Of a DNA stretch of 64,000 nucleotides, positions 1-64,000 are shown piece after piece. The position numbers and the translations under genes are program-made. This DNA is from Acinetobacter bouvetii DSM 14964 = CIP 107468 (lineage in GTDB: Bacteria; Pseudomonadota; Gammaproteobacteria; Pseudomonadales; Moraxellaceae), in NCBI RefSeq assembly GCF_000368865.1, contig NZ_KB849726.1:515634-579633 (forward strand), in the 5' to 3' direction. The notes under the pieces are model-generated. The model was not told where the DNA came from and did not search any database. It worked only from the letters and a program-made list of their open reading frames with translations. Numbering within the stretch: the first letter of the stretch is position 1; every line of letters begins with the position of its first letter.

Positions 1-702
1 CGTCAATTGCAGTTAGATATTGAACCTCAGCTGGATGCCCGGATCAGTGATTTTTCTGGGCCAGGCTGGGGACATGTCATTGATGGCGTGCGTCAGCTGC
101 ATGCGGGCTTAATGAACCGTTTTTATATCTATGGCGGTGCGGGAACCGGTAAAAGCCATTTGCTTTCCGCAATTTGTGACTCGTATTTAGAAATTGGCAA
201 ATCAGCAATTAAAGTTTCTTTATTAGAGCTTTTGGATGCGCCAACAGAAGCCATTACCTCGCTCGATCAATACGATTTAGTCGCTTTAGATGATATTGAA
301 GCAATCAGTGGCGTGCCGCATTGGCAAAAAGCAGTTTTTCATTTAATCAATTACAATAATGAAGGCGGCGGGCAACTGGTCTTTTCATCCCGTTTTGCGC
401 CAATTGAACTGAAATTGGAACTTCCGGATTTGCAGTCCCGCTTGACTCAGGCGGTCAGCGTTAAAGTGCCGAATGGCAGCTTATATGCGGACAGGCAGGC
501 TTTGGTTTTATCTGTGCTTTCGCGCAGAGGCATCCATATCGATCAGCAAATTGTTGACTATTTATTATTGCACGGCCCGCATCAAGCCTCGATTTTACTG
601 CAGACTTTAGAGCAGCTGATTCAGCTGCTGAAAGGGGAGAAAACCAAGCTCAGCAATGCCGCTTTACGGCAGATTTATGCGCTGATTGATGAATATCGAT
701 AA
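1..702 (+). CDS. hda: DnaA regulatory inactivator Hda (5' end cut by window edge)
   Basis: Hda is a small AAA+ relative of DnaA. With the sliding clamp it stimulates ATP hydrolysis by DnaA and so limits re-initiation of replication. The frame is open to the window edge. A TTG at base 7 is probably internal; the leading codons read Arg-Gln, and family members start with Met-Arg-Gln, so the ATG likely lies 3 bases outside. Visible motifs are a Walker A loop (GGAGTGKSH, near residue 44) and a Walker B-like segment (LVALDDIEAI, near residue 92). The length of about 234 aa fits Hda and is too short for DnaA. Family identity is strong; the exact start is inferred. Confidence 0.9.
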   Translation, partial: RQLQLDIEPQLDARISDFSGPGWGHVIDGVRQLHAGLMNRFYIYGGAGTGKSHLLSAICDSYLEIGKSAIKVSLLELLDAPTEAITSLDQYDLVALDDIEAISGVPHWQKAVFHLINYNNEGGGQLVFSSRFAPIELKLELPDLQSRLTQAVSVKVPNGSLYADRQALVLSVLSRRGIHIDQQIVDYLLLHGPHQASILLQTLEQLIQLLKGEKTKLSNAALRQIYALIDEYR

Positions 703-821
703 ACTGTAAAAAATCTTGAGTAATTACTCAAGCTATGACAAAGTACACAAAATAATTCGATGCTGCAGGGAATTTGCGGCTAAAGAATAAAAAAGAAATA
801 AAAAGATACAAGGAGAAGGTT

Positions 822-2651
822 ATGCTCAAACGGAGCATAGGCATAGGTATGCTGTGTGTTGCAGGGCATGCTTACAGTGCTGATATTAATATTACGACGA
901 CAGAAGATGTTGTAAAGGATGACACCGAGTGTTCACTTCGCGAAGCCATTGAGTATTTAAATATTCCTGCAGACGACCGGCCAGAAGCAGGCTATATGGG
1001 GTGCGGCGGCACAGGCGCGTCGACAAATATTTTACTGGAAGCAAAGAAAGAATATAAAGTTAAGTCCCCGCTTTATATCAAAACTGCATTGCTCATCCGT
1101 ACGGATTACTCAACCAATGTCACAGATGAAGTGGCGGAAGGGATGAATAATGCGACGCTGAAAATGACTGGCGCATCAAACCTCTTTGTCATTGATGATG
1201 CGAACAATCAATCCAGCGCATTAATTACCTTTAAAGAACTGACTTTGGCGGGATGCGGCGTTCAAAAATGCGCTGATAAAGGCGGCTTAATCTATAATAA
1301 CGAACGCCTGCAGTTAAATACCGTTAAATTATCAGGCGGCTGGGCGGATCAGGGCGGTGCAATTTATAATCTAGGCGTCAATAGTGATTACCCTGCTTAT
1401 GCCAGTACAGTAGAAATATTAAATAGCCTTTTTGAAAAAAATAAGGCCGCAGAAGGCGGAATTATTTACACGCAAGCGCCCGCTTTGTTTATTACACGAT
1501 CAGTTTTCCGCGATAACGAAACCGCCGCTGCGGCTTCAGCCAATATCTATGCGGCTCAGGGGCTGAGCGATGAAAAATTGGTGTCATTTCCTTTAAGCAT
1601 GTACAAAATTTCGAACAGTACTTTTTTCAGCAACAAAGGTGCTGTTGCAAATGTCACTGATGGAATGGGCTTGAACAATTTAACCATGGTCGCCAATGGT
1701 TCAGGCTTGATTTTGAATGCGCCAAAAGCCAAAGCATATATCAGCAATAGTATTTTGATTGGCAACCCTTATCCTGTAATTACAGGCGGGAGTGACTGCC
1801 GCTTTGAATCGGGCGATCAAAGTGTTCTGTGGAACAATTTAGTTTCTCCGGTTTGCGGTACTGGAAATGTATCTTATCCAAATGGTATTTGGAAGGGAAC
1901 ACAGCTATTTGCTGGATCAAATGTGGAAGGTGAATGCGCATCTTTAAAAGATGATACAACGGCATTGCTTTGCCCTTACCGCACAGTCGAAAAAGCTTTT
2001 ACAGGCTATTTCCGCCCGCGTATTTTATTGTCTTATAACAGTATTGCAGACTCATTGATCGTCAATAAAGGGCTTAAATCAAATGGAAAGGATGCCTTTG
2101 TTACGTGTGAAGCATCTGATCAGCGGAGCGTAAACCGTGATGCCGATCCGGCTACTTGCGACCGTGGCGCCATAGAAATTGTCGTGCCTACGGCTACAAG
2201 TTTAGCAGGTCAGGATATTTTAGTTGGGGACGTCGCTAAAATTTCGATTGCTGATTATCTTGGAGACAGTGATTTAATGCCTAAGGAAGAATGCGAACGC
2301 TTATTAGGTAAAAATCCAACTGGAGTAGCATGGAAAGACGGGTGTATTCAAGTTGTGCAGCGTGAAACGCCATCTAAGGGCTCATTGACCATCGACCTGC
2401 AGGGCAACTTGGTTTATACGCCCAATGGTGCATGGCGCGGCGCGGATATGTTTACGATCCGGGTAGTCACCTCTTCTACAAGCTTTAACTCAAGCAATAA
2501 ACCGTATATGGAAATTAATATTAACGTGGTTCAAGAAACTGAAAATACAATGGAAAGTAAGACAGTTGAAACATCTGGCGGTTCATTTGGATTCTTGAGT
2601 GTATTTGCACTTTTAGGTTTAGCAGGATTGCGACGCTATAAAAAATCATAG
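822..2651 (+). CDS. Exported CSLREA-domain protein with GlyGly-CTERM (rhombotarget-like)
   Basis: This is a predicted exported surface protein of 609 aa. It begins with a short signal peptide ending near AYSA and carries the CSLREAIE motif near residue 37. A long region rich in GG-A/G-x-I/L-Y repeats looks like a parallel beta-helix. From about residue 465 a cadherin/Ig-like module follows (PTATSLAGQDILVGD and onward). The C-terminus is a tripartite sorting signal: Ser-Gly-Gly, a hydrophobic stretch, then RRYKKS. By family knowledge such GlyGly-CTERM tails are cut by rhombosortase and accompany type II secretion. The in-frame TTG at 774 is less likely than ATG 822, which has AGGAGA five bases upstream. 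It sits 12 bp before a second gene of the same class. Confidence 0.75.
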   Translation: MLKRSIGIGMLCVAGHAYSADINITTTEDVVKDDTECSLREAIEYLNIPADDRPEAGYMGCGGTGASTNILLEAKKEYKVKSPLYIKTALLIRTDYSTNVTDEVAEGMNNATLKMTGASNLFVIDDANNQSSALITFKELTLAGCGVQKCADKGGLIYNNERLQLNTVKLSGGWADQGGAIYNLGVNSDYPAYASTVEILNSLFEKNKAAEGGIIYTQAPALFITRSVFRDNETAAAASANIYAAQGLSDEKLVSFPLSMYKISNSTFFSNKGAVANVTDGMGLNNLTMVANGSGLILNAPKAKAYISNSILIGNPYPVITGGSDCRFESGDQSVLWNNLVSPVCGTGNVSYPNGIWKGTQLFAGSNVEGECASLKDDTTALLCPYRTVEKAFTGYFRPRILLSYNSIADSLIVNKGLKSNGKDAFVTCEASDQRSVNRDADPATCDRGAIEIVVPTATSLAGQDILVGDVAKISIADYLGDSDLMPKEECERLLGKNPTGVAWKDGCIQVVQRETPSKGSLTIDLQGNLVYTPNGAWRGADMFTIRVVTSSTSFNSSNKPYMEININVVQETENTMESKTVETSGGSFGFLSVFALLGLAGLRRYKKS

Positions 2652-2663
2652 GGATAGGTATCC

Positions 2664-5069
2664 ATGAAAAATTATAAAAAAGCTCTGTTAGCGCTTATGG
2701 TGATAGCGGCAATGCCGTTAATGGCTTCGCAGAGCGACATTATTTATGTCAATACTTTTGATGATGAAAATGGTGTAAATCCAGCTAAGTGTTCTTTAAG
2801 GGAAGCCATCCAAACAGCAGCCGAAAATAAAGGCATAGGCGGTTGTACGGCAGGCAATACCTTAGTTGGACAAAAAGACTATATTCAGCTGGAAGCAGGA
2901 ACATATAAGCTGAATCAAGAGCTTAAGCCGGCTTCGCAAGTGTTTATTTTGGGTAAAACGGCTGCCGATTGGGAAAAGAAAAGCCCATTGACCAATGATT
3001 ATCCATTAATAGGAGCGCTCAAAACAAAAATTGATGGCCAAAACAAGACGCGTCTCTTTAATACCGTTGAAAGCGAAGCTACATTAGTTTTGAGTAATGT
3101 TGAATTAACCAATGGCTATTCAGCAAATGACGGCGGCGCGCTTTTTATTGGCGGCGCCTTAACGCTAGACGCAAGTGCAATTACCTCGTCTGTGTCAGAT
3201 AAAAGCGGCGGCGCAATATATCTGGTTCCTGATAAAGGCGAAAAGACGGTTACGGTTAATCAGACGCTATTGCAAGGGAATGATGCTAAACAGGGCAGTG
3301 TTTTTGCCATGGACTGTGAAGCGAATTTGCTGAATACTAAAGCTGTTATTACTGTGTCTGGCAGCAGTATTGTGAAAAATGGCTTAGTGAAAGATAGTTC
3401 CAGTACGGTTGATGTGTGTGGAAATTCAAGTGTTGCCTTAAATACAAATACAATTGCCAAAAACCGTGCAAATACTGCCATCATCCATACAGCATCTTTT
3501 GTGAAACATCCATTAAGTGATAGCTCTATTATAAGCTTTGTTAGTAATACCATTGTAGAAAATCAGGCGCCAACGGCTTGGCTGTATGATGAAAATGGAT
3601 CTAAATCATTGAACTATAATGTTTTAGCATTTAATAGCGGCAATGCGTGCAACTACAGAAGCAGTAACAATGTACTTATAGAAAAGGCATCGGTATGGGC
3701 TCAAAATAATGCCTTGGCGCTGACCGGCGCAAATGCGTGTATTTTACCGCCAGAGTCAGCGACTACAGATTTAAAAGTTGAAAACAATATTGATGTTGTG
3801 AGTATGAGTTTATCCAGCGTGCTTTCAAGTTATCAGGAAGCATCACAATATAATCTGTTCTTACCGCTGTATTATCCAAAACAAAATAATTCAGCAAACG
3901 ATCTGATTGACCTTGAAAGAACAGGCTGTTCAAGTACAGACCAGCGCGGCTTAGCGAGAGTAGAAGACGGGACACTGACACTTGACCCGGCCAAGCGTAA
4001 CTCTTGTGATATCGGTTCTGTTGAACGCATACGTTTAACGGCTGCCGATATTGTTAACTTAAGCAATATTTCTGCAGTGACATTAGTCGATGGCTTAAAA
4101 GCAGAAAAAGACCGCCTCAAAGCGTTGCTGGATAATTCCAGCACCAATAAAGACTATTTGGTAATGTATCAAGATGACTACAATACTGCATCTGATCTAT
4201 TGAAATACACTCAGCAATATTTAGGTTATAGAACAGTATTTGTTGACCCGCTGAGTATGACGTTGCGTGAGGAAGAAGCTGTTCCGAACAGCAGCGCTCA
4301 ATTAATCAAGCCGCTCAATGAAGAAAACTATGAGATTACGGTTGAATCGCTTGGCGTAGGTGTTCAAACAGGTGAAAATGCAACTATTGATTTGACTAAA
4401 ATTGTGAAAGATTCAAATTTAATATGTGAGTGGAAGTCGGATCTTAAGCGCGCCATTATGTACCGTACCGATGGCAAGATAACGAATTCATCTGAAGCGG
4501 AATACTGCTCTTACGCCATTAAGGACAGAAACAGCGGTGTTGTCACCAAAGGCATAATGCAAGCCCGTTTTGTTAATATCGCGCCGATTGCTAAAGATGA
4601 TACTTATGCAATTAGTTCTGATACCAATTTAGAAGTGACAGTAAACCCCTTAGAAAATGACTCAGATGACGGAGATGGTCCAAATTCAGTTTTGCCTGCA
4701 GGTAAATCTATTTGGCATCAGAATGCAGACGGTAAAAATACCCCGATTTATTTTAAAAGTATTCCTGCTGGTTTGAATTTTACAGCTGAATACAGCGGCC
4801 CTTGCCCTGGCGGTGATGTGCGCAATGTCTGCTATGGCGGCAATATTAAGTTTTCGGTTAAGAATGCGTTCAGTCAATTCAGTTATCCAATTACCTATAA
4901 GGTTTATGATGTGGAAGGCGCCGAGTCGAATGAGGCCATCATCTATTTGCAAAACCAAGCGAAAAATACAAATGAAAGTTCCAGCGGCGGCGGTTCATCA
5001 AATGTCTTTGGTTTAATTGTTCTGGCTGGCCTTGTGGTATTCAGAATGCGTAAATTTACAAGACGCTAA
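2664..5069 (+). CDS. rbtA: Rhombotarget A-type protein (CSLREA plus GlyGly-CTERM)
   Basis: This 801-aa exported protein closely matches my memory of Acinetobacter rhombotarget A. It has a signal peptide ending near PLMAS, a CSLREAIQ motif near residue 43, and a beta-helix-like middle with repeated GGA-[LI]-[FY]. A later domain carries paired cysteines (GPCPGGD then VCYGG near residue 715). The C-terminal signal is SSSGGGSS, a hydrophobic span and the basic tail RMRKFTRR. It follows the preceding CSLREA gene by 12 bp, so the two are probably co-transcribed, and a strong terminator follows at 5083. The function of the mature protein is unknown to me. Rhombosortase processing is inferred from the tail alone, since no rhomboid-type protease is encoded here. 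Confidence 0.75.
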   Translation: MKNYKKALLALMVIAAMPLMASQSDIIYVNTFDDENGVNPAKCSLREAIQTAAENKGIGGCTAGNTLVGQKDYIQLEAGTYKLNQELKPASQVFILGKTAADWEKKSPLTNDYPLIGALKTKIDGQNKTRLFNTVESEATLVLSNVELTNGYSANDGGALFIGGALTLDASAITSSVSDKSGGAIYLVPDKGEKTVTVNQTLLQGNDAKQGSVFAMDCEANLLNTKAVITVSGSSIVKNGLVKDSSSTVDVCGNSSVALNTNTIAKNRANTAIIHTASFVKHPLSDSSIISFVSNTIVENQAPTAWLYDENGSKSLNYNVLAFNSGNACNYRSSNNVLIEKASVWAQNNALALTGANACILPPESATTDLKVENNIDVVSMSLSSVLSSYQEASQYNLFLPLYYPKQNNSANDLIDLERTGCSSTDQRGLARVEDGTLTLDPAKRNSCDIGSVERIRLTAADIVNLSNISAVTLVDGLKAEKDRLKALLDNSSTNKDYLVMYQDDYNTASDLLKYTQQYLGYRTVFVDPLSMTLREEEAVPNSSAQLIKPLNEENYEITVESLGVGVQTGENATIDLTKIVKDSNLICEWKSDLKRAIMYRTDGKITNSSEAEYCSYAIKDRNSGVVTKGIMQARFVNIAPIAKDDTYAISSDTNLEVTVNPLENDSDDGDGPNSVLPAGKSIWHQNADGKNTPIYFKSIPAGLNFTAEYSGPCPGGDVRNVCYGGNIKFSVKNAFSQFSYPITYKVYDVEGAESNEAIIYLQNQAKNTNESSSGGGSSNVFGLIVLAGLVVFRMRKFTRR

Positions 5070-5082
5070 TTTTAAAAAACAA

Positions 5083-5108
5083 AAAGGCCTCTATTGATAG
5101 AGGCCTTT
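5083..5108 (+). terminator. Intrinsic terminator after the rhombotarget pair
   Basis: An 11-bp perfect stem (AAAGGCCTCTA / TAGAGGCCTTT) surrounds a TTGA tetraloop and is followed by TCTGTT. It begins 13 bases after the rbtA stop. The flanking A and T runs let it act in both directions. Confidence 0.8.
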
Positions 5109-5216
5109 CTGTTGCTGAATTTTGATTATTGGGCGTTTAAGCGGTGGTTAGAAGGTTAGGTTGAGTACATAGCAGAACATTTTTCGCCCTATTTTGTCTA
5201 AACATAATGCTCAAAA

Positions 5217-5621
5217 TCAGTGATGTGTTACTTCCGGTGTCAGATATTTATTAATATACTCTTCGCGGATGGCGGAACGTTCATCGGGTGATGCTTTTTG
5301 CAAGCGAGACGCTAATTCCCGGCGTTCCTGGCTGCTCATTTTTTGCCATGTTTCGCGCATTTTCTGCTTTTCAGTTTCTGGAAGCTGATTAAACCAATCC
5401 ATCCGCTGCTGTAAGCTGACACTCTGTTCAGCGGGGATTTCTTTAAGAGACTGATAACGCTTGATCAGTGCAGCTTGTTCAGTATCAGACAATGAATCCC
5501 AAGTTTCATTCACTTGAGTATCTGCATCTTTGGAAAAAATCCAAAAACGTTCAAAGCCTGCAAAGCTGGTTTGCAGGAACCCGAATGCGCAAAAAGCGAT
5601 TGCTAACTTTCTAGCTGCCAT
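5217..5621 (-). CDS. DUF3106-type exported protein
   Basis: A 134-aa protein with an N-terminal signal peptide (MAARKLAIAFCAFGFLQTSFA). The charged helical body contains repeated W-x-x-L/M-[ST]-x-x-E units: WDSLSDTEQ, WFNQLPETEKQ and WQKMSSQERRE. This spacing is typical of the DUF3106 family, whose function is unknown. Its start overlaps the end of the upstream one-TM gene by 11 bp, and that gene overlaps the sigma-factor gene, so all three form one translationally coupled operon on the minus strand. By analogy with other sigma/anti-sigma operons it could be a periplasmic sensor or modulator, but that is an inference from position only. Confidence 0.7.
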   Translation of the reverse strand: MAARKLAIAFCAFGFLQTSFAGFERFWIFSKDADTQVNETWDSLSDTEQAALIKRYQSLKEIPAEQSVSLQQRMDWFNQLPETEKQKMRETWQKMSSQERRELASRLQKASPDERSAIREEYINKYLTPEVTHH

Positions 5622-5934
5622 GGGGAGCCTTGTCCTCGCCTAAAACCATTAACATTTCTAAGTCTTCAACCATTTGAGGTGAAAGTTTAGGTGCTGAAAC
5701 AACTTGATTCTGCGGTTTTTCATTCAGTGTTGTCACTGAATTCGGCAGCACAATAAAGCCTGCAATCGCAGCTGCTAAAGCAAAGCCTGACATTTTCCAC
5801 AAGCCATAGTGCGATGTTTCACGTTCTTGAATTTCATCAAGAACATTATTCATTACAGCAGGTTTGTGCGCATGTTGCTGTGCGAGTCCATCAAGTTTGG
5901 AAGTTACTTGCTTTAAGAAATCATCTTGTTTCAT
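5611..5934 (-). CDS. One-TM protein in the anti-sigma position
   Basis: A 107-aa protein. It has a cytoplasmic N-terminal part (about residues 1-46, with DEIQERETSHYGLW), one membrane segment (SGFALAAAIAGFIVLP, about 49-65), and a roughly 40-residue periplasmic tail. It contains no cysteine, so it is not a ZAS-type zinc anti-sigma factor. The ATG overlaps the stop of the sigma gene in an ATGA arrangement, and the downstream DUF3106 gene overlaps its end. Topology and position suggest a membrane anti-sigma factor, but I recognise no anti-sigma domain. The role is therefore inference; the gene itself is clear. Confidence 0.6.
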   Translation of the reverse strand: MKQDDFLKQVTSKLDGLAQQHAHKPAVMNNVLDEIQERETSHYGLWKMSGFALAAAIAGFIVLPNSVTTLNEKPQNQVVSAPKLSPQMVEDLEMLMVLGEDKAPHGS

Positions 5935-6566
5935 TCGGATGACCCTCCCAGATGTGGATTCAAGTGTGCTAATGAAGCGCGTAAGCCTTGTATAGCACGG
6001 TGATAATGGGTTTTTACACTGCCGTCAGTGCAATTCATAATCTGTGCTGTTGTATGTGTATCAAAGCCTTCCCATGCACGCAGCATAAATGCCTGCTGCT
6101 GCCGGACTGGTAGCTGTGCGATGGCTTCCTGAATCTCTTCGGCCGTTACAGCACGGTCAATAAATTCAAGCGGATTAGGCGTTGATTCATCTACAACATC
6201 ATTCAGCTCGATTTCATCATCGTCTAAGCTGACTTTTCGGAAAAAAGAAAAGGGCTGAGCGCGGCGGGCTTCTTTACGTCGCCAATCTTGCAGTTTGTTA
6301 TTCAGGATGGTGTAGAACAGGGGATACCATTCTTCAGTGGATTTCTCTGCATATGACTTATGCAGCGAGATGAAGGCTTCCTGAACCAAATCCATGGCAA
6401 TGCCATGCTGGTTTTGGGTTGCACTTTCCATCATAACCAGAGCGCGGCCAGTGACTTCATTCATGAAGTTTTTCAGGCGAGATTCTACCGTGCTCTTAAG
6501 AACACTCGAATCTGCTGTATCTGACTGTTTAGGCGCTAAATCCATAGAGATGGAAAATCCTGTCAT
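5931..6566 (-). CDS. ECF-like RNA polymerase sigma factor
   Basis: A sigma-70 family protein of about 211 aa. Region 2 is seen as MDLVQEAFISLHKS and WYPLFYTILNNKLQDWRRKEARR. Region 4 is seen as IAQLPVRQQQAFMLRAWEGF followed by a helix-turn-helix (TTAQIMNCTDGSVKTHYHRAI). There is no region 1.1 or 3, as expected of group IV factors. A longer frame opens at TTG 6632, but ATG 6566 with GGTGGG upstream is the better start; ATG 6545 is another possibility. It heads the overlapping set with the one-TM protein and the DUF3106 protein. The inducing signal is not evident from sequence. Confidence 0.85.
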   Translation of the reverse strand: MTGFSISMDLAPKQSDTADSSVLKSTVESRLKNFMNEVTGRALVMMESATQNQHGIAMDLVQEAFISLHKSYAEKSTEEWYPLFYTILNNKLQDWRRKEARRAQPFSFFRKVSLDDDEIELNDVVDESTPNPLEFIDRAVTAEEIQEAIAQLPVRQQQAFMLRAWEGFDTHTTAQIMNCTDGSVKTHYHRAIQGLRASLAHLNPHLGGSSE

Positions 6567-6701
6567 TGGATACCCACCATCGCTTTTAAGTTCATGTACA
6601 TATAACGTTAAAAGCGATAGCTTGGTTGACAAATAAATTGTTATTTTTCTAGTTTAATCTATTTTTAAACTGGGTGGAGCCCATTCAAATAGAATAACGT
6701 A

Positions 6702-7478
6702 TTACAGGCGCTGGCGGACCATTTCAAAGAAGCAGATTGAACCAGCAATGGCAACATTCAACGACTCTTGACCGCCTGGCTGCGGAATAACTACAGCTTC
6801 AGCATTTTCCAGAGCGTATTCACTGACGCCTTGGCCCTCATTGCCCAGTATCCATGCACATGCTTTGCTTAAATCTTTCGAATATAAGCTGGCCGAGCGG
6901 TGTGAACTGGTGACATATACAGGAATTTCAAAACGGGGCAAGATGTCTTCGAGCGCGATATTTTCAAAAGTATGCAATGAAAAATGCGCACCCATGCCTG
7001 CACGGAGCACACGCGGTGACCAAAGTGATGCTGAACCTTTGGTGCAAACCACTTGCTTAATGCCAGCCGCCGCTGCAGAGCGCAGCAATGTCCCGACGTT
7101 GCCTGGATCTTGGACATTTTCTAGAATTAAAGTGTCGGCATCAAATTTCAGCGCTTGGCTGGAGCTTGGCAAGTCAATCACAGCTAAGCAGGCCAGTGTA
7201 GTGCCTAAGGTGCTTAAGTCTTTGTACAGCGACTCGCCAATGATAAAGATATGGCCTGTATAGGTTTTTAAAATTTCTTCAAAGTCTGGATGCGCCAGGG
7301 CATGTTCTGTGGTGAAAATAGAATTGATTCTTCTGTTTTCCTGCAGCCATGCAAGGCATAAATGCGTTCCTTCCAGAACGGTTTGACCTTGTTTTTTGCG
7401 GTATGAGTTCTGTTCAATCAGCCCGCGCAAATGCTTGATTTTCGGGTTGTCTTTAGACTCAAGAAAAATTGTAGACAT
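6702..7478 (-). CDS. TrmH/SpoU-family RNA 2'-O-methyltransferase
   Basis: A 258-aa SPOUT methyltransferase expected to transfer a methyl group from S-adenosylmethionine to a ribose in rRNA or tRNA. The N-terminal substrate-binding part begins STIFLESKDNPKIKHLRGL. The catalytic trefoil-knot motifs are LILENVQDPGNVGTLLRSA (motif 1), AWILGNEGQGVS (motif 2) and VVIPQPGGQESLNVAIAGS (motif 3), all intact. I chose ATG 7478 over the GTG at 7493, because the latter falls at the edge of a perfect hairpin. The exact RNA target cannot be told from sequence, so no gene symbol is given. It lies 48 bp downstream of fbp on the same strand. Confidence 0.85.
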   Translation of the reverse strand: MSTIFLESKDNPKIKHLRGLIEQNSYRKKQGQTVLEGTHLCLAWLQENRRINSIFTTEHALAHPDFEEILKTYTGHIFIIGESLYKDLSTLGTTLACLAVIDLPSSSQALKFDADTLILENVQDPGNVGTLLRSAAAAGIKQVVCTKGSASLWSPRVLRAGMGAHFSLHTFENIALEDILPRFEIPVYVTSSHRSASLYSKDLSKACAWILGNEGQGVSEYALENAEAVVIPQPGGQESLNVAIAGSICFFEMVRQRL

Positions 7479-7492
7479 GGGAGATAAGTCCA

Positions 7493-7517
7493 CGGTGATC
7501 AGGCAGGCTGATCACCG
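7493..7517. terminator. Perfect 10-bp stem-loop after fbp
   Basis: CGGTGATCAG and CTGATCACCG are exact reverse complements around a GCAGG loop. The element begins 8 bases past the fbp stop. There is no long U-tract on the minus strand, so it may be an attenuating or mRNA-stabilising hairpin rather than a full terminator. Confidence 0.5.
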
Positions 7518-7525
7518 CTGTTAAA

Positions 7526-8500
7526 TTAGTTATGGTAGCCGGTAACCAGATCGACTTCGTTTTTAGAGCCGATGATGACTGGCACGCGCTGATGCAGTTC
7601 AGTCGGCTGGATGTCTAGAATGCGGACACGGCCCGTAGTAGATGAGCCGCCAGCTTGTTCCATCAGCATGCTCATCGGGTTTGCTTCGTACATTAAACGC
7701 AGACGTCCCGCTTTTTTCGGATCTTTAAAATCGTACGGATACATGAAGATGCCGCTGCGGCATAGAATACGGTGAATATCGCCAACCATGCATGCTACCC
7801 AGCGCATGTTAAAGTCTTTTTCGCGAGGGCCGGTTTTGCCTGCAAGGAGTTCATCTACATAGCGCTTCACGGGCTCTTCCCAGTGGCGCTGATTGGACGC
7901 ATTGATGGCATATTCCTTAGTATCCGCAGCGACAGTAATCGCATCTTTGGTCAGCAAGAACTCTTGGCTGTCTGGGTCAAATGTAAAGAATACTACGCCA
8001 GCGCCAACAGTCAGCGCCATCATGGTTGAAGGGCCATACAGCACATAGCCTGCGGCAGCTTGGTGAACGCCTGCCTGCATGAAATCTTCTGCTTGAGTTA
8101 CGGCATTTTTAGCTGGAAGAATAGAGAAAATTGTGCCCACGCACATATTGATGTCAATGTTGCTTGAGCCGTCTAACGGGTCAAACAGGACAAGATAATC
8201 GCCATTTTCTTGCGCTGGGGTAAAGTCATCAAGCTCTTCTGATGCTAAACCGCCAACATGCGGATGAACTTTTAATGCATCAATTAAATAATCATTTGAA
8301 ATCACATCAAGTTTCTTTTGCTCTTCACCTTGCACATTTTCATGCTGCGCGCTGCCCAATACGCCCGCTAAAGCGCCTTTTTGAAGCAAAAGGTCGATGT
8401 CTTTGCATGTATCTCCAATTGTTTCAATAACTTGTGCAAGGGCAGGTGTTAAATTTCCGCTTTGTTGTTGTAGAAATTGGGATAAGCTTAAACGTGACAT
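7526..8500 (-). CDS. fbp: Class I fructose-1,6-bisphosphatase
   Basis: This enzyme hydrolyses fructose-1,6-bisphosphate to fructose-6-phosphate, the committed step of gluconeogenesis, in the cytosol. The 324-aa protein has the class I metal-binding signatures: [19 protein letters not shown] (in [11 protein letters not shown]) and [17 protein letters not shown], where the DPLDGSSN box is diagnostic. Towards the C-terminus are [23 protein letters not shown] and the substrate-site lysine in this block. Length and motif order match the bacterial class I family. The start is supported by GGAG upstream of ATG 8500. It is divergent from the small gene at 8685, so the 184-bp gap holds two promoters. 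Confidence 0.95.
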
Positions 8501-8684
8501 AACCGGAATGCTCCAAAAGAAAAGCGGTCAAAAATGATCGGAATAGAATAACCCTTCATTTTAGATGAGAATGAGGGAAAAGAAAAATTAAACTGTGTTA
8601 TTTGACGCGATTTTGCCCTTGCAAGTCTCTCAGAACATGCTATGTTGAAAGCAGGAAACAGAGGGAATGACAAGGAGCACAACA

Positions 8685-8885
8685 ATGACCACTCAAAAAT
8701 TTGATGCGACTCCAACTCCGAGTGAAGGTTTAAATTTGGATGACATTTCCAAAGACAACGTGAAAGAAGCTTGGAGCGGTTATGAGTCTAAGCCTGAATA
8801 CAAAAAGTTCAATAAGCATGACTTGATTGAATCTATGCAAAGCGCCCATGAAGAAGCTGCGGAGCAAAAGCCTGAGCAGGCTTAA
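8685..8885 (+). CDS. Small conserved acidic protein (Acinetobacter-type)
   Basis: A 66-aa hydrophilic protein (MTTQKFDATPTPSEGLNLDD...) with no membrane segment and no cysteine. It contains DDISKDNVKEAWSGYESKPEYK and ends in an acidic/Gln-rich tail. I believe similar small proteins occur throughout Acinetobacter, but I know of no function. ATG 8685 is preferred to ATG 8667 because AAGGAG lies 7 bases before it. A strong terminator follows within 12 bp of the stop, so this is a complete single-gene unit, divergent from fbp. Confidence 0.7.
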   Translation: MTTQKFDATPTPSEGLNLDDISKDNVKEAWSGYESKPEYKKFNKHDLIESMQSAHEEAAEQKPEQA

Positions 8886-8896
8886 TTCTCGCAAAT

Positions 8897-8926
8897 AAAA
8901 AAGCACTCAATTTGAGTGCTTTTTTA
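8897..8926 (+). terminator. Intrinsic terminator of the 66-aa gene
   Basis: AGCACTCAA and TTGAGTGCT form a 9-bp stem flanked by an A-run and a T-run (AAAAA / TTTTTT). The symmetry lets it also stop minus-strand transcription coming from fbp-side read-through or protect the 3' side of pal. Confidence 0.85.
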
Positions 8927-8992
8927 TACCGATTTTTCGTATAGGCATCCGTTTTGAAGGACGCTCTATAAAGTTAAATCAGCACCGTTAAA

Positions 8993-9562
8993 TTATTTTA
9001 ACAGTGGAGGCACGGCTTCATAGTTGATTTCTACACGGCGGTTTTCTTTCCAGGCATTTTCATCATGGCCCGCATTGATTGGCATTTCTTTGCCGTAGCT
9101 GACTGCTTCAAGCTGATTTGCGCTGACACCGCTGGTCACCAAAAAGCTTTCTACCGCTTTTGCACGGCGCTCGCCCAAAGCCATATTGTATTCACGCGTA
9201 CCGCGCTCATCGGTATGGCCGGTTAAAGCAACGCGGGAGTTTGCGTTAGCAACAAGGAACTGCGCATGCGCTTGAAGGGTTTGCAGGTCTTCATTGCTTA
9301 ATTCAGTGCTGTCATAGTCAAAGTGCACAACACGCTTAGCTAAAAAAGCTTTATTGGCAGCAGTTACGCCTTTTGACGATGCGCCAGCAAGATTTTGCGC
9401 ATTCAGCGCAGCATCTTCGCTTAAGCCGTCTGTATTGACAGTGGATGCGGTTGATGGGTTTTGAGTGGCATCAACATTGGCAGCCGGTTTTCGGTTTGCG
9501 CAGCCTGTCATCATCATGGCAGTTGCTAAAACAGGCAATACAAATAATTTTACAGCGTTCAT
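8993..9562 (-). CDS. pal: Peptidoglycan-associated lipoprotein Pal
   Basis: Pal is an outer-membrane lipoprotein of the Tol-Pal system. It binds peptidoglycan and TolB and keeps the outer membrane attached during division. The 189-aa protein starts with a lipoprotein signal ending in MMMTGC (lipidated Cys near residue 21). A low-complexity linker follows, then an OmpA-like domain (VVHFDYDSTELSNEDLQTL ... LTGHTDERGTREYNMALGERRA ... ENRRVEI). The TDxxGxxxxN/R pattern for diaminopimelate binding is intact. ATG 9562 has GGAGAG directly upstream; the ATG/TTG region further out is not needed. It follows tolB by about 35 bp and is almost certainly co-transcribed with it. Confidence 0.95.
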   Translation of the reverse strand: MNAVKLFVLPVLATAMMMTGCANRKPAANVDATQNPSTASTVNTDGLSEDAALNAQNLAGASSKGVTAANKAFLAKRVVHFDYDSTELSNEDLQTLQAHAQFLVANANSRVALTGHTDERGTREYNMALGERRAKAVESFLVTSGVSANQLEAVSYGKEMPINAGHDENAWKENRRVEINYEAVPPLLK

Positions 9563-9597
9563 GATTCTCTCCATGATCTTTCATTATGATTTAAACG

Positions 9598-10884
9598 TTA
9601 TTTTGGTGCCCAGGCCGGTTCACGCACTTCGCCTTGCTCGCTTGGCAAGTTCATGCGGAAACGGCCATCCAGCGACATAATCGCAAGCAAGCCGCGGCTG
9701 CCTTCGCGTGTCGCGTATACCACCATTTGTCCATTTGGCGAGAAGCTTGGCGATTCGTCCAAACTGGTTGGCGTTAAGATGTTGGTCACGCCAGAATCAA
9801 TATTCTGTACGGCAACTTTGTAATTGCTGCCGCTAGGCCGGTGAACCAGCGCGAGCTTTTTACCGTCTGCGCTCAATGTCCCGCGTGCGTTGAATGCGCC
9901 GCGGAAGGTTAAGCGTTTGCTGGTGCCATCGGCAAAACTGTATTTGTAAATTTGCGGAGAACCGCCTCGGTCAGAGGTATAGATAAATGATTTTCCGTCT
10001 GGCGCATAGCGTGCTTCTGTATCAATCGCACTGTCATTGGTCAGGCGCTGCAGCTGGCGGCTGTCCAAATCCATTTGATAGATTTCTGGATTGCCGTGCA
10101 TGGAAGCAGTAAACAGCATGCTTTTACCGTCCGGCGAGAAGCCTGGCGCGCCATTTAAGCCGCGGAAGCTGGCCAGTTTTTCACGGCCGCCTGTTGCCAA
10201 GTCTTGCACATAAATTGCAGGACGTTTGGTTTCAAAAGATACATAAGCAATCTTTTTGGCATCCGGTGTCCATGCCGGAGATAAGATCGGATCCCGAGAC
10301 GTTAAAATAGTGCGGGGCTGTTCGCCGTCAGTGTCGGCAATTTGCAGTGTGTAGCGCTGTTCAGGCGTTGCCGGGTTGCGCAGCACATAAGCAATGCGTC
10401 CGCTGAAATCGCCTTGAATGCCTGTCAGCGCTTCATAAATCGCATCACTGATCATATGTGCAGCTTGACGGGTGCGGGAAGCCGGTATGGTCAGCAACTC
10501 ATTGAGCAGATAAGTTTTCTTCTGCACATCATAGAGCTGATAGTGCACTTCGAATGATCCGTCAGCTGCAGGCTTCATCGAGCCGGTTACGACATAAGGC
10601 ACGCCGGCGGCTTGCCATGCTTCAGCATTCGGCGTGTTCATCGCCGCTGTTGCAGGCAGATTTTTAGACGAACTGGTGAATTTTCCAGAACGGTTTAAAT
10701 CGTTTTCAATAATTGGGTACAGGTTTTGATCATTGCTGAACGGCACAATGGCAATTTTGGGCGCTTCTTCAGGCGCCTTGGTGATTTCCAAATGCAGCTG
10801 CGCATGTGATTGTGTAATTAAAACCGGACTAAGTGCTGTTAAAACGGCTAAGCAGAGCAGATGTTTTCGCGTCATTTCCATCAT
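9598..10884 (-). CDS. tolB: Tol-Pal system protein TolB
   Basis: This is the periplasmic beta-propeller of the Tol-Pal complex. It binds Pal and TolA and transmits energised state from the inner-membrane TolQRA motor. The protein is about 428 aa with a signal peptide (LLCLAVLTALSPVLITQSHA). The N-terminal alpha/beta domain (PKIAIVPFSNDQ...) is followed by repeated propeller blades of the TolB type: ILSPAWTPDAKKIAYVSFE, GAPGFSPDGKSMLFTAS, DTEARYAPDGKSFIYTSDR and ESPSFSPNGQMVVYATR. Three near-adjacent ATGs (10884, 10881, 10875) are possible starts; the protein differs by at most three residues. It is upstream of pal on the minus strand. Confidence 0.95.
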   Translation of the reverse strand: MMEMTRKHLLCLAVLTALSPVLITQSHAQLHLEITKAPEEAPKIAIVPFSNDQNLYPIIENDLNRSGKFTSSSKNLPATAAMNTPNAEAWQAAGVPYVVTGSMKPAADGSFEVHYQLYDVQKKTYLLNELLTIPASRTRQAAHMISDAIYEALTGIQGDFSGRIAYVLRNPATPEQRYTLQIADTDGEQPRTILTSRDPILSPAWTPDAKKIAYVSFETKRPAIYVQDLATGGREKLASFRGLNGAPGFSPDGKSMLFTASMHGNPEIYQMDLDSRQLQRLTNDSAIDTEARYAPDGKSFIYTSDRGGSPQIYKYSFADGTSKRLTFRGAFNARGTLSADGKKLALVHRPSGSNYKVAVQNIDSGVTNILTPTSLDESPSFSPNGQMVVYATREGSRGLLAIMSLDGRFRMNLPSEQGEVREPAWAPK

Positions 10885-11070
10885 TCGCTGAATACTCTAA
10901 ATCTAGAATTTCTTGTTACTGTGAATGTGTCACATAATGGCATGTTTTTGAAATATTGAAAGAACAACATTATGATTAAACTGTTATTCGTCTGTGAATT
11001 CGTGTCTAAATAGTTGCAGTTTATGATGACGCTTTCTTTAAAAATACAATGTTCCGCTTAACGGATGTTC
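10885..11070. other. Gap between the TolA-like gene and tolB
   Basis: This 186-bp AT-rich stretch has no open frame of note. On the minus strand it would hold the promoter for tolB-pal if these are transcribed apart from tolQRA. I see no clear -35/-10 pair or strong hairpin. Confidence 0.4.
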
Positions 11071-11589
11071 TTATTTAGATTGAAAGGACATATAAATGAA
11101 CCGAGACTCACGTTGGGCATCCGGATTTTCAGGCAATTCAAAAGGCGCAGCACTGTGAATGGCTTTTTCAATACTGTCTTTAAAAGCCTGATTTGGTGTG
11201 TCGCTAATGACGATAGACTGAATTGAACCTGATGGCGTTAAAATAATTCTTGCATGGGCTTTTTGCTCACTTGAATCCGCTGGTACTTCCCAATGGCTAA
11301 AGATTAAATGCTTAATTTCGGCTTTGGCCTCAGATGCAAGCCTTTTGACTTCTGATTTACGAGAAGCCTCAGCGGTTGTTGCACGTTTAGCTGTAGCTGT
11401 TTTTTGTTCAAGTTCACGTTTATATTGTTCAGAATATGCCTTTGCTGCAGCCATGGGTGCATTCGCGGAACTCACCGCTATTTTTTCGGGCTGAATCTGA
11501 GTGGCTGTTGAATTGTCAGCAGGGCTGGCAAATGTTAGCGCTGAACCTGCCATTACAGGAAATAGAAGCAAGAATTTAAAGATATGCAT
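11071..11589 (-). CDS. Stand-alone TolA C-terminal-domain protein
   Basis: A 172-aa exported protein made of a signal peptide (MHIFKFLLLFPVMAGSALTFA), a short charged helix (about residues 45-90, alanine/lysine/glutamate rich) and a TolA-like C-terminal domain. The last 80 residues align with those of the neighbouring TolA: HWEVPADSSEQKAHARIILT against VWDTPTDSAGKTATARITLT, and SAAPFELPENPDAQRES against AAAPYPMPSDPDARREA. Unlike TolA it lacks the long repeat stalk, and its hydrophobic N-terminus looks cleavable. It sits between tolA (past a terminator) and tolB. It may bind Pal/TolB or colicin/phage proteins that target TolA; no function is demonstrated by the sequence. Confidence 0.75.
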   Translation of the reverse strand: MHIFKFLLLFPVMAGSALTFASPADNSTATQIQPEKIAVSSANAPMAAAKAYSEQYKRELEQKTATAKRATTAEASRKSEVKRLASEAKAEIKHLIFSHWEVPADSSEQKAHARIILTPSGSIQSIVISDTPNQAFKDSIEKAIHSAAPFELPENPDAQRESRFIYMSFQSK

Positions 11590-11610
11590 TATTGAGGGCT
11601 TCGTCCTATA

Positions 11611-11642
11611 AAAAATCCCCCTGACGAATCAGGGGGGATTTA
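11611..11642 (-). terminator. Intrinsic terminator of the ybgC-tolQRA unit
   Basis: A stem of AATCCCCCTGA against TCAGGGGGGATT closes on CGAA, with one unpaired G. On the minus strand it starts 3 bases after the tolA stop and runs into a T-rich tract (TTTTTTATAGG). It separates tolA from the downstream TolA-like gene, which therefore may depend on read-through or its own promoter. Confidence 0.8.
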
Positions 11643-11644
11643 TA

Positions 11645-13063
11645 TCAATTTGAAGATCTAAAGGTGGATGTCAGATTCTGCGCTTCGCGGCGCGCATCTG
11701 GATCTGAAGGCATTGGATACGGCGCTGCCGCTCGTACAGCTGCTTCAATACTGGCCTTCATGTCTGGATCGCTGGATGAGACAATCACTGAACGCACCGC
11801 ACCGCTTTCAGTTAACGTAATGCGGGCGGTGGCCGTTTTGCCAGCGGAGTCGGTTGGAGTATCCCAAACGCGTTTGATTTTGTTTTCAAAATCTCTCTTG
11901 GCCGTTGATGCAATCTTTTTCGCTTCAGCTTTTTTCTGCGCCGCTTCTTCAGCTGCTTTTTTAGCAGATGAGGCTTTGGCTTCTTCGGCTGCCCGTTCAC
12001 GTGCTTCTGCATCGGATCTGGCTTTGGCATCTGCTTTGGCTTTCGCATCGGCTGCGGCTTTATTTTTTGCGTCTGCATCCGCTTTGCGTTTAGCGGCGTC
12101 TGCATTGGCTCTGGCCTGAGCGTCGGCTTTTGCTTTTGCATCAGCTGCGGCTTTATTTTTTGCGTCTGCATCCGCTTTGCGTTTAGCGGCGTCTGCATTG
12201 GCTTTGGCCTGAGCGTCAGCTTTGGCTTTTGCATCGGCTGCGGCTTTATTTTTTGCGTCAGCATCTGCTTTGCGTTTAGCGGCGTCTACATTGGCTTTGG
12301 CCTGAGCGGCAGCCTTCGCTTTTGCATCGGCATGCGCTTTCGCAGCTGCCGCTGCTTTAGCTTCAGCGTCTGCTTTGCGTTTTTCTGTATCTAAAGCGGC
12401 TTTGGCTTTTGCATCTTGCTGCGCTTTTAATTTGGCATTCTCGGCTAGACGTTTCGCTTCTAAATCTGCTTTGCGTTTTGTCTCAGCTGCACTGGCTTTG
12501 GCCTGAGCTGCTTTTGCTTCAGCTGCGGCTTTGCGTTGGGCTGCTTCGGCATTCGCTTTAGCATCTGCATCTATCTTGCGCTGCGCAGCCTCAGCTTTAG
12601 CATCCGCCTGAGCTTTAGCTTCTGTTAGGGCTTTCAGCTTGGCGGCTTCATCAGCTTGGCGTTTTTGTTCAGCGCGCAATGCTTCGGCTGCGGCTAGGCG
12701 TTCAGCTTTTTCAGCAGCTTGAGCTTGAAGCGCTGCTTTTGCCGTGTCAGGTTTTGGCAATGCTGCCGGCGCAGGCGGCGGTGCAGCAGGAATGACGGGT
12801 GCCGGCTCTACACTGGGCTCTGCGGTTTGAGTGACCTCGACGGCGACATTTTCATGCGTGGTTTCAGTAAACTCTGTTTCTTCTCGGGTCACTGGCCTTA
12901 AATCTTCTGGCTTCACCAGCACCGTTTTAATTTGCTTGGGCGGCTCAGGCGGTTTGCTCATGCCCAGATAAAGCAAGCCCACAACTGCAATCACATGGAT
13001 ACCGATGGTGAATCCAGCTGCAGTCGCTTTTTGTTTAAAAGGTGGCTTTTTAAAATCTTTCAT
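11645..13063 (-). CDS. tolA: Cell envelope integrity protein TolA
   Basis: An inner-membrane protein whose long periplasmic stalk links the TolQR motor to TolB/Pal. The 472-aa protein has a short cytoplasmic N-terminus and one membrane segment (ATAAGFTIGIHVIAVVGLLYLG, about residues 13-34). A Pro-rich linker (about 75-108) is followed by a very long Ala/Lys/Asp-rich helical domain II (about 110-375). The globular C-terminal domain III covers about residues 390-472. Domain II holds a near-perfect tandem repeat of 31 residues. The gene starts 3 bp after tolR. Length and the K/A-rich stalk are typical for Acinetobacter-type TolA. Confidence 0.93.
   Translation of the reverse strand: MKDFKKPPFKQKATAAGFTIGIHVIAVVGLLYLGMSKPPEPPKQIKTVLVKPEDLRPVTREETEFTETTHENVAVEVTQTAEPSVEPAPVIPAAPPPAPAALPKPDTAKAALQAQAAEKAERLAAAEALRAEQKRQADEAAKLKALTEAKAQADAKAEAAQRKIDADAKANAEAAQRKAAAEAKAAQAKASAAETKRKADLEAKRLAENAKLKAQQDAKAKAALDTEKRKADAEAKAAAAAKAHADAKAKAAAQAKANVDAAKRKADADAKNKAAADAKAKADAQAKANADAAKRKADADAKNKAAADAKAKADAQARANADAAKRKADADAKNKAAADAKAKADAKARSDAEARERAAEEAKASSAKKAAEEAAQKKAEAKKIASTAKRDFENKIKRVWDTPTDSAGKTATARITLTESGAVRSVIVSSSDPDMKASIEAAVRAAAPYPMPSDPDARREAQNLTSTFRSSN
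12021..12300 (-). repeat. 93-bp tandem repeat inside tolA (about three copies)
   Basis: The motif CTGCGGCTTTATTTTTTGCG recurs at 12052, 12145 and 12238, an exact 93-bp period. Each unit encodes 31 residues of the stalk, of the form AKANADAAKRKADADAKNKA followed by AADAKAKADAQ. Copies differ only by a few mostly silent changes, so copy number may vary between strains without a frameshift. It lengthens or shortens the TolA stalk in 31-residue steps. Confidence 0.85.
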
Positions 13064-13066
13064 AAA

Positions 13067-13516
13067 TTACTTTAGCGGCTCTGTCAGCAATCCAACCTGT
13101 GCTAATCCTGCATCCTGCAGTGCAGACATCAGTTTGATGACTTCACCATAAGGGCGGGATTCACTGCCATTAATCAGGACGCTGAGCTGTTTATTATTGG
13201 CCTGAGCCTGTGTCTGCGCATTTGTCAGCGCCGTTTTCAGTTCTTCTAAAGTCAGCACTTCATTCTTATGGGCGCTGTCTTCCAGCCTAATGGCGCCATC
13301 CGCTTCTAAGGTCACAATAGCAGGGCGGTCTTCAGACTGAATCGGGCTGCTGTTGGCTTGCGGCAAGTCCACTTTAACGCCAGTCGTAATCATGGGCGCA
13401 GTGACCATGAAGATGACTAAAAGCACCAGCATGACGTCAATGTAAGGCACGACATTCATATCGCTTTTCAGCGGTTTTTTGATGCGCTCGAAGCGTCCTG
13501 AACGTTGAATAGCCAT
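13067..13516 (-). CDS. tolR: TolR, ExbD/TolR-family motor component
   Basis: TolR is an inner-membrane protein that works with TolQ as a proton-driven stator. The 149-aa protein has one N-terminal membrane span (NVVPYIDVMLVLLVIFMVTAP, about 19-40) with the conserved proton-path aspartate in PYIDVMLVLL. The periplasmic domain contains VKVDLPQANS and ends in DAGLAQVGLLTE. These are typical ExbD/TolR features. Its start overlaps the tolQ stop by one base and tolA follows after 3 bp, so the three are translationally coupled. ExbD is excluded by this context. Confidence 0.95.
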   Translation of the reverse strand: MAIQRSGRFERIKKPLKSDMNVVPYIDVMLVLLVIFMVTAPMITTGVKVDLPQANSSPIQSEDRPAIVTLEADGAIRLEDSAHKNEVLTLEELKTALTNAQTQAQANNKQLSVLINGSESRPYGEVIKLMSALQDAGLAQVGLLTEPLK

Positions 13517-14214
13517 CAGTGCTGTTCCTGATCAGAACCCAATGACTGGCGCTGCAGCAAGGCCACCATTTCTTCAGCAAAAAGCGCACGGTCTGAATAG
13601 ACGGCTTCACCTTTGGCTGTGTAATGGTTAAATGCCAACACGGCAGGAATAGCGGCAAATAGGCCAATTGCAGTGGCAATCAATGCTTCGGCAATACCCG
13701 GGGCAACGGTTGCCAAAGTGACTTGCTCAACTTGGGCTAAACCAATGAATGCATTCATGATGCCCCAAACTGTGCCAAATAAGCCGACGTAAGGCGCTAC
13801 AGAACCAATGCTGGCCAAAGAGCCCAAGCCTTGCTCTAAGCCACCTTGGTCACGGCTCAGGCCGACGCGCAAAATACGCTCTGTGCCTTCAATGCTTTGC
13901 GCTGTAGGCGCATTGCGTTTTTTCAGCTTTAAAAATTCACCGAGGCCTTGATAGAAAATATCTTCCAGGCCAACCCGCTTTGAGTTGAGCTGCGCATTGT
14001 TGTAAAGGGTATTCAGTTCGGCGCCAGACCAGAAGATTTTTTGAAAATGATCATCATCGGCCTGCGCCTTTTTGTAGCTCATATGCAACTTGGCAATCAG
14101 ATACCAGCTGTACAGCGAGGCTAATAAGAGCAGAAGCATTACCAGCTGTACAACAGGACTTGCTTGTAAAATTAAATCTGATACGTGAAGGGTAGATTCT
14201 AGTTGAGTTGCCAT
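13516..14214 (-). CDS. tolQ: TolQ, MotA/TolQ/ExbB-family motor component
   Basis: TolQ is an inner-membrane protein that forms the ring around TolR in the Tol-Pal motor. The 232-aa protein has three membrane spans: LQASPVVQLVMLLLLLASLYSW (about 17-37), YVGLFGTVWGIMNAFIGLA (about 139-160) and APGIAEALIATAIGLFAAIPAVLAF (about 170-195). The family signature, APYVGLFGTVWGIM with the loop before GIAEALIATAIGL, is intact. It begins 25 bp after ybgC and is co-transcribed with tolR and tolA. Confidence 0.95.
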   Translation of the reverse strand: MATQLESTLHVSDLILQASPVVQLVMLLLLLASLYSWYLIAKLHMSYKKAQADDDHFQKIFWSGAELNTLYNNAQLNSKRVGLEDIFYQGLGEFLKLKKRNAPTAQSIEGTERILRVGLSRDQGGLEQGLGSLASIGSVAPYVGLFGTVWGIMNAFIGLAQVEQVTLATVAPGIAEALIATAIGLFAAIPAVLAFNHYTAKGEAVYSDRALFAEEMVALLQRQSLGSDQEQH

Positions 14215-14239
14215 AGTTACATTGAGCCAATTAATTTTT

Positions 14240-14650
14240 TTAATCTTGTTCCAATTCTTTCAGAATCAGTTTGCGGATTTCCTCCGGAAGCCGTGTTGGA
14301 CGCATGCCGTCTACGCTGATGCAGGCCAATTCGACTTCGCCGGAAGCAAGCATGATTTCACCACGATAAATATTTTGTTGCAATACAAATGACGTTGATT
14401 TACATGAAACTACACTTGCTGTAACAGTAATCAGGTCATCCATGAGTATAGGGCGTGAATATTTCACATTTATTTTATGCACAACAAAGTTGTAGTCTTT
14501 TTGATGCCAATAGTGGCTAATGCCTGATGCGCGAAGCCATTCAGTACGTGCGCGCTCCATGAAGCGGATGTGGTTGGCGTGGTAAACAATGCCGCCTGCA
14601 TCTGTATCTTCAATATAGACACGAATATTGAACTCGAATTTATTCGCCAT
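14240..14650 (-). CDS. ybgC: Tol-Pal-associated acyl-CoA thioesterase YbgC
   Basis: A cytoplasmic hotdog-fold thioesterase that hydrolyses short- to medium-chain acyl-CoA. It is the usual first gene of tol-pal operons, though its link to Tol function is unclear. The 136-aa protein carries the catalytic signature VYIEDTDAGGIVYHANHIRFMERARTEW (Asp near residue 14, with HANH downstream) and the C-terminal LPEEIRKLI. It is upstream of tolQ by 25 bp. The operon promoter must lie in the gap upstream (14651 onwards). Confidence 0.93.
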   Translation of the reverse strand: MANKFEFNIRVYIEDTDAGGIVYHANHIRFMERARTEWLRASGISHYWHQKDYNFVVHKINVKYSRPILMDDLITVTASVVSCKSTSFVLQQNIYRGEIMLASGEVELACISVDGMRPTRLPEEIRKLILKELEQD

Positions 14651-14961
14651 GAGAGTGTTCCGTCTGTTTCTAAATCTGATGAGTTTTTAGCTGCACTGAG
14701 AATATGAAATCGGCATGTTTTAAACATGACTTCAAATCAATAAATCGTCAAGTGCGTCAATGACGGGCAGTTTAGCACTCTGAAAATTCACTCCAATGGC
14801 ACAAGATTTCAAATCCTAGGCGCTTGTGTGCTTTATGTTTCGCATAATACTGCTGTAAATTGATATTTATTTATGCGGTTTTGCGGAAGATTGCAGATGA
14901 AATGGCGGTCACAGCCATTAAAAAGGTGAACAGGAACAATTCACCTTTTTTTCTTTATATT
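14651..14961. other. Gap upstream of ybgC: operon promoter region and a terminator
   Basis: The minus-strand promoter of the tol operon must lie here. A short palindrome (CATGTTTTAAACATG) sits near 14715, about 65 bp before the ybgC start; it could be an operator but is weak evidence. The far side carries the terminator of the M20 peptidase gene. I see no credible small gene: the open frames crossing the gap have no ribosome-binding site. Confidence 0.4.
14920..14952 (-). terminator. Intrinsic terminator of the M20 peptidase gene
   Basis: An 11-bp stem, AAAAAGGTGAA against TTCACCTTTTT, with a nine-base loop. It lies 10 bases past the stop of the minus-strand M20 gene and has T-runs on both strands. 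Confidence 0.8.
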
Positions 14962-16317
14962 TTATTTTGCAGGGCTTTGCTGCCGCTGCCATGCATTTTG
15001 CACTTGTGCAGCTGCTTTGGGATATTCCATCACAAAGCGCATATGGCTTTCTATGCCTGTTTTCAAGGTGGCATCATCGACCGAAAACAGCGGGCTATGA
15101 TTGGGCGCAGCCTTTGACATATCTTGATCTGATTGAGTTGCGCCGATAAAGATAAACAAGGAAGGCATGAGTTGCCCATAATAGGCAAAGTCCTCACTGG
15201 CGCTGGCATTGCTGTCGAGCACATGCAATTTCCCTTCGCCATTGACTTGCGCCAAAGCAGGCTGCATTAGTTTGGTCAGTGTTTTATCGTTGCTGGTGAC
15301 AGGCGCATAAGGCGCAATTTCAACTTTCGCGGTCACATCGTTGGCCTGTGCATTATGTTCGATCAGCGTGGGTAAATCTTTTAAAATGCCTTGACGGATA
15401 TCTTCATTGTTGGAACGGATGGTGCCGACCATATTCACCAGTTCTGGAATGACATTGCCTGTAGTGCCGCCTTGAATGCTGCCTATGCTGACCACGCCCA
15501 TGCCTTTGGTTAAATCTGTTCTGCGGCTGACTAAGCTTTGCATATTGCTGATCATCTGCGATGAGGCATAAATCGGGTCGCGGCCCAGCCATGGCATAGA
15601 GCCATGCACTTGCTTGCCATTTACCTGAATACGCAAATGGTCGGCGCTGTTTAAAATGGCGCCGTCTTTGTAGAAGATATTGCCGCTGGGCATGCCTGCC
15701 ATAACGTGCATGCCAAAAATGACTTCTGGTTTTGGATTGTTCAATGCGCCATCGGCAATCATTTTGCGGGAGCCGATTTGGCTGCCTTGGGTGAAGTTGT
15801 CGATATCGGCTCCGCCTTCTTCTGCCGGCTGAAACACAAAAACAATGGTTCCGGCGATTTTATCTTTATTGGCCGCCAGCGCTTTGGCGGCGCCTAAGAG
15901 CATTGCAGTATGCGCATCATGGCCGCATCCATGCATCACGTGCGTTTCTTTGCCTTGATAAATGGCTTTGGTTTTACTGGCAAATGGCAGACCGGTTTTT
16001 TCTTCGATGGGCAGGGCGTCCATATCAGCGCGAAGCGCCATGACGGGGCCAGGTTTTCCGCCTTTTAAAACGCCAATTACGCCAGTTTTAGCATAGCCTT
16101 TGCGGACGTCAATGCCATAAGATTTTAATTCCTTTTGTACCAGTTCAGACGTTTTGAACTCCATATTGCCCAATTCTGGATGCTGGTGAATATGCTGCCG
16201 TAATTTAATGGCATGGCTTTCGGTATTTTTGGCGGCGTCATCAATCCAGTCTGCAAGGGTAAATTGGCTGCAAAAAATCAGCGGCAGGCAAAGAGAAATC
16301 TGCTTGTACATGTTCAT
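14962..16317 (-). CDS. Exported M20-family amidohydrolase/peptidase
   Basis: A zinc metallohydrolase of the M20D (hippurate hydrolase/IAA-amino acid hydrolase) type. It is expected to cleave N-acyl amino acids or small amides outside the cytoplasm. The 451-aa protein begins with a signal peptide (QISLCLPLIFCSQFTLA) and shows LRQHIHQHPELG, LRADMDALPIEE, MHGCGHDAHTAMLLGAA and FVFQPAEEGGAD. These supply the Cys/His/Asp/Glu metal ligands. The dimerisation domain covers about 210-320 and the last His ligand region is near the end (APNHSPLFSVDD). TTG 16329 is a weaker start than ATG 16317; ATG 16311 is also possible. The true substrate is unknown. Confidence 0.85.
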   Translation of the reverse strand: MNMYKQISLCLPLIFCSQFTLADWIDDAAKNTESHAIKLRQHIHQHPELGNMEFKTSELVQKELKSYGIDVRKGYAKTGVIGVLKGGKPGPVMALRADMDALPIEEKTGLPFASKTKAIYQGKETHVMHGCGHDAHTAMLLGAAKALAANKDKIAGTIVFVFQPAEEGGADIDNFTQGSQIGSRKMIADGALNNPKPEVIFGMHVMAGMPSGNIFYKDGAILNSADHLRIQVNGKQVHGSMPWLGRDPIYASSQMISNMQSLVSRRTDLTKGMGVVSIGSIQGGTTGNVIPELVNMVGTIRSNNEDIRQGILKDLPTLIEHNAQANDVTAKVEIAPYAPVTSNDKTLTKLMQPALAQVNGEGKLHVLDSNASASEDFAYYGQLMPSLFIFIGATQSDQDMSKAAPNHSPLFSVDDATLKTGIESHMRFVMEYPKAAAQVQNAWQRQQSPAK

Positions 16318-16611
16318 ATCTTGGGACAATCCTGAAGAGTTTGAAATGATTAAAGTGATTCTCTAGCATCGCATACTGAATGAAATCTAGATAAAACCCT
16401 TTAAGTATTAAATAGATACTTTCAAGGTATATTCTGTTTTAGTGATTGAAATACCAAAATTTTATTTTGTACTCGGTATTGTAGATTTATGTGTTTTATA
16501 TGAAATTAAGTTTTATGCATTTAGGTTCACACTTTTTTCGCTTTGAGATACAGCGATTTAATTCAATTGATAATGGAGCCATTACAGCTCTGTGCAGTAT
16601 TAGAGTACTAA

Positions 16612-17184
16612 ATGAATCTTTTTTTTAAATTTGTCATCATGATTGCCATGGCTTTTATGCTTTGGTCATATTGGCTGAAACCTGATCAAGGGATTTCAGA
16701 TGCAGCTGATTATCAATCGGCTGAAGGTGTTCATCAGTTTGATGGCTATAGCATGACGAATTTGGAGCCTTATGCGGGGGAGTTCCGGGTTTTATCACGC
16801 GAAGATTATCGTTTTGGACGAGAGGCTGAAATTAGTCCGGTTGATTTTGCTTTGGGATGGGGAAGTATGACCAATCCTGCTGTTTATAAGCAGTTATCTA
16901 TCAGTCAGAGCAATCGCTGGTATTACTGGCGTTATGAAAACTCACCGCCTATACCTATCAATGAAATTTCAACACACAGCGCGAATACGCATTTAATTCC
17001 TGCAACTAAAGCGATTGCCAAACAACTGGCTCAAATTGATCAAGATGACCTGATTTATTTAAAAGGGCAGTTGGTTGAAGTAAAAGCTCAAGACGGATGG
17101 ACATGGCGCAGCTCCCTTAGCCGTGAAGATACAGGAAATGAGGCCTGTGAGCTGATGTTGGTGGAAGAGGTGCGGAAGCTATAA
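16612..17184 (+). CDS. Membrane-anchored hypothetical protein
   Basis: A 190-aa protein with one N-terminal hydrophobic segment (FFKFVIMIAMAFMLWSYWL, residues 4-22) and a soluble remainder. It contains aromatic-rich blocks (LGWGSM, RWYYWRY, DDLIYLKGQLVEVKAQDGW TWRSSL) and a single Cys near the C-terminus. The GQLVEV...GWTW part may be a small beta-barrel, but I recognise no family with confidence. Codon and base use resemble neighbouring core genes. It is preceded by a 294-bp AT-rich gap that must hold its promoter, and the following lipoprotein gene is about 180 bp away. Confidence 0.6.
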   Translation: MNLFFKFVIMIAMAFMLWSYWLKPDQGISDAADYQSAEGVHQFDGYSMTNLEPYAGEFRVLSREDYRFGREAEISPVDFALGWGSMTNPAVYKQLSISQSNRWYYWRYENSPPIPINEISTHSANTHLIPATKAIAKQLAQIDQDDLIYLKGQLVEVKAQDGWTWRSSLSREDTGNEACELMLVEEVRKL

Positions 17185-17364
17185 GATCAACAGCAGATAC
17201 GGCATAAGACTCCTTCAAGCATCCTGCACAATTGAGATAGATCATAAACAAAATATTTGGTGTGGTGAATTATGTGAATCAGACCTTTTTATTGTTTGCT
17301 GAAGTGGAAAAGTGAGACCACAGTCTTTACGATCTAAAATAAAAAAATAAGAGTGAGTTGTTTT

Positions 17365-18225
17365 ATGGTAAGGAAAATTTTAGGAATAGGCCTCAGCGTA
17401 CTTTTATTAACAGCTTGTGATTTAAATAAAGAACCAGAAACTCAAGAGTTTATAACACCACGTGACCAATATGGTGCACGTTATAGTGTTGGAGATTTGG
17501 GAGGAAAACCCGTTAATCTTGGTAGAGAAGCCCCATGGGTAGAATATGAAGATAATACAGGCTTTGTAACAGGTAAGAAATATAAACGTCAAACGCGAAC
17601 CCACCAATCTAAAATTCAAGCCTTTGGGTTTGATATGCGTTATACCGATGGATTAGTTTTAGTCGTTTATTATAAAGCATCACCGTATTCAGAAAAACAA
17701 TATAACGCAGAAATTAACTTGCCTGATAATCATTGGGTAAGTGTAAGTGTATATGCAGATAGACATTATAACGGTGATTTATCAACGAGACTAATAAACT
17801 CAACATTAGAGACAAAAATATCATCAAAAAAAATATTAGAAGAATTCTATTTTATGCATATATATTTGCCCACTGATGAGTATGAATATGGTCTACAAAA
17901 ATATGTGCCCCATCCTGAGTGGGTAAAACAAAATAAGAAATTGATGGCTAAAAATACGGGGTCTAATGCTTTATACAATATAGATGATTTATATGTTGAA
18001 AAAAATGAAACAGGAAAGGTACTTACCTTAATTACATGTGGAGATTCAGAATACCCTATAGCACGTAAATGTAAACAAGAATTTATTTTAGAACCTGAAA
18101 TGAAAGCTCGTGTTACTACTATATTTCAAAAGGTTCATTTGCAGGATTGGAAAATCATTCAACTAAAAGCAAAAAAAATGATGCTGGGTTTTATTGTCGA
18201 ACCTAAAAATTTTAAAGGTGTATAA
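17365..18225 (+). CDS. AT-rich predicted lipoprotein, unknown function
   Basis: A 286-aa protein with a clear lipoprotein signal (MVRKILGIGLSVLLLTAC, lipidated Cys at residue 18). The mature part is beta-rich and charged, with tyrosine-heavy blocks (YTDGLVLVVYYKASPYSEKQY) and two later cysteines (ITCGDSEYPIARKCKQEF) that could form a disulfide. An upstream in-frame GTG at 17353 is less likely than ATG 17365. Base composition is visibly lower in GC than the flanks: a sample of 60 bases at 17701 has 20 G/C. It has no operon partner and may be a recently acquired gene. I assign no function. Confidence 0.6.
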   Translation: MVRKILGIGLSVLLLTACDLNKEPETQEFITPRDQYGARYSVGDLGGKPVNLGREAPWVEYEDNTGFVTGKKYKRQTRTHQSKIQAFGFDMRYTDGLVLVVYYKASPYSEKQYNAEINLPDNHWVSVSVYADRHYNGDLSTRLINSTLETKISSKKILEEFYFMHIYLPTDEYEYGLQKYVPHPEWVKQNKKLMAKNTGSNALYNIDDLYVEKNETGKVLTLITCGDSEYPIARKCKQEFILEPEMKARVTTIFQKVHLQDWKIIQLKAKKMMLGFIVEPKNFKGV

Positions 18226-18330
18226 CATGACAGCTATAAACATACCTATGATGATCTGATTATCAATTCAATTTTTAATATTTTATATGTATTTGTAACA
18301 TCAAACATTCTTGTTTAAGCGGGTATCTAA

Positions 18331-18355
18331 AAAAAGGGAGACTCGCTCCCTTTTT
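18331..18355 (-). terminator. Intrinsic terminator of ruvB (bidirectional)
   Basis: AAAAAGGGAG pairs with CTCCCTTTTT around ACTCG. It lies 4 bases past the ruvB stop on the minus strand and about 105 bases past the lipoprotein gene on the plus strand, with T-runs both ways. Confidence 0.8.
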
Positions 18356-18358
18356 AAA

Positions 18359-19366
18359 TCATTTTTCTTTTGGCTCAGGCGGCGTCATGCCAAACTGCAA
18401 ATAGGCCATATTGGTGGCAATACGGCCGCGTGCTGTGCGCATGGCGTAACCTTGCTGAATCAAATACGGTTCAATCACATCTTCAAGCGTACCTGAGTCT
18501 TCCGCCATGGCTGCTGCCAAAGCCTCGACACCGGCAGGCCCGCCGTCAAAGCGCTCCAGCAGCATGTTTAAATAGCGACGGTCGAGTGTGTCTAAACCAT
18601 CTTTATCGACATTGAGCATATCTAAAGCACGTTGCGCCATGTCTTGCGTTACTTCGCCCGTGCCTTTGACTTGTGCATAGTCACGTACGCGGCGCAGCAG
18701 GCGGTTGGCAATACGCGGCGTTCCGCGCGCGCGGCGTGCAACTTCTTGAGCGCCGTCTTTGGAAATAGGCACATCCATCAAATTGGCTGAACGCGTCACA
18801 ATATGAGTCAGGTCTGCAACGCTGTAAAATTCTAAGCGCTGCACAATGCCAAAACGGTCGCGCAGCGGAGAGGTCAGAAGGCCGGCACGGGTCGTGGCTG
18901 CCACTAAGGTAAATGGCGGCAAATCCAGTTTGATCGAACGGGCAGCAGGGCCTTCACCAATCATAATATCCAGCTGGTAGTCTTCCATAGCAGGATAAAG
19001 AATTTCTTCAATCACGGGGGAAAGGCGGTGAATTTCGTCAATAAACAGCACATCGCCTTCTTCAAGATTGGTCAGCATTGCCGCTAAATCACCAGCGCGT
19101 TCTAAAACAGGGCCGGAAGTTGATTTGAGGTTGCCGCCCATCTCACGGGCAATGATGTTGGCCAGTGTGGTTTTGCCTAAACCTGGCGGGCCAAAAATCA
19201 GGGTGTGATCCATCGCTTCTTCACGGCCGCGCGCGGCGCCGATAAAGATTTCCATTTGTTCACGGACCACAGGCTGCCCGATGTAGTCATCGAGTGAGGT
19301 CGGGCGGATGGCGCGGTCGAAGTGGTCTTCGGGTTTTTCGGAACCACCGATGAGACGGTCTTGCAT
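18359..19366 (-). CDS. ruvB: Holliday junction branch-migration helicase RuvB
   Basis: RuvB is the hexameric AAA+ motor that drives branch migration of Holliday junctions with RuvA. The 335-aa protein shows [14 protein letters not shown], Walker A ([12 protein letters not shown], near residue 59), Walker B (LFIDEIHRL), sensor I ([20 protein letters not shown], with the arginine finger region) and a C-terminal winged helix ([20 protein letters not shown]...TARGR). It is downstream of ruvA on the minus strand, separated by a 248-bp gap that contains a structured repeat element. ruvC is not in the window. Confidence 0.97.
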
Positions 19367-19483
19367 ATTAAGTCAGTTCTATTTTCGTGAATTCGATTGT
19401 CGCATTATGGTCATAAATACCACATTTAATTGCACGGCCGCGAATAATGAGAGATATTCACTGCTTCCGCATAGGCGATGCTT

Positions 19484-19572
19484 TACTTTTGACAGGGCAA
19501 AAGTAACAAAACCCTTTGCAGAAATAATGGCATGTCCATATGCCATATTTCTGCGGCAGCATCCATGCTGCC
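19484..19572 (+). repeat. Three-hairpin structured intergenic element, copy A
   Basis: Hairpin 1 is TACTTTTG / CAAAAGTA with a six-base loop. It is followed by the shared sequence ACAAAACCCTTT. Hairpin 2 (19518-19554) has a 9-bp lower stem GCAGAAATA / TATTTCTGC, one bulged A, a 6-bp upper stem TGGCAT / ATGCCA and a loop starting GTCC. Hairpin 3 is GGCAGCAT / ATGCTGCC around CC. Copy B at 28452 has the same plan with different but complementary stems. It lies between ruvA and ruvB. Confidence 0.8.
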
Positions 19573-19614
19573 TTTCACTACATCTACTTTTATTTATAAC
19601 TTCAAATTATGAAG

Positions 19615-20217
19615 TTATTTATTCATCGATTTTAAAGCTGCACGGATAATGTCGCTGGCTTCGGTAAAATCCCCTTTGGCTGCATTCACCAATTTCTGTG
19701 CTTCTGCAGGCTTATAACCTAAAGACTGTAAGGCCGCTTCGGCTTCTGCAACGGCAGAGTTGCCCGTAAACTGGATTTGCTCAGCGGTTGAGTTGCTTGG
19801 CGCTGAGCTGGATGACATTGTTTTGAAGCGGTCACGCAGTTCAATCATCAAGCGTTCTGCTGTTTTTGCACCTACGCCTGGAACTTTAACCAGAGTTTTG
19901 ACATCACCCTGTTCTACAGTATGAATCAGCATGTCTACGCTTAACGTCGACAGAATCGCCAGCGCCATTTTGGGTCCGACGCCGTTGACTTTGAGCAGGG
20001 TGCGGAAAATAGTTTTTTCCTGCGCATTGGCAAAGCCGAACAGCAGCTGCGCATCTTCACGGACCACTAAATGCGTCCATAAGGTAACTTTCTGACCTTT
20101 TTGCAACTGGCAGAATGTAGACAGCGGCGTATCTACTTCATAACCCACGCCATTCACATTCAAAAGCACTGTGGAAATTTCCAGTGCAAGCACTTCGCCA
20201 ATTAAACATCCGATCAT
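19615..20217 (-). CDS. ruvA: Holliday junction DNA-binding protein RuvA
   Basis: RuvA binds four-way junctions and loads RuvB. The 200-aa protein has the OB-fold domain I (MIGCLIGEVLALE...GVGYEV), two helix-hairpin-helix motifs in domain II (LLKVNGVGPKMALAIL and LVKVPGVGAKTAERLMIEL), a flexible Ser-rich linker (MSSSSAPSNST) and the RuvB-binding domain III (AEAALQSLGYKPAEAQKLV). Length and domain order are canonical. It precedes ruvB, but the intervening gap with a structured repeat may weaken co-transcription. Confidence 0.96.
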   Translation of the reverse strand: MIGCLIGEVLALEISTVLLNVNGVGYEVDTPLSTFCQLQKGQKVTLWTHLVVREDAQLLFGFANAQEKTIFRTLLKVNGVGPKMALAILSTLSVDMLIHTVEQGDVKTLVKVPGVGAKTAERLMIELRDRFKTMSSSSAPSNSTAEQIQFTGNSAVAEAEAALQSLGYKPAEAQKLVNAAKGDFTEASDIIRAALKSMNK

Positions 20218-20358
20218 GGAATTTGTTCACTTCTAGGTTGATGAAAAGAATAGTAATCGGCATTGCGGTGAAATACAAAATGCCGAGAACTAAAAAAGCG
20301 CAATTTAGACTATTTACTGCTTAATCCATATTGCACAGCTTCATTTTAACGTTTTGGG

Positions 20359-21699
20359 TTAAATTAAGCCGGCCTTATTGCCTTGCAGCTCTTGAGACAA
20401 GTTATAGGCTTGGTGGTCTGAAAACTTAGAAATAATATCTAAGACCTGCATGATATTTTCATAATGGTTACTGCCAAAATGCGCACCCGAACGGCATAAA
20501 ATAGCCATTAAGCGCTGCTCTTTAAAACTTAACGTTTTATGCGGCGTGGTCAGCGGAATAAAGGCATCTAAAATGTTCTGCAAACTTTGATGGGCAATAA
20601 TTTCCAAACCGGCTTTTTGCGGATGCTCAAATATTTTATCGCGCGCTAAATCTTTCGCACGGTTAATGCCTAGCTCAATATCAGCAGCGCAGTATTGCAG
20701 TAAGCTACCAGCCAGTTGCCCGCTTAAAATTTCAAAATGATGCTTGGCAAAAGCCGATGTGACTTCTTCAACCAGACGTTTCATCACCCGTCCGCGCAAC
20801 GCTGCAATTTTTTGCTGCCAGGTGGTATCTGGCATCGTCAGTTCAGTTGGCGCACTATATTCACCCAGCAAGCTTAAAAAAATCGGTTCAACTTCCTCAT
20901 AAGACAGCATGTTTAAAATAATGCCATCTTCCAGATCAATCAGGGCATAGCAAATGTCATCTGCAGCTTCAAGTAAATAAGTCAGCGGATGGCGGCAATA
21001 GTGATAATTACCCAGTTGAATCAGTCCGAGCTGTTCTGCGATTTGCTGCAGGATTTCTTTTTCCGCCTGATAGCAGCCAAATTTGGCACGTTGACTGGCG
21101 GGCGTGTTGCCTTGCGACTCGATGGTTTTAGACAGCCATGGATATTTTAAATAAGCCCCCAGCGTTGCATAGGTTAGACGCATGCCGCCATCATTCGGAT
21201 GGTAGTCAATTTTCGTCAGCAGGCGTAAGCCTTGGGCATTGCCCTCAAACTGGCGGACATCGGCTTGTTCTTCTGCGGAAAGCTTTTCTAAAAAGTTGCC
21301 ATGGGAGGCATCGTCAAACCATTCACGAATGGCGTATTCACCTGCATGGCCAAACGGCGGGTTGCCAATATCATGCGCTAAACAGGCCGCCTGAATAATG
21401 GCTCCGACATCGGCAGGGGAAATCCAAATCGGCAGTTCATCTTTGATTTTTTCCGCTGCGAGCATGCCGAGAGAGCGTCCAATGCACGACACTTCAAGTG
21501 AATGGGTTAAACGGGTATGAATGCCGTCGTGCTGAGTCAGCGGATGGACTTGGGTTTTTCGGTTCAGCTGGCGAAAGCTTTGCGAAAAAATAATTCGGTC
21601 ATAATCTTTGTGAAATGGGCTGCGCGCCAATTCGGTATTTTGTTTTTTACTTCCAATACGGATTGTTGAGAGCAGTTCTAGCCAACGCATTTGCATCAT
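20359..21699 (-). CDS. dgt: dGTP triphosphohydrolase-like HD-domain protein
   Basis: A cytoplasmic phosphohydrolase expected to convert dGTP (or other dNTPs) to the deoxynucleoside and triphosphate. The 446-aa protein has the N-terminal dGTPase signature RSPFHKDYDRIIFSQSFRQL-NRKTQV, the first metal His in RLTHSLEVSCIGR and the HD pair in CLAHDIGNPPFGHAGEYA. A downstream Asp is in EAADDICYALIDLEDG. These are the metal ligands of the HD superfamily. Starts at 21699 or at ATG 21690 are both possible. It is a single gene, about 140 bp upstream of ruvA. Substrate range cannot be told from sequence. Confidence 0.88.
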   Translation of the reverse strand: MMQMRWLELLSTIRIGSKKQNTELARSPFHKDYDRIIFSQSFRQLNRKTQVHPLTQHDGIHTRLTHSLEVSCIGRSLGMLAAEKIKDELPIWISPADVGAIIQAACLAHDIGNPPFGHAGEYAIREWFDDASHGNFLEKLSAEEQADVRQFEGNAQGLRLLTKIDYHPNDGGMRLTYATLGAYLKYPWLSKTIESQGNTPASQRAKFGCYQAEKEILQQIAEQLGLIQLGNYHYCRHPLTYLLEAADDICYALIDLEDGIILNMLSYEEVEPIFLSLLGEYSAPTELTMPDTTWQQKIAALRGRVMKRLVEEVTSAFAKHHFEILSGQLAGSLLQYCAADIELGINRAKDLARDKIFEHPQKAGLEIIAHQSLQNILDAFIPLTTPHKTLSFKEQRLMAILCRSGAHFGSNHYENIMQVLDIISKFSDHQAYNLSQELQGNKAGLI

Positions 21700-21821
21700 T
21701 TATCGTTATTCAGTTATTTACTCAAAACATCATGCCAAATTTGCAGAAAAAGAACTAGGGTAAGGCGTCATATACTGTCACTTTAATAGGGTGAAACTGT
21801 AATTAACTTTGCAAAAATTGA

Positions 21822-23537
<1,716 letters not shown>

Positions 23538-24103
23538 TTGAATCCGTTTATAAAGATAATCGTTACAAACTTTTTTAGCTTCTCTTTGACGCCGCTGAAG
23601 CAAAGAATATCAAGGTTAAAAGAAAAAGGATCAACTTTAAATGGCAGCGGCACTGCGCGGCTTTTTGCAAAGGCGCCGTAACATTTTGGTATTGGCGTTC
23701 CATCTGATTTTGCTGAATCAGCAAATGAACGGTGATGTATCAGCGTTTGCGCTGTGTTATCACCAAGATTGTCATAGCCTTGATCAGATTGGCCTAAATC
23801 TTGAGCGGGCGATTAAACAAAATGGAATGCCGCCGCACCCTTAATCACTTTTAAACGGTCAGGCCGCTCAAAGGCGGCTTCACTTTTTGATACAGATTAA
23901 AAATTAATTTTTTTGCTGAGTTTTCAAGTTGATAATTTTTTTAGATTGATAAATAAGGGTTTGAACTAATTTTTGTGGTGATAAAGCCCAATATTGGTGA
24001 TTTTCTATCTAGCTGATTCTGCCAATACACAGTAGAATATGCGCTCTCTTCAAGTCACATTGCGGCATGGTTCAAAAGACCTGCCCGTGGAGCCAAAAAC
24101 AGC
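23538..24103. other. 566-bp gap before purL
   Basis: The left part contains an imperfect palindrome (TCTCTTTG ... CAAAGAAT near 23578-23611). It is followed by a GC-richer stretch with a questionable 67-codon frame at 23641. The right part is AT-rich and includes the purL promoter region, with a possible -10 TAGAAT at 24033. I see no tRNA, terminator with a clear stem, or insertion-sequence end. Confidence 0.4.
23641..23844 (+). CDS. Questionable 67-codon open frame
   Basis: An open frame starts at ATG 23641 with an Arg-rich beginning (MAAALRGFLQRRRNIL) and ends NGMPPHP. No convincing ribosome-binding site precedes it. It has no recognisable domain, and it lies next to a palindromic, repeat-like stretch. 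The middle (HLILLNQQMNGDVSAFALC) is not clearly membrane or soluble in character. It may be a degenerate remnant or chance frame; I list it because the gap holds nothing else. Confidence 0.2.
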   Translation: MAAALRGFLQRRRNILVLAFHLILLNQQMNGDVSAFALCYHQDCHSLDQIGLNLERAIKQNGMPPHP

Positions 24104-27100
24104 ATGTTTATCGTTGCCGGTGCACCTGCACACTCTTCTTTTAAGCAAACACAACTATTAACACGCCTTGCGTCAATCAGTTCTGTTCAATCAATAGAAA
24201 GCCAATGGGTTTACCTTTTCGACCAAGCGCTCGACGAGCAACAACAGCAATCTGCTTTGCAGCTTTTGAATGATGGCGCAACCTTCCAAGTTCGCCAAGC
24301 GGCAAGTGATGAAGTTCAAGTCCTTGTGACACCGCGTGTAGGCACAATCTCGCCGTGGTCATCAAAGGCAACGGATATTTTTGCCAACTGCAATACCCCG
24401 ATACACCGCTTAGAACGCGGTGTTTTGTTTACTTTAAAAGGTATTTCTGAAGTATCGGATGCAGTGAAACAAGTTTTGCATGACCGCATGACTGAAAGTG
24501 TATTCAACCAAATTGAAGACGCTGCGGCATTGTTCTCTGAAACTGAACCAAAGCCTTTAAACACAATTGACATATTAGGTCAGGGTAAAGATGCTTTAGT
24601 AAAAGCCAACTCTGAGTTTGGTTTTGCGCTCTCTGATGAAGAAATTGATTATTTAGTCGCTGCTTTTAACAAGCTCGGCCGTAATCCGCACGATATTGAA
24701 CTGATGATGTTTGCTCAAGCTAACTCTGAGCACTGCCGTCATAAAATATTTGGTTCGGAATGGACAATTGATGGTGAAAAACAGCCATTGTCATTGTTCC
24801 AAATGATTAAAAACACTTATAAAGAATCACCGACAGATGTATTGTCAGCATATAAAGACAATGCTTCGGTGATCGTTGGTTTTGATACTCAGCGTTTCTA
24901 TCCGAAGAAAGATGAGGCGACGGGTCACCACGTTTATAAATACAAGAGCCAAGCCGCTCACATCCTGATGAAAGTGGAAACGCATAACCACCCAACAGCG
25001 ATTGCGCCTTTTGCGGGCGCTGCGACCGGTTCGGGCGGTGAAATCCGTGATGAAGGCGCAACAGGCCGTGGCGGTAAGCCAAAAGCAGGTTTAACAGGCT
25101 TTACCGTGTCTAACTTGAACATTCCAGGCTTTGAACAGCCTTGGGAAGAAAACTACGGCAAACCATCGCGTATGGCATCTCCACTTCAAATCATGATTGA
25201 AGGGCCTTTGGGCGGCGCTGCGTTCAACAATGAGTTTGGCCGTCCTGCGTTAAACGGTTACTTCCGTACTTTTGAACAAAATGTGAATGGCGATGTGAAA
25301 GGCTTCCATAAGCCAATCATGATTGCCGGTGGTTACGGCAACATCCGTCCAGACCACGTGGAAAAAGATGCGATTCAACCAGGCGATTTATTGATCGTCC
25401 TTGGTGGCCCTGCAATGCTGATCGGCCTTGGCGGCGGTGCGGCATCTTCTGTGGACAGCGGTAAACTCGGTGAAAACCTGGATTTCGCTTCTGTACAGCG
25501 TGAAAACCCTGAAATGGAACGCCGCTGCCAAGAAGTGATTGATGCATGCTGGCGCATGGAAGACTTCAACCCAATCGTGTCCGTGCATGATGTGGGTGCA
25601 GGCGGTATTTCCAATGCAATGCCTGAGTTGGTGAATGACCACGAACTGGGTGCGATTCTTGATTTGCGTAAGATTCCATCACTTGAGCCGGGCATGTCTC
25701 CAATGGAGATCTGGTCAAACGAAGCGCAAGAGCGTTATGTATTGGCGATTCGTCCAAGCTCATTAGAACTATTTGAATCACTATGTGCACGTGAACGTTG
25801 TCCGTTTGCCGTTTTAGGTGAAGCAACAGAAGCGCGTCAATTGACAGTGAACGATCCATTGTTTGATAACAAAGCCGTGGATATGCCAATGCAAGTCATG
25901 CTGGGCGGCACACCGCGCATGAGCCGTTCGTATGAAACCATTGAACGTCAAGGCGACGACTTTGATGCATCTAAAGTCACAGATTTGAAAGATGCAATTT
26001 ACCGTGTGCTTAAAAATCCAACGGTTGCATCCAAATCATTCCTGATCACCATTGGTGACCGTTCAATTACAGGTATGGTTGCGCGTGATCAGTTTGTAGG
26101 TCGTTGGCAGGTTCCTGTTGCAGATGCAGCAGTCACTACAACAAGCTTACAAGGTTATACAGGTGAGGCAATGGCGATGGGCGAACGTCCGCCTGTTGCC
26201 TTGTTAAATCCTGCGGCATCTGCACGTTTATCGGTTGCAGAGTCGATCTCGAATATTATGTCTGCAAAAATCGACCAGATCAGTGACATTAAATTGTCTG
26301 CAAATTGGATGGCGGCAGCAGGACAGAAAGGTGAAGACCAAGCTTTATTCGAAGGTGTAAAAGCCATCGGTATGGAAATGTGTCCTGCACTGGGTATTGC
26401 AATTCCAGTGGGTAAAGACTCATTGTCTATGCGTACGACTTGGAATGATGAAGGCGAAGACAAATCGGTGACTTCACCGATGTCAGGTGTAATCACAGCC
26501 TTTGCTCCAGTGACTGATGTACGTAAAACCTTAACGCCTGAATTGAAAAATGAAGAATCAGTACTTGTCCGTATTGATCTTTCTAAAGGTCAGTTCCGTC
26601 TAGGCGGTTCGATCCTTGCTCAGGTCTATAAAGCCATTGGTTCAGTGACACCTGATGTGGATAGTTTTGATGACTTCAAAGCATTCTTTGCATTGGTTCA
26701 AGACTGGAACAACCGCGGTTTAATTAAGGCTTACCACGACATCGGTGATGGTGGTTTACTTGCAACTGTTGCGGAAATGATGTTTGCAGCACGTCTCGGT
26801 GTGGCTTTAGAAGATCAATCAACTGCAAGTTTATTTGCAGAAGAAATTGGTGCAGTGCTTCAAATCAGTGCGTCTGATTGGGCAACACTTGCAGAAGAAG
26901 TTGCGGCATCTACTTTAAAAGATGCAATTGCAGTTGTCGGTACTGTAAATGATACAGATACGTTAACTGTTAATGGTTTGAGCTTAGACCGTGCTGATTT
27001 ACAACAAGCATGGACTGAAGTATCACATCAAATCCAACGTTTACGCGACAACGTTGAAACTGCAGATCAAGAATATGCGTTAATTGCAGACAAATCTCAT

Positions 27101-27940
27101 GCAGGTTTAATTGCAAAACCAACATTTGATTTGAACGAGCCAATCGAAGCACCATACATCAACGAACGCCGTCCAAACATGGTGATTCTGCGTGAACAAG
27201 GCGTAAACGGTCATGTTGAAATGGCTGCGGCATTCGACAAAGTGGGTTTCAACACTGTAGACGTGCACATGAGCGACTTGCTTGCAGGCCGTATCAGCCT
27301 AGATGACTTTGAAGGCCTTGTGGCATGCGGCGGCTTCTCTTACGGTGACGTCATGGGCGCTGGCGGCGGCTGGGCGAAATCAGTTTTGTTCAACCCGAAA
27401 CTTCGTGACCAATTTGAAAAATTCTTCAACCGTGACGAAACGTTCTCTCTTGGTATTTGTAATGGCTGTCAAATGTTGTCGCAATTGGCTCCGCTGATTC
27501 CGGGTGCTGAAGCTTGGCCGCGTTTCCACCGCAATACTTCTGAGATGTTTGAAGCACGTGCAGTTAACGTTCGTGTTGAAAAATCCAACTCAATCTTGTT
27601 AGAGGGTATGGAAGGTTCGATTTTACCAATCGCGGTTGCGCATGGTGAAGGCCGAGTGGTTGCGACTGCGGATAAGATTGCCGCGTTAAATGCAGGCAAC
27701 CAGGTAAGCTTGCGTTATGTTGATAGCCAAGGGAATCCAACGCAGCACTATCCAATGAACCCGAATGGTTCACCAGAAGCGATTACTGCTGTGACTTCTA
27801 AAGATGGCCGAGCAACGATTATGATGCCGCATCCGGAACGTACTTTCCGCGCCATCCAGCATTCTTGGAAACCGGAAGAATGGACTGAAGATGGTGCATG
27901 GTTACGCATGTTCCGCAATGCGCGTAAGTTCATTGGTTAA
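24104..27940 (+). CDS. purL: Phosphoribosylformylglycinamidine synthase PurL
   Basis: This enzyme converts FGAR to FGAM with glutamine and ATP, the fourth step of purine synthesis. The 1278-aa single-chain protein has an N-terminal domain, two AIR-synthase-like ATP/FGAR modules ([20 protein letters not shown] near residue 288 and [16 protein letters not shown]) and a C-terminal glutamine amidotransferase domain. In the latter, the nucleophile is in [15 protein letters not shown], with HGEGR and PHPERTFRA completing the triad. The length is typical of the gammaproteobacterial large form. It is a single gene followed by two terminators. GGAG lies about 10 bases before the ATG. Confidence 0.97.
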
Positions 27941-27965
27941 TTTTGTATAAATTCATCTGAATAAA

Positions 27966-27989
27966 GAGCCACCTGCGGGTGGCTTTTTT
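27966..27989 (+). terminator. purL terminator 1
   Basis: AGCCACC pairs with GGTGGCT around TGCG and is followed by TTTTTT. It begins 26 bases past the purL stop. Confidence 0.85.
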
Positions 27990-28064
27990 AAGACTGAAAT
28001 TTATCAAAAGATATAATAAATGTTGTGAATATTTGATTTTACTCATATAATTTCCAGCGTTTTT

Positions 28065-28087
28065 AAACCACCTTCGGGTGGTTTTTT
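28065..28087 (+). terminator. purL terminator 2
   Basis: AAACCACC pairs with GGTGGTTT around a TTCG tetraloop, followed by a T-run. It is about 75 bases after the first terminator, giving a tandem stop. Confidence 0.85.
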
Positions 28088-28265
28088 GTTTATGCAGTTT
28101 TTTGTTTTTTTAATTTTATTTCTCCCGCTGAAGTTGGTTTAGATTTTGCTTTTATACTGATGTGAACGTGCTATTGTGTAATAAATGCACAAATATCATG
28201 CAGTATAGAAGAAAGATGGATCACTAAACAATTTCAGTATCAACACTCATGTATGAGGTGATGAC

Positions 28266-28394
28266 ATGATTAAAACAGTGACATATGAAGCAGTCGATAA
28301 GTCTGCGTTGCGTAAAAAAGGATGGAAGTTGTTTGCTGTGATTTTGAGCTTGCAATTGATCTTTTTAATTTTGGGTTATGCGTTGCAGATGTGA
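28266..28394 (+). CDS. 42-aa predicted membrane protein
   Basis: This very small gene has good signals at both ends. GAGGTG lies 6 bases before the ATG, and a strong terminator begins 12 bases after the stop. The protein starts MIKTVTYEAVDKSALRKKGW and continues with one hydrophobic span (about residues 22-40, LFAVILSLQLIFLILGYAL), with a basic KK just before it. This suggests an inner-membrane protein with its N-terminus in the cytoplasm. I know no named family. It forms its own transcription unit between the purL terminators and structured element B. Confidence 0.6.
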   Translation: MIKTVTYEAVDKSALRKKGWKLFAVILSLQLIFLILGYALQM

Positions 28395-28405
28395 TTTTGA
28401 GAATT

Positions 28406-28432
28406 AAAAAACCGCCGAGAGGCGGTTTTTTC
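28406..28432 (+). terminator. Terminator of the 42-aa gene
   Basis: AAAAACCGCC pairs with GGCGGTTTTT around GAGA. It follows the small ORF stop closely and supports that ORF as a real transcription unit. Confidence 0.85.
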
Positions 28433-28451
28433 TTTATAAGAATTTTATTTT

Positions 28452-28540
28452 TACTTTTGATTGGGCAAAAGTAACAAAACCCTTTTGTTAGACTGATGGG
28501 ACGTCCTGTCCCACAGTCTAACGTGCGACATCCATGTCGC
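28452..28540 (+). repeat. Three-hairpin structured intergenic element, copy B
   Basis: Hairpin 1 is TACTTTTG / CAAAAGTA with loop ATTGGG, then ACAAAACCCTTTT. Hairpin 2 (28487-28522) is GTTAGACTG / CAGTCTAAC, one bulged A, TGGGAC / GTCCCA, loop GTCCT. Hairpin 3 is GCGACAT / ATGTCGC around CC. It has the same length (89 nt), bulge and loop start as copy A at 19484, while the stems differ in sequence and still pair. Confidence 0.8.
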
Positions 28541-28619
28541 TACTCATGTGATCTAATATTAGTAATTATTTTTTTTCTTTTGTTATCATGTATTAAATGT
28601 AAAATTTATGAGTTAAACG

Positions 28620-29324
28620 TTGAAAACAAAAAAGAACAGATTAAAAGGTAATACAGTTTTTGGAGTTGTTGTAGGTTTGCTCGGAATAGCTTGCGGCTTA
28701 TGGCTTTTAATTTCTCTAGAGAAAATATCGGGTGCTGAATTTGTTGCTTTTAGCTTTGGATTTGCTGTAATTGGACTGATTATCGCTTTCGCTGCAGAGG
28801 TGCAGGAGTTTTCGATTGCAGGAAATGGAGTTAAATTAAAAGAATTAAGGTCTGAAGCCGAAAAAACAATAGAAGAGTTAAAAGAGGCTAGAACGGACTT
28901 GTTCAGAGTATTAGTCCAAAAAAGTATTTATGGATCAGGTGGTTTTGGCAATGGTTCTATAGTAGATGAATGTACTGATTCATTTTGTGATTTGGTTGAA
29001 CAAATTGAAAAATTTAATTGTTTAGCTGGTTTAAGATTAGATGTGGAGAAATCATTAAAATTAATTTTGAGTCTTCAATACAATAATTTGTACACAATCC
29101 ATGAACCAAATAAGAAGCATACAGATCCACTCGAAAGTTATGATTTACCGAGAGAATTAAGAGAAAAAATTAGCGATGCAGTAATACAAAATTACCTTTC
29201 TCGAAAAAATCCCAAATTTACAATTGAACAAGGTCGATCTGAATTAAATGATGGGGTTGAAGCATATTCAAAGTTATATGCTATAAAAGTTAAACTCGAT
29301 AAATTAGACAATATCAATGCTTAA
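28620..29324 (+). CDS. AT-rich membrane/coiled-coil protein, unknown function
   Basis: A 234-aa protein starting at a TTG codon; no ATG lies near in frame. It has two membrane spans (about 13-33 and 39-62, VFGVVVGLLGIACGLWLLI and FVAFSFGFAVIGLIIAFAA). A coiled-coil-like stretch (KLKELRSEAEKTIEELKEAR, about 72-91) and a soluble helical C-terminal part follow. The base composition is AT-rich, with many AAA/TTA codons, unlike the core genes, which suggests acquisition. The stop overlaps the start of the next gene by 8 bp, so the two are coupled. The start codon is the weakest point. Confidence 0.5.
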   Translation: MKTKKNRLKGNTVFGVVVGLLGIACGLWLLISLEKISGAEFVAFSFGFAVIGLIIAFAAEVQEFSIAGNGVKLKELRSEAEKTIEELKEARTDLFRVLVQKSIYGSGGFGNGSIVDECTDSFCDLVEQIEKFNCLAGLRLDVEKSLKLILSLQYNNLYTIHEPNKKHTDPLESYDLPRELREKISDAVIQNYLSRKNPKFTIEQGRSELNDGVEAYSKLYAIKVKLDKLDNINA

Positions 29325-29631
29325 ACTCATCTACTATGTTCCAGAATCTCATCTTGAAACGACCAAACTTGCGATTTTTGAAGCAGGGGCTGGTGGCATA
29401 GGAAACTATGAACACTGTGCTTGGCAGGTCTTGGGTATAGGCCAGTTTAAACCTGTAAAAGGAGCAAATCCGTTTATAGGTGAGTTGGATGCTTTGGAGA
29501 AAATTCCAGAGTGGCGGGTGGAAACCATCGTTCCAGAGGAAAAAGCTTCTGCTGTGGCAAAGGCTTTAACATTAAGCCATCCCTATGAGGAGCCCGCTTT
29601 TGAGTTTATTCAAATGGTCGATGTTCTTTAA
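29317..29631 (+). CDS. NIF3/YqfO C-domain-like protein
   Basis: A 104-aa protein with the fold seen in the inserted domain of YqfO/NIF3 proteins and related to CutA/PII: KLIYYVPESHLETTKLAIFEAGAGGIGNYEHCAWQ, then GxGQFKPxxGANPFIG, then a C-terminal LSHPYEEPAFEFIQM. The GIGNYxxCxW and HPYEEPAFE boxes are the conserved marks. These stand-alone forms are widespread in gammaproteobacteria, but their molecular role is not established. The ATG overlaps the end of the upstream AT-rich gene by 8 bp. Its own base composition is closer to the core genome. Confidence 0.75.
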   Translation: MLKLIYYVPESHLETTKLAIFEAGAGGIGNYEHCAWQVLGIGQFKPVKGANPFIGELDALEKIPEWRVETIVPEEKASAVAKALTLSHPYEEPAFEFIQMVDVL

Positions 29632-29766
29632 TGATGAATCTAAAAATATATTTGATACACGTTAACATCATCCGCAACTGTTTGAGGCAGGACTTAATTT
29701 ATCAGATAAAGTTTCTGCGACTAAATTGATAAAATGCGGAATAGAACGAGTTTTGCGAATGATAAT

Positions 29767-29799
29767 GGTTTTGCCTACTTTTCCCGAAAGAAAAGTAGG
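29767..29799 (-). repeat. Partial relative of the structured element (hairpin 1 only)
   Basis: Read on the minus strand, CCTACTTTTC and GAAAAGTAGG form a 10-bp stem with a six-base loop ending GG, followed by CAAAACC. This matches hairpin 1 and the CAAAACC box of copies A and B. No second or third hairpin follows. The region from about 29640 to 29815 has no gene. Confidence 0.55.
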
Positions 29800-29863
29800 T
29801 CGAACCGAAGGTTAATCCTGAAATTAAAACTTCAATGAAAAGATTCCACTGAGAAAGTCAATA

Positions 29864-30619
29864 TTAAACCTTCTGAATAAATAACTCACGGTCAAAACGG
29901 TACTGCGGAAAAAATACACCGTCTTCCGCACGCTCACCGGCACCAATCACCATCACAGGGTATTGCTGATCATTCAGATTTAACAGTTTACGCACCAAAG
30001 GCTCATCAAAACCTTCCATCATACAGCTGTCAAAACCATAAGCCCGTAAAGCTAGCACTAGGTTCTCACAAGCTAAAGCTGTGGTTTTACTGGCCCAAAG
30101 TTTGGCATCGGCTTGATTAAATGCAGTTACAGGCAGTTGCTTATCTAAGCTTCGTGCAATTTTGAAAGCCACTTTCTTAAAGTTACCAAGTGCGTTTAAG
30201 TAACCAGTCTTATAGTTATAAGGAATGAACTTATAATATTTCTGTACAGCCGCAGGTGCTTCAGGAAAAGGGAACTCGGTAATGTTGCGTTTTGCCATTT
30301 CATCATTGCGGTCTGTACGCGCGACACACACGATCAGTTCTGACGCAGTTTTTGCAGCAAGCTGTCCTAAGCAGGCTTTGACCAGCTGTTTTTTCTTAGC
30401 CGGGTTTTGCACCACATAAAAAGTCCAAGGCTGCAAGTTAGATGAGTTTGGCGCAAGCAGTGCCAAGTCTAAACAGTCATCCAGCACTTCAGCTGGAATT
30501 TCTTTCTTGGTAAATTTGCGCACTGAACGGCGGCTTTGAATAACTTTCTTAAAATTTTCGACATCGATGTCTTGTGGCGCAGGCTCAAAGTATCGCTTTT
30601 TATCATTAGTGTCTGTCAT
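29864..30619 (-). CDS. Nitroreductase-family flavoprotein
   Basis: An FMN-dependent oxidoreductase of the nitroreductase fold, using NAD(P)H to reduce nitro or quinone-like compounds; the physiological substrate is unknown. The 251-aa protein has the FMN phosphate motif IQSRRSVRKFTKKEIP, LALLAPNSSNLQPWTFYVV, a central ALACENLVLALRAYGFDSCMMEGFD, and the late VIGAGERAEDG. I start at ATG 30619 (MTDTNDKKRYFEP); an upstream extension to 30676 is not preceded by a ribosome-binding site and includes terminator sequence of the next gene. Gene order gives no pathway clue. Confidence 0.8.
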   Translation of the reverse strand: MTDTNDKKRYFEPAPQDIDVENFKKVIQSRRSVRKFTKKEIPAEVLDDCLDLALLAPNSSNLQPWTFYVVQNPAKKKQLVKACLGQLAAKTASELIVCVARTDRNDEMAKRNITEFPFPEAPAAVQKYYKFIPYNYKTGYLNALGNFKKVAFKIARSLDKQLPVTAFNQADAKLWASKTTALACENLVLALRAYGFDSCMMEGFDEPLVRKLLNLNDQQYPVMVIGAGERAEDGVFFPQYRFDRELFIQKV

Positions 30620-30665
30620 AAGAAGTTTTCCGAATGAGTTTTTAAAATATGTTGGGATTGAAAAT

Positions 30666-30705
30666 AAAAAAACCACTGTGTTAATTATTACACAGTGGTT
30701 TTTTT
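30666..30705 (-). terminator. Intrinsic terminator of the crotonase gene
   Basis: AAAACCACTGTGT pairs with ACACAGTGGTTTT around TAATTATT, with extra A/T pairs at the base. On the minus strand it follows the crotonase stop by about 20 bases. Confidence 0.85.
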
Positions 30706-30725
30706 AGTCATTCAACAATTAAAGG

Positions 30726-31526
30726 TCAGTTGAACTGAGAAAAGTCTGGTTTGCGTTTTTGCATAAACGCAGCCACGGCTTCCATCATTTCTGGAGAGCC
30801 GACACGATCCATGAAAATTTCAGCTTCATGATCAATCCAAGCCACAATGTCATTCACATTGTGCTTCATCAACGCTTTAGACTGCACCAAAGAGGCTAAA
30901 GGCAAAGCAGACAGTTGCGCTGCTTTTTTGGCAGCCGCTGCATATACATCATCTTCAATACTGTTGACAAGGTTTGCAGAAACCGCCGTTGCACTGTCAA
31001 ACTTCTGAGCAGTCAGCAGTAATTCAGCGGCTTTGTGGTAGCCTGCCTGTTCAACTAACAATTTGCTTGAAGCGCCTTCTGGAGATAAGCCAAGGCTGAC
31101 AAATGGAATTTGGAACAGGGCTGTACTGTCGCTATAAACCAAGTCGCAATGCAGCAGGATTGTTACCCCAATACCAATCGCCACACCGCGTACAGCGGCA
31201 ATCAGCGGCTTAGAGAATTTTGCGGCAGATTTGAGCAAAATAAACGGAGCGCCTTGAGATGCCGGAGCTTGGCCTTTTTGCGCTGCAGATTTCATGAAAT
31301 CCTGCATGTCATTGCCTGCAGTAAAGTCTGCATTTTCACCACGCAATATGACAGCACGAACGCTCTTGTCCAAATCCGCTTCATCTAAAGCCTGTGCAAT
31401 TTTTAAATACAGCTCTGTATACAAAGCATTCTTTGCTTCAGGGCGGTTAATGGCTAATGTCAGCACACCATTTTCTAAATTCGCATTCAAATGTTCATGA
31501 GGTTGTTGAATACAGCTCAGTGTCAT
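30726..31526 (-). CDS. Enoyl-CoA hydratase/isomerase-family protein
   Basis: A crotonase-fold enzyme acting on acyl-CoA thioesters, probably in fatty or aromatic acid breakdown. The 266-aa protein has LTLAINRPEAKNAL, the first oxyanion-hole region RGENADFTAGNDMQDF, and the second, KPLIAAVRGVAIGIGVTILLHCDLVYS, followed by LGLSPEGASS. In place of a classic Glu in the second active-site position I see SPEGASSKLL. ATG 31526 with AAGGA seven bases before it is the start; a longer frame to 31685 runs into the nadM promoter and coding region. It is divergent from nadM. Precise substrate unknown. Confidence 0.82.
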   Translation of the reverse strand: MTLSCIQQPHEHLNANLENGVLTLAINRPEAKNALYTELYLKIAQALDEADLDKSVRAVILRGENADFTAGNDMQDFMKSAAQKGQAPASQGAPFILLKSAAKFSKPLIAAVRGVAIGIGVTILLHCDLVYSDSTALFQIPFVSLGLSPEGASSKLLVEQAGYHKAAELLLTAQKFDSATAVSANLVNSIEDDVYAAAAKKAAQLSALPLASLVQSKALMKHNVNDIVAWIDHEAEIFMDRVGSPEMMEAVAAFMQKRKPDFSQFN

Positions 31527-31631
31527 CGTACTATCCTTGCTTTCAATTAATTCAAGTTTTATGGGCTCATTATGTCGCATTTTCAGCTTGCCGGCGCAAC
31601 TCATGAGTTCATAAAAAACGATGATCTTGCT

Positions 31632-32201
31632 ATGAACTATAAATTTGATTACTTGGTATTCATTGGCCGTTTTCAGCCTTTTCATTTAGCGCATATGCAA
31701 ACGATACATATTGCGCTGCAGCAGAGCCATTACGTTATTTTAGCGCTGGGCTCTGCGCAGAATGAGCGCAATATCAAAAATCCGTTCACAGCAGAAGAGC
31801 GGATGCAAATGATCTTATCCAACTTTTCTGAAGCGGATCAGCAGCGAATTAAATTTGTGCCTGTGATTGATGTTTATAACGATGAAAAGTGGCAGAAACT
31901 GGTCAAATCTTTGGTTGCTGAAATTACCCAGCCAGAAGACCGCATTGGCTTAATTGGGCATTTTAAAGATCATACTTCATATTATTTAAAGTTCTTTCCA
32001 GAATGGGAAATGGTTGAGCTGGACAGCCTGCAAGGGTCAATGTCCGCAACGCCCGTGCGTGAAGCCTATTACAGGGGTGAAATTATGGAATCGGCCTTTC
32101 CTTTAGGCACCAGCGAGTTTTTACACAAATTTAAAGAAACAGAGATTTATCTACAATTGCAACACAAATTTTTGACTGACGATAAAAGCAATTTAAGCTG
32201 A
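31632..32201 (+). CDS. nadM: NadM-type nicotinamide-nucleotide adenylyltransferase
   Basis: A nucleotidyltransferase that joins NMN and ATP to make NAD. The 189-aa protein has the (T/H)xGH-type signature region FIGRFQPFHLAHMQTI (residues 10-25) and the second motif GSMSATPVREAYYRGE. No Nudix domain is fused, so it is the single-domain form. ATG 31632 (MNYKFDYL) is preferred to the upstream in-frame 31572, which lies in the divergent promoter region. By family knowledge, Acinetobacter species carry this enzyme for nicotinamide salvage; no nadV lies nearby here. An archaeal-type NadM fold is the likely class. Confidence 0.8.
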   Translation: MNYKFDYLVFIGRFQPFHLAHMQTIHIALQQSHYVILALGSAQNERNIKNPFTAEERMQMILSNFSEADQQRIKFVPVIDVYNDEKWQKLVKSLVAEITQPEDRIGLIGHFKDHTSYYLKFFPEWEMVELDSLQGSMSATPVREAYYRGEIMESAFPLGTSEFLHKFKETEIYLQLQHKFLTDDKSNLS

Positions 32202-32280
32202 TGTTCGGTATTTTAGATTGGAGTAGATGAGTGAAGCATTACAGGGCTAACAGGCTGAATACTGTTAGACGGAGCATGAA

Positions 32281-32847
32281 ATGGAAGTCATAAAACTGAT
32301 GCGGCGGCTAATGGCAGGGATAACTGCGGCCAGCCTGCTAACGCAGCTGCATGCACAAAATTGGATATTGACGGATTCGAGCAGTATCAGCTTTGCTATT
32401 AAAGCAATGGGGCTTTCGGCAGTAAAAGGTGTTTCCAATCAGTCACAAAATCGGCTGTATTTTGATATTCATGCACCGCAAAATGCCTCTGTTATTGTGA
32501 TTTTGCCCGCCAATAGTTTAAGGTTCAACCATCCTGCGTTAAAACCCATGATCATGGGAGAAGATTTTTTCAATTCCGCTCAATATAAAACTGTAACGTT
32601 TAAGAGCACGGAATTTGTACCGCAGGATCCAGACCGCTTTAACGTGCAAGGGGAATTGACTTTACGCGGCATCACCAAGCCTGTGACTTTCGATGCAGTG
32701 CTTAAACCCAATGCTTCTAATTCTAAATTGCTGGATGTTTATGCGGTTGGCTACATCAACCGCAGTGATTTCGGCATGAAAAGATCCTATGGCGGCGTCG
32801 GGGAAAAGGTCGATATTAAGCTGACTGGCCAATGGCAGTTAAAGTAG
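32281..32847 (+). CDS. YceI-family periplasmic protein
   Basis: A lipocalin-like beta-barrel protein of the YceI family, thought to bind isoprenoid or other lipophilic molecules in the periplasm. The 188-aa protein has a signal peptide (LMAGITAASLLTQLHAQ) and the YceI pattern: WILTDSSSISFAIKAMGL, a barrel region, then FNSAQYKTVTFKSTEF, GELTLRGITKPVTFDAVL and SDFGMKRSYGGVGEKVDIKL. These are typical signatures. GGAG lies 8 bases before the ATG. It is a single gene; the ligand is unknown. Confidence 0.85.
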   Translation: MEVIKLMRRLMAGITAASLLTQLHAQNWILTDSSSISFAIKAMGLSAVKGVSNQSQNRLYFDIHAPQNASVIVILPANSLRFNHPALKPMIMGEDFFNSAQYKTVTFKSTEFVPQDPDRFNVQGELTLRGITKPVTFDAVLKPNASNSKLLDVYAVGYINRSDFGMKRSYGGVGEKVDIKLTGQWQLK

Positions 32848-32894
32848 CATTGGCTGTTCAATGCCGCTGGCAATTCATCTCAGCTGTCCGCAAT

Positions 32895-33791
32895 TTAATA
32901 CAGCGGATTATTCATGATCAGGCCCGCCTCAGCCAGAAGCAAGCCGCTTAATTGTTCCAGCACTTCAGACTGCTGCTTCCAGTGATGCCAAAAAAGCGGA
33001 AGCTCTATACGCAGTTCAGGTGCAACCTCGACTAATTTGTGCTCTTTTAAATACGGCTCAGCTTGATAATCCGGCAGCCATCCGTAGCCTAGGCCCATTG
33101 TGACCGCATCGAAAAATGCGCTTGAAGATGGAATAAAATAATGCGGATATTGCGATGGATTGAGTCCAAACCGCTGCTGAATGGTGGCGGTATGCATCTG
33201 ATCTTTCTCATTGAAAATCAGCGCCGGCGCATGGCGAAGCGCATCGCGGCTCACTCCTTTAGTAAACCATTGCTGCGCAAATTCAGGCGCAGCAACAAAG
33301 CGGTAGCTCATGCTGCCTAGGTACTCAGCAATGCAGCCTTTCATTGCCTGAGATTCTTGTGTGACACAGGCATTGACTAGGCCTGCTTCCAGCAAATGAT
33401 GGGTTTTAGATTGATCATCTACGTGAAAATGCACGGTAATTTTGTGTTCGATCAAAGCAGGCTTGAGCAAGGGCAAGAGCCAGGTCGCCAGAGAATCTGC
33501 ATTGGCAGCGATATTGACCTGATGAAATGAAGCAGTTTGTCCAGTGAGTGTTTGAATGAAATTTTGTTCAAGCAAACGGCTGTGCTGTAAATAGTGAAGC
33601 AGTGACTGGCCGGCCTGCGTTGTTCTGCAGGGGCGTTCACGCAGAATCAGAACTTGGCCCAGCGTTTTTTCGAGACTTTGTATCCGCAGCGTAACCGCAG
33701 AGGCCGTAATGCAGAGGCTTTCTGCGGCGAGGTCAAAACTTCCTGCTTCTGCAACCGCAAGAAATGCGTCGCACTGTTTATGATTGAGCAT
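32895..33791 (-). CDS. argP: LysR-family regulator, ArgP/IciA type
   Basis: A LysR-type transcription regulator that controls a divergently transcribed lysine/arginine exporter. The 298-aa protein has an N-terminal helix-turn-helix (DAFLAVAEAGSFDLAAESLCITASAVTLRIQSLEKTLG) and a C-terminal ligand-binding domain. The divergent argO gene and the 114-bp shared promoter gap support the assignment; the ArgP-like sequence alone would be moderate evidence. By analogy, basic amino acids would be the effectors. The intergenic gap also carries a 7-bp hairpin next to argO. Confidence 0.82.
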   Translation of the reverse strand: MLNHKQCDAFLAVAEAGSFDLAAESLCITASAVTLRIQSLEKTLGQVLILRERPCRTTQAGQSLLHYLQHSRLLEQNFIQTLTGQTASFHQVNIAANADSLATWLLPLLKPALIEHKITVHFHVDDQSKTHHLLEAGLVNACVTQESQAMKGCIAEYLGSMSYRFVAAPEFAQQWFTKGVSRDALRHAPALIFNEKDQMHTATIQQRFGLNPSQYPHYFIPSSSAFFDAVTMGLGYGWLPDYQAEPYLKEHKLVEVAPELRIELPLFWHHWKQQSEVLEQLSGLLLAEAGLIMNNPLY

Positions 33792-33877
33792 GATGGATCT
33801 CGCAGTGAACTTAATAAAATTTAGCTAAGTTGATATTTATTAAATAATACTTAATTTTGTTCATAAGAATAGATAAT

Positions 33878-33896
33878 GCATCAATTTTTTTGATGC
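33878..33896 (+). promoter_or_regulatory. Hairpin in the argP-argO gap
   Basis: GCATCAA and TTGATGC are exact reverse complements around TTTTT, ending 9 bases before the argO ATG. It could be a regulator operator or a leader hairpin shaping argO translation. It is small, so this is a tentative call. Confidence 0.35.
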
Positions 33897-33905
33897 GGTA
33901 ACGCA

Positions 33906-34508
33906 ATGCTGAATACATATTTGCAAGGGCTGGCTGTGGGCTTCAGCTTAATTATTGCCATTGGCGCGCAGAACGCTTTTATTTTGAAGCAAGGGCTGAA
34001 GCGGCAGCACGTATTTTGGGTGTGCTTTGCATGTGCACTTTCAGACTCTCTGCTTATTCTTTTGGGCGTGGCAGGCTTTTCAGCGGTATTGCTGCACTAT
34101 CCGCAAATTATTCAATTCGCTCAATGGGGCGGGGCGCTTTTTTTGTTTTGGTATGGTTTTCAGCATGCTGTACAAGCGCTTAAATCTGCATCTGTCATGC
34201 AGCTGAGTGCAAACAGTGCCAGCAGTTTGACTCAAACTTTGCTGATGTGCCTGGCGTTGACGTGGCTGAATCCGCATGTGTATTTGGATACAGTGATTCT
34301 ATTGGGTTCAATTTCGACGCAGTTTGCTGATCAAGCCTATTTTGCGCTGGGTGCAATCTCTGCATCGTGGCTGTTTTTCTTCGCATTGGGCTATGGGGCG
34401 AGGGTTTTGATTCCTGTATTTGAAAACCCGAAAGCATGGCAGTTTCTGGATGGCATGATTGCCTTGGTGATGTGGGGAATTGCGGTTTCATTGCTGTTCA
34501 ATGCATAA
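33906..34508 (+). CDS. argO: LysE/ArgO-type basic amino acid exporter
   Basis: An inner-membrane exporter that removes excess arginine or lysine. The 200-aa protein has about six hydrophobic spans. The signature near the N-terminus reads FSLIIAIGAQNAFILKQGL (residues 13-31), typical of the LysE family, and LTWLNPHVYLDTVILLG is the second conserved box. Transcribed away from argP. A hairpin lies just before the ATG and a terminator directly follows the stop, so this is a one-gene unit under ArgP control by inference. Confidence 0.87.
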   Translation: MLNTYLQGLAVGFSLIIAIGAQNAFILKQGLKRQHVFWVCFACALSDSLLILLGVAGFSAVLLHYPQIIQFAQWGGALFLFWYGFQHAVQALKSASVMQLSANSASSLTQTLLMCLALTWLNPHVYLDTVILLGSISTQFADQAYFALGAISASWLFFFALGYGARVLIPVFENPKAWQFLDGMIALVMWGIAVSLLFNA

Positions 34509-34529
34509 AAAGCCCGAAGACCGGGCTTT
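34509..34529. terminator. Terminator between argO and the peroxiredoxin gene
   Basis: AAAGCCCG pairs with CGGGCTTT around AAGAC, starting right at the argO stop. It is symmetrical enough to serve the convergent minus-strand peroxiredoxin gene, which ends at 34544. Confidence 0.75.
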
Positions 34530-34543
34530 AATGTGTGAAGATA

Positions 34544-34999
34544 TTAGGCTTGCAGCGCTTTAATATCTTCTAAAACTTGCTCTGCATGGCCAGCAGCTTT
34601 GACTTTGCGGTATTCCTTCACCAGTTTGCCGTTGTGGAAAATGAACGTTGAGCGTTCAATGCCCATGACTTTTTTGCCATACATATTTTTTTCTTTAATC
34701 ACATCAAAATGATTGCACAGCACTTCTTCTTTATCACTGATCAAATTAATGGTCAGGTTCTGCTTTTCTGTAAAGTTTTGATGTGCTTTGACAGAGTCGC
34801 GTGAAATGCCAATAATCGTGGCATTCAACGCATCAAATTGATCTTTTAAATATGAAAAGCCTACAGCCTGTGTGGTGCAGCCCGGGGTTGAGTCTTTGGG
34901 ATAAAAATACACAATCAGCCATTCAGCTGGGAGTTCAGCAAGGTTGATTTCGCCTGCTGTAGCAAGAAATGCCTGATTTGGTAAAGTAATGTCCGACAT
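34544..34999 (-). CDS. bcp: Peroxiredoxin, BCP/PrxQ family
   Basis: A thiol peroxidase that reduces hydrogen peroxide and organic hydroperoxides. The 151-aa protein has the peroxidatic Cys in FYPKDSTPGCTTQAVGF (near residue 41) and the catalytic Thr and downstream Arg (IERSTFIF). The position five residues after the Cys, where E. coli BCP has its resolving Cys, is Val here. Another Cys lies at EEVLCNHF. So this is either a one-Cys form or uses that other Cys. It is 10 bp downstream of the ATP-pyrophosphatase gene and probably co-transcribed with it. Confidence 0.88.
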   Translation of the reverse strand: MSDITLPNQAFLATAGEINLAELPAEWLIVYFYPKDSTPGCTTQAVGFSYLKDQFDALNATIIGISRDSVKAHQNFTEKQNLTINLISDKEEVLCNHFDVIKEKNMYGKKVMGIERSTFIFHNGKLVKEYRKVKAAGHAEQVLEDIKALQA

Positions 35000-35009
35000 A
35001 CAGATTCCT

Positions 35010-35705
35010 TCAAAATATTGACTGATGTTCTAATTCAAGCGTTAAGAATGCATAATTATCATGATACAGAATTTTCCCTTGGCGTACAGCGATCGGGTTT
35101 TTAAATAGAGGGCCATCCAGTACGGTGGTATGAAATTCACCGCCTTCGCCGCAAGGATCAATGCCTCTGCGCTGCAAAGCTTGGATATAGTCTAAGTTTA
35201 GCGTTTGCCCGAGATCATCTGCGGTCATTCCAAGGGTTAAATTGACTGTTGTCACGATGGTGCGGAATCCATGCTGGATAAATTCCTGAACAACCTCTAA
35301 ATGCGGCCGCTGCCAAAGCGGCATGTGCAGTTCCAGCCCAGCCTGCATGGCGACTTTTTCATGCCAGCACCCATGTTCAGGCAGGTCTAAATCGCCAGTC
35401 ACTAAGGTTTGGGCGCCCATATCTTGCGCTTTACCCAGCAGTTTTAAAAATTCAGCTTCATAATCTTGCCAGTTGGCGTTTGCAGTGAAAATTGGCAGTC
35501 CAATAGATTGCGCCTGCGCATAGATAATATCTAAGGGCATTGCATGTGAGCGGGAGCGCAAGCCTTGCTCTTCAAGCATAATGATCAGCCCGAGCGCTTC
35601 ACCAGTTTGCAGTGCGGCATACAGCGCTAATGTGCTGTCTTTGCCGCCGCTGTATGAAGCAATGAACTTTTGGCCTTTCAGGGGTGTTCGCCACGATTTT
35701 GACAT
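35010..35705 (-). CDS. Dph6-like ATP-pyrophosphatase
   Basis: A member of the adenine nucleotide alpha-hydrolase (PP-loop) family, relatives of Dph6 (diphthine-ammonia ligase). Bacteria lack diphthamide, so the substrate is unknown. The 231-aa protein has the PP-loop SGGKDSTLALYAAL near residue 17 and conserved segments LVTGDLDLPEHGCWHE and GIDPCGEGGEFHTTVLDGPLF, typical of the group. ATG 35705 has AAGGA five bases upstream and is preferred to a longer frame reaching 35744. It precedes the peroxiredoxin gene on the minus strand. Confidence 0.78.
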   Translation of the reverse strand: MSKSWRTPLKGQKFIASYSGGKDSTLALYAALQTGEALGLIIMLEEQGLRSRSHAMPLDIIYAQAQSIGLPIFTANANWQDYEAEFLKLLGKAQDMGAQTLVTGDLDLPEHGCWHEKVAMQAGLELHMPLWQRPHLEVVQEFIQHGFRTIVTTVNLTLGMTADDLGQTLNLDYIQALQRRGIDPCGEGGEFHTTVLDGPLFKNPIAVRQGKILYHDNYAFLTLELEHQSIF

Positions 35706-35729
35706 AGCATTCCTTAAATTGAATCCATA

Positions 35730-35757
35730 AAAAAGCCTGCTCAAAGCAGGCTTTTTT
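35730..35757 (-). terminator. Terminator of the queC-side unit
   Basis: AAAAGCCTGC pairs with GCAGGCTTTT around TCAAA, with T-runs. It lies 15 bases after the stop of the 135-aa protein gene on the minus strand and isolates it from the Dph6-like gene. Confidence 0.85.
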
Positions 35758-35771
35758 ACAGCAGCAGTAAA

Positions 35772-36179
35772 TTATTTGCCGGCTTGTGCAGATTTCATTG
35801 CTTCTTCAGTTAAGGTTTTTAATTTGCCAGTTAACTGAGGGCCAAAACATGCTTGCAAATCTTTATTTTGCTTTTGTACAAAAGCTAAAGTTGCAGGGCT
35901 TTTCTTTTGGTTAATGGTACTTTGGATTTCCCATTTTTGAGCATTGGTTAAACGGCCGTCAGCTTCTACTGCGCAAGAGCAGTATTTGCTGACTTCAGCG
36001 GCAGACAATTTTTTACCTTTGCCTGTTTCTTCTTTACAAACATTAATTAACGCAGATTTTACGTTAGTGCTCTTATAGGCCTGCTGAAGCTTTTCATTGT
36101 CAGCATGAGCTGCTGAAGCAAACAGCGCTGCGGCAGAAACTGCAGCAGAAAGAATAATGTTTGATTTTAAAATTTTCAT
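35772..36179 (-). CDS. Exported cysteine-containing hypothetical protein
   Basis: A 135-aa protein with a signal peptide (IILSAAVSAAALFASAAHA, residues 7-25). The mature domain carries four cysteines: NVCKEETGKGKKLS, YCSCAVEADGRL and ACFGPQL. The Tyr-Cys-Ser-Cys pair suggests a disulfide or metal site. The frame is open far upstream, but ATG 36179 with AAGGTAGGG before it gives a real signal peptide. It lies 13 bp downstream of queC and ends before a strong terminator, so it is probably in the same transcript. No function is evident; similar proteins seem common in Acinetobacter. Confidence 0.65.
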   Translation of the reverse strand: MKILKSNIILSAAVSAAALFASAAHADNEKLQQAYKSTNVKSALINVCKEETGKGKKLSAAEVSKYCSCAVEADGRLTNAQKWEIQSTINQKKSPATLAFVQKQNKDLQACFGPQLTGKLKTLTEEAMKSAQAGK

Positions 36180-36192
36180 AAACCCTACCTTG

Positions 36193-36864
36193 TTATTTCG
36201 GTATGTAACGTGTCGGATCTTCAACGCCTGCATCTGCAAAACCTTGTTTACGCAGACGGCAGCTGTCGCATGTACCGCAAGCACGACCTTGGTCATCTGC
36301 TTGATAGCAAGACACCGTTTGACTGTAGTCTACGCCATGTTCTATACCTAAGCGAATGATATTTGCTTTGGATAAATGTAACAAAGGTGTTTCAAACTTA
36401 AGGGGTTTTCCTTCTACGCCTACTTTTGTGGCAAGGCGCGCCATGTTGGCAAAAGCTTCAATAAATTCAGGGCGGCAGTCAGGATAGCCCGAATAATCAA
36501 CAGCATTGATGCCAATGACAATGGCTTCTGCGCCAAACACTTCGGCTGCAGCCAGAGCATAAGACAGGAAAATTGTGTTACGCGCTGGAACATAAGTTAC
36601 AGGAATGCCTTCCTGTTCATGATCAGGCACATCAATTGTATGATCTGTTAATGCAGAACCGCCAAGGTTGCCTAAATCAATATTGATCACACGGTGCTCT
36701 ACACCCGCTTTTGCAGTTAATGCACGGGCTGCATCCAGCTCCGTGGTAGAGCGCTGGCCATACATAAAGCTCAGAGCAATGCATTCATACTGTGATTGAG
36801 CCCAAGCGAGGCAAGTGGTTGAGTCTAAGCCGCCAGATAACAGTACAATCGCGCGAGGACGCAT
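36193..36864 (-). CDS. queC: 7-cyano-7-deazaguanine synthase QueC
   Basis: QueC makes preQ0 from 7-carboxy-7-deazaguanine, ammonia and ATP in the queuosine pathway. The 223-aa protein has the PP-loop motif [16 protein letters not shown] (near residue 8), [16 protein letters not shown], and the zinc-binding cysteines [20 protein letters not shown] near the C-terminus. ATG 36864 with GGAG before it is preferred to 36876. It is 26 bp after queE, the enzyme making its substrate, so the two are an operon. Confidence 0.95.
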
Positions 36865-36890
36865 GTTTTTCTCCAAAAAATCTATAAAAC

Positions 36891-37601
36891 TTAACGACCA
36901 GTTTCATCGTTCCACAGCAATTTATGCAGCTGCAGCTGGAAACGAACAGGGAGATGGTCTTCTAAAATCCATTGCGCAAGATCACGCGCAAGCTGAGGCA
37001 AGCGTACAGCACCTTTTTCGACTGCAAATGCAGGAGAGAACCAAATGGTGCCGGCTTTTTCATTCAATTTAAGCTGTTCGACTTGCTGTTTAGACCATTC
37101 GTAGTCTTCACGGTTGCAAATCACAAACTTAATTTGATCGTGCTCAGTTAAATAATCAATATTTGAAAGCAAATTTCGTGCAGATTCGCCAGAGGCCGGT
37201 GTTTTTAAATCTAAAACTTTAGAGACGCGCGGGTCTACTTTAGACACATCTAAGGCGCCGCTGGTTTCTAAAGAGACTTCACAGCCTAAATCCGCCAAGC
37301 GCTGCATCAGCGGCAGGGCATTCGGCTGCGCCAGCGGCTCACCGCCAGTCACGCAAATAAAAGGCGTTTTAAAATCGAGCGCAGTTTGAATGATGTCGTC
37401 TAATGACTGGCGTTCACCGCCTTCAAAAGAGTAGGTCGTGTCGCAATACGTACAGCGTAAAGGGCAACCCGTTAAGCGGATAAAAACAGTCGGCAAGCCT
37501 GCGGTATTGGCCTCACCTTGCAATGAATAGAAAATCTCCGTGATGCGCAGCCCCGCAGACGGATCAGAAACAGGAATAGCGGAAGATCGAAGAGTGCTCA
37601 T
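36891..37601 (-). CDS. queE: 7-carboxy-7-deazaguanine synthase QueE
   Basis: A radical SAM enzyme that converts 6-carboxy-tetrahydropterin into 7-carboxy-7-deazaguanine. The 236-aa protein has the iron-sulfur cluster motif CPLRCTYC (CX3CX2C, in [15 protein letters not shown]) after [24 protein letters not shown], and the SAM site CVTGGEPL. The start at ATG 37601 (MSTLRSS) is inferred; the longer frame to 37646 begins inside the dapD terminator hairpin. It directly precedes queC. The first pathway enzymes (queD, folE) are not in the window. Confidence 0.93.
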
Positions 37602-37634
37602 AACAAAAAATAACCAGAGGCAGAAAAATAAAAT

Positions 37635-37660
37635 CTCTACGGTCATTGCTGGCCGTAGAG
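37635..37660 (-). terminator. Terminator of dapD
   Basis: On the minus strand, CTCTACGG and CCGTAGAG form an 8-bp stem followed by ATTTTATTTTT. It lies about 35 bases past the dapD stop and just upstream of queE. Confidence 0.75.
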
Positions 37661-37697
37661 ATGAGGAGTGTTCACTCCGAAATCAATTGGACGGAAA

Positions 37698-38519
37698 TCA
37701 GTCGTCGCGCAATAAGTCGTTTAAGCTTGTTTTTGAACGTGTTTGCGCGTCCACTTTTTTCACGATAATTGCAGCGTATAGGCTGTAAGTGCCGCATTTA
37801 GAAGGCAAGCTGCCCGCTACAACGACAGAACCGGCAGGAACTCGGCCGTAGTGAATTTCGCCAGTTGCGCGGTCAAAAATCTTAGTGGATTGGCCAATGA
37901 ATACGCCCATTGAAATCACAGAACCTTCTTCTACGATTACGCCTTCAACAATTTCAGAACGCGCGCCAATGAAGCAGTTGTCTTCAATGATTGTCGGGTT
38001 TGCTTGAAGCGGCTCAAGTACGCCGCCAATGCCTACACCGCCAGACAAGTGTACATTTTTACCGATTTGAGCGCATGAACCTACAGTCGCCCATGTATCC
38101 ACCATTGTGCCTTCATCAACATAAGCGCCAATGTTTACATAAGAAGGCATTAAAATTACGCCTTTCGCCTGGAAAGAACCTTTGCGCGCAACAGCTGGCG
38201 GCACAACGCGTACACCGGCAGCTTTAAACTGTTCTTCAGTCCAGCCGTTGAATTTAGTGTCTACTTTGTCGTAGAAGCGAAGGTCACATGACTCGATAGG
38301 CTTGTTGTCGTTAATTTTAAAAGATAACAATACTGCTTTTTTCAACCATTGATGAACAACCCAGTCGCCATCAATTTTTTCAGCAACGCGCAATGTGCCG
38401 TTATCTAAGCCAGCAATTGCTTCCTCAACTGCTTGACGCACTTCAGCAGGGCAGTCTGCTGAAGTGAAATTTGCACGATCTTCAAAAGCTTGTTCAATGA
38501 TAGTTGAAAGCTGAGACAT
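37698..38519 (-). CDS. dapD: Tetrahydrodipicolinate N-succinyltransferase DapD
   Basis: DapD transfers succinyl from succinyl-CoA to tetrahydrodipicolinate in the lysine/diaminopimelate pathway, in the cytosol. The 273-aa protein has an N-terminal helical domain, then left-handed beta-helix hexapeptide repeats ([39 protein letters not shown], then [35 protein letters not shown]). The pattern and length are canonical. It is monocistronic: a terminator follows and a long promoter gap precedes it. Confidence 0.96.
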
Positions 38520-38831
38520 GATCTTCCTTCCAGAAAAAAATTTTCCAAGATTTTACACTAAATTGAGTTAAAAATAGATGGAAATTAAACGATAGATCGG
38601 AATTTATTATTAAAATAGGAGAAAAACAGCGTTATTTATTTATGCAGCTGAAAAATAGAACGGATTATTTTTAATAATCAACAAGTCAGCTAGAATTGTA
38701 TCAAAAAATAACAAAAAATAAGCAATTTTTGAATAAACCATGAGCGATAACTGCTTTATATTCCCCTAAGACGAAGCGAACCATGCAAATGATCAATAAT
38801 TTCTAAAAGTTTGTATTTGAGGAGAAACACA
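38520..38831. other. 312-bp divergent promoter gap, dapD and carO
   Basis: The gap is strongly AT-rich with no open frame that I can support. It must hold the promoters of dapD (minus) and carO (plus). A TATATT at 38757 is a possible -10 for carO, but no matching -35 is clear. GAGGAG lies at 38819-38824, about eight bases before the carO ATG. Confidence 0.45.
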
Positions 38832-39584
38832 ATGAAAGTTCTACGTACAATTTTAGCAGCGTCACTTATGGCGGCAGCTGGCGCAGCAGCAGCAGACTCA
38901 TCAGTTGTTCATGATGGCTATGCATTTGATCAAAACCAATTAATTCCGACAGGGGCGCGTCTGGAAGCTGGTACAACAGGTTATGGCGGTGCTTTGCTTT
39001 GGACTGCAAACCCATACGTAGGTTTAGCGCTGGGCTACAATGGCGGCGATGTTTCTTGGACAGATGATGTATCTGTTAATGGAACAAAATACGACTTGGA
39101 TATGGAAAACAACAACGTTTATTTAAACGCTGAAATCCGTCCTTGGGGAGCGAGCGCTAACCGTTGGGCGCAGGGTGTTTATGTAGCAGCGGGCGTTGCT
39201 TATTTAGATAATGATTATGATCTGGAAAAACGTATTAATCCGGGCGAAACACTATCAATTGATGGTAAAAATTATCAAGTCGCTAGCGTAGCAGACGGAC
39301 AAGGCGGTGTACGCGGTCAAATGTCATATAAAAATGATATTGCACCGTATTTAGGTTTTGGCTGGGCGCCTAAAATTAATAAAAACTGGGGAGTATTTGG
39401 TGAAGTTGGCGCATACTACACTGGTAATCCATCTGTGAAATTAACTCAATATAACTTGGATCCTGTTACAGGAAACCCAACAAGCGCTCAAGATGCTGTT
39501 GATAACGAAGCGCGTGAAATTGCCAATGATGATAAATACCAATGGATGCCTGTGGGTAAACTGGGCGTAAGTTACCACTGGTAA
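38832..39584 (+). CDS. carO: Outer-membrane porin CarO
   Basis: CarO is an Acinetobacter outer-membrane beta-barrel linked to basic amino acid (ornithine) uptake and, when lost, to reduced carbapenem susceptibility. The 250-aa protein has a signal peptide (MKVLRTILAASLMAAAGAAAA), then SSVVHDGYAFDQNQLIPTGAR, GTTGYGGALLWTANPYVGLALGYNGGDVSW, NNNVYLNAEIRPWGAS and a C-terminal W preceded by GVSYHW, a typical barrel end. These blocks match the CarO sequence I remember. ATG 38832 has GAGGAG upstream; the earlier in-frame start at 38811 is not needed. A strong bidirectional terminator follows. Confidence 0.85.
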   Translation: MKVLRTILAASLMAAAGAAAADSSVVHDGYAFDQNQLIPTGARLEAGTTGYGGALLWTANPYVGLALGYNGGDVSWTDDVSVNGTKYDLDMENNNVYLNAEIRPWGASANRWAQGVYVAAGVAYLDNDYDLEKRINPGETLSIDGKNYQVASVADGQGGVRGQMSYKNDIAPYLGFGWAPKINKNWGVFGEVGAYYTGNPSVKLTQYNLDPVTGNPTSAQDAVDNEAREIANDDKYQWMPVGKLGVSYHW

Positions 39585-39606
39585 TTTTTAGATTTTCACT
39601 TTAAAT

Positions 39607-39634
39607 AAAAAAACGGGCTTCGGCCCGTTTTTTT
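39607..39634. terminator. Bidirectional terminator between carO and the FadL-like gene
   Basis: AAAAAAACGGGC pairs with GCCCGTTTTTTT around a TTCG tetraloop, with T-runs on both strands. It ends both convergent genes. Confidence 0.9.
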
Positions 39635-39647
39635 ATTTAAGCATGGG

Positions 39648-40844
39648 TTAGAAATAATGTCCGATTTTTATGCCGTATGCCCATGCTTCTTTGTGGTCTA
39701 AGGTCGAAATTGAGTTGAGCGTGATCGTGTTGTTATCCGCTTTAGAGGGTCTAAATCTTAAATAATAGATGCCGCCAGAAAAAAAATTGTTAGGCGTGAA
39801 CTGATATCGAAAACCGGTGCCTAGCCCATGGTAGCCATTGGCCGGATTAATGGTTGAAGCCGGGTTGTCACTTCCGCTGTCCCAGACTGTTTCTAAACTG
39901 GCGAAGGTGCGTTCATTGAGTTTTTGCGCGATTCCAATTTTGGCAGACCATTGATCCGATTGATAATCAATTAAGTTAAAGTCAGCCAATGCCGGCAGAT
40001 ATGCAAGATAAGGCTGAATGATCTGATTAAAGCCATTTGGCTTAATTTTAAAGTCTGACCAGTCGACCCATCTGACCGAACCGTAAATTAAGTTATGCAT
40101 GCTGACTGCGCTCATAAAATCAAGATTAACGGATTGCGGTGTGGTGATTTTGGTTGTATCGGAAACAATACTGCCGGAGAGCGGCAATGATTCCTCGGCC
40201 TGGTTTTTATGATTGATTTCAGAACGGTATATAAGATTAGCGCGAAATGCGATTTCTGGAATTTGATAGCTGATGCCCGTCAGCCAGCCAACAGAATCAT
40301 CGCTTTTCAGTTCCACGCTGTACCCATTGAAGACATAAAAACTTTGTCCAAAAAGGTTTAAATGTCCGGCAAAACTTTGATAAGCCAGACCGCTATAAAT
40401 GTTCCAGCGTTCAGTGGGCTGATAGCCCATCAGTGCGGTGATATTCCGTGATTTAAGCTGAATGTTGATTGCTTCTAACTGTTCATGCCCAAGAATAGAT
40501 TCAGGGGAATAGTCATAGTTGAGTTTAATGCCATAGGGCTGGTCAAAAAGCAGTCCTGCGGATATTTGCGGATTCAGCTGCCATTTGACAGCGCCTTGCA
40601 CAAAGAAAAAATCTTCAATTAAGTTGCCGGTTGAAAAGTCAGTCACCTTCAGCGCCTGAGATAATTGTTCTTTATTGGAATTTTCGCCGCTAAGATTGCC
40701 TTCAACTGCGCCATAGCTGAATTCTGTGTAATTGCCAGGCTCAAGAAAGGGCAAAATGCTTTGCCCTGAACGTTCTAAAGCCGCTGCATGCGTATGCAGG
40801 GCCAGACATAGAGGCGTAAATGCAAAATATGCTGCGGGTTTCAT
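39648..40844 (-). CDS. FadL/OmpP1-family outer-membrane protein
   Basis: A 398-aa outer-membrane beta-barrel of the FadL type, which lets long-chain fatty acids or other hydrophobic molecules cross the outer membrane. It has a signal peptide (AYFAFTPLCLALHTHA) and long alternating beta-strands ending in Phe (AYGIKIGHYF). FadL-like features include GLLFDQPYGIKLNYD, RWNIYSGLAYQSFAGHL and YRSEINHKNQAEESL. The substrate is not evident. It ends convergently with carO. Whether it is a true FadL or a related aromatic transporter cannot be told here. Confidence 0.75.
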   Translation of the reverse strand: MKPAAYFAFTPLCLALHTHAAALERSGQSILPFLEPGNYTEFSYGAVEGNLSGENSNKEQLSQALKVTDFSTGNLIEDFFFVQGAVKWQLNPQISAGLLFDQPYGIKLNYDYSPESILGHEQLEAINIQLKSRNITALMGYQPTERWNIYSGLAYQSFAGHLNLFGQSFYVFNGYSVELKSDDSVGWLTGISYQIPEIAFRANLIYRSEINHKNQAEESLPLSGSIVSDTTKITTPQSVNLDFMSAVSMHNLIYGSVRWVDWSDFKIKPNGFNQIIQPYLAYLPALADFNLIDYQSDQWSAKIGIAQKLNERTFASLETVWDSGSDNPASTINPANGYHGLGTGFRYQFTPNNFFSGGIYYLRFRPSKADNNTITLNSISTLDHKEAWAYGIKIGHYF

Positions 40845-40913
40845 TGAAATGACTGGCCTGTTTATTTCTTGTTTTATGTGGCTATTATGCAGGCGTTTAC
40901 AAATAATTACGAT

Positions 40914-40941
40914 AAAAAAAGAGACCTAAGCCTCTTCTTTT
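40914..40941 (-). terminator. Terminator of cysB
   Basis: On the minus strand AAGAGGC pairs with GTCTCTT, including one G-T pair, around TTAG, followed by TTTTTT. It lies about 20 bases past the cysB stop. Confidence 0.7.
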
Positions 40942-40955
40942 TAAAATATTTCCTG

Positions 40956-41879
40956 TCAATCGTCTGGATAAGCCACTTTTTTCAGTGCTTTAATATCAGC
41001 GTCTGGGGAACACAGTGAAATAAACTCATAGCCGTAGCCGCGAAGCAGATGACCTTTGCGCACTGCAATCCAAGTTGTGTTTACGCCAAAAATATCCGTA
41101 GGGATTTGCTTTAAACGGTAGTCGCGCTCCGCGTCATAAGCGACATTGTTGACAATGCCCACGCCCATGTTCAGCTCGACATAGGTTTTAATGACATCGG
41201 CATCCAGAGCGGACATCACGATATCGACATCAAAGCCGGCTTCTTCAAAGGCTTCATCAATTTTTGAACGGCCCGTGAAACCGCCATGATAAGTAATGAT
41301 CGGATAATGAGATAAATCTTCAATGGTAATGTTGCTGTTGGCGGTCAGCGGGTGGTTTTGCGGGGTGATAATGCTGTGCTGCCAAGTATAAAAAGGAACA
41401 CTGGCCAAGTTATCTTCAGCCGTTAATGATTCGGTGGCAATGCCAATATCCGCCTCACCCTGAAGCAGCATTTCAGTAATTTCAACTGGGCTGGCCTGCT
41501 GCAAAATCAGATGCACTTTCGGAAATTCTTTTTTAAATTTATTGACGATCGGCGGCAAGACATAGCGCGCTTGGGTATGCGTTGTGGCAATGGTCAATGT
41601 GCCTTCATCCACTTTATTAAAATCATCGGCGAGGCGTTTAATATTTTCTGCATCCACCAGCATGCGTTCTACAATGCCGAGCAAAGATTGCCCCGGTTCA
41701 GTTAAGCCCAATAGGCGCTTGCCTTTGCGGATAAACAGCTGAACCCCTAATTCATCTTCCAAATCTTTAATATGCTTGCTGACACCGGATTGAGAGGTGT
41801 ACAGCGCAGCGGAAGCTTCAGTTAAATTAAAGTTCTGTCTAACGGTTTCTCTAATAATTCTTAATTGTTGGAAATTCAT
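40956..41879 (-). CDS. cysB: LysR-family sulfur regulator CysB
   Basis: CysB activates sulfate uptake and cysteine biosynthesis genes when its inducer (N- or O-acetylserine by family knowledge) is present. The 307-aa protein has an N-terminal helix-turn-helix (MNFQQLRIIRETVRQNFNLTEASAALYTSQSGVSKHIKDLEDELG) and a ligand domain with TTHTQARYVLPPIV and GIATESL, typical of CysB/Cbl. It lies 50 bp downstream of cysA in the same orientation, so it may be read through from the cysTWA unit, and it has its own terminator. Confidence 0.9.
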   Translation of the reverse strand: MNFQQLRIIRETVRQNFNLTEASAALYTSQSGVSKHIKDLEDELGVQLFIRKGKRLLGLTEPGQSLLGIVERMLVDAENIKRLADDFNKVDEGTLTIATTHTQARYVLPPIVNKFKKEFPKVHLILQQASPVEITEMLLQGEADIGIATESLTAEDNLASVPFYTWQHSIITPQNHPLTANSNITIEDLSHYPIITYHGGFTGRSKIDEAFEEAGFDVDIVMSALDADVIKTYVELNMGVGIVNNVAYDAERDYRLKQIPTDIFGVNTTWIAVRKGHLLRGYGYEFISLCSPDADIKALKKVAYPDD

Positions 41880-41929
41880 GTTTCTGCATACCTCAAAATT
41901 GATGGGGCGCCATGCCCCATCATAACGCC

Positions 41930-42991
41930 TTAAGCGACTTGGTTTTCAAATAAATGCAAAGCAGATGCACTGAGCCATACCGTTTGATTAGGGCGATATT
42001 GGTGCAGTTTTGCTTCATCGGGTGTCAGTGAAATTTCAATGAGATTGCCTTGACGGTCATTCAGTTCAGCCAAAACTTTGCCTGCAATCCAAATCTCACG
42101 AAGAAAAGTTGCTTGAATAGCATTTTCTTGCGGCTGCGCATGAATGCGCAATTCGTCAGGACGGGCAAAAGCAATGACTGGGCCTTGCGGCGCATTTGGC
42201 GCTTGCGGCAATTGAATGCGGTCTTCACCGATGTGGATGATGCCATTGCTGTTTTGACCTTCAAAACGGTTGGCTTGACCTAAAAAGTCAAAGACAAACG
42301 GTGTTGCTGGCTTTTCATAGACTTCACGCGGTGAACCGATTTGTTCAACATTACCTTTGTTCATCACAATAATTTGATCCGCGACTTCAAGCGCTTCTTC
42401 CTGATCGTGTGTCACAAAAATAGAGGTAATGTGCAGCTCATCATGCAAAGTACGCAGCCAGCGGCGCAGCTCTTTACGCACTTTGGCATCGAGCGCGCCA
42501 AACGGTTCATCCAGCAGCAATACGCGAGGCTCTACAGCCAAAGCGCGTGCAAGGGCAATACGCTGGCGCTGACCGCCAGAAAGCTGTGCAGGGTAGCGGT
42601 CTGCCAAGAAGCCAAGCTGTACCAAGTCTAGCAAACGCGTCACACGCTTTTTAATTTCAGCTTCATTCGGGCGGGTCGCGCGCGGACGTACACGCAGGCC
42701 AAATGCAATGTTGTCAAACACAGTCATGTGGCGGAACAGAGCATAATGCTGGAAGACAAAGCCCACTTCACGTTCACGCACGTGAACATTGGTTGCATCT
42801 TCGCCTTCTAAAATGACTTGACCGCCATCAGCAGATTCTAAGCCGGCAATAATGCGTAGCAGTGTCGTTTTACCGCAGCCTGATGGCCCCAGCAGAGCCA
42901 CCAATTGACCGTCTGGGAAATCGAGGGAGATATTTTTCAGCGCATGGAATGCACCAAAGTGTTTTTCAATATTTTTTACTTGAATACTCAT
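41930..42991 (-). CDS. cysA: Sulfate/thiosulfate ABC transporter ATPase CysA
   Basis: The ATP-hydrolysing subunit of the sulfate importer. The 353-aa protein has Walker A ([15 protein letters not shown]), the ABC signature ([15 protein letters not shown]), Walker B ([16 protein letters not shown]), a switch His ([11 protein letters not shown]) and a C-terminal TOBE-like regulatory part. It follows cysW by 11 bp on the minus strand and precedes cysB. Assignment to sulfate rests on the operon partners. Confidence 0.95.
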
Positions 42992-43002
42992 GAGGTCATT
43001 CC

Positions 43003-43890
43003 TTAAGAAGCTGTTGAATCTTCATTGCGTTTGTCTTGTTTCTCTTGGCGAATTTCGACCCATGTTTTCAAAATGAGGGTAACAATCGCCAGCAATGCCA
43101 AAAGGGATGAAACAGCAAAAGCAGCACTGAAGGTATATTCGTTATAAAGGATTTCGACGTGCAGCGGCAGGGTATTGGTTTCACCGCGGATGTGGCCGGA
43201 AACCACTGATACCGCACCAAATTCACCCATTGCGCGCGCATTGCACAGGATTACGCCGTAAATTAAGCCCCATTTGATATTTGGCAGGGTGACTTTCCAA
43301 AAGGTTTGCCAGCCATTGGCGCCCAGCACAATTGCAGCTTCTTCTTCTTCAGTGCCTTGCGCTTCCATTAAAGGAATCAGTTCACGCGCAACAAAAGGCA
43401 CAGTAATGAAGATGGTCGCTAAAACAATGGCAGGCACCGCATACAGGATCTTAATATCATGATCCATCAGCCAGCCGCCGAACCAGCCTTGCGTGCCAAA
43501 AATCAGCACCAGCATTAAACCGGCAATAACTGGCGATACTGAAAATGGCATATCAATAATGGTGGTCAGAATAGACTTGCCACGGAAATTAAACTTGGCA
43601 ACGGTCCATGCTGCAGCCACACCAAATACAACGTTCAGTGGAACAGCAATAACTGCTGTCAATAGCGTGAGTTTTACCGCAGATAATGTGTCTGGATGCA
43701 CCAAAGCTTGGAAATAAACCCCTACACCTTGTTTAAATGCTTCTACAAAGACCAAGACTAAGGGCAGCATTAAGCAGCTAATGAAGAAGATCAAGGCAAT
43801 GGTAATGAGCAGGCGGCGAATCCAGGTCGGTTCACGGGTTGCATCGCGCGATTGCAATTTTTCAGCTAAAGCATTGCTGTTGGTATTCAT
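43003..43890 (-). CDS. cysW: Sulfate ABC transporter permease CysW
   Basis: One of two inner-membrane permeases of the sulfate importer. The 295-aa protein has about six spans and the EAA loop that docks the ATPase ([24 protein letters not shown]). The tail ([13 protein letters not shown]) is cytoplasmic and charged. ATG 43890 has GGGAG nine bases upstream, preferred to an earlier frame at 43923. The ATG overlaps the cysT stop (43887-43890), so translation is coupled. Confidence 0.94.
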
Positions 43891-44720
43891 CGTGCAGTTC
43901 TCCCTGTGCGTCGGCTGGCCCAAGCTTGAATTAGGTTAATGAGAAACAGAATGGCAAATGAAATCACCAGCATGACGACAGCAATGGTGGTTGCGCCTGC
44001 GTAATCATATTCTTCCAGACGGGAAATAATCATCAAAGGCGCAATTTCAGTTTCAAAGGGCTGGTTGCCAGCAATAAAGATGACTGAACCATATTCACCT
44101 ACACCCCGGGCAAATGCCAGTGCAAAGCCTGTCAGTAATGCTGGGAATAAAATAGGTAAAATAATTTTAGTCACAATTTGAAAACGGTTTGCGCCCAACG
44201 CTGATGCGGCTTCCTCAAGCTCAGTTTCTAAATCACTGAGTACAGGCTGCACGGTACGCACAACAAACGGAATGCCGATAAAAATCAAGGCAAGGGTAAT
44301 GCCAATAGGGGTATAGGCCACTTTAATGCCAATCGGTTCTAAATATTGACCAATCCATCCCGTAGGCGCATATAAAGATGTTAAGGCAATACCGGCAACG
44401 GCTGTCGGCAAAGCAAAAGGCAAATCTACTAAGGCATCGACAATGCGCTTGCCTGGAAAGTTATAGCGTACAAGGCACCATGCCAGCAGAAGGCCAAAAA
44501 CGACATTGACTAAAGCTGCAATAATTGCCGCGCTAAAGCTCAATTGAAGGGATTTTAAAATTCGCTCAGAACTTAAAATTTCCCATAAACCGTCCCATCC
44601 TATACCCAGCGATTTAATAAAAACTGCAGATAAAGGAATCAGCACGATTAATGACAAATACGCAAGGGTAAAGCCTAAAGACAGACCAAATCCTGGCAGC
44701 ACTCGGGATCGCTGCGACAT
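43887..44720 (-). CDS. cysT: Sulfate ABC transporter permease CysT (CysU)
   Basis: The partner permease of CysW. The 277-aa protein has six predicted spans, the [15 protein letters not shown] segment typical of CysT, and an EAA loop ([24 protein letters not shown]). It is first in the cysT-cysW-cysA run. A perfect 9-bp palindrome lies 22 bases upstream of its ATG. The gap to the hydrolase gene upstream is 87 bp, large enough for its own promoter. Confidence 0.94.
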
Positions 44721-44742
44721 GATTACTCCTCAAAGAGAGAAA

Positions 44743-44763
44743 ACTGACTGAATATCAGTCAGT
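44743..44763 (-). promoter_or_regulatory. Perfect palindrome upstream of cysT
   Basis: ACTGACTGA and TCAGTCAGT are exact reverse complements around ATA. The site lies 22-43 bases before the cysT ATG, in the 87-bp leader. It could be a regulator operator or a leader hairpin; the sequence does not distinguish these. Confidence 0.4.
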
Positions 44764-44807
44764 AAAAGACAAAAACTAAATTTCGGTTCAAGCATAGATT
44801 GCAACAA

Positions 44808-45413
44808 TTAAATTGCAAATTTAAATAAATACTTGCGCTCATCAGGAATGCTGATATGCGGCATTGCTTTTTCTGAAATTAAATAATTGAAAATTTCAGG
44901 AAACGGGCCATAACCCGACGCCACATTAATATGTCCAGCCAAGCCCGCATTGACGGGTTTAAGCTTCCATGACTTCGCCAGAAGCTGCGCATCATCAAAC
45001 GCCAGCCAAGGATCATTTTCACTGATGATCATTGTGGCGGGCACTTGAATTTTAAGCTGATGGAAATAGGCCGCATAGTCATTATGACTGTCGCGGGCAA
45101 AGCCTGCAGCGCCAAAACGGGCTGGATTGGCAGGTGCAACCAAAATCAATTTTTTGATTTTGCTATTGAGTTCTGGATGCTCTGCCAGCGCAGCAACTGC
45201 GGTAAGGCAGCCAAAGCTGTGCGCCACAATTTGGATATCGTCCTGAATCGGCGCCACAGTTTTGACAAACTGCGCAATCCAGTTGTTCAGTACGGGGTGG
45301 TTCCAGTCTTCTTGCTGAACGCGGGAGCATGACATGAGTTGGCGCTGCAGCCAAGACTGCCAGTGATGCTGCTCACTGCCGCCTACACCTGGAACGATTA
45401 CGGTATGCGTCAT
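44808..45413 (-). CDS. RBBP9/YdeN-family alpha/beta hydrolase
   Basis: A small serine hydrolase of the RBBP9/YdeN (DUF1234-like) type. The 201-aa protein shows the nucleophile elbow in IVAHSFGCLTAV (Ser near residue 66), an acid residue in ISENDPWLAF and the catalytic His in AGLAGHINVASGYGPFPE, all intact. It has no signal peptide, so it is cytoplasmic. It sits between the sulfate-binding protein gene and cysT on the same strand (31 bp after sbp). A link to sulfur metabolism is suggested only by position. Confidence 0.82.
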   Translation of the reverse strand: MTHTVIVPGVGGSEQHHWQSWLQRQLMSCSRVQQEDWNHPVLNNWIAQFVKTVAPIQDDIQIVAHSFGCLTAVAALAEHPELNSKIKKLILVAPANPARFGAAGFARDSHNDYAAYFHQLKIQVPATMIISENDPWLAFDDAQLLAKSWKLKPVNAGLAGHINVASGYGPFPEIFNYLISEKAMPHISIPDERKYLFKFAI

Positions 45414-45444
45414 GTCAATACTCCTAATTCAGAAAGAGCGGAAA

Positions 45445-46458
45445 TTACTTCGCGCTGTTCGCCTTTACGATTTGGTCAAAGATGCCGCCATTTTCAAAGT
45501 GCGTTTTTTGCACTTTGTTCCAGCCGCCAAATTCTTGATCAATGGTCACCAGCTTTAAGGGCTTGAAAATTTTTCCATATTGCGCCAAGGTTTTGGCATC
45601 ACGCGGGCGGTAGAAGTTTTGCGCTGCAATTTGCTGGCCGCGCGGTGAATACAGGAAGTTTAAGTAGCCTTTGGCTAAATAAAGACTGCCTTTTTTCTCC
45701 GCATTTTTTTCCACAATCGCCACAGGCGGTTCAGCCAAAATAGACAACGACGGGGTCACAATTTCAAACTTGCCCGGCTGCTCACGAATAGCGAGATACG
45801 CTTCATTTTCCCAAGCCAGCAAGACGTCACCTATGCCGCGTTCAGCAAAAGTGGTTGTTGAGCCGCGCGCGCCAGAGTCCAGCACTTTGGTGTTTTTATA
45901 GATTTTGCGCACAAACTCTTGCGCTTTGACATCGTTGCCGCCGGCTTGATGTTTGGCCCAAGCCCATGCGGCTAAGTAATTCCAGCGCGCGCCACCCGAA
46001 GTTTTAGGATTTGGCGTAATGATGCCGACACCCGGCTTCACTAAGTCGCCCCAGTCTTTAATGCCTTTCGGATTGCCTTTGCGCACTAAAAAAACAATCG
46101 TCGAGGTATAGGGCGTAGAGTTATTCGGCAGTTTCTTTTGCCAGTCTGCAGGGAGCAGTTTCGCTTTTTCTGCAATCACATCAATATCCGCAGCTAAAGC
46201 CAGCGTGACCACATCGGCATCCAAACCGTCAATCACTGAACGCGCTTGCTTGCCGGAGCCGCCATGAGACTGTTTGAAATTAATTTTTTGTCCTGTACGG
46301 CTTTCCCAGTATTTGCTGAAATTCTTGTTGACGTCTTCATATAATTCGCGAGTTGGATCATAAGATACGTTCAGGAAGTCTTTCGCTGCAGCCCCTAAAG
46401 AGATTGTGGAGACAACTGCGGCTAACACCCCAAGTTTCAATTTTGCTGAAATGCTCAT
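45445..46458 (-). CDS. sbp: Sulfate-binding periplasmic protein, copy 1
   Basis: The solute receptor that delivers sulfate (or thiosulfate) to CysTWA. The 337-aa protein has a signal peptide ([17 protein letters not shown]) and the family blocks [44 protein letters not shown] and [19 protein letters not shown]. It is very similar to the neighbouring copy at 46645, with some DNA stretches almost identical (around 45810-45890). Specificity for sulfate or thiosulfate cannot be told. It lies upstream of the hydrolase and cysT. Confidence 0.92.
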
Positions 46459-46497
46459 AAGGACCTCAAAATTCTTAATGTTTTATAACATGCGTGC

Positions 46498-46556
46498 AGA
46501 ATAGCGCCATTCTTTATGCATAAAAAATAATAAAAAATGAATTTTATATGAATAAA
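46498..46556 (-). promoter_or_regulatory. Shared AT-rich upstream block, copy 1
   Basis: A 59-bp block that aligns without gaps to 47697-47755 (48 of 59 positions by my count). Both include ATAAAAAATAATAA and ATATGAATAAA and both lie 39-50 bases before an sbp start. It is probably the promoter with regulator binding sites; CysB is the natural candidate. Confidence 0.5.
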
Positions 46557-46585
46557 TAAGATAAGTTGATTCCGATATGCACTGC

Positions 46586-46617
46586 ATATATCGGCTATAG
46601 CGTAATAGCCGATATAT
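46586..46617. terminator. Perfect 13-bp stem-loop between the two sbp genes
   Basis: ATATATCGGCTAT and ATAGCCGATATAT are exact reverse complements around AGCGTA. On the minus strand it starts 28 bases past the second sbp stop and lacks a U-tract. It may stabilise the sbp mRNA or act as a weak terminator. Confidence 0.55.
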
Positions 46618-46644
46618 CAATTCAGTTTTATGCTATAGACAGGC

Positions 46645-47646
46645 TTATTTCACACTGTTGGCTTTGACGATTTGGTCGAATACGCCATTATTGTCAAAGT
46701 GCTTGCTTTGTACTTTTGTCCAGCCGCCGAACTCTTTATCAATGGTGATCAATTTCAGCGGCTTGAATACGGATTTGTACTTGGCGGCGACGGCGGCATT
46801 GCGCGGACGGTAGAAGTTGTTGGCCGCTACAGTTTGGCCTGCTGGAGAATATAAATAATTCAAATAGGCTTTGGCGATGTTCTCATTGCCGTTCTTTTTG
46901 GCATTTTTTTCGACAACTGCGACTGGCGGCTCGGCCAAAATAGACAATGACGGGGTGATGATTTCAAACTTGCCCGGCTGTTCGCGCACGGCCAAGAAGG
47001 CTTCATTTTCCCAAGCCAGCAAGACGTCGCCTATGCCGCGTTCAGCAAAAGTGGTTGTTGCGCCGCGCGCGCCGGAGTCCAGCACTTTGGTTTGTTTGTA
47101 AATTTGACGGACAAAATCTTGCGCTTTGGCATCGTTGCCGCCGGCTTGATGCTTGGCCCAAGCCCATGCAGCTAAGTAGTTCCAGCGTGCGCCGCCCGAC
47201 GTTTTCGGGTTCGGAGTGATAATTTCTACTCCTGGTTTGACTAAGTCCCCCCAGTCTTTAATGCCTTTTAGATTGCCTTTGCGCACCAAGAACACAATGG
47301 TCGATGTGTACGGTGTAGAGTTTTGCGGGAATTTCTTTTGCCAGTCTTTAGGCAGCAGGCCTCTTTCCGCAATTTCATCAATATCTGCCGCCAAGGCTAA
47401 AGTCACCACATCGGCATCAAGGCCGTCAATGACAGAGCGGGCTTGCTTGCCGGAGCCGCCGTGTGACTGTTTAAAATTGATGTCTTGTCCTGTACTTTTT
47501 TTCCAGTATGCGCTGAATTCTTTATTGAAGTTGTCATACAATTCGCGTGTTGGATCGTATGAAACGTTTAAGAAGTCTTTTGCCAGTGCGCTGAATGATG
47601 TCGCTGAAATTAGCGCGGCCAGTACCCCGATTTTTAATGAACGCAT
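46645..47646 (-). CDS. sbp: Sulfate-binding periplasmic protein, copy 2
   Basis: A paralogue of copy 1, 333 aa, with signal peptide ([18 protein letters not shown]) and the same family blocks: [44 protein letters not shown] and [19 protein letters not shown]. It differs mostly at the N-terminus and in the last third ([28 protein letters not shown]). Tandem duplication is clear. The upstream gap has its own copy of the AT-rich block, so both genes may be regulated alike. It is divergent from pabC. Confidence 0.92.
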
Positions 47647-47696
47647 TTTTGATATCCTTTACTTTAATTTATGCATGATGTCTGCTCACTAAGCGA

Positions 47697-47755
47697 AGAA
47701 TAGCGGGAAGTGTTTTGTATAAAAAATAATAAGAAACGAATTTGATATGAATAAA
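47697..47755 (-). promoter_or_regulatory. Shared AT-rich upstream block, copy 2
   Basis: The counterpart of the block at 46498-46556, in the same orientation and length. It lies 50 bases before the start of the second sbp gene and about 60 bases from pabC, so it may affect both. Confidence 0.5.
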
Positions 47756-47815
47756 AAAGCTATTCATTTTTGTGCGGTATTCTTAAACTAAACCATCATT
47801 TTCGGGATGCTTGTT

Positions 47816-48628
47816 ATGCCATATTTTAAAAATGCGCAGGAAATCAATGAAGTCTCACTATCGGACCGCGCATTTCATTACGGCGACGGGTGTTTCACCA
47901 CAGCGCGCCTGCGCAATGGCTTAATCGAGCTGCATGAACTGCATATGGCGCGTTTGCAAAATGCCAATGAACGGCTGTATTTGCAGGCAGATTTGACGTT
48001 GATTGAGCAAACGCTGAATATCATGCGCCAGTTTGATCCAGCTGCATCAGGCACTTTAAAAATTATTTTAAGCCGCGGAGAGGGTCAGCGCGGCTACAGC
48101 TTGCCGGACCATCCTGCCGATGTTTGGGTTTTCTATTACCCTCAAGATGTTGCAGATTTTCAATATCAGACCATTTCGAGCGGCATATTGGATCAGGCCA
48201 TTGGCCTGACGATGCCGAATTTGACCGGCTTGAAATCCTTAAACCGTCTAGAGCAGGTGATGCTGAAGCATGAGGCCGATCAGAAGGGGTGGGCGGAAGC
48301 GCTGGTAATGGATGTGCAAGGCCTAATTGTTGAAGGTGTGAGCAGTAATTGCTTTATTCGAATAAACGATACATGGATTACGCCTGAACTTCGCTATAAT
48401 GGTGTGCATGGCGTTATGCGCGCTGAAATTTTATCGCGCATGCAGGAGCATGGTATTCCCTGTGTACAGCGCAAGATTGATCTGGATGAACTGCCAGATT
48501 TCCAAAATGTATTTTTTTGCAATGCATTGAATCCTATGAAAATAGCATTCAGCTTAAATGGTGCGGCGCTGAATATTCAGGCCTGCATAGAACTGTTCCA
48601 TACCCTAAAACTTAATCAAATCCGCTAA
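47816..48628 (+). CDS. pabC: Aminodeoxychorismate lyase PabC
   Basis: A PLP enzyme that releases pyruvate from 4-amino-4-deoxychorismate to give p-aminobenzoate for folate synthesis. The 270-aa protein has SDRAFHYGDGCFTTARL at the start, the PLP lysine in NLTGLKSLNRLEQVM, EGVSSNCFI, and a C-terminal FFCNALNPM. It belongs to class IV aminotransferase fold proteins. An ATG at 47807 is possible, but ATG 47816 has CGGGA nine bases before it. mltG and tmk follow with 4- and 9-bp spacings, the standard pabC-mltG-tmk cluster. Confidence 0.9.
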   Translation: MPYFKNAQEINEVSLSDRAFHYGDGCFTTARLRNGLIELHELHMARLQNANERLYLQADLTLIEQTLNIMRQFDPAASGTLKIILSRGEGQRGYSLPDHPADVWVFYYPQDVADFQYQTISSGILDQAIGLTMPNLTGLKSLNRLEQVMLKHEADQKGWAEALVMDVQGLIVEGVSSNCFIRINDTWITPELRYNGVHGVMRAEILSRMQEHGIPCVQRKIDLDELPDFQNVFFCNALNPMKIAFSLNGAALNIQACIELFHTLKLNQIR

Positions 48629-48632
48629 AATT

Positions 48633-49682
48633 ATGTCCTCAGTTAAGCCCAAATCCAAAAAGAAAAAACTGCAGCCGCGGAGGCCGCCAAAAGCTATGTG
48701 GCTGACGGTGCTGTCCTTTGCCATCATTCTCTGCTTTGTTTTATGGTCCAGCTTATTTAAAGAGTATCCCATTGAAGGCAAAAAGCAGATGCTGGCGATT
48801 GGTGCAGGCGATACCTATTCGGGCTTTATTGAGCGTTTAGCCAAAGAAGATAAAGTCAGTTTTCCTATTGTGCTGAAGCTGTATCAGAAATTTATGATTC
48901 ACGATACCTTAAAAGCGGGCGTGTATGAAGTGCGTGAAGGCATGAGCATACGTGAAGTCCTGGTGATGATTTCCAATGTTGAAAATGCGCAGATGAACCG
49001 GATTCTAGTCATTGAAGGCACGACATTTAAACAGCTGGTGAATGCGCTGCAGAAAGACCCGCTGGTGACGCATGACATCAGCAACCTGCCCTATGATCAG
49101 ATTTTAAAGGCTTTGGACATTCCATATTCACATCCTGAAGGGTTATTTGCGCCGGATACTTATTTTGTTGCAAAGGGCGAGTCGGATAAGAAAATTTTAA
49201 AAGATTTATATACGCGTCAAATGAAAACCCTGGATCAGGCTTGGGAAAACCGCGCAGCTGGCTTGCCGTATAAAGACAAGTATGAAGCACTGATTATGGC
49301 GTCGATTGTCGAAAAAGAGACCAGTTTAGACAGTGAACTGGAGCAGGTGTCAGGTGTCTTTGTCCGCCGTTTGCAGCAAGGCATGCGCTTGCAGACCGAC
49401 CCCACGGTGATTTACGGCATGGGCGATAGCTATACAGGCAATATTACCCGTCAGGATTTACGCACGCCAACGCCGTATAATACCTATACCATCAATGCCC
49501 TGCCGCCAACACCAATTGCCTTGCCAGGCAAGAAAGCGATTGAAGCGGCGATGCATCCGGACAGTTCAGATAATCTTTACTTTGTTGCAACAGGCAATGG
49601 CGGCCATAAATTCACTGCAACGCTGCAGGATCACAACCGCGCTGTGCAAGAGTATCTTGCCGTTATACGTTCAAAAAATTAA
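48633..49682 (+). CDS. mltG: Endolytic transglycosylase MltG
   Basis: An inner-membrane lytic transglycosylase that cuts nascent peptidoglycan strands. The 349-aa protein has one membrane span (AMWLTVLSFAIILCFVLW, about 22-40), a LysM-like part, and the YceG catalytic region: EALIMASIVEKETSLDSE (the catalytic Glu), RLQQGMRLQTDPTVIYG and TPYNTYTINALPPTPIALPG. All are intact. It starts 4 bp after pabC and precedes tmk. Confidence 0.95.
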   Translation: MSSVKPKSKKKKLQPRRPPKAMWLTVLSFAIILCFVLWSSLFKEYPIEGKKQMLAIGAGDTYSGFIERLAKEDKVSFPIVLKLYQKFMIHDTLKAGVYEVREGMSIREVLVMISNVENAQMNRILVIEGTTFKQLVNALQKDPLVTHDISNLPYDQILKALDIPYSHPEGLFAPDTYFVAKGESDKKILKDLYTRQMKTLDQAWENRAAGLPYKDKYEALIMASIVEKETSLDSELEQVSGVFVRRLQQGMRLQTDPTVIYGMGDSYTGNITRQDLRTPTPYNTYTINALPPTPIALPGKKAIEAAMHPDSSDNLYFVATGNGGHKFTATLQDHNRAVQEYLAVIRSKN

Positions 49683-49691
49683 GGAGTGAGC

Positions 49692-50288
49692 ATGTTTATC
49701 AGTTTTGAAGGCACCGAAGGGGTTGGCAAAACCACGCTCATCCGTAAAATTTATGATCATTTTCTCAGTCAAGGCAAAGAAGTGGTGCTGACCCGTGAAC
49801 CGGGCGGCACGCCGATGGCGGAACAAATCCGTTCCCTGCTGCTGTCTGTGAATCATGAAGAGCAGATGAGTCATGATACTGAGCTGCTGCTGATGTATGC
49901 CGCCCGCGCGCAGCATTTGCAACAAGTGATTCTGCCTGCGCTGCAGGCGGACAAAATTGTACTCTGTGACCGTTTTACGGATGCCAGCTTTGCTTATCAA
50001 TGCGCAGGGCGCGGCCTGAGCGAGGCGAAGCTGCAAGTGCTGAATGACAGCTTTGTCAGCCGGATGCCTGATTGCACGTTTTGGCTGGATGCGCCAATTG
50101 AGCTGGGCATGGACCGTGCCCGCGCACGCGGCGCACTAGACCGTTTTGAGCAAGAGAAAGTGGCCTTCTTTGAAAAAGTAAGAGCGGGATATGAGACTTT
50201 ATCCCAACGTCAGCCGGAACGGATCAAGCGCCTTGATGCATCGCAGCTGCCGGATCAGGTTTTTGCTCAAGCGCTGTCCTATCTTTAG
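49692..50288 (+). CDS. tmk: Thymidylate kinase
   Basis: Tmk phosphorylates dTMP to dTDP. The 198-aa protein has the P-loop FEGTEGVGKTTLIRKI (near residue 5), the DRX motif CDRFTDASFAYQ and the lid RARGALDRFEQE. A GTG at 49686 is also in frame, but AAGGAG occupies 49681-49686 and fits ATG 49692 at a 5-base spacing. It is the last gene of the pabC-mltG-tmk run; no clear terminator follows. Confidence 0.95.
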   Translation: MFISFEGTEGVGKTTLIRKIYDHFLSQGKEVVLTREPGGTPMAEQIRSLLLSVNHEEQMSHDTELLLMYAARAQHLQQVILPALQADKIVLCDRFTDASFAYQCAGRGLSEAKLQVLNDSFVSRMPDCTFWLDAPIELGMDRARARGALDRFEQEKVAFFEKVRAGYETLSQRQPERIKRLDASQLPDQVFAQALSYL

Positions 50289-50409
50289 TTTTTATTGACG
50301 ATGCTTTTAATTGCATAAAAGTCAAAAAAAGTCATAGCTTTAAACTTCAAGTTGATTTAAAAATCATGCATAGCGAAAGTTATGGATGATTTTTTTATGG
50401 ATGATTTTG

Positions 50410-50874
50410 ATGCGAAGTACAAAACAAGAAATTATTGATTTTTTAAAGCGCGAATTTGCAGCCAGTTTAGTAAATTGTGACATAGAAGAGGTCGGGGAAA
50501 AAAGCGCTTCACTGGTCTGGCGTGTAGGTGAAAAAGACTTGCGGCCCGGCAACACAATTTCAGGTCCAACCATGATGACCTTGGCCGACTTTGCCATGTA
50601 TGTCGCCATCTTAGGGGAAATAGGGATTGTCGGTTTAGCAGTGACCACCAATATGAATATTAACTTCTTGCGCAAGCCGTCTGCAGGTCAAAATTTACGG
50701 GGCATCTGCAAACTGATGAAAGTAGGAAAGGCGCTGATTGTGGCCGAAGTTTGGGTTTATTCGATTGATCAAATGAATGACCCGGTAGCGCATGTGACAG
50801 GGACTTATTCTGTTCCGCCAATGAAGATCATAAATCAAGAAGTTTTATTGAACAGTACGGCGAATGTGGAATGA
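50410..50874 (+). CDS. PaaI-family hotdog thioesterase
   Basis: A 154-aa hotdog-fold thioesterase, acting on acyl-CoA substrates that I cannot name. It contains RPGNTISGPTMMTLADFAMYVAIL, where the family normally has HGG-x-x-x-x-L-A-D, and NINFLRKPSAGQNLRGICKLMKVGKALIVAEVWVY. ATG 50410 has GGATG eight bases upstream; two further ATGs lie just before it. There is a short direct repeat (ATGGATGATTTT) in the leader. It is a single gene. Confidence 0.75.
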   Translation: MRSTKQEIIDFLKREFAASLVNCDIEEVGEKSASLVWRVGEKDLRPGNTISGPTMMTLADFAMYVAILGEIGIVGLAVTTNMNINFLRKPSAGQNLRGICKLMKVGKALIVAEVWVYSIDQMNDPVAHVTGTYSVPPMKIINQEVLLNSTANVE

Positions 50875-51046
50875 GCTGATCCTTGAACGGTGCTGCATTT
50901 CATCTGATTTAAATGTGTACTGTTTCTGGGTTTGAGGAAAGGATTGATAGGCGATTTGCACGAAAACGGTTCTTGTCGCAAATTGCTGATTCAGCTGAGT
51001 AAGTAAAAAAATATAATAAAGCTAAGATGCAGAGGGGGGATACTAC

Positions 51047-52015
51047 ATGGATGCAATTGATCACGAAGTTATCCGTTTATTTAAAGCGCATGTACATCCG
51101 TTGTCGAATAAGCTCTGTGAGATGCTGAATGAGCATTATTCACATCAAAGCGAACGCCGCGGCTGCGGCTATACACAGGCTACCCGCGTACTTGCGGAGT
51201 ATGTCAATACGCCGCGCCGAGCGGCGGATTTTTCTGATCTTAAGCTGTTTGACACATCAGGCGCTAAAAAAATTAGAAAAATTATAGATATAGGCAGTAT
51301 TTATGGGCTAGAGCTGAATGATTGGCATAATTTGGATCAGCAGGCGGGAGTGCAGCAGTTTTTCGCCTCTTGTACAGAATCAGATTATAAGCAAACCCTT
51401 GCATCTGAATGCGCGCGCTTAACGTCACTGCGTCACTTAGGCAGTGAAGCCGTATTAGAAGAAAGCAAACTGATTTGTCATTTGCTGGAAGATGTTTTGC
51501 TGCCAAAGACCGCACAGCAAACAGGCTTTGTCGAACTGCGCAATTTGACAGAAAAGCCGAAAGTCGGTTCTTGCCCCATGGCGGAAGATTTCTTTTTGAA
51601 AATCGCGCACCGTTATCTGCTGCGTCAAGGCGAAATCAATATATTTGTCGATGATGATCATCAGCCGCTGCTGATGGAAAAAATGAATATGGGAGATAAC
51701 CATTCCTGTATAAGCCTGCAGCCCCTCATTATGAATGGCATTCGCTTGCCTGCAGGATCCTTATTTTCTGCAGAGTATGACATTGGCCGCATCGAGCAGA
51801 AACGCCCGAACAAAGAGTTTAAAGGGCAGATCATGCATCATTCCGCCATTAACGGTTTTTGGTTTCTGCGTTTAACAACACTGGCTGTTTCACCTGAAAA
51901 CCGCAAGCGCGCATTCAGCACGCACTTTGAACAGCAAGTCAGCAACGGCCTGTACAGTCCTGGAACAACAGAATTGCAGCAGTTAGTGAATGTAGCGCTT
52001 TCCCAGTTAGGTTAA
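51047..52015 (+). CDS. 322-aa cytoplasmic protein of unknown function
   Basis: A soluble 322-aa protein with a strong ribosome-binding site (AGAGGGGGG before the ATG). It has no signal peptide or membrane span. Cys-rich positions are near residues 24, 40, 109 and 122, and a segment with GSCPMAEDFFLKIAHRYLLRQGEI, HDDHQ-like residues (FVDDDHQPLL) and an N-terminal helical part. I do not recognise the family. The next gene, an HDAC-like hydrolase, begins 5 bp after its stop, so they are co-transcribed. The role is unknown. Confidence 0.65.
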   Translation: MDAIDHEVIRLFKAHVHPLSNKLCEMLNEHYSHQSERRGCGYTQATRVLAEYVNTPRRAADFSDLKLFDTSGAKKIRKIIDIGSIYGLELNDWHNLDQQAGVQQFFASCTESDYKQTLASECARLTSLRHLGSEAVLEESKLICHLLEDVLLPKTAQQTGFVELRNLTEKPKVGSCPMAEDFFLKIAHRYLLRQGEINIFVDDDHQPLLMEKMNMGDNHSCISLQPLIMNGIRLPAGSLFSAEYDIGRIEQKRPNKEFKGQIMHHSAINGFWFLRLTTLAVSPENRKRAFSTHFEQQVSNGLYSPGTTELQQLVNVALSQLG

Positions 52016-52020
52016 TCAGA

Positions 52021-52905
52021 ATGCTCGATGTCTGTTATTCACCGCATTATTTTGCGCATACGCATACCAACAGTATGGAAAAATTGAAGCTTGTTGCCGA
52101 CGCTTTGCATATTTGGGGCAATATTCAATTTCATGAGCCTGAAATTTTGGATATTGAGATTTTGAAGCAGCTGCATGAGCCTTCATATGTTGATGCTTTT
52201 TATACAGGATTGCCTGAAAAAAAAGCGACTTTTTCAGGCTTTAAACAGTGGAATCAGCAGTTGCGTGATGCAGTGCTGAGAATTAATGCAGGCCAGCTTC
52301 TGGCGGCCAAGCTGGCATGGCAAAAGGGTATTGCAGCCAACATTGCACAAGGCTTTCATCATGCGCAATATGAATATGGCGGCGGCTATTGCACTTTTAA
52401 TGGTTTGGCGCTGATCGCGCAGCAGTTTCCCGAGAAGAAAATTTTTGTACTGGATTGCGATCAGCATGGCGGTGACGGCACGGCAGAATTCAGCCTGCGT
52501 TTAGAAAATCTATTCAATTTCAGCATTTATGGTTTAGCCCATGGCTGTCCAGTCTATCCGCGCTCATTTACACGGCACATTCATAAAGATCATGGCTGCT
52601 TTTCGCAATATACCTTGGCTGTTCATGAAGGCTTTCAGCAGGCGCAGGCTTGGGGGGCAGATTTAATTATTTATCAGGCGGGGATGGATTGCCATCAGGC
52701 TGATCAGTTCGGTTCGTCCTGGTTTACCGCAGAGCTGATTCAAAAGCGCGAAGAAACCGTGTTTAAATTGGCGAAAAGAAGCGGAATTCCAATCATGTTT
52801 GTACTTGCTGGCGGTTATCAAAAACTAGAAAATTTAGTTCCGCTGCATCTATATACGTTTAAGGCAGCCATTGATGCTTATGCAGCACGGAAATCCTCCG
52901 CTTAA
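52021..52905 (+). CDS. Histone-deacetylase-family hydrolase
   Basis: A zinc hydrolase of the HDAC/acetoin-utilisation family, expected to remove acetyl groups from small molecules or proteins. The 294-aa protein has the His-His dyad in GFHHAQYEYGGGYCTFNGLAL, the zinc ligands in VLDCDQHGGDGTAEFSL (Asp and His), the second Asp in YQAGMDCHQADQFG, and the catalytic Tyr in VLAGGYQKLENL. These are the expected active-site elements. It is coupled to the unknown 322-aa protein (5-bp gap). Substrate unknown. Confidence 0.85.
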   Translation: MLDVCYSPHYFAHTHTNSMEKLKLVADALHIWGNIQFHEPEILDIEILKQLHEPSYVDAFYTGLPEKKATFSGFKQWNQQLRDAVLRINAGQLLAAKLAWQKGIAANIAQGFHHAQYEYGGGYCTFNGLALIAQQFPEKKIFVLDCDQHGGDGTAEFSLRLENLFNFSIYGLAHGCPVYPRSFTRHIHKDHGCFSQYTLAVHEGFQQAQAWGADLIIYQAGMDCHQADQFGSSWFTAELIQKREETVFKLAKRSGIPIMFVLAGGYQKLENLVPLHLYTFKAAIDAYAARKSSA

Positions 52906-52913
52906 AAGCGAAA

Positions 52914-52938
52914 CAGCCGAATGAAGGGCATTCGGCTG
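52914..52938. terminator. Stem-loop between the HDAC-like gene and nadB
   Basis: CAGCCGAATG pairs exactly with CATTCGGCTG around AAGGG. It lies in the convergent gap; on the minus strand, it is followed by TTTCGCTTTT, so it probably terminates nadB. Confidence 0.65.
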
Positions 52939-52968
52939 CTGAATATAAAAAGCAATGATGCTGCTGGA

Positions 52969-54618
52969 TTATGCGGACAGATCTTCTGAATTCACCAGCG
53001 GGCGCTGCACTTGAAAATCTGGAGGGGTCAGCACGGTTTTACGCAGCTCTGGCCCCAGTTCAGGATAGTCCAAAGTGTAATGCAGGCCGCGTGATTCTTT
53101 ACGCTCCATTGCACAGCGCACAATCATTTCAGAGACCAGCACCAAGTTGCGCAGTTCAATTAAGTTTTTGCTGACTTGATAATCTTGATAGTACTCAGTA
53201 ATTTCGCGTTTCAGCATCTCAATGCGGTGCAGGGCGCGCTGCAGGCGTTTCGTAGTGCGCACAATGCCGACATAGTTCCACATCGTTTGGCGCAGTTCAT
53301 CCCAGTTTTGCAGAATGACGACATCTTCATCAGGATTCATTACCTGCGAATCATCCCAAGCCGGCACTTGCGGTGAGGAGTACTTGTTTTGCAAGCCTGC
53401 TTTAATGTGATCAGCCGCTGCCATGCCATAAACAAAACATTCTAAAAGTGAGTTGCTGGCCATGCGGTTGGCGCCGTGCAGCCCTGTATAAGAGGTTTCG
53501 CCTATGGCATATAAACCGGCAATATCCGTTTGGCTGTATTCATCCACCACCACGCCGCCGCAGGTGTAATGCGCAGCCGGCACAACAGGAATCATTTCTT
53601 TAGTAATGTCGATGCCCAGTTCCAGCAGGCGTTCATACAGTGTTGGGAAGTGCTCTCTGACAAAGCTTTCAGGCTTGTGCGTAATGTCCAGCCAGACATG
53701 GCGGATACCTAAGCGCTTGATTTCATAGTCGATTGCGCGCGCAACAATATCGCGCGGCGCAAGTTCAGCGCGCTCATCAAAACGCAGCATAAAGCGTTCG
53801 CCGTCTGGCAGGCGCAAATAAGCGCCTTCACCGCGCATGGCTTCGGTAATTAAAAACGAGCGCGCTTGCGGATGATACAGGCAGGTTGGGTGGAATTGGT
53901 TGAATTCCATATTCGCCACACGGCAGCCGGCGCGGTAAGCCATGGCAATGCCGTCACCTGTGGCAATGTCCGGATTAGAGGTATAAAGGTAGGCTTTCAT
54001 TGCGCCGCCGCAGGCCAATGCAGTAAATGGCGCGAGGAAGGTATGCACTTTTTCGTTTTTTTCATCCAGCGCATAGAGGCCTAAGGCGCGGTTTTCACCG
54101 CCAAGATTGAGCTTTTGCGAAGTAATCAGATCAATGGCAATATAATTTTCAAAAATGCTGATGTTGGATTTTTCTTGGGCGCGCTGTACCAGCGTTGTGG
54201 AAATTGCGCGTCCAGTCGCATCGGCAGCATGAATAATGCGGCGCTGAGAATGTCCGCCTTCACGCGTGAGATGAAGCTGTTCCTGTTCATCCAGAGTGAA
54301 TTGCACGCCATGTTCCAGCAGGAAGTCGACAGAAGGTTTGCCGCCTTCAACCGTTTGCTTAACGGCATCCAGTTCACACAGGTGTGCGCCGGCAATCATG
54401 GTGTCATCAATATGCTGCTGAAGCGAATCAGTTTTATCTAAAACCGCAGCTACACCGCCTTGCGCAAAATATGTGCTTGCATCCGTGAGCGTTGATTTGG
54501 CTAAAACAGCAATGTTGAAATGATCGGGCAGTGATAAGGCTAAACTGAGTCCCGCACCGCCGCTTCCCACAATGATCACATCAAAATGACGTGTTGTTTC
54601 TAAATTAGGCATATCCAT
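52969..54618 (-). CDS. nadB: L-aspartate oxidase NadB
   Basis: NadB is an FAD enzyme that oxidises aspartate to iminoaspartate for NAD synthesis. The 549-aa protein has the Rossmann FAD motif [17 protein letters not shown] near residue 15, the segment [23 protein letters not shown], a catalytic-region [12 protein letters not shown], and the C-terminal helical domain. It belongs to the succinate dehydrogenase/fumarate reductase flavoprotein family, but the size and motifs fit NadB. ATG 54618 or the ATG six bases later are both possible starts. It is monocistronic with the stem-loop as terminator. Confidence 0.94.
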
Positions 54619-54838
54619 CAGCTAATTTGAAAAAAAAGTTCGGTAATGACAACGCTTTTTTGAGCAAAAGGCAAGAGCAAAAATGCTCCAGCTTGATGAA
54701 TAAAATTAATAATGCTGTAAATTTTAAGGAATGATTAAGCTGCTGTTTATAAGAATGTATTCAAACATATTGTAACGATTAAGCTTCATGCTTTATGTTA
54801 AAACCAATCATATTTCAAAACATCAATAATTTGAGTGA

Positions 54839-56233
54839 ATGCTTAAGATGAGAAATCAAACGATGCAAAAAGGATTATATGCTGCAGTATTTACTGCCGC
54901 TGCTGTTCAGGCGCATGCTGCAGCGCCGGTGGATTTTTCCAATCTTGTCGAGCAGGTCAGTCCTGCGGTCGTAAGCGTTAATGTGGTGAAAAAGCTGAGC
55001 CAGGAAGAGCTTTTGCAGCAGCAAGTGCCAGAGATTTTAAAACGCTTTTTTGGCAATCAAGTGATTATTCCGCAGCAGCAGGTGCCGCAGGAAAAAACAG
55101 CTTATGGCAGCGCCTTTTTTATCAGTAAAGACGGTTATTTGCTGACAAATCACCATGTGGTCGAAGATGCGACCAAAGTGACGATTGTATTGAATGACCG
55201 CCGTGAAATTGACGCCAAGGTCGTCGGCAGTGATGAACGCACCGATGTCGCTTTATTAAAAGTTACAGGTTCAGGTTTTCCCGAATTGCGCACAGGGAAT
55301 GTTGGCCAGCTGAAAGTGGGGGAGCCTGTATTGGCGATCGGCTCGCCTTTTGGTTTTGATTATTCAGCATCTGCCGGCATTGTCAGCGCAAAAATGCGCA
55401 ATATGATGGGTGAAACTTCAGTGCCGTTTATCCAGACCGATGTGGCACTGAACCCTGGAAACTCGGGCGGGCCATTATTTAATCAGCGCGGTGAAGTGGT
55501 TGGCGTCAATTCACGGATCTTCAGCGGGACTGGCGGCTATATGGGCTTGTCATTCTCCATTCCGATTGATGTTGCGATGGATGTTGCGGATCAGCTGAAA
55601 AAGCATGGCAAAGTGACACGTGCTTATTTGGGGGTGAGTTTGCAGGATATTGACCGCAACTTGGCGGAGTCTTATAAATTGGCAAAGCCGGAAGGTTCTT
55701 TGATTACGCAAGTTGCGCCAAGTTCTCCAGCGGCTAAAGCCGGGTTTAAATCCGGCGATGTTATTTTGAAATTCAATGGCACGCCAATCTCGCGGACCTC
55801 AGAGTTGCTGAACTATTTAAACCGCGCCGTGCCCAATCAGAGTATTCAATTGGAAGTGCTGCGTGATGACAGCCGCCGCAATATTTCTGCAACTTTAGAC
55901 ACCGCGCCGGATGATACTCCAGCAAAAGCGGATGCTGAACAGCAGCAAAGCAAGGGGCCAATTTTAGGGGTCAGCATACGTGACTTGAATGCCGCTGAAC
56001 TTAAACAGCTGGATACTAAAGGCGGCGTGCTGATTCAGGATGTGCGCCGTGGCGGCATTGCTTCTCAAGCGCGCATTCTGCCAGGGGATGTCGTTACTCA
56101 AATCAATAATAAGGCAATCGGCAATACCAAAGATTTTATAGCTGCAGTCTCGGATTTGAAAAAAAATACCGTTGCGCGAGTGACAATTATCCGTGAAGGG
56201 CAGCGCGCAATAGTGGGTATGCGTATCGAATAA
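54839..56233 (+). CDS. DegP/Do-family periplasmic serine protease
   Basis: A periplasmic trypsin-like protease and chaperone of the DegP/DegQ family. The 464-aa protein has a signal peptide (LYAAVFTAAAVQAHA), the catalytic His in LLTNHHVVEDATK, the Asp in DERTDVALLKV and the Ser in ALNPGNSGGPLFNQRGEVVGVNS. Two PDZ domains follow (about 270-365 and 385-464). Starts at 54839, 54848 and 54863 are all in frame; the signal peptide lies after all of them. A strong terminator follows. I do not separate DegP from MucD-like forms. Confidence 0.9.
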   Translation: MLKMRNQTMQKGLYAAVFTAAAVQAHAAAPVDFSNLVEQVSPAVVSVNVVKKLSQEELLQQQVPEILKRFFGNQVIIPQQQVPQEKTAYGSAFFISKDGYLLTNHHVVEDATKVTIVLNDRREIDAKVVGSDERTDVALLKVTGSGFPELRTGNVGQLKVGEPVLAIGSPFGFDYSASAGIVSAKMRNMMGETSVPFIQTDVALNPGNSGGPLFNQRGEVVGVNSRIFSGTGGYMGLSFSIPIDVAMDVADQLKKHGKVTRAYLGVSLQDIDRNLAESYKLAKPEGSLITQVAPSSPAAKAGFKSGDVILKFNGTPISRTSELLNYLNRAVPNQSIQLEVLRDDSRRNISATLDTAPDDTPAKADAEQQQSKGPILGVSIRDLNAAELKQLDTKGGVLIQDVRRGGIASQARILPGDVVTQINNKAIGNTKDFIAAVSDLKKNTVARVTIIREGQRAIVGMRIE

Positions 56234-56256
56234 TCCTGTGTATTCAAGGAAAATAT

Positions 56257-56287
56257 AAAACCGTTCTGCATGAGCGGTTTTTTTATT
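56257..56287 (+). terminator. Terminator after the DegP-type gene
   Basis: AAAACCGTTC pairs with GAGCGGTTTT (one T-G pair) around TGCAT, followed by a T-run. It starts about 24 bases after the stop. Confidence 0.85.
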
Positions 56288-56358
56288 TTTTGCAATTTAC
56301 TGCAGGCCGATTTGCCGTAGACTGTGGGGCCAAAGATGAGCCAGCAAAGCAGGGAAAA

Positions 56359-56808
56359 ATGAGCACAATTTTTGATATGAAAATTACAGTGCAGCCAGAA
56401 CATATCGATGTGCTGGGGCATGTGAATAATGTTGTATATATGAGCTGGATGCAGGATGTCGCGACAGCGCATATTGAAGCGCTGGGGTTGGGCCTAAAAC
56501 AATACCTGGAACTGAAACATGCCATGGTGGCGGTGGAGCATCATGTGCAGTACCGCAAAGCAGCCATGGAAAGCGATGAAATTATTTTGCGCACATGGCT
56601 GAACGATATAAATGCCTTGTATTCATACCGTCAGTATGTGTTCTATCGGCCAAAAGATAAAGCAATCCTGTTTGCCGGCAATACGCAGTGGGCTTGCGTG
56701 GAAATAGCCACGGGCCGTCCTAAGCGCATGTCACCTACTTTTACGCAAGCGTATCAGCCTCTTTCTAATACAGAAAATCCGATGGATTTCAGCGTTTATG
56801 ATGCGTAA
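56359..56808 (+). CDS. Hotdog acyl-CoA thioesterase
   Basis: A 149-aa hotdog-fold protein of the 4-hydroxybenzoyl-CoA thioesterase type. The signature ITVQPEHIDVLGHVNNVVYMSWMQDV is clear, followed by VAVEHHVQYRKAAMESDEI and a C-terminal RPKRMSPTF. The catalytic Asp is likely in HIDVLGH. ATG 56359 with AGGG four bases upstream is preferred to a longer frame from 56290, which overlaps the terminator region. It is a single gene; the substrate is unknown. Confidence 0.82.
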   Translation: MSTIFDMKITVQPEHIDVLGHVNNVVYMSWMQDVATAHIEALGLGLKQYLELKHAMVAVEHHVQYRKAAMESDEIILRTWLNDINALYSYRQYVFYRPKDKAILFAGNTQWACVEIATGRPKRMSPTFTQAYQPLSNTENPMDFSVYDA

Positions 56809-56992
56809 ATGAAGTTTGGTTTTTTCGCTTTGAAGTTGTAATGCTTTGAACGCAGGCGCTTAAAGCGCAAAAGGAGTTCATTATTATGGATACATTGAAA
56901 AAACCATCTGCTATAATCTTTCGCAATTTCTTTTCAGCTTTTGCTGTGCATTTTAAATTGTGTGCATAGCGCGTTTTTTTTCAAGGTAACTC

Positions 56993-58810
56993 ATGGCGCA
57001 AGCTAAAAAATCTGTTGATATTAAAAACATTCGTAACTTTTCGATTATTGCGCATATCGATCATGGCAAATCGACTCTTGCTGACCGCTTTATTCAAATG
57101 TGCGGCGGTTTACAGGACCGTGAAATGCAGGCGCAAGTTCTGGACTCTATGGAGTTAGAGCGTGAGCGCGGCATTACCATTAAAGCCGCATCAGTTACCT
57201 TGTATTATACGCATCCCAATGGTCAGGAATATCAGCTAAACTTTATTGATACTCCGGGGCATGTGGACTTCTCTTATGAAGTATCGCGTTCTTTGGCTGC
57301 CTGTGAAGGCGCTTTATTGGTTGTTGATGCTGCGCAAGGTGTAGAAGCGCAATCGGTTGCCAACTGCTATACCGCTATTGAACAGAACTTGGAAGTTCTG
57401 CCGGTGCTGAATAAAATTGATTTGCCGCAAGCGGAACCAGAGCGCGTCATTCACGAAATTGAAGAAATTATCGGGATTGAAGCAACGCATGCGCCAACAT
57501 GTTCAGCTAAAACTGGATTAGGTGTTGAAGGTGTATTGGAAACACTGGTTGATGTCATTCCCGCACCGCAAGGCGACCGTGAAGCGCCGCTGCAAGCATT
57601 AATTATTGATTCATGGTTTGATAACTATCTTGGCGTTGTGTCTTTGGTTCGTATCAAAGAAGGCCGTGTGCGTAAAGGCGACAAGATGCTGGTTAAGTCA
57701 ACCGGTCAAACGCACATCATTACGTCAGTCGGTGTGTTTAATCCTAAGCATACTGAAACAGGCCTGCTTGAAGCAGGCGAAGTAGGCTTTGTCATTGCAG
57801 GCATCAAAGATATTTTTGGTGCGCCAGTCGGTGATACCATCACGCTTGCAACGACACCGGATGTTCCGACTTTACCTGGTTTCAAAAAGGTTAAACCGCA
57901 GGTATACGCAGGCCTGTTCCCAATTGATGCCAGCGATTTTGAACCGTTCCGTGAAGCATTACATAAATTGCAAATTAATGACTCGGCTTTGTTCTTTGAA
58001 CCGGAAAGCTCAGATGCTCTAGGTTTTGGTTTCCGCTGCGGCTTCTTGGGCATGCTGCACATGGAAATTGTGCAAGAGCGTTTAGAGCGCGAGTATGATT
58101 TAGATCTGATCAGTTCTGCGCCGACGGTTATTTATGAAGCGCTGATGAAAAATGGTGAAACCAAATACATCGACAGCCCATCAAAAATGCCGGATGGTTC
58201 AACAGTTGAAGACCTGCGTGAACCGATTGCAGAATGCCATATTCTTGTGCCGCAAGAGTACTTGGGCAACGTGATGACTTTATGTATTGAGCGTCGCGGT
58301 GTGCAAAAAGACATGAAATTCCTGGGCAACCAAGTATCGATTACGTTTGAAATTCCAATGGCGGAAGTGGTCATGGACTTCTTTGATAAGCTGAAATCCT
58401 GTTCACGCGGTTTTGCATCATTGGATTATAACTTTGTGCGTTTTGAATCTTCATCTTTGGTTAAGGTAGATGTGTTAATTAATGGCGATAAAGTGGATGC
58501 TTTAGCCATGATTTGTCACCGTAATGATGCCCGCCACCGCGGTATTGCCTTGGTTGAAAAAATGAAGGATCTGATTCCCCGTCAGATGTTTGATGTGGCG
58601 ATTCAGGCAGCCATTGGCGCGCAGATTATTGCCCGTTCAACGGTTAAGGCAATGCGTAAAAACGTATTGGCTAAATGTTATGGCGGCGACGTTTCACGTA
58701 AGAAGAAACTTTTGTCTAAGCAAAAAGAAGGCAAGAAACGCATGAAGCAAGTGGGCAGTGTTGAAATCCCGCAAGAAGCGTTCCTTGCTGTATTGAAAGT
58801 AGAAAGATAA
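56993..58810 (+). CDS. lepA: Elongation factor 4 (LepA)
   Basis: A translational GTPase that acts on the ribosome during initiation or stalled elongation. The 605-aa protein has G1 ([14 protein letters not shown]), G3 (IDTPGHVDF), G4 (NKIDLPQ), and EF4-specific C-terminal part ending in [20 protein letters not shown]. Length and motifs are typical. A TATAAT at 56912 may be a -10 sequence upstream. It heads the long plus-strand cluster lepA-lepB-DUF4845-rnc-era-(lipoprotein)-recO-pdxJ-miaE. Confidence 0.97.
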
Positions 58811-58831
58811 TAACTCGAGGTCATTACGCTC

Positions 58832-59659
58832 ATGGATTTTGATTTTAATTTAATCCTTGTACCTGTCACACTGGTTTTCTTTATTGTGTGGCTGCTGGAT
58901 AAGCTGGTTTGGAAACAGCGGCAGACTAAAGGCAAGGGTAATGAAAATGTCATTATTACTTGGGCGTATGACTTCTGGCCAGTGCTTGCGGTTGTTCTCA
59001 TTCTGCGTTCTTTTTTATATGAGCCTTTTAATATTCCATCAGATTCTATGGTGCCTACTTTAGAAACGGGTGATTTTATTTTGGTGAATAAATTTGAATA
59101 CGGTATCCGCTTGCCCATCGTCAACAAAAAAATTATAGATGTCAGTGAGCCGGAGCGCGGCGATGTCATTGTATTCCGTTATCCGCCGCAGCCAAGCATC
59201 AGCTATATCAAACGTGTGGTTGGCTTACCAGGCGATCATATTGTTTATGATCATGGCCAATTGATCATTAATGGCCAGAAAGTTGCCAAAGTGCCGGTAG
59301 AGTTTAGCCGGGCAAAAGATGTGCAGGATACGCCAACCTCGATTTATCATAAAGAAACTTTGGGTAAGCATACTTTTACCATGCGTGAGCTTGAGGGGGT
59401 AAATATTGCCCGTCAGGCGCCATTTATCAATTATGTCGATAATGGTAAATATTCGAATGAAAATGGTTTATATTGGGAAGTGAAAGTTCCAGAAGGTCAT
59501 TACTTCGCGATGGGGGATAACCGCGATCAAAGTGCTGACAGCCGTTTCTGGGGTTTTGTACCTGAAGAAAATCTAACAGGCCGTGCATTCTATAAGTGGA
59601 TGCATAAAGAGCCTGGATTTAAATTGCCGTCATTTAGCCGTAACGGTAAAATTGATTAA
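58832..59659 (+). CDS. lepB: Signal peptidase I
   Basis: LepB cuts signal peptides from exported proteins at the outer face of the inner membrane. The 275-aa protein has two N-terminal spans (residues 4-22 and 45-63), the catalytic Ser in IPSDSMVPTLETGDF and the catalytic Lys in ISYIKRVVGLPGDH, plus box E (YFAMGDNRDQSADSRFWGFV). All key residues are present. It lies 21 bp after lepA and precedes a DUF4845 gene, the standard gammaproteobacterial order. Confidence 0.96.
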   Translation: MDFDFNLILVPVTLVFFIVWLLDKLVWKQRQTKGKGNENVIITWAYDFWPVLAVVLILRSFLYEPFNIPSDSMVPTLETGDFILVNKFEYGIRLPIVNKKIIDVSEPERGDVIVFRYPPQPSISYIKRVVGLPGDHIVYDHGQLIINGQKVAKVPVEFSRAKDVQDTPTSIYHKETLGKHTFTMRELEGVNIARQAPFINYVDNGKYSNENGLYWEVKVPEGHYFAMGDNRDQSADSRFWGFVPEENLTGRAFYKWMHKEPGFKLPSFSRNGKID

Positions 59660-59680
59660 TGCATCATTAGGAAAATAAAA

Positions 59681-60052
59681 ATGCGATATCAGAAAGGGGC
59701 TTCGTATATTGCTATATTAATTGCAATTATTGGTTTTGCTTTTATGGTCAAAATTGCAATCGCGGTCTGGGGGCCGTATTTGGATGATCATCTGATTGAC
59801 CAGCAGATTGAAGCGCAATTAAAAGATGGTCCGAAAAATTTAAGCCCAGCTAGGTTTGCAGAAGAAGTGGATAAACGTTTACTGATGAATAATATCCGTG
59901 ATTTAGGATTTCAGGATGTTGCTCAGATGACTAATGTCGACGGTATCCAAGTGAAAAAAGATTATGAAATAAGAAAACCATTCTTATTGAATATAGATAT
60001 TGTGTTGAAGTTCGAGAAAAGTTTTGATCAAAGCTCAGTCCAAGCTAAATGA
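59681..60052 (+). CDS. DUF4845-type single-span membrane protein
   Basis: A 123-aa protein with one N-terminal hydrophobic span (GASYIAILIAIIGFAFMVKIAIAVWG, about 6-31) preceded by a short basic start, resembling a type IV-pilin-like N-terminus. The remainder is soluble, with LSPARFAEEVDKRLLMNNI. DUF4845 proteins occur next to lepB and rnc in many gammaproteobacteria, but their function is unknown. Its end overlaps the start of rnc by 29 bp, so translation is probably coupled. Confidence 0.85.
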   Translation: MRYQKGASYIAILIAIIGFAFMVKIAIAVWGPYLDDHLIDQQIEAQLKDGPKNLSPARFAEEVDKRLLMNNIRDLGFQDVAQMTNVDGIQVKKDYEIRKPFLLNIDIVLKFEKSFDQSSVQAK

Positions 60053-60722
60053 TGCACGTTTAGCCAGTCGTATCGGTTATCAGTTTAAACAGCCAGAGTT
60101 GCTGCAGCTGGCCTTGACCCACCGATCGGTGAGCCATAAAACCAATTATGAACGCCTGGAGTTTTTAGGCGATTCATTATTAGGGATGATTATTGCCAAT
60201 TATCTCTATCATGCTTATCCGCATGAAAATGAGGGCCGTTTGACGCGTATGCGTGCTACGCTGGTGCGTCAAGAGGCCTTAGGAAAAATTGCCAATGACT
60301 TAAAGTTAAGCCAAAACTTAATTTTAAGTACAGGTGAGCTGAAATCTGGCGGTCATCATCGTGAGTCTATACTCGCTGATACCGTGGAGTCGATCATTGG
60401 CGCCATTTATGTGGATTGCCAGGATTTGAAAATTCTGGAAGCCATTGTTTTAAAATGGTATGTGCCATATTTAGACATCATTGAACCGTCAGATCAGCTT
60501 AAAGATCCGAAATCCCGTTTACAGGAATATCTGCAGGCGCGCAAAAAACCGTTGCCGGTTTATGAGGTTGTTGATATTCAAGGTGATGCGCCGAATCAAC
60601 ATTTCAAAGTGGAATGTATTGTAGATGGCTTGCCTGTTAAATATGGTGAAGGATCAAGCCGCCGTTTTGCTGAACAGGCTGTAGCGGCAGATATTTTAGA
60701 AATTTTGGAGAAAAAGTCTTAA
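60024..60722 (+). CDS. rnc: Ribonuclease III
   Basis: RNase III cleaves double-stranded RNA, processing rRNA precursors and some mRNAs. The 232-aa protein has the signature NYERLEFLGDSLLGMIIANYLY (residues 35-56; the catalytic Asp and Glu), a second acidic pair in DTVESIIGAIYVD, and a C-terminal dsRNA-binding domain (DPKSRLQEYLQARKKPLP...GEGSSRRFAEQAVAADILE). The start is a TTG, since no earlier ATG is in frame before the conserved RLASRIGYQF region; it overlaps the upstream gene by 29 bp. GAGAAAAG lies just before it. Confidence 0.93.
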   Translation: MIKAQSKLNDARLASRIGYQFKQPELLQLALTHRSVSHKTNYERLEFLGDSLLGMIIANYLYHAYPHENEGRLTRMRATLVRQEALGKIANDLKLSQNLILSTGELKSGGHHRESILADTVESIIGAIYVDCQDLKILEAIVLKWYVPYLDIIEPSDQLKDPKSRLQEYLQARKKPLPVYEVVDIQGDAPNQHFKVECIVDGLPVKYGEGSSRRFAEQAVAADILEILEKKS

Positions 60723-61750
60723 TGACTACTCATTCCGATCACATCGATGCTGATCACGAGCCGCAAGACAGCGGCAATGATTTAATTAATCAATTCTTCA
60801 GTTCACAAGGTACGACCATTCCTTCTGACTATAAGAGCGGTTTTGTTGCCATTGTGGGCCGTCCAAACGTTGGCAAATCAACGTTAATGAACCATATTTT
60901 GGGGCAGAAACTTTCTATTACCTCACGTAAGCCACAAACGACACGTCATAAAATTGTCGGTATTGACTCGCGTGAAAAGTCTCAAGCGGTATTTGTTGAT
61001 ACGCCGGGGATGCATAAGAAAGAAGTACGCGCCATCAACAAAATGATGAACCGCGCAGCGCATTCGGCTTTGCGTGATGTGAATCTGATTTTATTTGTAC
61101 TTGATGCAGATAAGTGGACGCAAAACGATGAATTGGTTTTGGAAAAACTGAAGAATGCGGAAATGCCGGTAATTCTGGTGATCAATAAAATTGATACGCT
61201 TGAAAATAAAAACCATGCCTTGCCGTTGATTCAAGAGCGCGCAAAACTCATGAATTTTGCTGAAATTGTTCCAGTGTCAGCGCTTCGCGGCGCGAACTTG
61301 GATCATTTGCGCAATACCATTGAAAACTATTTGCCATTCCAGCCGCCGCTGTATTCACTGGAGCAATTGACAGACCGTTCAGAGCGGTTCTTAGCCTCTG
61401 AAGTGATCCGTGAAAAAATCATGCGCCAATTGGGTGAAGAGCTGCCTTATGATTTAACAGTTCAAATTGAATCGTTTAAAACAGAAGAAGCGACAATTAA
61501 TGAAAAAACGGGCCGTCCAAAAGCAGCCTGTACTTACATTGATGCCACAATTTTCGTTGACCGTCCGGGTCAAAAGGCCATCGTGATTGGCGAAAAGGGC
61601 GCGAAACTGAAAAAAATCGGTATGGATGCCCGTGTCGACATGGAAAAAATGTTTGAACAGAAAATCATGCTGACGCTTTGGGTGAAAGTCAAAGGCGGCT
61701 GGTCTGATGATGAACGCGCTTTAAAAAGCTTGGGCTATAGCGATATCTAA
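60722..61750 (+). CDS. era: GTPase Era
   Basis: Era is a GTPase that binds 16S rRNA and helps 30S subunit maturation. The 342-aa protein has G1 (IVGRPNVGKSTLMNHILG), G3 (VDTPGMHKKE), G4 (INKID) and a C-terminal KH domain (VIGEKGAKLKKIGMDARVDMEKMFEQKIMLTLWVKVKGGW). An extra N-terminal segment (about residues 1-35, His/Asp-rich) is longer than in E. coli Era. The ATG overlaps the rnc stop by one base (TAATG), so the two are translationally coupled. Confidence 0.96.
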   Translation: MTTHSDHIDADHEPQDSGNDLINQFFSSQGTTIPSDYKSGFVAIVGRPNVGKSTLMNHILGQKLSITSRKPQTTRHKIVGIDSREKSQAVFVDTPGMHKKEVRAINKMMNRAAHSALRDVNLILFVLDADKWTQNDELVLEKLKNAEMPVILVINKIDTLENKNHALPLIQERAKLMNFAEIVPVSALRGANLDHLRNTIENYLPFQPPLYSLEQLTDRSERFLASEVIREKIMRQLGEELPYDLTVQIESFKTEEATINEKTGRPKAACTYIDATIFVDRPGQKAIVIGEKGAKLKKIGMDARVDMEKMFEQKIMLTLWVKVKGGWSDDERALKSLGYSDI

Positions 61751-61782
61751 TTGCTAGACAATGAAACTTTGAGGGAAGAGTA

Positions 61783-61980
61783 ATGATAAAAGTGTTAGCG
61801 GTTGCAGTATGTGTTGTTTTTCTGCAAGGATGCATTACTAAAATCGTTACTGTTCCTGTCAAAGTTGCTTATAAAACCACCAAAGGTGTCGTGAAAGGTA
61901 CTGCCGCAGTGGTTGGCGCAGTCATTCCTGATGGGGATGATGAAGATCAAGATGAAACTAAAAAGAACAATAAGGATTAA
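61783..61980 (+). CDS. Small conserved lipoprotein
   Basis: A 65-aa lipoprotein with signal VLAVAVCVVFLQGC (lipidated Cys near residue 17), a basic/hydrophobic middle (VTVPVKVAYKTTKGVVKGTAAVVG) and a highly acidic end (DGDDEDQDETKKNNKD). It lies between era and recO in the same orientation. I recall similar small lipoproteins at this place in Acinetobacter, but know no function. The start has GGGAAGAG just before it. Confidence 0.75.
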   Translation: MIKVLAVAVCVVFLQGCITKIVTVPVKVAYKTTKGVVKGTAAVVGAVIPDGDDEDQDETKKNNKD

Positions 61981-61991
61981 TACTTTCAATC

Positions 61992-62702
61992 ATGCGCAAT
62001 GAAGTTTTGCATGGTTATCTGATCCATCACCGCAAATACCGTGAAAGAAGCCATATTGTGCATTTATTTACACAGGAGCATGGCCGGGTTGACGGAATTT
62101 TAAGACAAACCCCGCCGCCGCAATATCAGCCGATTTGCCTGCAAGCATCGGGGAAGTCTGAACTTAAAAATTTTACCAAGCTGGAAATAGTCAATCAGCC
62201 GGTTTTCTTTTTTGGCGATGCTTTTTTTTCAGGCTTTTATCTGAATGAAATTTTATTGCGCCTCTGCCCTTTAGAGGTGGAAATGCCGCAGGCTTATGCG
62301 CAATATGCTGAAACTTTAGCGCAGCTGCAGCACTTGGCTGCTCAAGATTTTCCGAATGAATTTTTAAAGCAAATTTTACGCAAATTTGAGCATGAATTGC
62401 TGGAGGAGCTGGGCTATTCGCTCGATTTTTCAACTGATGCTAATCAGCAGGACATAACTGAGGATCAGCAATATTTATTTCAGCTGAATGATGGCTTTAT
62501 ACCGACGGCACAGGCATCCCGCACTGCATTGAGCGGTCAGCAGATCCTGTCCATGTGCAGCTATGAAAAAGGTAGGGATTTTAATCCAGAACAGTTACAA
62601 TTATTGTCCAAGCTGTACCGGCAGATGATCAGTTCGCTGCTGGGCGACAGGCCCTTAAAAAGCCGCCAGTTGTGGATACAGAATTCTCAAACACAATCGT
62701 AA
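61992..62702 (+). CDS. recO: DNA repair protein RecO
   Basis: RecO anneals single strands and helps load RecA in the RecFOR pathway. The 236-aa protein has the N-terminal OB-fold region (LHGYLIHHRKYRERSHIVHLFTQEHGRVDGILR), a helical domain and a late LKSRQLWIQ stretch. The sequence is of moderate conservation, as is usual for RecO, and its position after era is the standard order (era-recO-pdxJ). It lacks the zinc-binding cysteine cluster of some RecO forms. Confidence 0.92.
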   Translation: MRNEVLHGYLIHHRKYRERSHIVHLFTQEHGRVDGILRQTPPPQYQPICLQASGKSELKNFTKLEIVNQPVFFFGDAFFSGFYLNEILLRLCPLEVEMPQAYAQYAETLAQLQHLAAQDFPNEFLKQILRKFEHELLEELGYSLDFSTDANQQDITEDQQYLFQLNDGFIPTAQASRTALSGQQILSMCSYEKGRDFNPEQLQLLSKLYRQMISSLLGDRPLKSRQLWIQNSQTQS

Positions 62703-62713
62703 TTTAGGAAAAT

Positions 62714-63442
62714 ATGATGGCTGCATTATTAGGTGTAAATATTGACCATGTGGCGACATTGCGGCAAGCTCGTGGCACCGCTTACCCTGATCCTGTAAAG
62801 GCGGCTCAGATTTGCGAACAGGCGGGTGCTGAAGGCATTACCTTGCATTTGCGTGAAGACCGCCGCCATATTCAAGATGATGATGTGCGCCGCATGCGCC
62901 CTGTCTTAAAAACGCATATGAATTTAGAGATGGCGGTTACCGACGAAATGGTGGCATTTGCCAAAGAAATTCAGCCGCATCACGTATGCTTTGTGCCTGA
63001 AAAACGCCAGGAAGTCACCACTGAAGGTGGTTTAGATGTGCTTGGGCATTTTGAGGATGTCAAAAAAGCGACTCAAGAATTAGCGGCGATCGGCTGTGAA
63101 GTATCTTTGTTTATTGATGCGGATTTTGCGCAAATTGATGCTGCGGTTGCTTGCGGTGCGCCAACGATTGAATTGCATACAGGCGCTTATGCGGACGCTG
63201 AAACAGCAGAGGCGCAGCAGCATGAATTGCAGCGCATTATTCAAGGCGCTGAATATGCAGCATCTAAAGGTTTAATTGTGAATGCAGGGCATGGTTTGAA
63301 TCTTGAAAACGTCACGCCAATCGCCAAAATTCCGCAAATTCATGAGTTGAATATTGGTCATTCGATCATTGCGGATGCGGTATTTGTTGGGCTTGAACAA
63401 GCGGTACAGCAAATGAAAGCTGCCATTCAAGCAGCGCGTTAA
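62714..63442 (+). CDS. pdxJ: Pyridoxine 5'-phosphate synthase PdxJ
   Basis: PdxJ condenses deoxyxylulose-5-phosphate with 3-amino-2-oxopropyl phosphate to give pyridoxine phosphate (vitamin B6 pathway). The 242-aa TIM-barrel protein shows [22 protein letters not shown] (residues 7-28), [21 protein letters not shown], and the C-terminal [15 protein letters not shown] and [17 protein letters not shown]. These are the typical active-site segments. Two adjacent ATGs (62714 and 62717) are possible. It follows recO by 11 bp. Confidence 0.96.
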
Positions 63443-63460
63443 TTTTATTAGTTTAGAAAT

Positions 63461-64000
63461 ATGTCAAAAATCGATTACGAAGAGCTGATGAAACCAGTCA
63501 TTGGTTTCTTAGGCTGTGAAACACCTCAGGCTTGGCTGGATGAAGCTGTAGAGAATTTAGATATTCTGATGCAGGATCATGCCAACTGTGAGAAAAAAGC
63601 AGCCAGCACGGCGATGAACCTGATGTTCCGCTACAGTTTTTTTTCTGACTTGCAGATCAAGCTTGCACAGCTGGTGCGGGAAGAAATGCTGCATTATGAG
63701 CAAGTGCTTGAGTTTATGGCGAAGCGCGGACAGGAGTGGACTGCAATCAGTGCAGGCCGCTATGCGGGCGGGCTGCGTAAAGAAGTGCGGACTTATGAGC
63801 CGGAAGCCTTGATTGATATTCTTGTGATTGGCGCGTTTGTTGAGGCGCGTTCGTGTGAGCGTTTCTATGCGCTTGCGCCGCGGGTGGATGATGAGCTGGG
63901 AAGATATTACCGCTATCTGCTGAAGTCTGAATCACGCCATTATGAGGACTATTTGGCCTTGGCAATGGATGTGGCAACAACCTCTAAACTGAAGAATCCT
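63461..64000 (+). CDS. miaE: tRNA-(ms2io6A)-hydroxylase MiaE (3' end cut)
   Basis: MiaE hydroxylates the isopentenyl group of ms2i6A37 in tRNA, using a di-iron centre. The gene starts at ATG 63461 and runs out of the window after 180 codons without a stop. The N-terminus reads MSKIDYEELMKPVIGFLGC; carboxylate and His ligands typical of the ferritin-like fold appear as DHANCEKKAAS, EEMLHYEQVLEFM, EARSCERFY and SESRHYEDYLALA. The family is clear from this pattern. It lies 18 bp after pdxJ and is presumably in the same transcript. Confidence 0.9.
   Translation, partial: MSKIDYEELMKPVIGFLGCETPQAWLDEAVENLDILMQDHANCEKKAASTAMNLMFRYSFFSDLQIKLAQLVREEMLHYEQVLEFMAKRGQEWTAISAGRYAGGLRKEVRTYEPEALIDILVIGAFVEARSCERFYALAPRVDDELGRYYRYLLKSESRHYEDYLALAMDVATTSKLKNP

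Follow-up and report, generated by a model that had tools for sequence, protein, structure and literature searches.

Two intergenic stretches of 89 nt in Acinetobacter bouvetii, copy A at positions 19484-19572 and copy B at positions 28452-28540 of the window (the whole stretch of 64,000 nucleotides that was analysed), raise the question of what kind of element keeps a common fold while the sequence of its stems changes, and of which molecule adopts this fold. A sequence-only reading of the locus had described in both a three-hairpin plan with a bulged A and stem differences that compensate each other; on re-reading of the sequence, coordinates, stems and plan proved to be as described. Copy A does lie between ruvA and ruvB, both named by NCBIfam and both on the minus strand. 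Copy B is located downstream of the phosphoribosylformylglycinamidine synthase gene (24104-27940) and upstream of a 234-aa ORF; a terminator-like hairpin at about 28412-28432, seen by eye and absent from the terminator scan output, is interposed between the synthase gene and copy B. The evidence described below points to an undescribed element whose working form is a folded single strand, either DNA or RNA.

All parts of the two copies are given here on the + strand. In copy A, hairpin 1 (19484-19505; sequence and fold) is formed by arms 19484-19491 and 19498-19505 around the loop 19492-19497. The ACAAAA link that follows (19506-19511), read from the sequence, is spanned by a pseudoknot (19495-19514; sequence and covariation), in which the loop bases GGG (19495-19497) pair with the link bases CCC (19512-19514). 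The lower part of hairpin 2 (19518-19554; sequence, fold and alignment) consists of arms 19518-19526 and 19546-19554 and of the bulged A at 19527, while its upper part is built on arms 19528-19533 and 19540-19545, closing a TCC-containing loop (19534-19539). Hairpin 3 (19555-19572; sequence, fold and alignment) also has TCC in its loop. Upstream of hairpin 1, at 19432-19483 with an approximate boundary, copy A carries a module (GCACGGCC ... ATAGGCGATGCTT) common to part of the family. Copy B, on the same lines of evidence, comprises hairpin 1 (28452-28473; arms 28452-28459 and 28466-28473), the pseudoknot (28463-28482; loop GGG 28463-28465 with link CCC 28480-28482), the lower part of hairpin 2 (28487-28522; arms 28487-28495 and 28514-28522, bulged A 28496), its upper part (arms 28497-28502 and 28508-28513, loop 28503-28507 with TCC) and hairpin 3 (28525-28540, with TCC in the loop), followed by a CATGTGAT-type tail at 28541-28558, approximately bounded from sequence and family comparison. 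RNA folding assigns -38.3 kcal/mol to copy A and -37.9 kcal/mol to copy B, with z = -6.09 for each in a shuffle test in which 0 of 200 shuffles folded equally well.

The search of Acinetobacter genomes with a covariance model, which the sequence-only reading had proposed, finds a whole family with compensating changes, not just two copies. Specifically, a model built from 25 copies (R1) matches 104 of the 119 genomes of the genus at E <= 0.01, with 1-30 matches each, counts that are possibly low as the scan scored at most 36 candidates per genome. In the source genome it recovers 7 strong copies (E <= 7.5e-11), that is, five besides A and B, among 12 matches listed to E 5. A DNA search started from copy A reaches only 4 of these 7, copy A itself included, at E <= 4.8e-4; ordinary repeat searches largely miss the family because what is kept is the fold, not the sequence. 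A and B are therefore members of a non-coding, dispersed intergenic repeat family in Acinetobacter; its core measures about 90 bp, and with module and tail a copy can be as long as about 165 bp. The pattern of hairpin 1 plus link is found in 50/119 genus genomes and its reversed version in 0/119, and is thus beyond chance. Outside the genus the signal fades: in a family-level sample R1 matches 42 of 149 genomes, ten of them, from five other genera, weakly, and the exact hairpin-1 palindrome occurs in 7 of 274 class genomes, the source genome included, where two of the six other loci (L232 and L233) look unrelated. The 80 nearest ruvA loci in a collection of named genomes are all labelled Acinetobacter.

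The bulged A and the link are constant across the 25 aligned copies, and other parts vary in presence. The module upstream of hairpin 1, about 50 bp long, is found in 64/186 copies by a strict pattern that misses some, copy B being without it, and a tail of about 18 bp after hairpin 3 is recognised by pattern in 79/186. In some variants the loop of either hairpin 2 or hairpin 1 contains an extra hairpin; its border letters are similar in both cases, being GAGCA-like and TGCGCAAG-like at loci L022, L026, L034, L038, L046, L079, L380, L385 and L388, as though one cassette could lengthen either hairpin. A long form, in which the same hairpin 1 and link are combined with a longer hairpin whose internal loop is of the TGTTTGAG/CGAGTT type on the minus strand, is seen in other genera of the Moraxellaceae; scattered gammaproteobacteria have similar arrangements. 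In one genome (G137; L241, G137:C47:140000-150000) three successive gaps of a gene cluster, at about 143103, 144362 and 146043, carry relatives in the orientations +, - and +. In another contig (L240, G164:C17:1-8649) short ORFs are separated by a 94-122 nt repeat, of which there are 9-10 copies; this array resembles a chromosomal integron and includes three long-form relatives (4483, 5681 and 8289). One element copy (L423) is placed on a 135-kb plasmid record, A. baumannii plasmid p2VB280821 (NZ_CP098797.1), together with genes of chromosomal appearance, namely those for NAD kinase and mrcB. Similarly, one phage entry (Acinetobacter phage MD-2021a, CAKLQF/CAKLQH) comprises contigs as long as 305 kb that carry the element and may be bacterial, and the A. 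baumannii "plasmid" records NZ_CP077849.1, NZ_CP064203.1 and NZ_CP104448.1, of 3.6-4.1 Mb and with copies, may, judging by their size, be chromosomes.

That the stems are under selection for base pairing, as had been proposed from copies A and B, is borne out by covariation across the family. In the 25-copy alignment, 95.1% of the cells at paired positions, the three pseudoknot pairs included, hold standard pairs compared with 80.0% after shuffling; both-side changes occur in 21 of 32 pairs, and the covariation score is 0.439 against 0.137 for shuffled and at most 0.100 for slid versions. An alignment of 66 further matches (64 distinct), none identical to the copies used for model building, gives the same picture, with 97.6% paired cells, both-side changes in 24 of 29 pairs, and a score of 0.511 (shuffled 0.148, slid at most 0.089). 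Within its 1856 cells, 332 both-side changes are counted against 11 one-side changes, the shuffled value for both-side changes being 73.8. Among the five measures applied to this alignment, the number of further pair types does not exceed the shuffles, as 95 of 500 reach the observed value. An alignment fitted to a structure leans toward that structure; arms with unrelated sequences nevertheless pair over their full length, which alignment fitting could not produce.

A further contact, absent from the sequence-only description, joins the end of the hairpin-1 loop by base pairing to the nucleotides following the ACAAAA link, giving an H-type pseudoknot. Three perfect pairs are present in 106 of 129 parsed copies (134 were tried and two spurious rows left out), and among distinct combinations of loop and link 38 of 53 are perfect, with a shuffle mean of 9.3 and a shuffle maximum of 17. 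Nine kinds of perfect pairing are found, namely GGG/CCC, GAT/ATC, GGC/GCC, TGG/CCA, GCG/CGC, GGT/ACC, GCT/AGC, GAG/CTC and GGA/TCC. One group of copies, with a shortened hairpin 1 (loop TA), has lost the pseudoknot. The fold, pseudoknot included, is thus kept by compensating changes. A DNA cruciform, one of the forms suggested from the two copies, is insufficient to explain this, since neither cruciform extrusion nor the correction of palindrome arms yields a covarying contact between loop and link. In other words, it is the folded single strand that counts.

The distribution of the copies among genes was examined in 136 distinct copies with a simple ORF caller, a set in which orthologous copies are counted repeatedly and two spurious rows are included. 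Between codirectional genes lie 103 copies, 54 antisense and 49 sense, so that no orientation bias relative to transcription appears; 26 are convergent, 4 have one side open and 2 fall inside an ORF call. Only 1 is divergent, and copies avoid divergent gaps. The absence of an orientation preference leaves the proposal of a transcript-end structure unsupported.

Whether the ruvA-ruvB junction is empty or filled differs between species. Measured from the ruvA stop through the first ruvB codons in 30 genomes, this stretch is 24-29 bp long in 4 and 224-347 bp in 26. In 80 named genomes, the gap is empty in 35 (4-45 bp), holds the element in 18 and a long relative (type 2) in 9; another 12 gaps are of other kinds, which include several variants of the two forms, and the remaining 6 were left unparsed. 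R1 matches the gap in 22 of these 80, with 3 additional weak matches in long-form gaps, and records labelled A. lwoffii show either form. In three genomes (G000, G081 and G114) the module is common to the ruvA-ruvB sites while hairpin 2 can be unrelated, which argues that pieces of the element recombine or get replaced. Some sites are kept across many species, beyond what is expected of a neutral mobile repeat, and this counts against a mobile reading. Terminal inverted repeats together with a target-site duplication would mark a MITE; neither insertion ends nor such a duplication could be read in these elements, and the filled and empty ruvA-ruvB gaps are too diverged.

Orientation emerges when replication is considered. 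The analysis covered 16 genomes with the chromosome in one or two contigs and 150 of their 157 matches, with the origin placed at dnaA and the terminus assumed to lie opposite. Among the matches listed, the + strand is the lagging-strand template in 104 of 150 copies and in 90 of 122 singletons, and 15 of the 16 genomes lean in the same direction, the one that leans the opposite way (G085) having 2 copies that agree and 6 that disagree. To count orthologous sites once, 102 places with flanks (101 among the matches listed and one from the hairpin-1 pattern search) were collapsed into 55 clusters; in the 54 singleton locus clusters, the + strand serves as lagging-strand template in 41, the opposite holds in 12 and 1 is mixed (p = 8e-5). 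Accordingly, the + strand is preferentially the lagging-strand template. The bias is 15:1 in sense, 17:7 in convergent, 9:4 in antisense and 1:0 in one-sided contexts; since it also appears in convergent and antisense contexts, it is not merely a by-product of transcription. Neighbouring copies less than 400 bp apart are inverted in 14 of 14 cases among the matches listed in the 16 genomes, with 5' ends facing in 11 and 3' ends in 3. Across all aligned loci, with repeats counted, 33 of 33 close neighbours are inverted (22 with 5' ends and 11 with 3' ends facing) and none runs in the same direction. An inverted pair taken alone is uninformative as to strand (14 vs 14), and most copies are single. 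In the window, GC skew is positive in all eight 8-kb steps, so that A and B obey the strand rule, provided that skew marks the leading strand as usual.

The mismatches within the stems give a different indication. In hairpins 2 and 3 of 186 distinct copies, 96.3% of the cells are Watson-Crick, 0.72% G.T and 1.73% A.C. So few wobble pairs argue for DNA, or else for strong selection on perfect pairing. Along a spanning tree of these copies, whose edges are a rough stand-in for mutation events, the tally is 60 A.C against 30 G.T (p 0.002); an earlier single-linkage collapse, with 109 of 133 copies in one cluster, had given 23 A.C against 16 G.T (p 0.34). As an A.C on the + strand corresponds to a G.U on the minus strand, the mismatches favour a fold of the minus strand, whose loops carry GGA. 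This evidence conflicts with the replication bias, which favours exposure of the + strand.

Comparison with known repeats places the element closest to REPs. REP hairpins are bulged, and the Acinetobacter element also has a bulged hairpin. With REP, BIME and REPIN structures it further shares inverted pairs and a tie to single-stranded DNA. In line with the description of REPs as intergenic hairpins between codirectional or convergent genes in PMC3733652, element gaps are distributed as 103 codirectional, 26 convergent and 1 divergent of 136. PMC6006769 describes the lagging-strand template as the target of single-stranded DNA elements, IS608 among them. It also defines the REP foot as GT[AG]G, a tetranucleotide located at the hairpin's 5' base; a constant foot of this kind is absent from the family, in which a weak GTAG-like stretch occurs in the module of some copies, ATAG stands in copy A and copy B has no module. 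No Y1_Tnp gene was found in the source genome, and genes of this type (RAYT-type) are present in 22 of 119 genus genomes (20 over the cut-off) compared with 104 of 119 for the elements, so that the distribution gives no support to RAYT as the mover. A mobile REP-like element thus fits best among the candidates of the sequence-only reading as regards dispersal, presence and absence at a site, inverted pairs and avoidance of divergent gaps, but the constant GTAG foot and a RAYT gene in the source genome, both hallmarks of REPs, are missing. Nothing came to light in favour of the recoding element that this reading also named. The element is also longer, with three hairpins and a pseudoknot, does not keep its stem sequence, and has about ten copies instead of hundreds. 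Since its distribution is REP-like but two defining REP tests failed, we would class it as a new family of REP-like repeats.

Other known systems are more distant. ERIC and bcr1-type repeats are, like this element, intergenic, of about 100-160 bp, folded and multi-copy; we know of no sequence kinship with them, a separation made by description, and the Acinetobacter element differs in having a pseudoknot and stems that are replaced rather than conserved. Integron attC sites present the boxes RYYYAAC ... GTTRRRY in this order in the folded site. An attC identity was rejected, because hairpin 2 shows the opposite order (GTT ... AAC) and the boxes are not preserved in many copies. Within the 64-kb window no Rfam family matches at curated cut-offs, and at permissive thresholds nothing reaches its cut-off for A, B, long-type or distant relatives. 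The best sub-threshold match at copy B is isrK (25.9 bits, cut-off 50); rsmX scores 23.8 bits on the minus strand of copy B (cut-off 56, E 0.011) and gives no match for copy A at a permissive threshold, and both the isrK and the rsmX matches lean on the terminator-like hairpin beside copy B. A literature search, mostly without subscription papers, returned no description of this family. The intrastrand triplex repeats of Holder et al. 2015 (PMC4666352) are likewise intergenic, with a proposed unusual single-strand DNA fold and some inverted pairs, and differ in their G/C-rich motif, sequence and fold; the part of that text consulted reports no strand bias and does not mention Acinetobacter. 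In the flanks of L021, L045 and L048, CCCTCTCC...GGAGAGGGCTAGGG-like stretches near the element resemble the G/C-rich triplex motif as given in that part of PMC4666352.

Which function, then, would account for these properties? An unlikely answer is a structured RNA from the minus strand, in which two GGA-loop hairpins followed by the pseudoknot would bind CsrA/RsmA, as a sponge RNA or a cis site. TCC, which is GGA on the minus strand, is present within the hairpin-2 region of 129 of 132 copies and the hairpin-3 region of 127 of 132, four defective or spurious rows being left out; the minus-strand loops read like the CsrA consensus, CANGGAYG; the mismatch excess of the spanning tree favours a fold of this strand; and a plasmid collection has 4 Acinetobacter records with CsrA relatives. 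The likeness to RsmX, RsmY and CsrB-type small RNAs (rsmX, RF02144) is confined to GGA in the hairpin loops of the minus strand, and the element departs from them in its many scattered copies, its pseudoknot and its sub-cut-off Rfam score, which copy B alone attains. Moreover, copies show no bias with respect to transcription, a scan for promoter consensus comes up empty around B and yields a single site around A, against 0.9 expected, the share of G.U is low for an RNA, and the earlier mismatch collapse was non-significant. Less probable again is a cis-acting mRNA structure that in either orientation would affect stability, processing or spacing within operons, ruvAB for example. Nearly every copy is in a position to be read through from at least one gene, the ruvA-ruvB site is kept in many species, and relatives fill three successive gaps of the G137 gene cluster; against this, 35 of 80 genomes do without an element between ruvA and ruvB, orientation matters for replication and not for genes, and a role exerted in two orientations does not predict a pseudoknot with constant loops.

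The remaining alternatives concern DNA. The least probable of all we consider to be palindromes without function that perfect themselves, template switching in hairpins of the lagging-strand template making the arms match. Hairpins do form on this template, and the changes lead from one Watson-Crick pair to another through few wobble states; yet the pseudoknot, which is not an arm pair, still covaries, the loops, bulged A and link are constant, and the plan is present in 104 of 119 genomes. Scarcely more probable is that the pseudoknotted fold of the lagging-strand template, at about ten copies per chromosome, serves the replication machinery as a signal analogous to phage complementary-strand origins or primosome assembly sites, or else is the mark of a single-stranded DNA element moved by a class of enzymes not yet tied to repeats. 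The reading that we prefer, with a probability just short of even, is that of a new REP-like repeat family selected as a single-strand fold, probably as single-stranded DNA at replication forks. In such a mechanism, a protein that handles single-stranded DNA at the fork would recognise the fold and then spread the copies or keep them. This handling would resemble that of IS608 and REP hairpins by Y1 transposases, with a protein that in most genomes would not be a RAYT, and new stems would arise via recombination between copies, replacement and paired mutation.

Copies are found in operons, ruvAB among them, and the genus counts important human pathogens among its members. A covarying pseudoknot, together with a bias for one replication strand, makes it testable whether chromosomal repeats are recognised at the replication fork as folded single strands.
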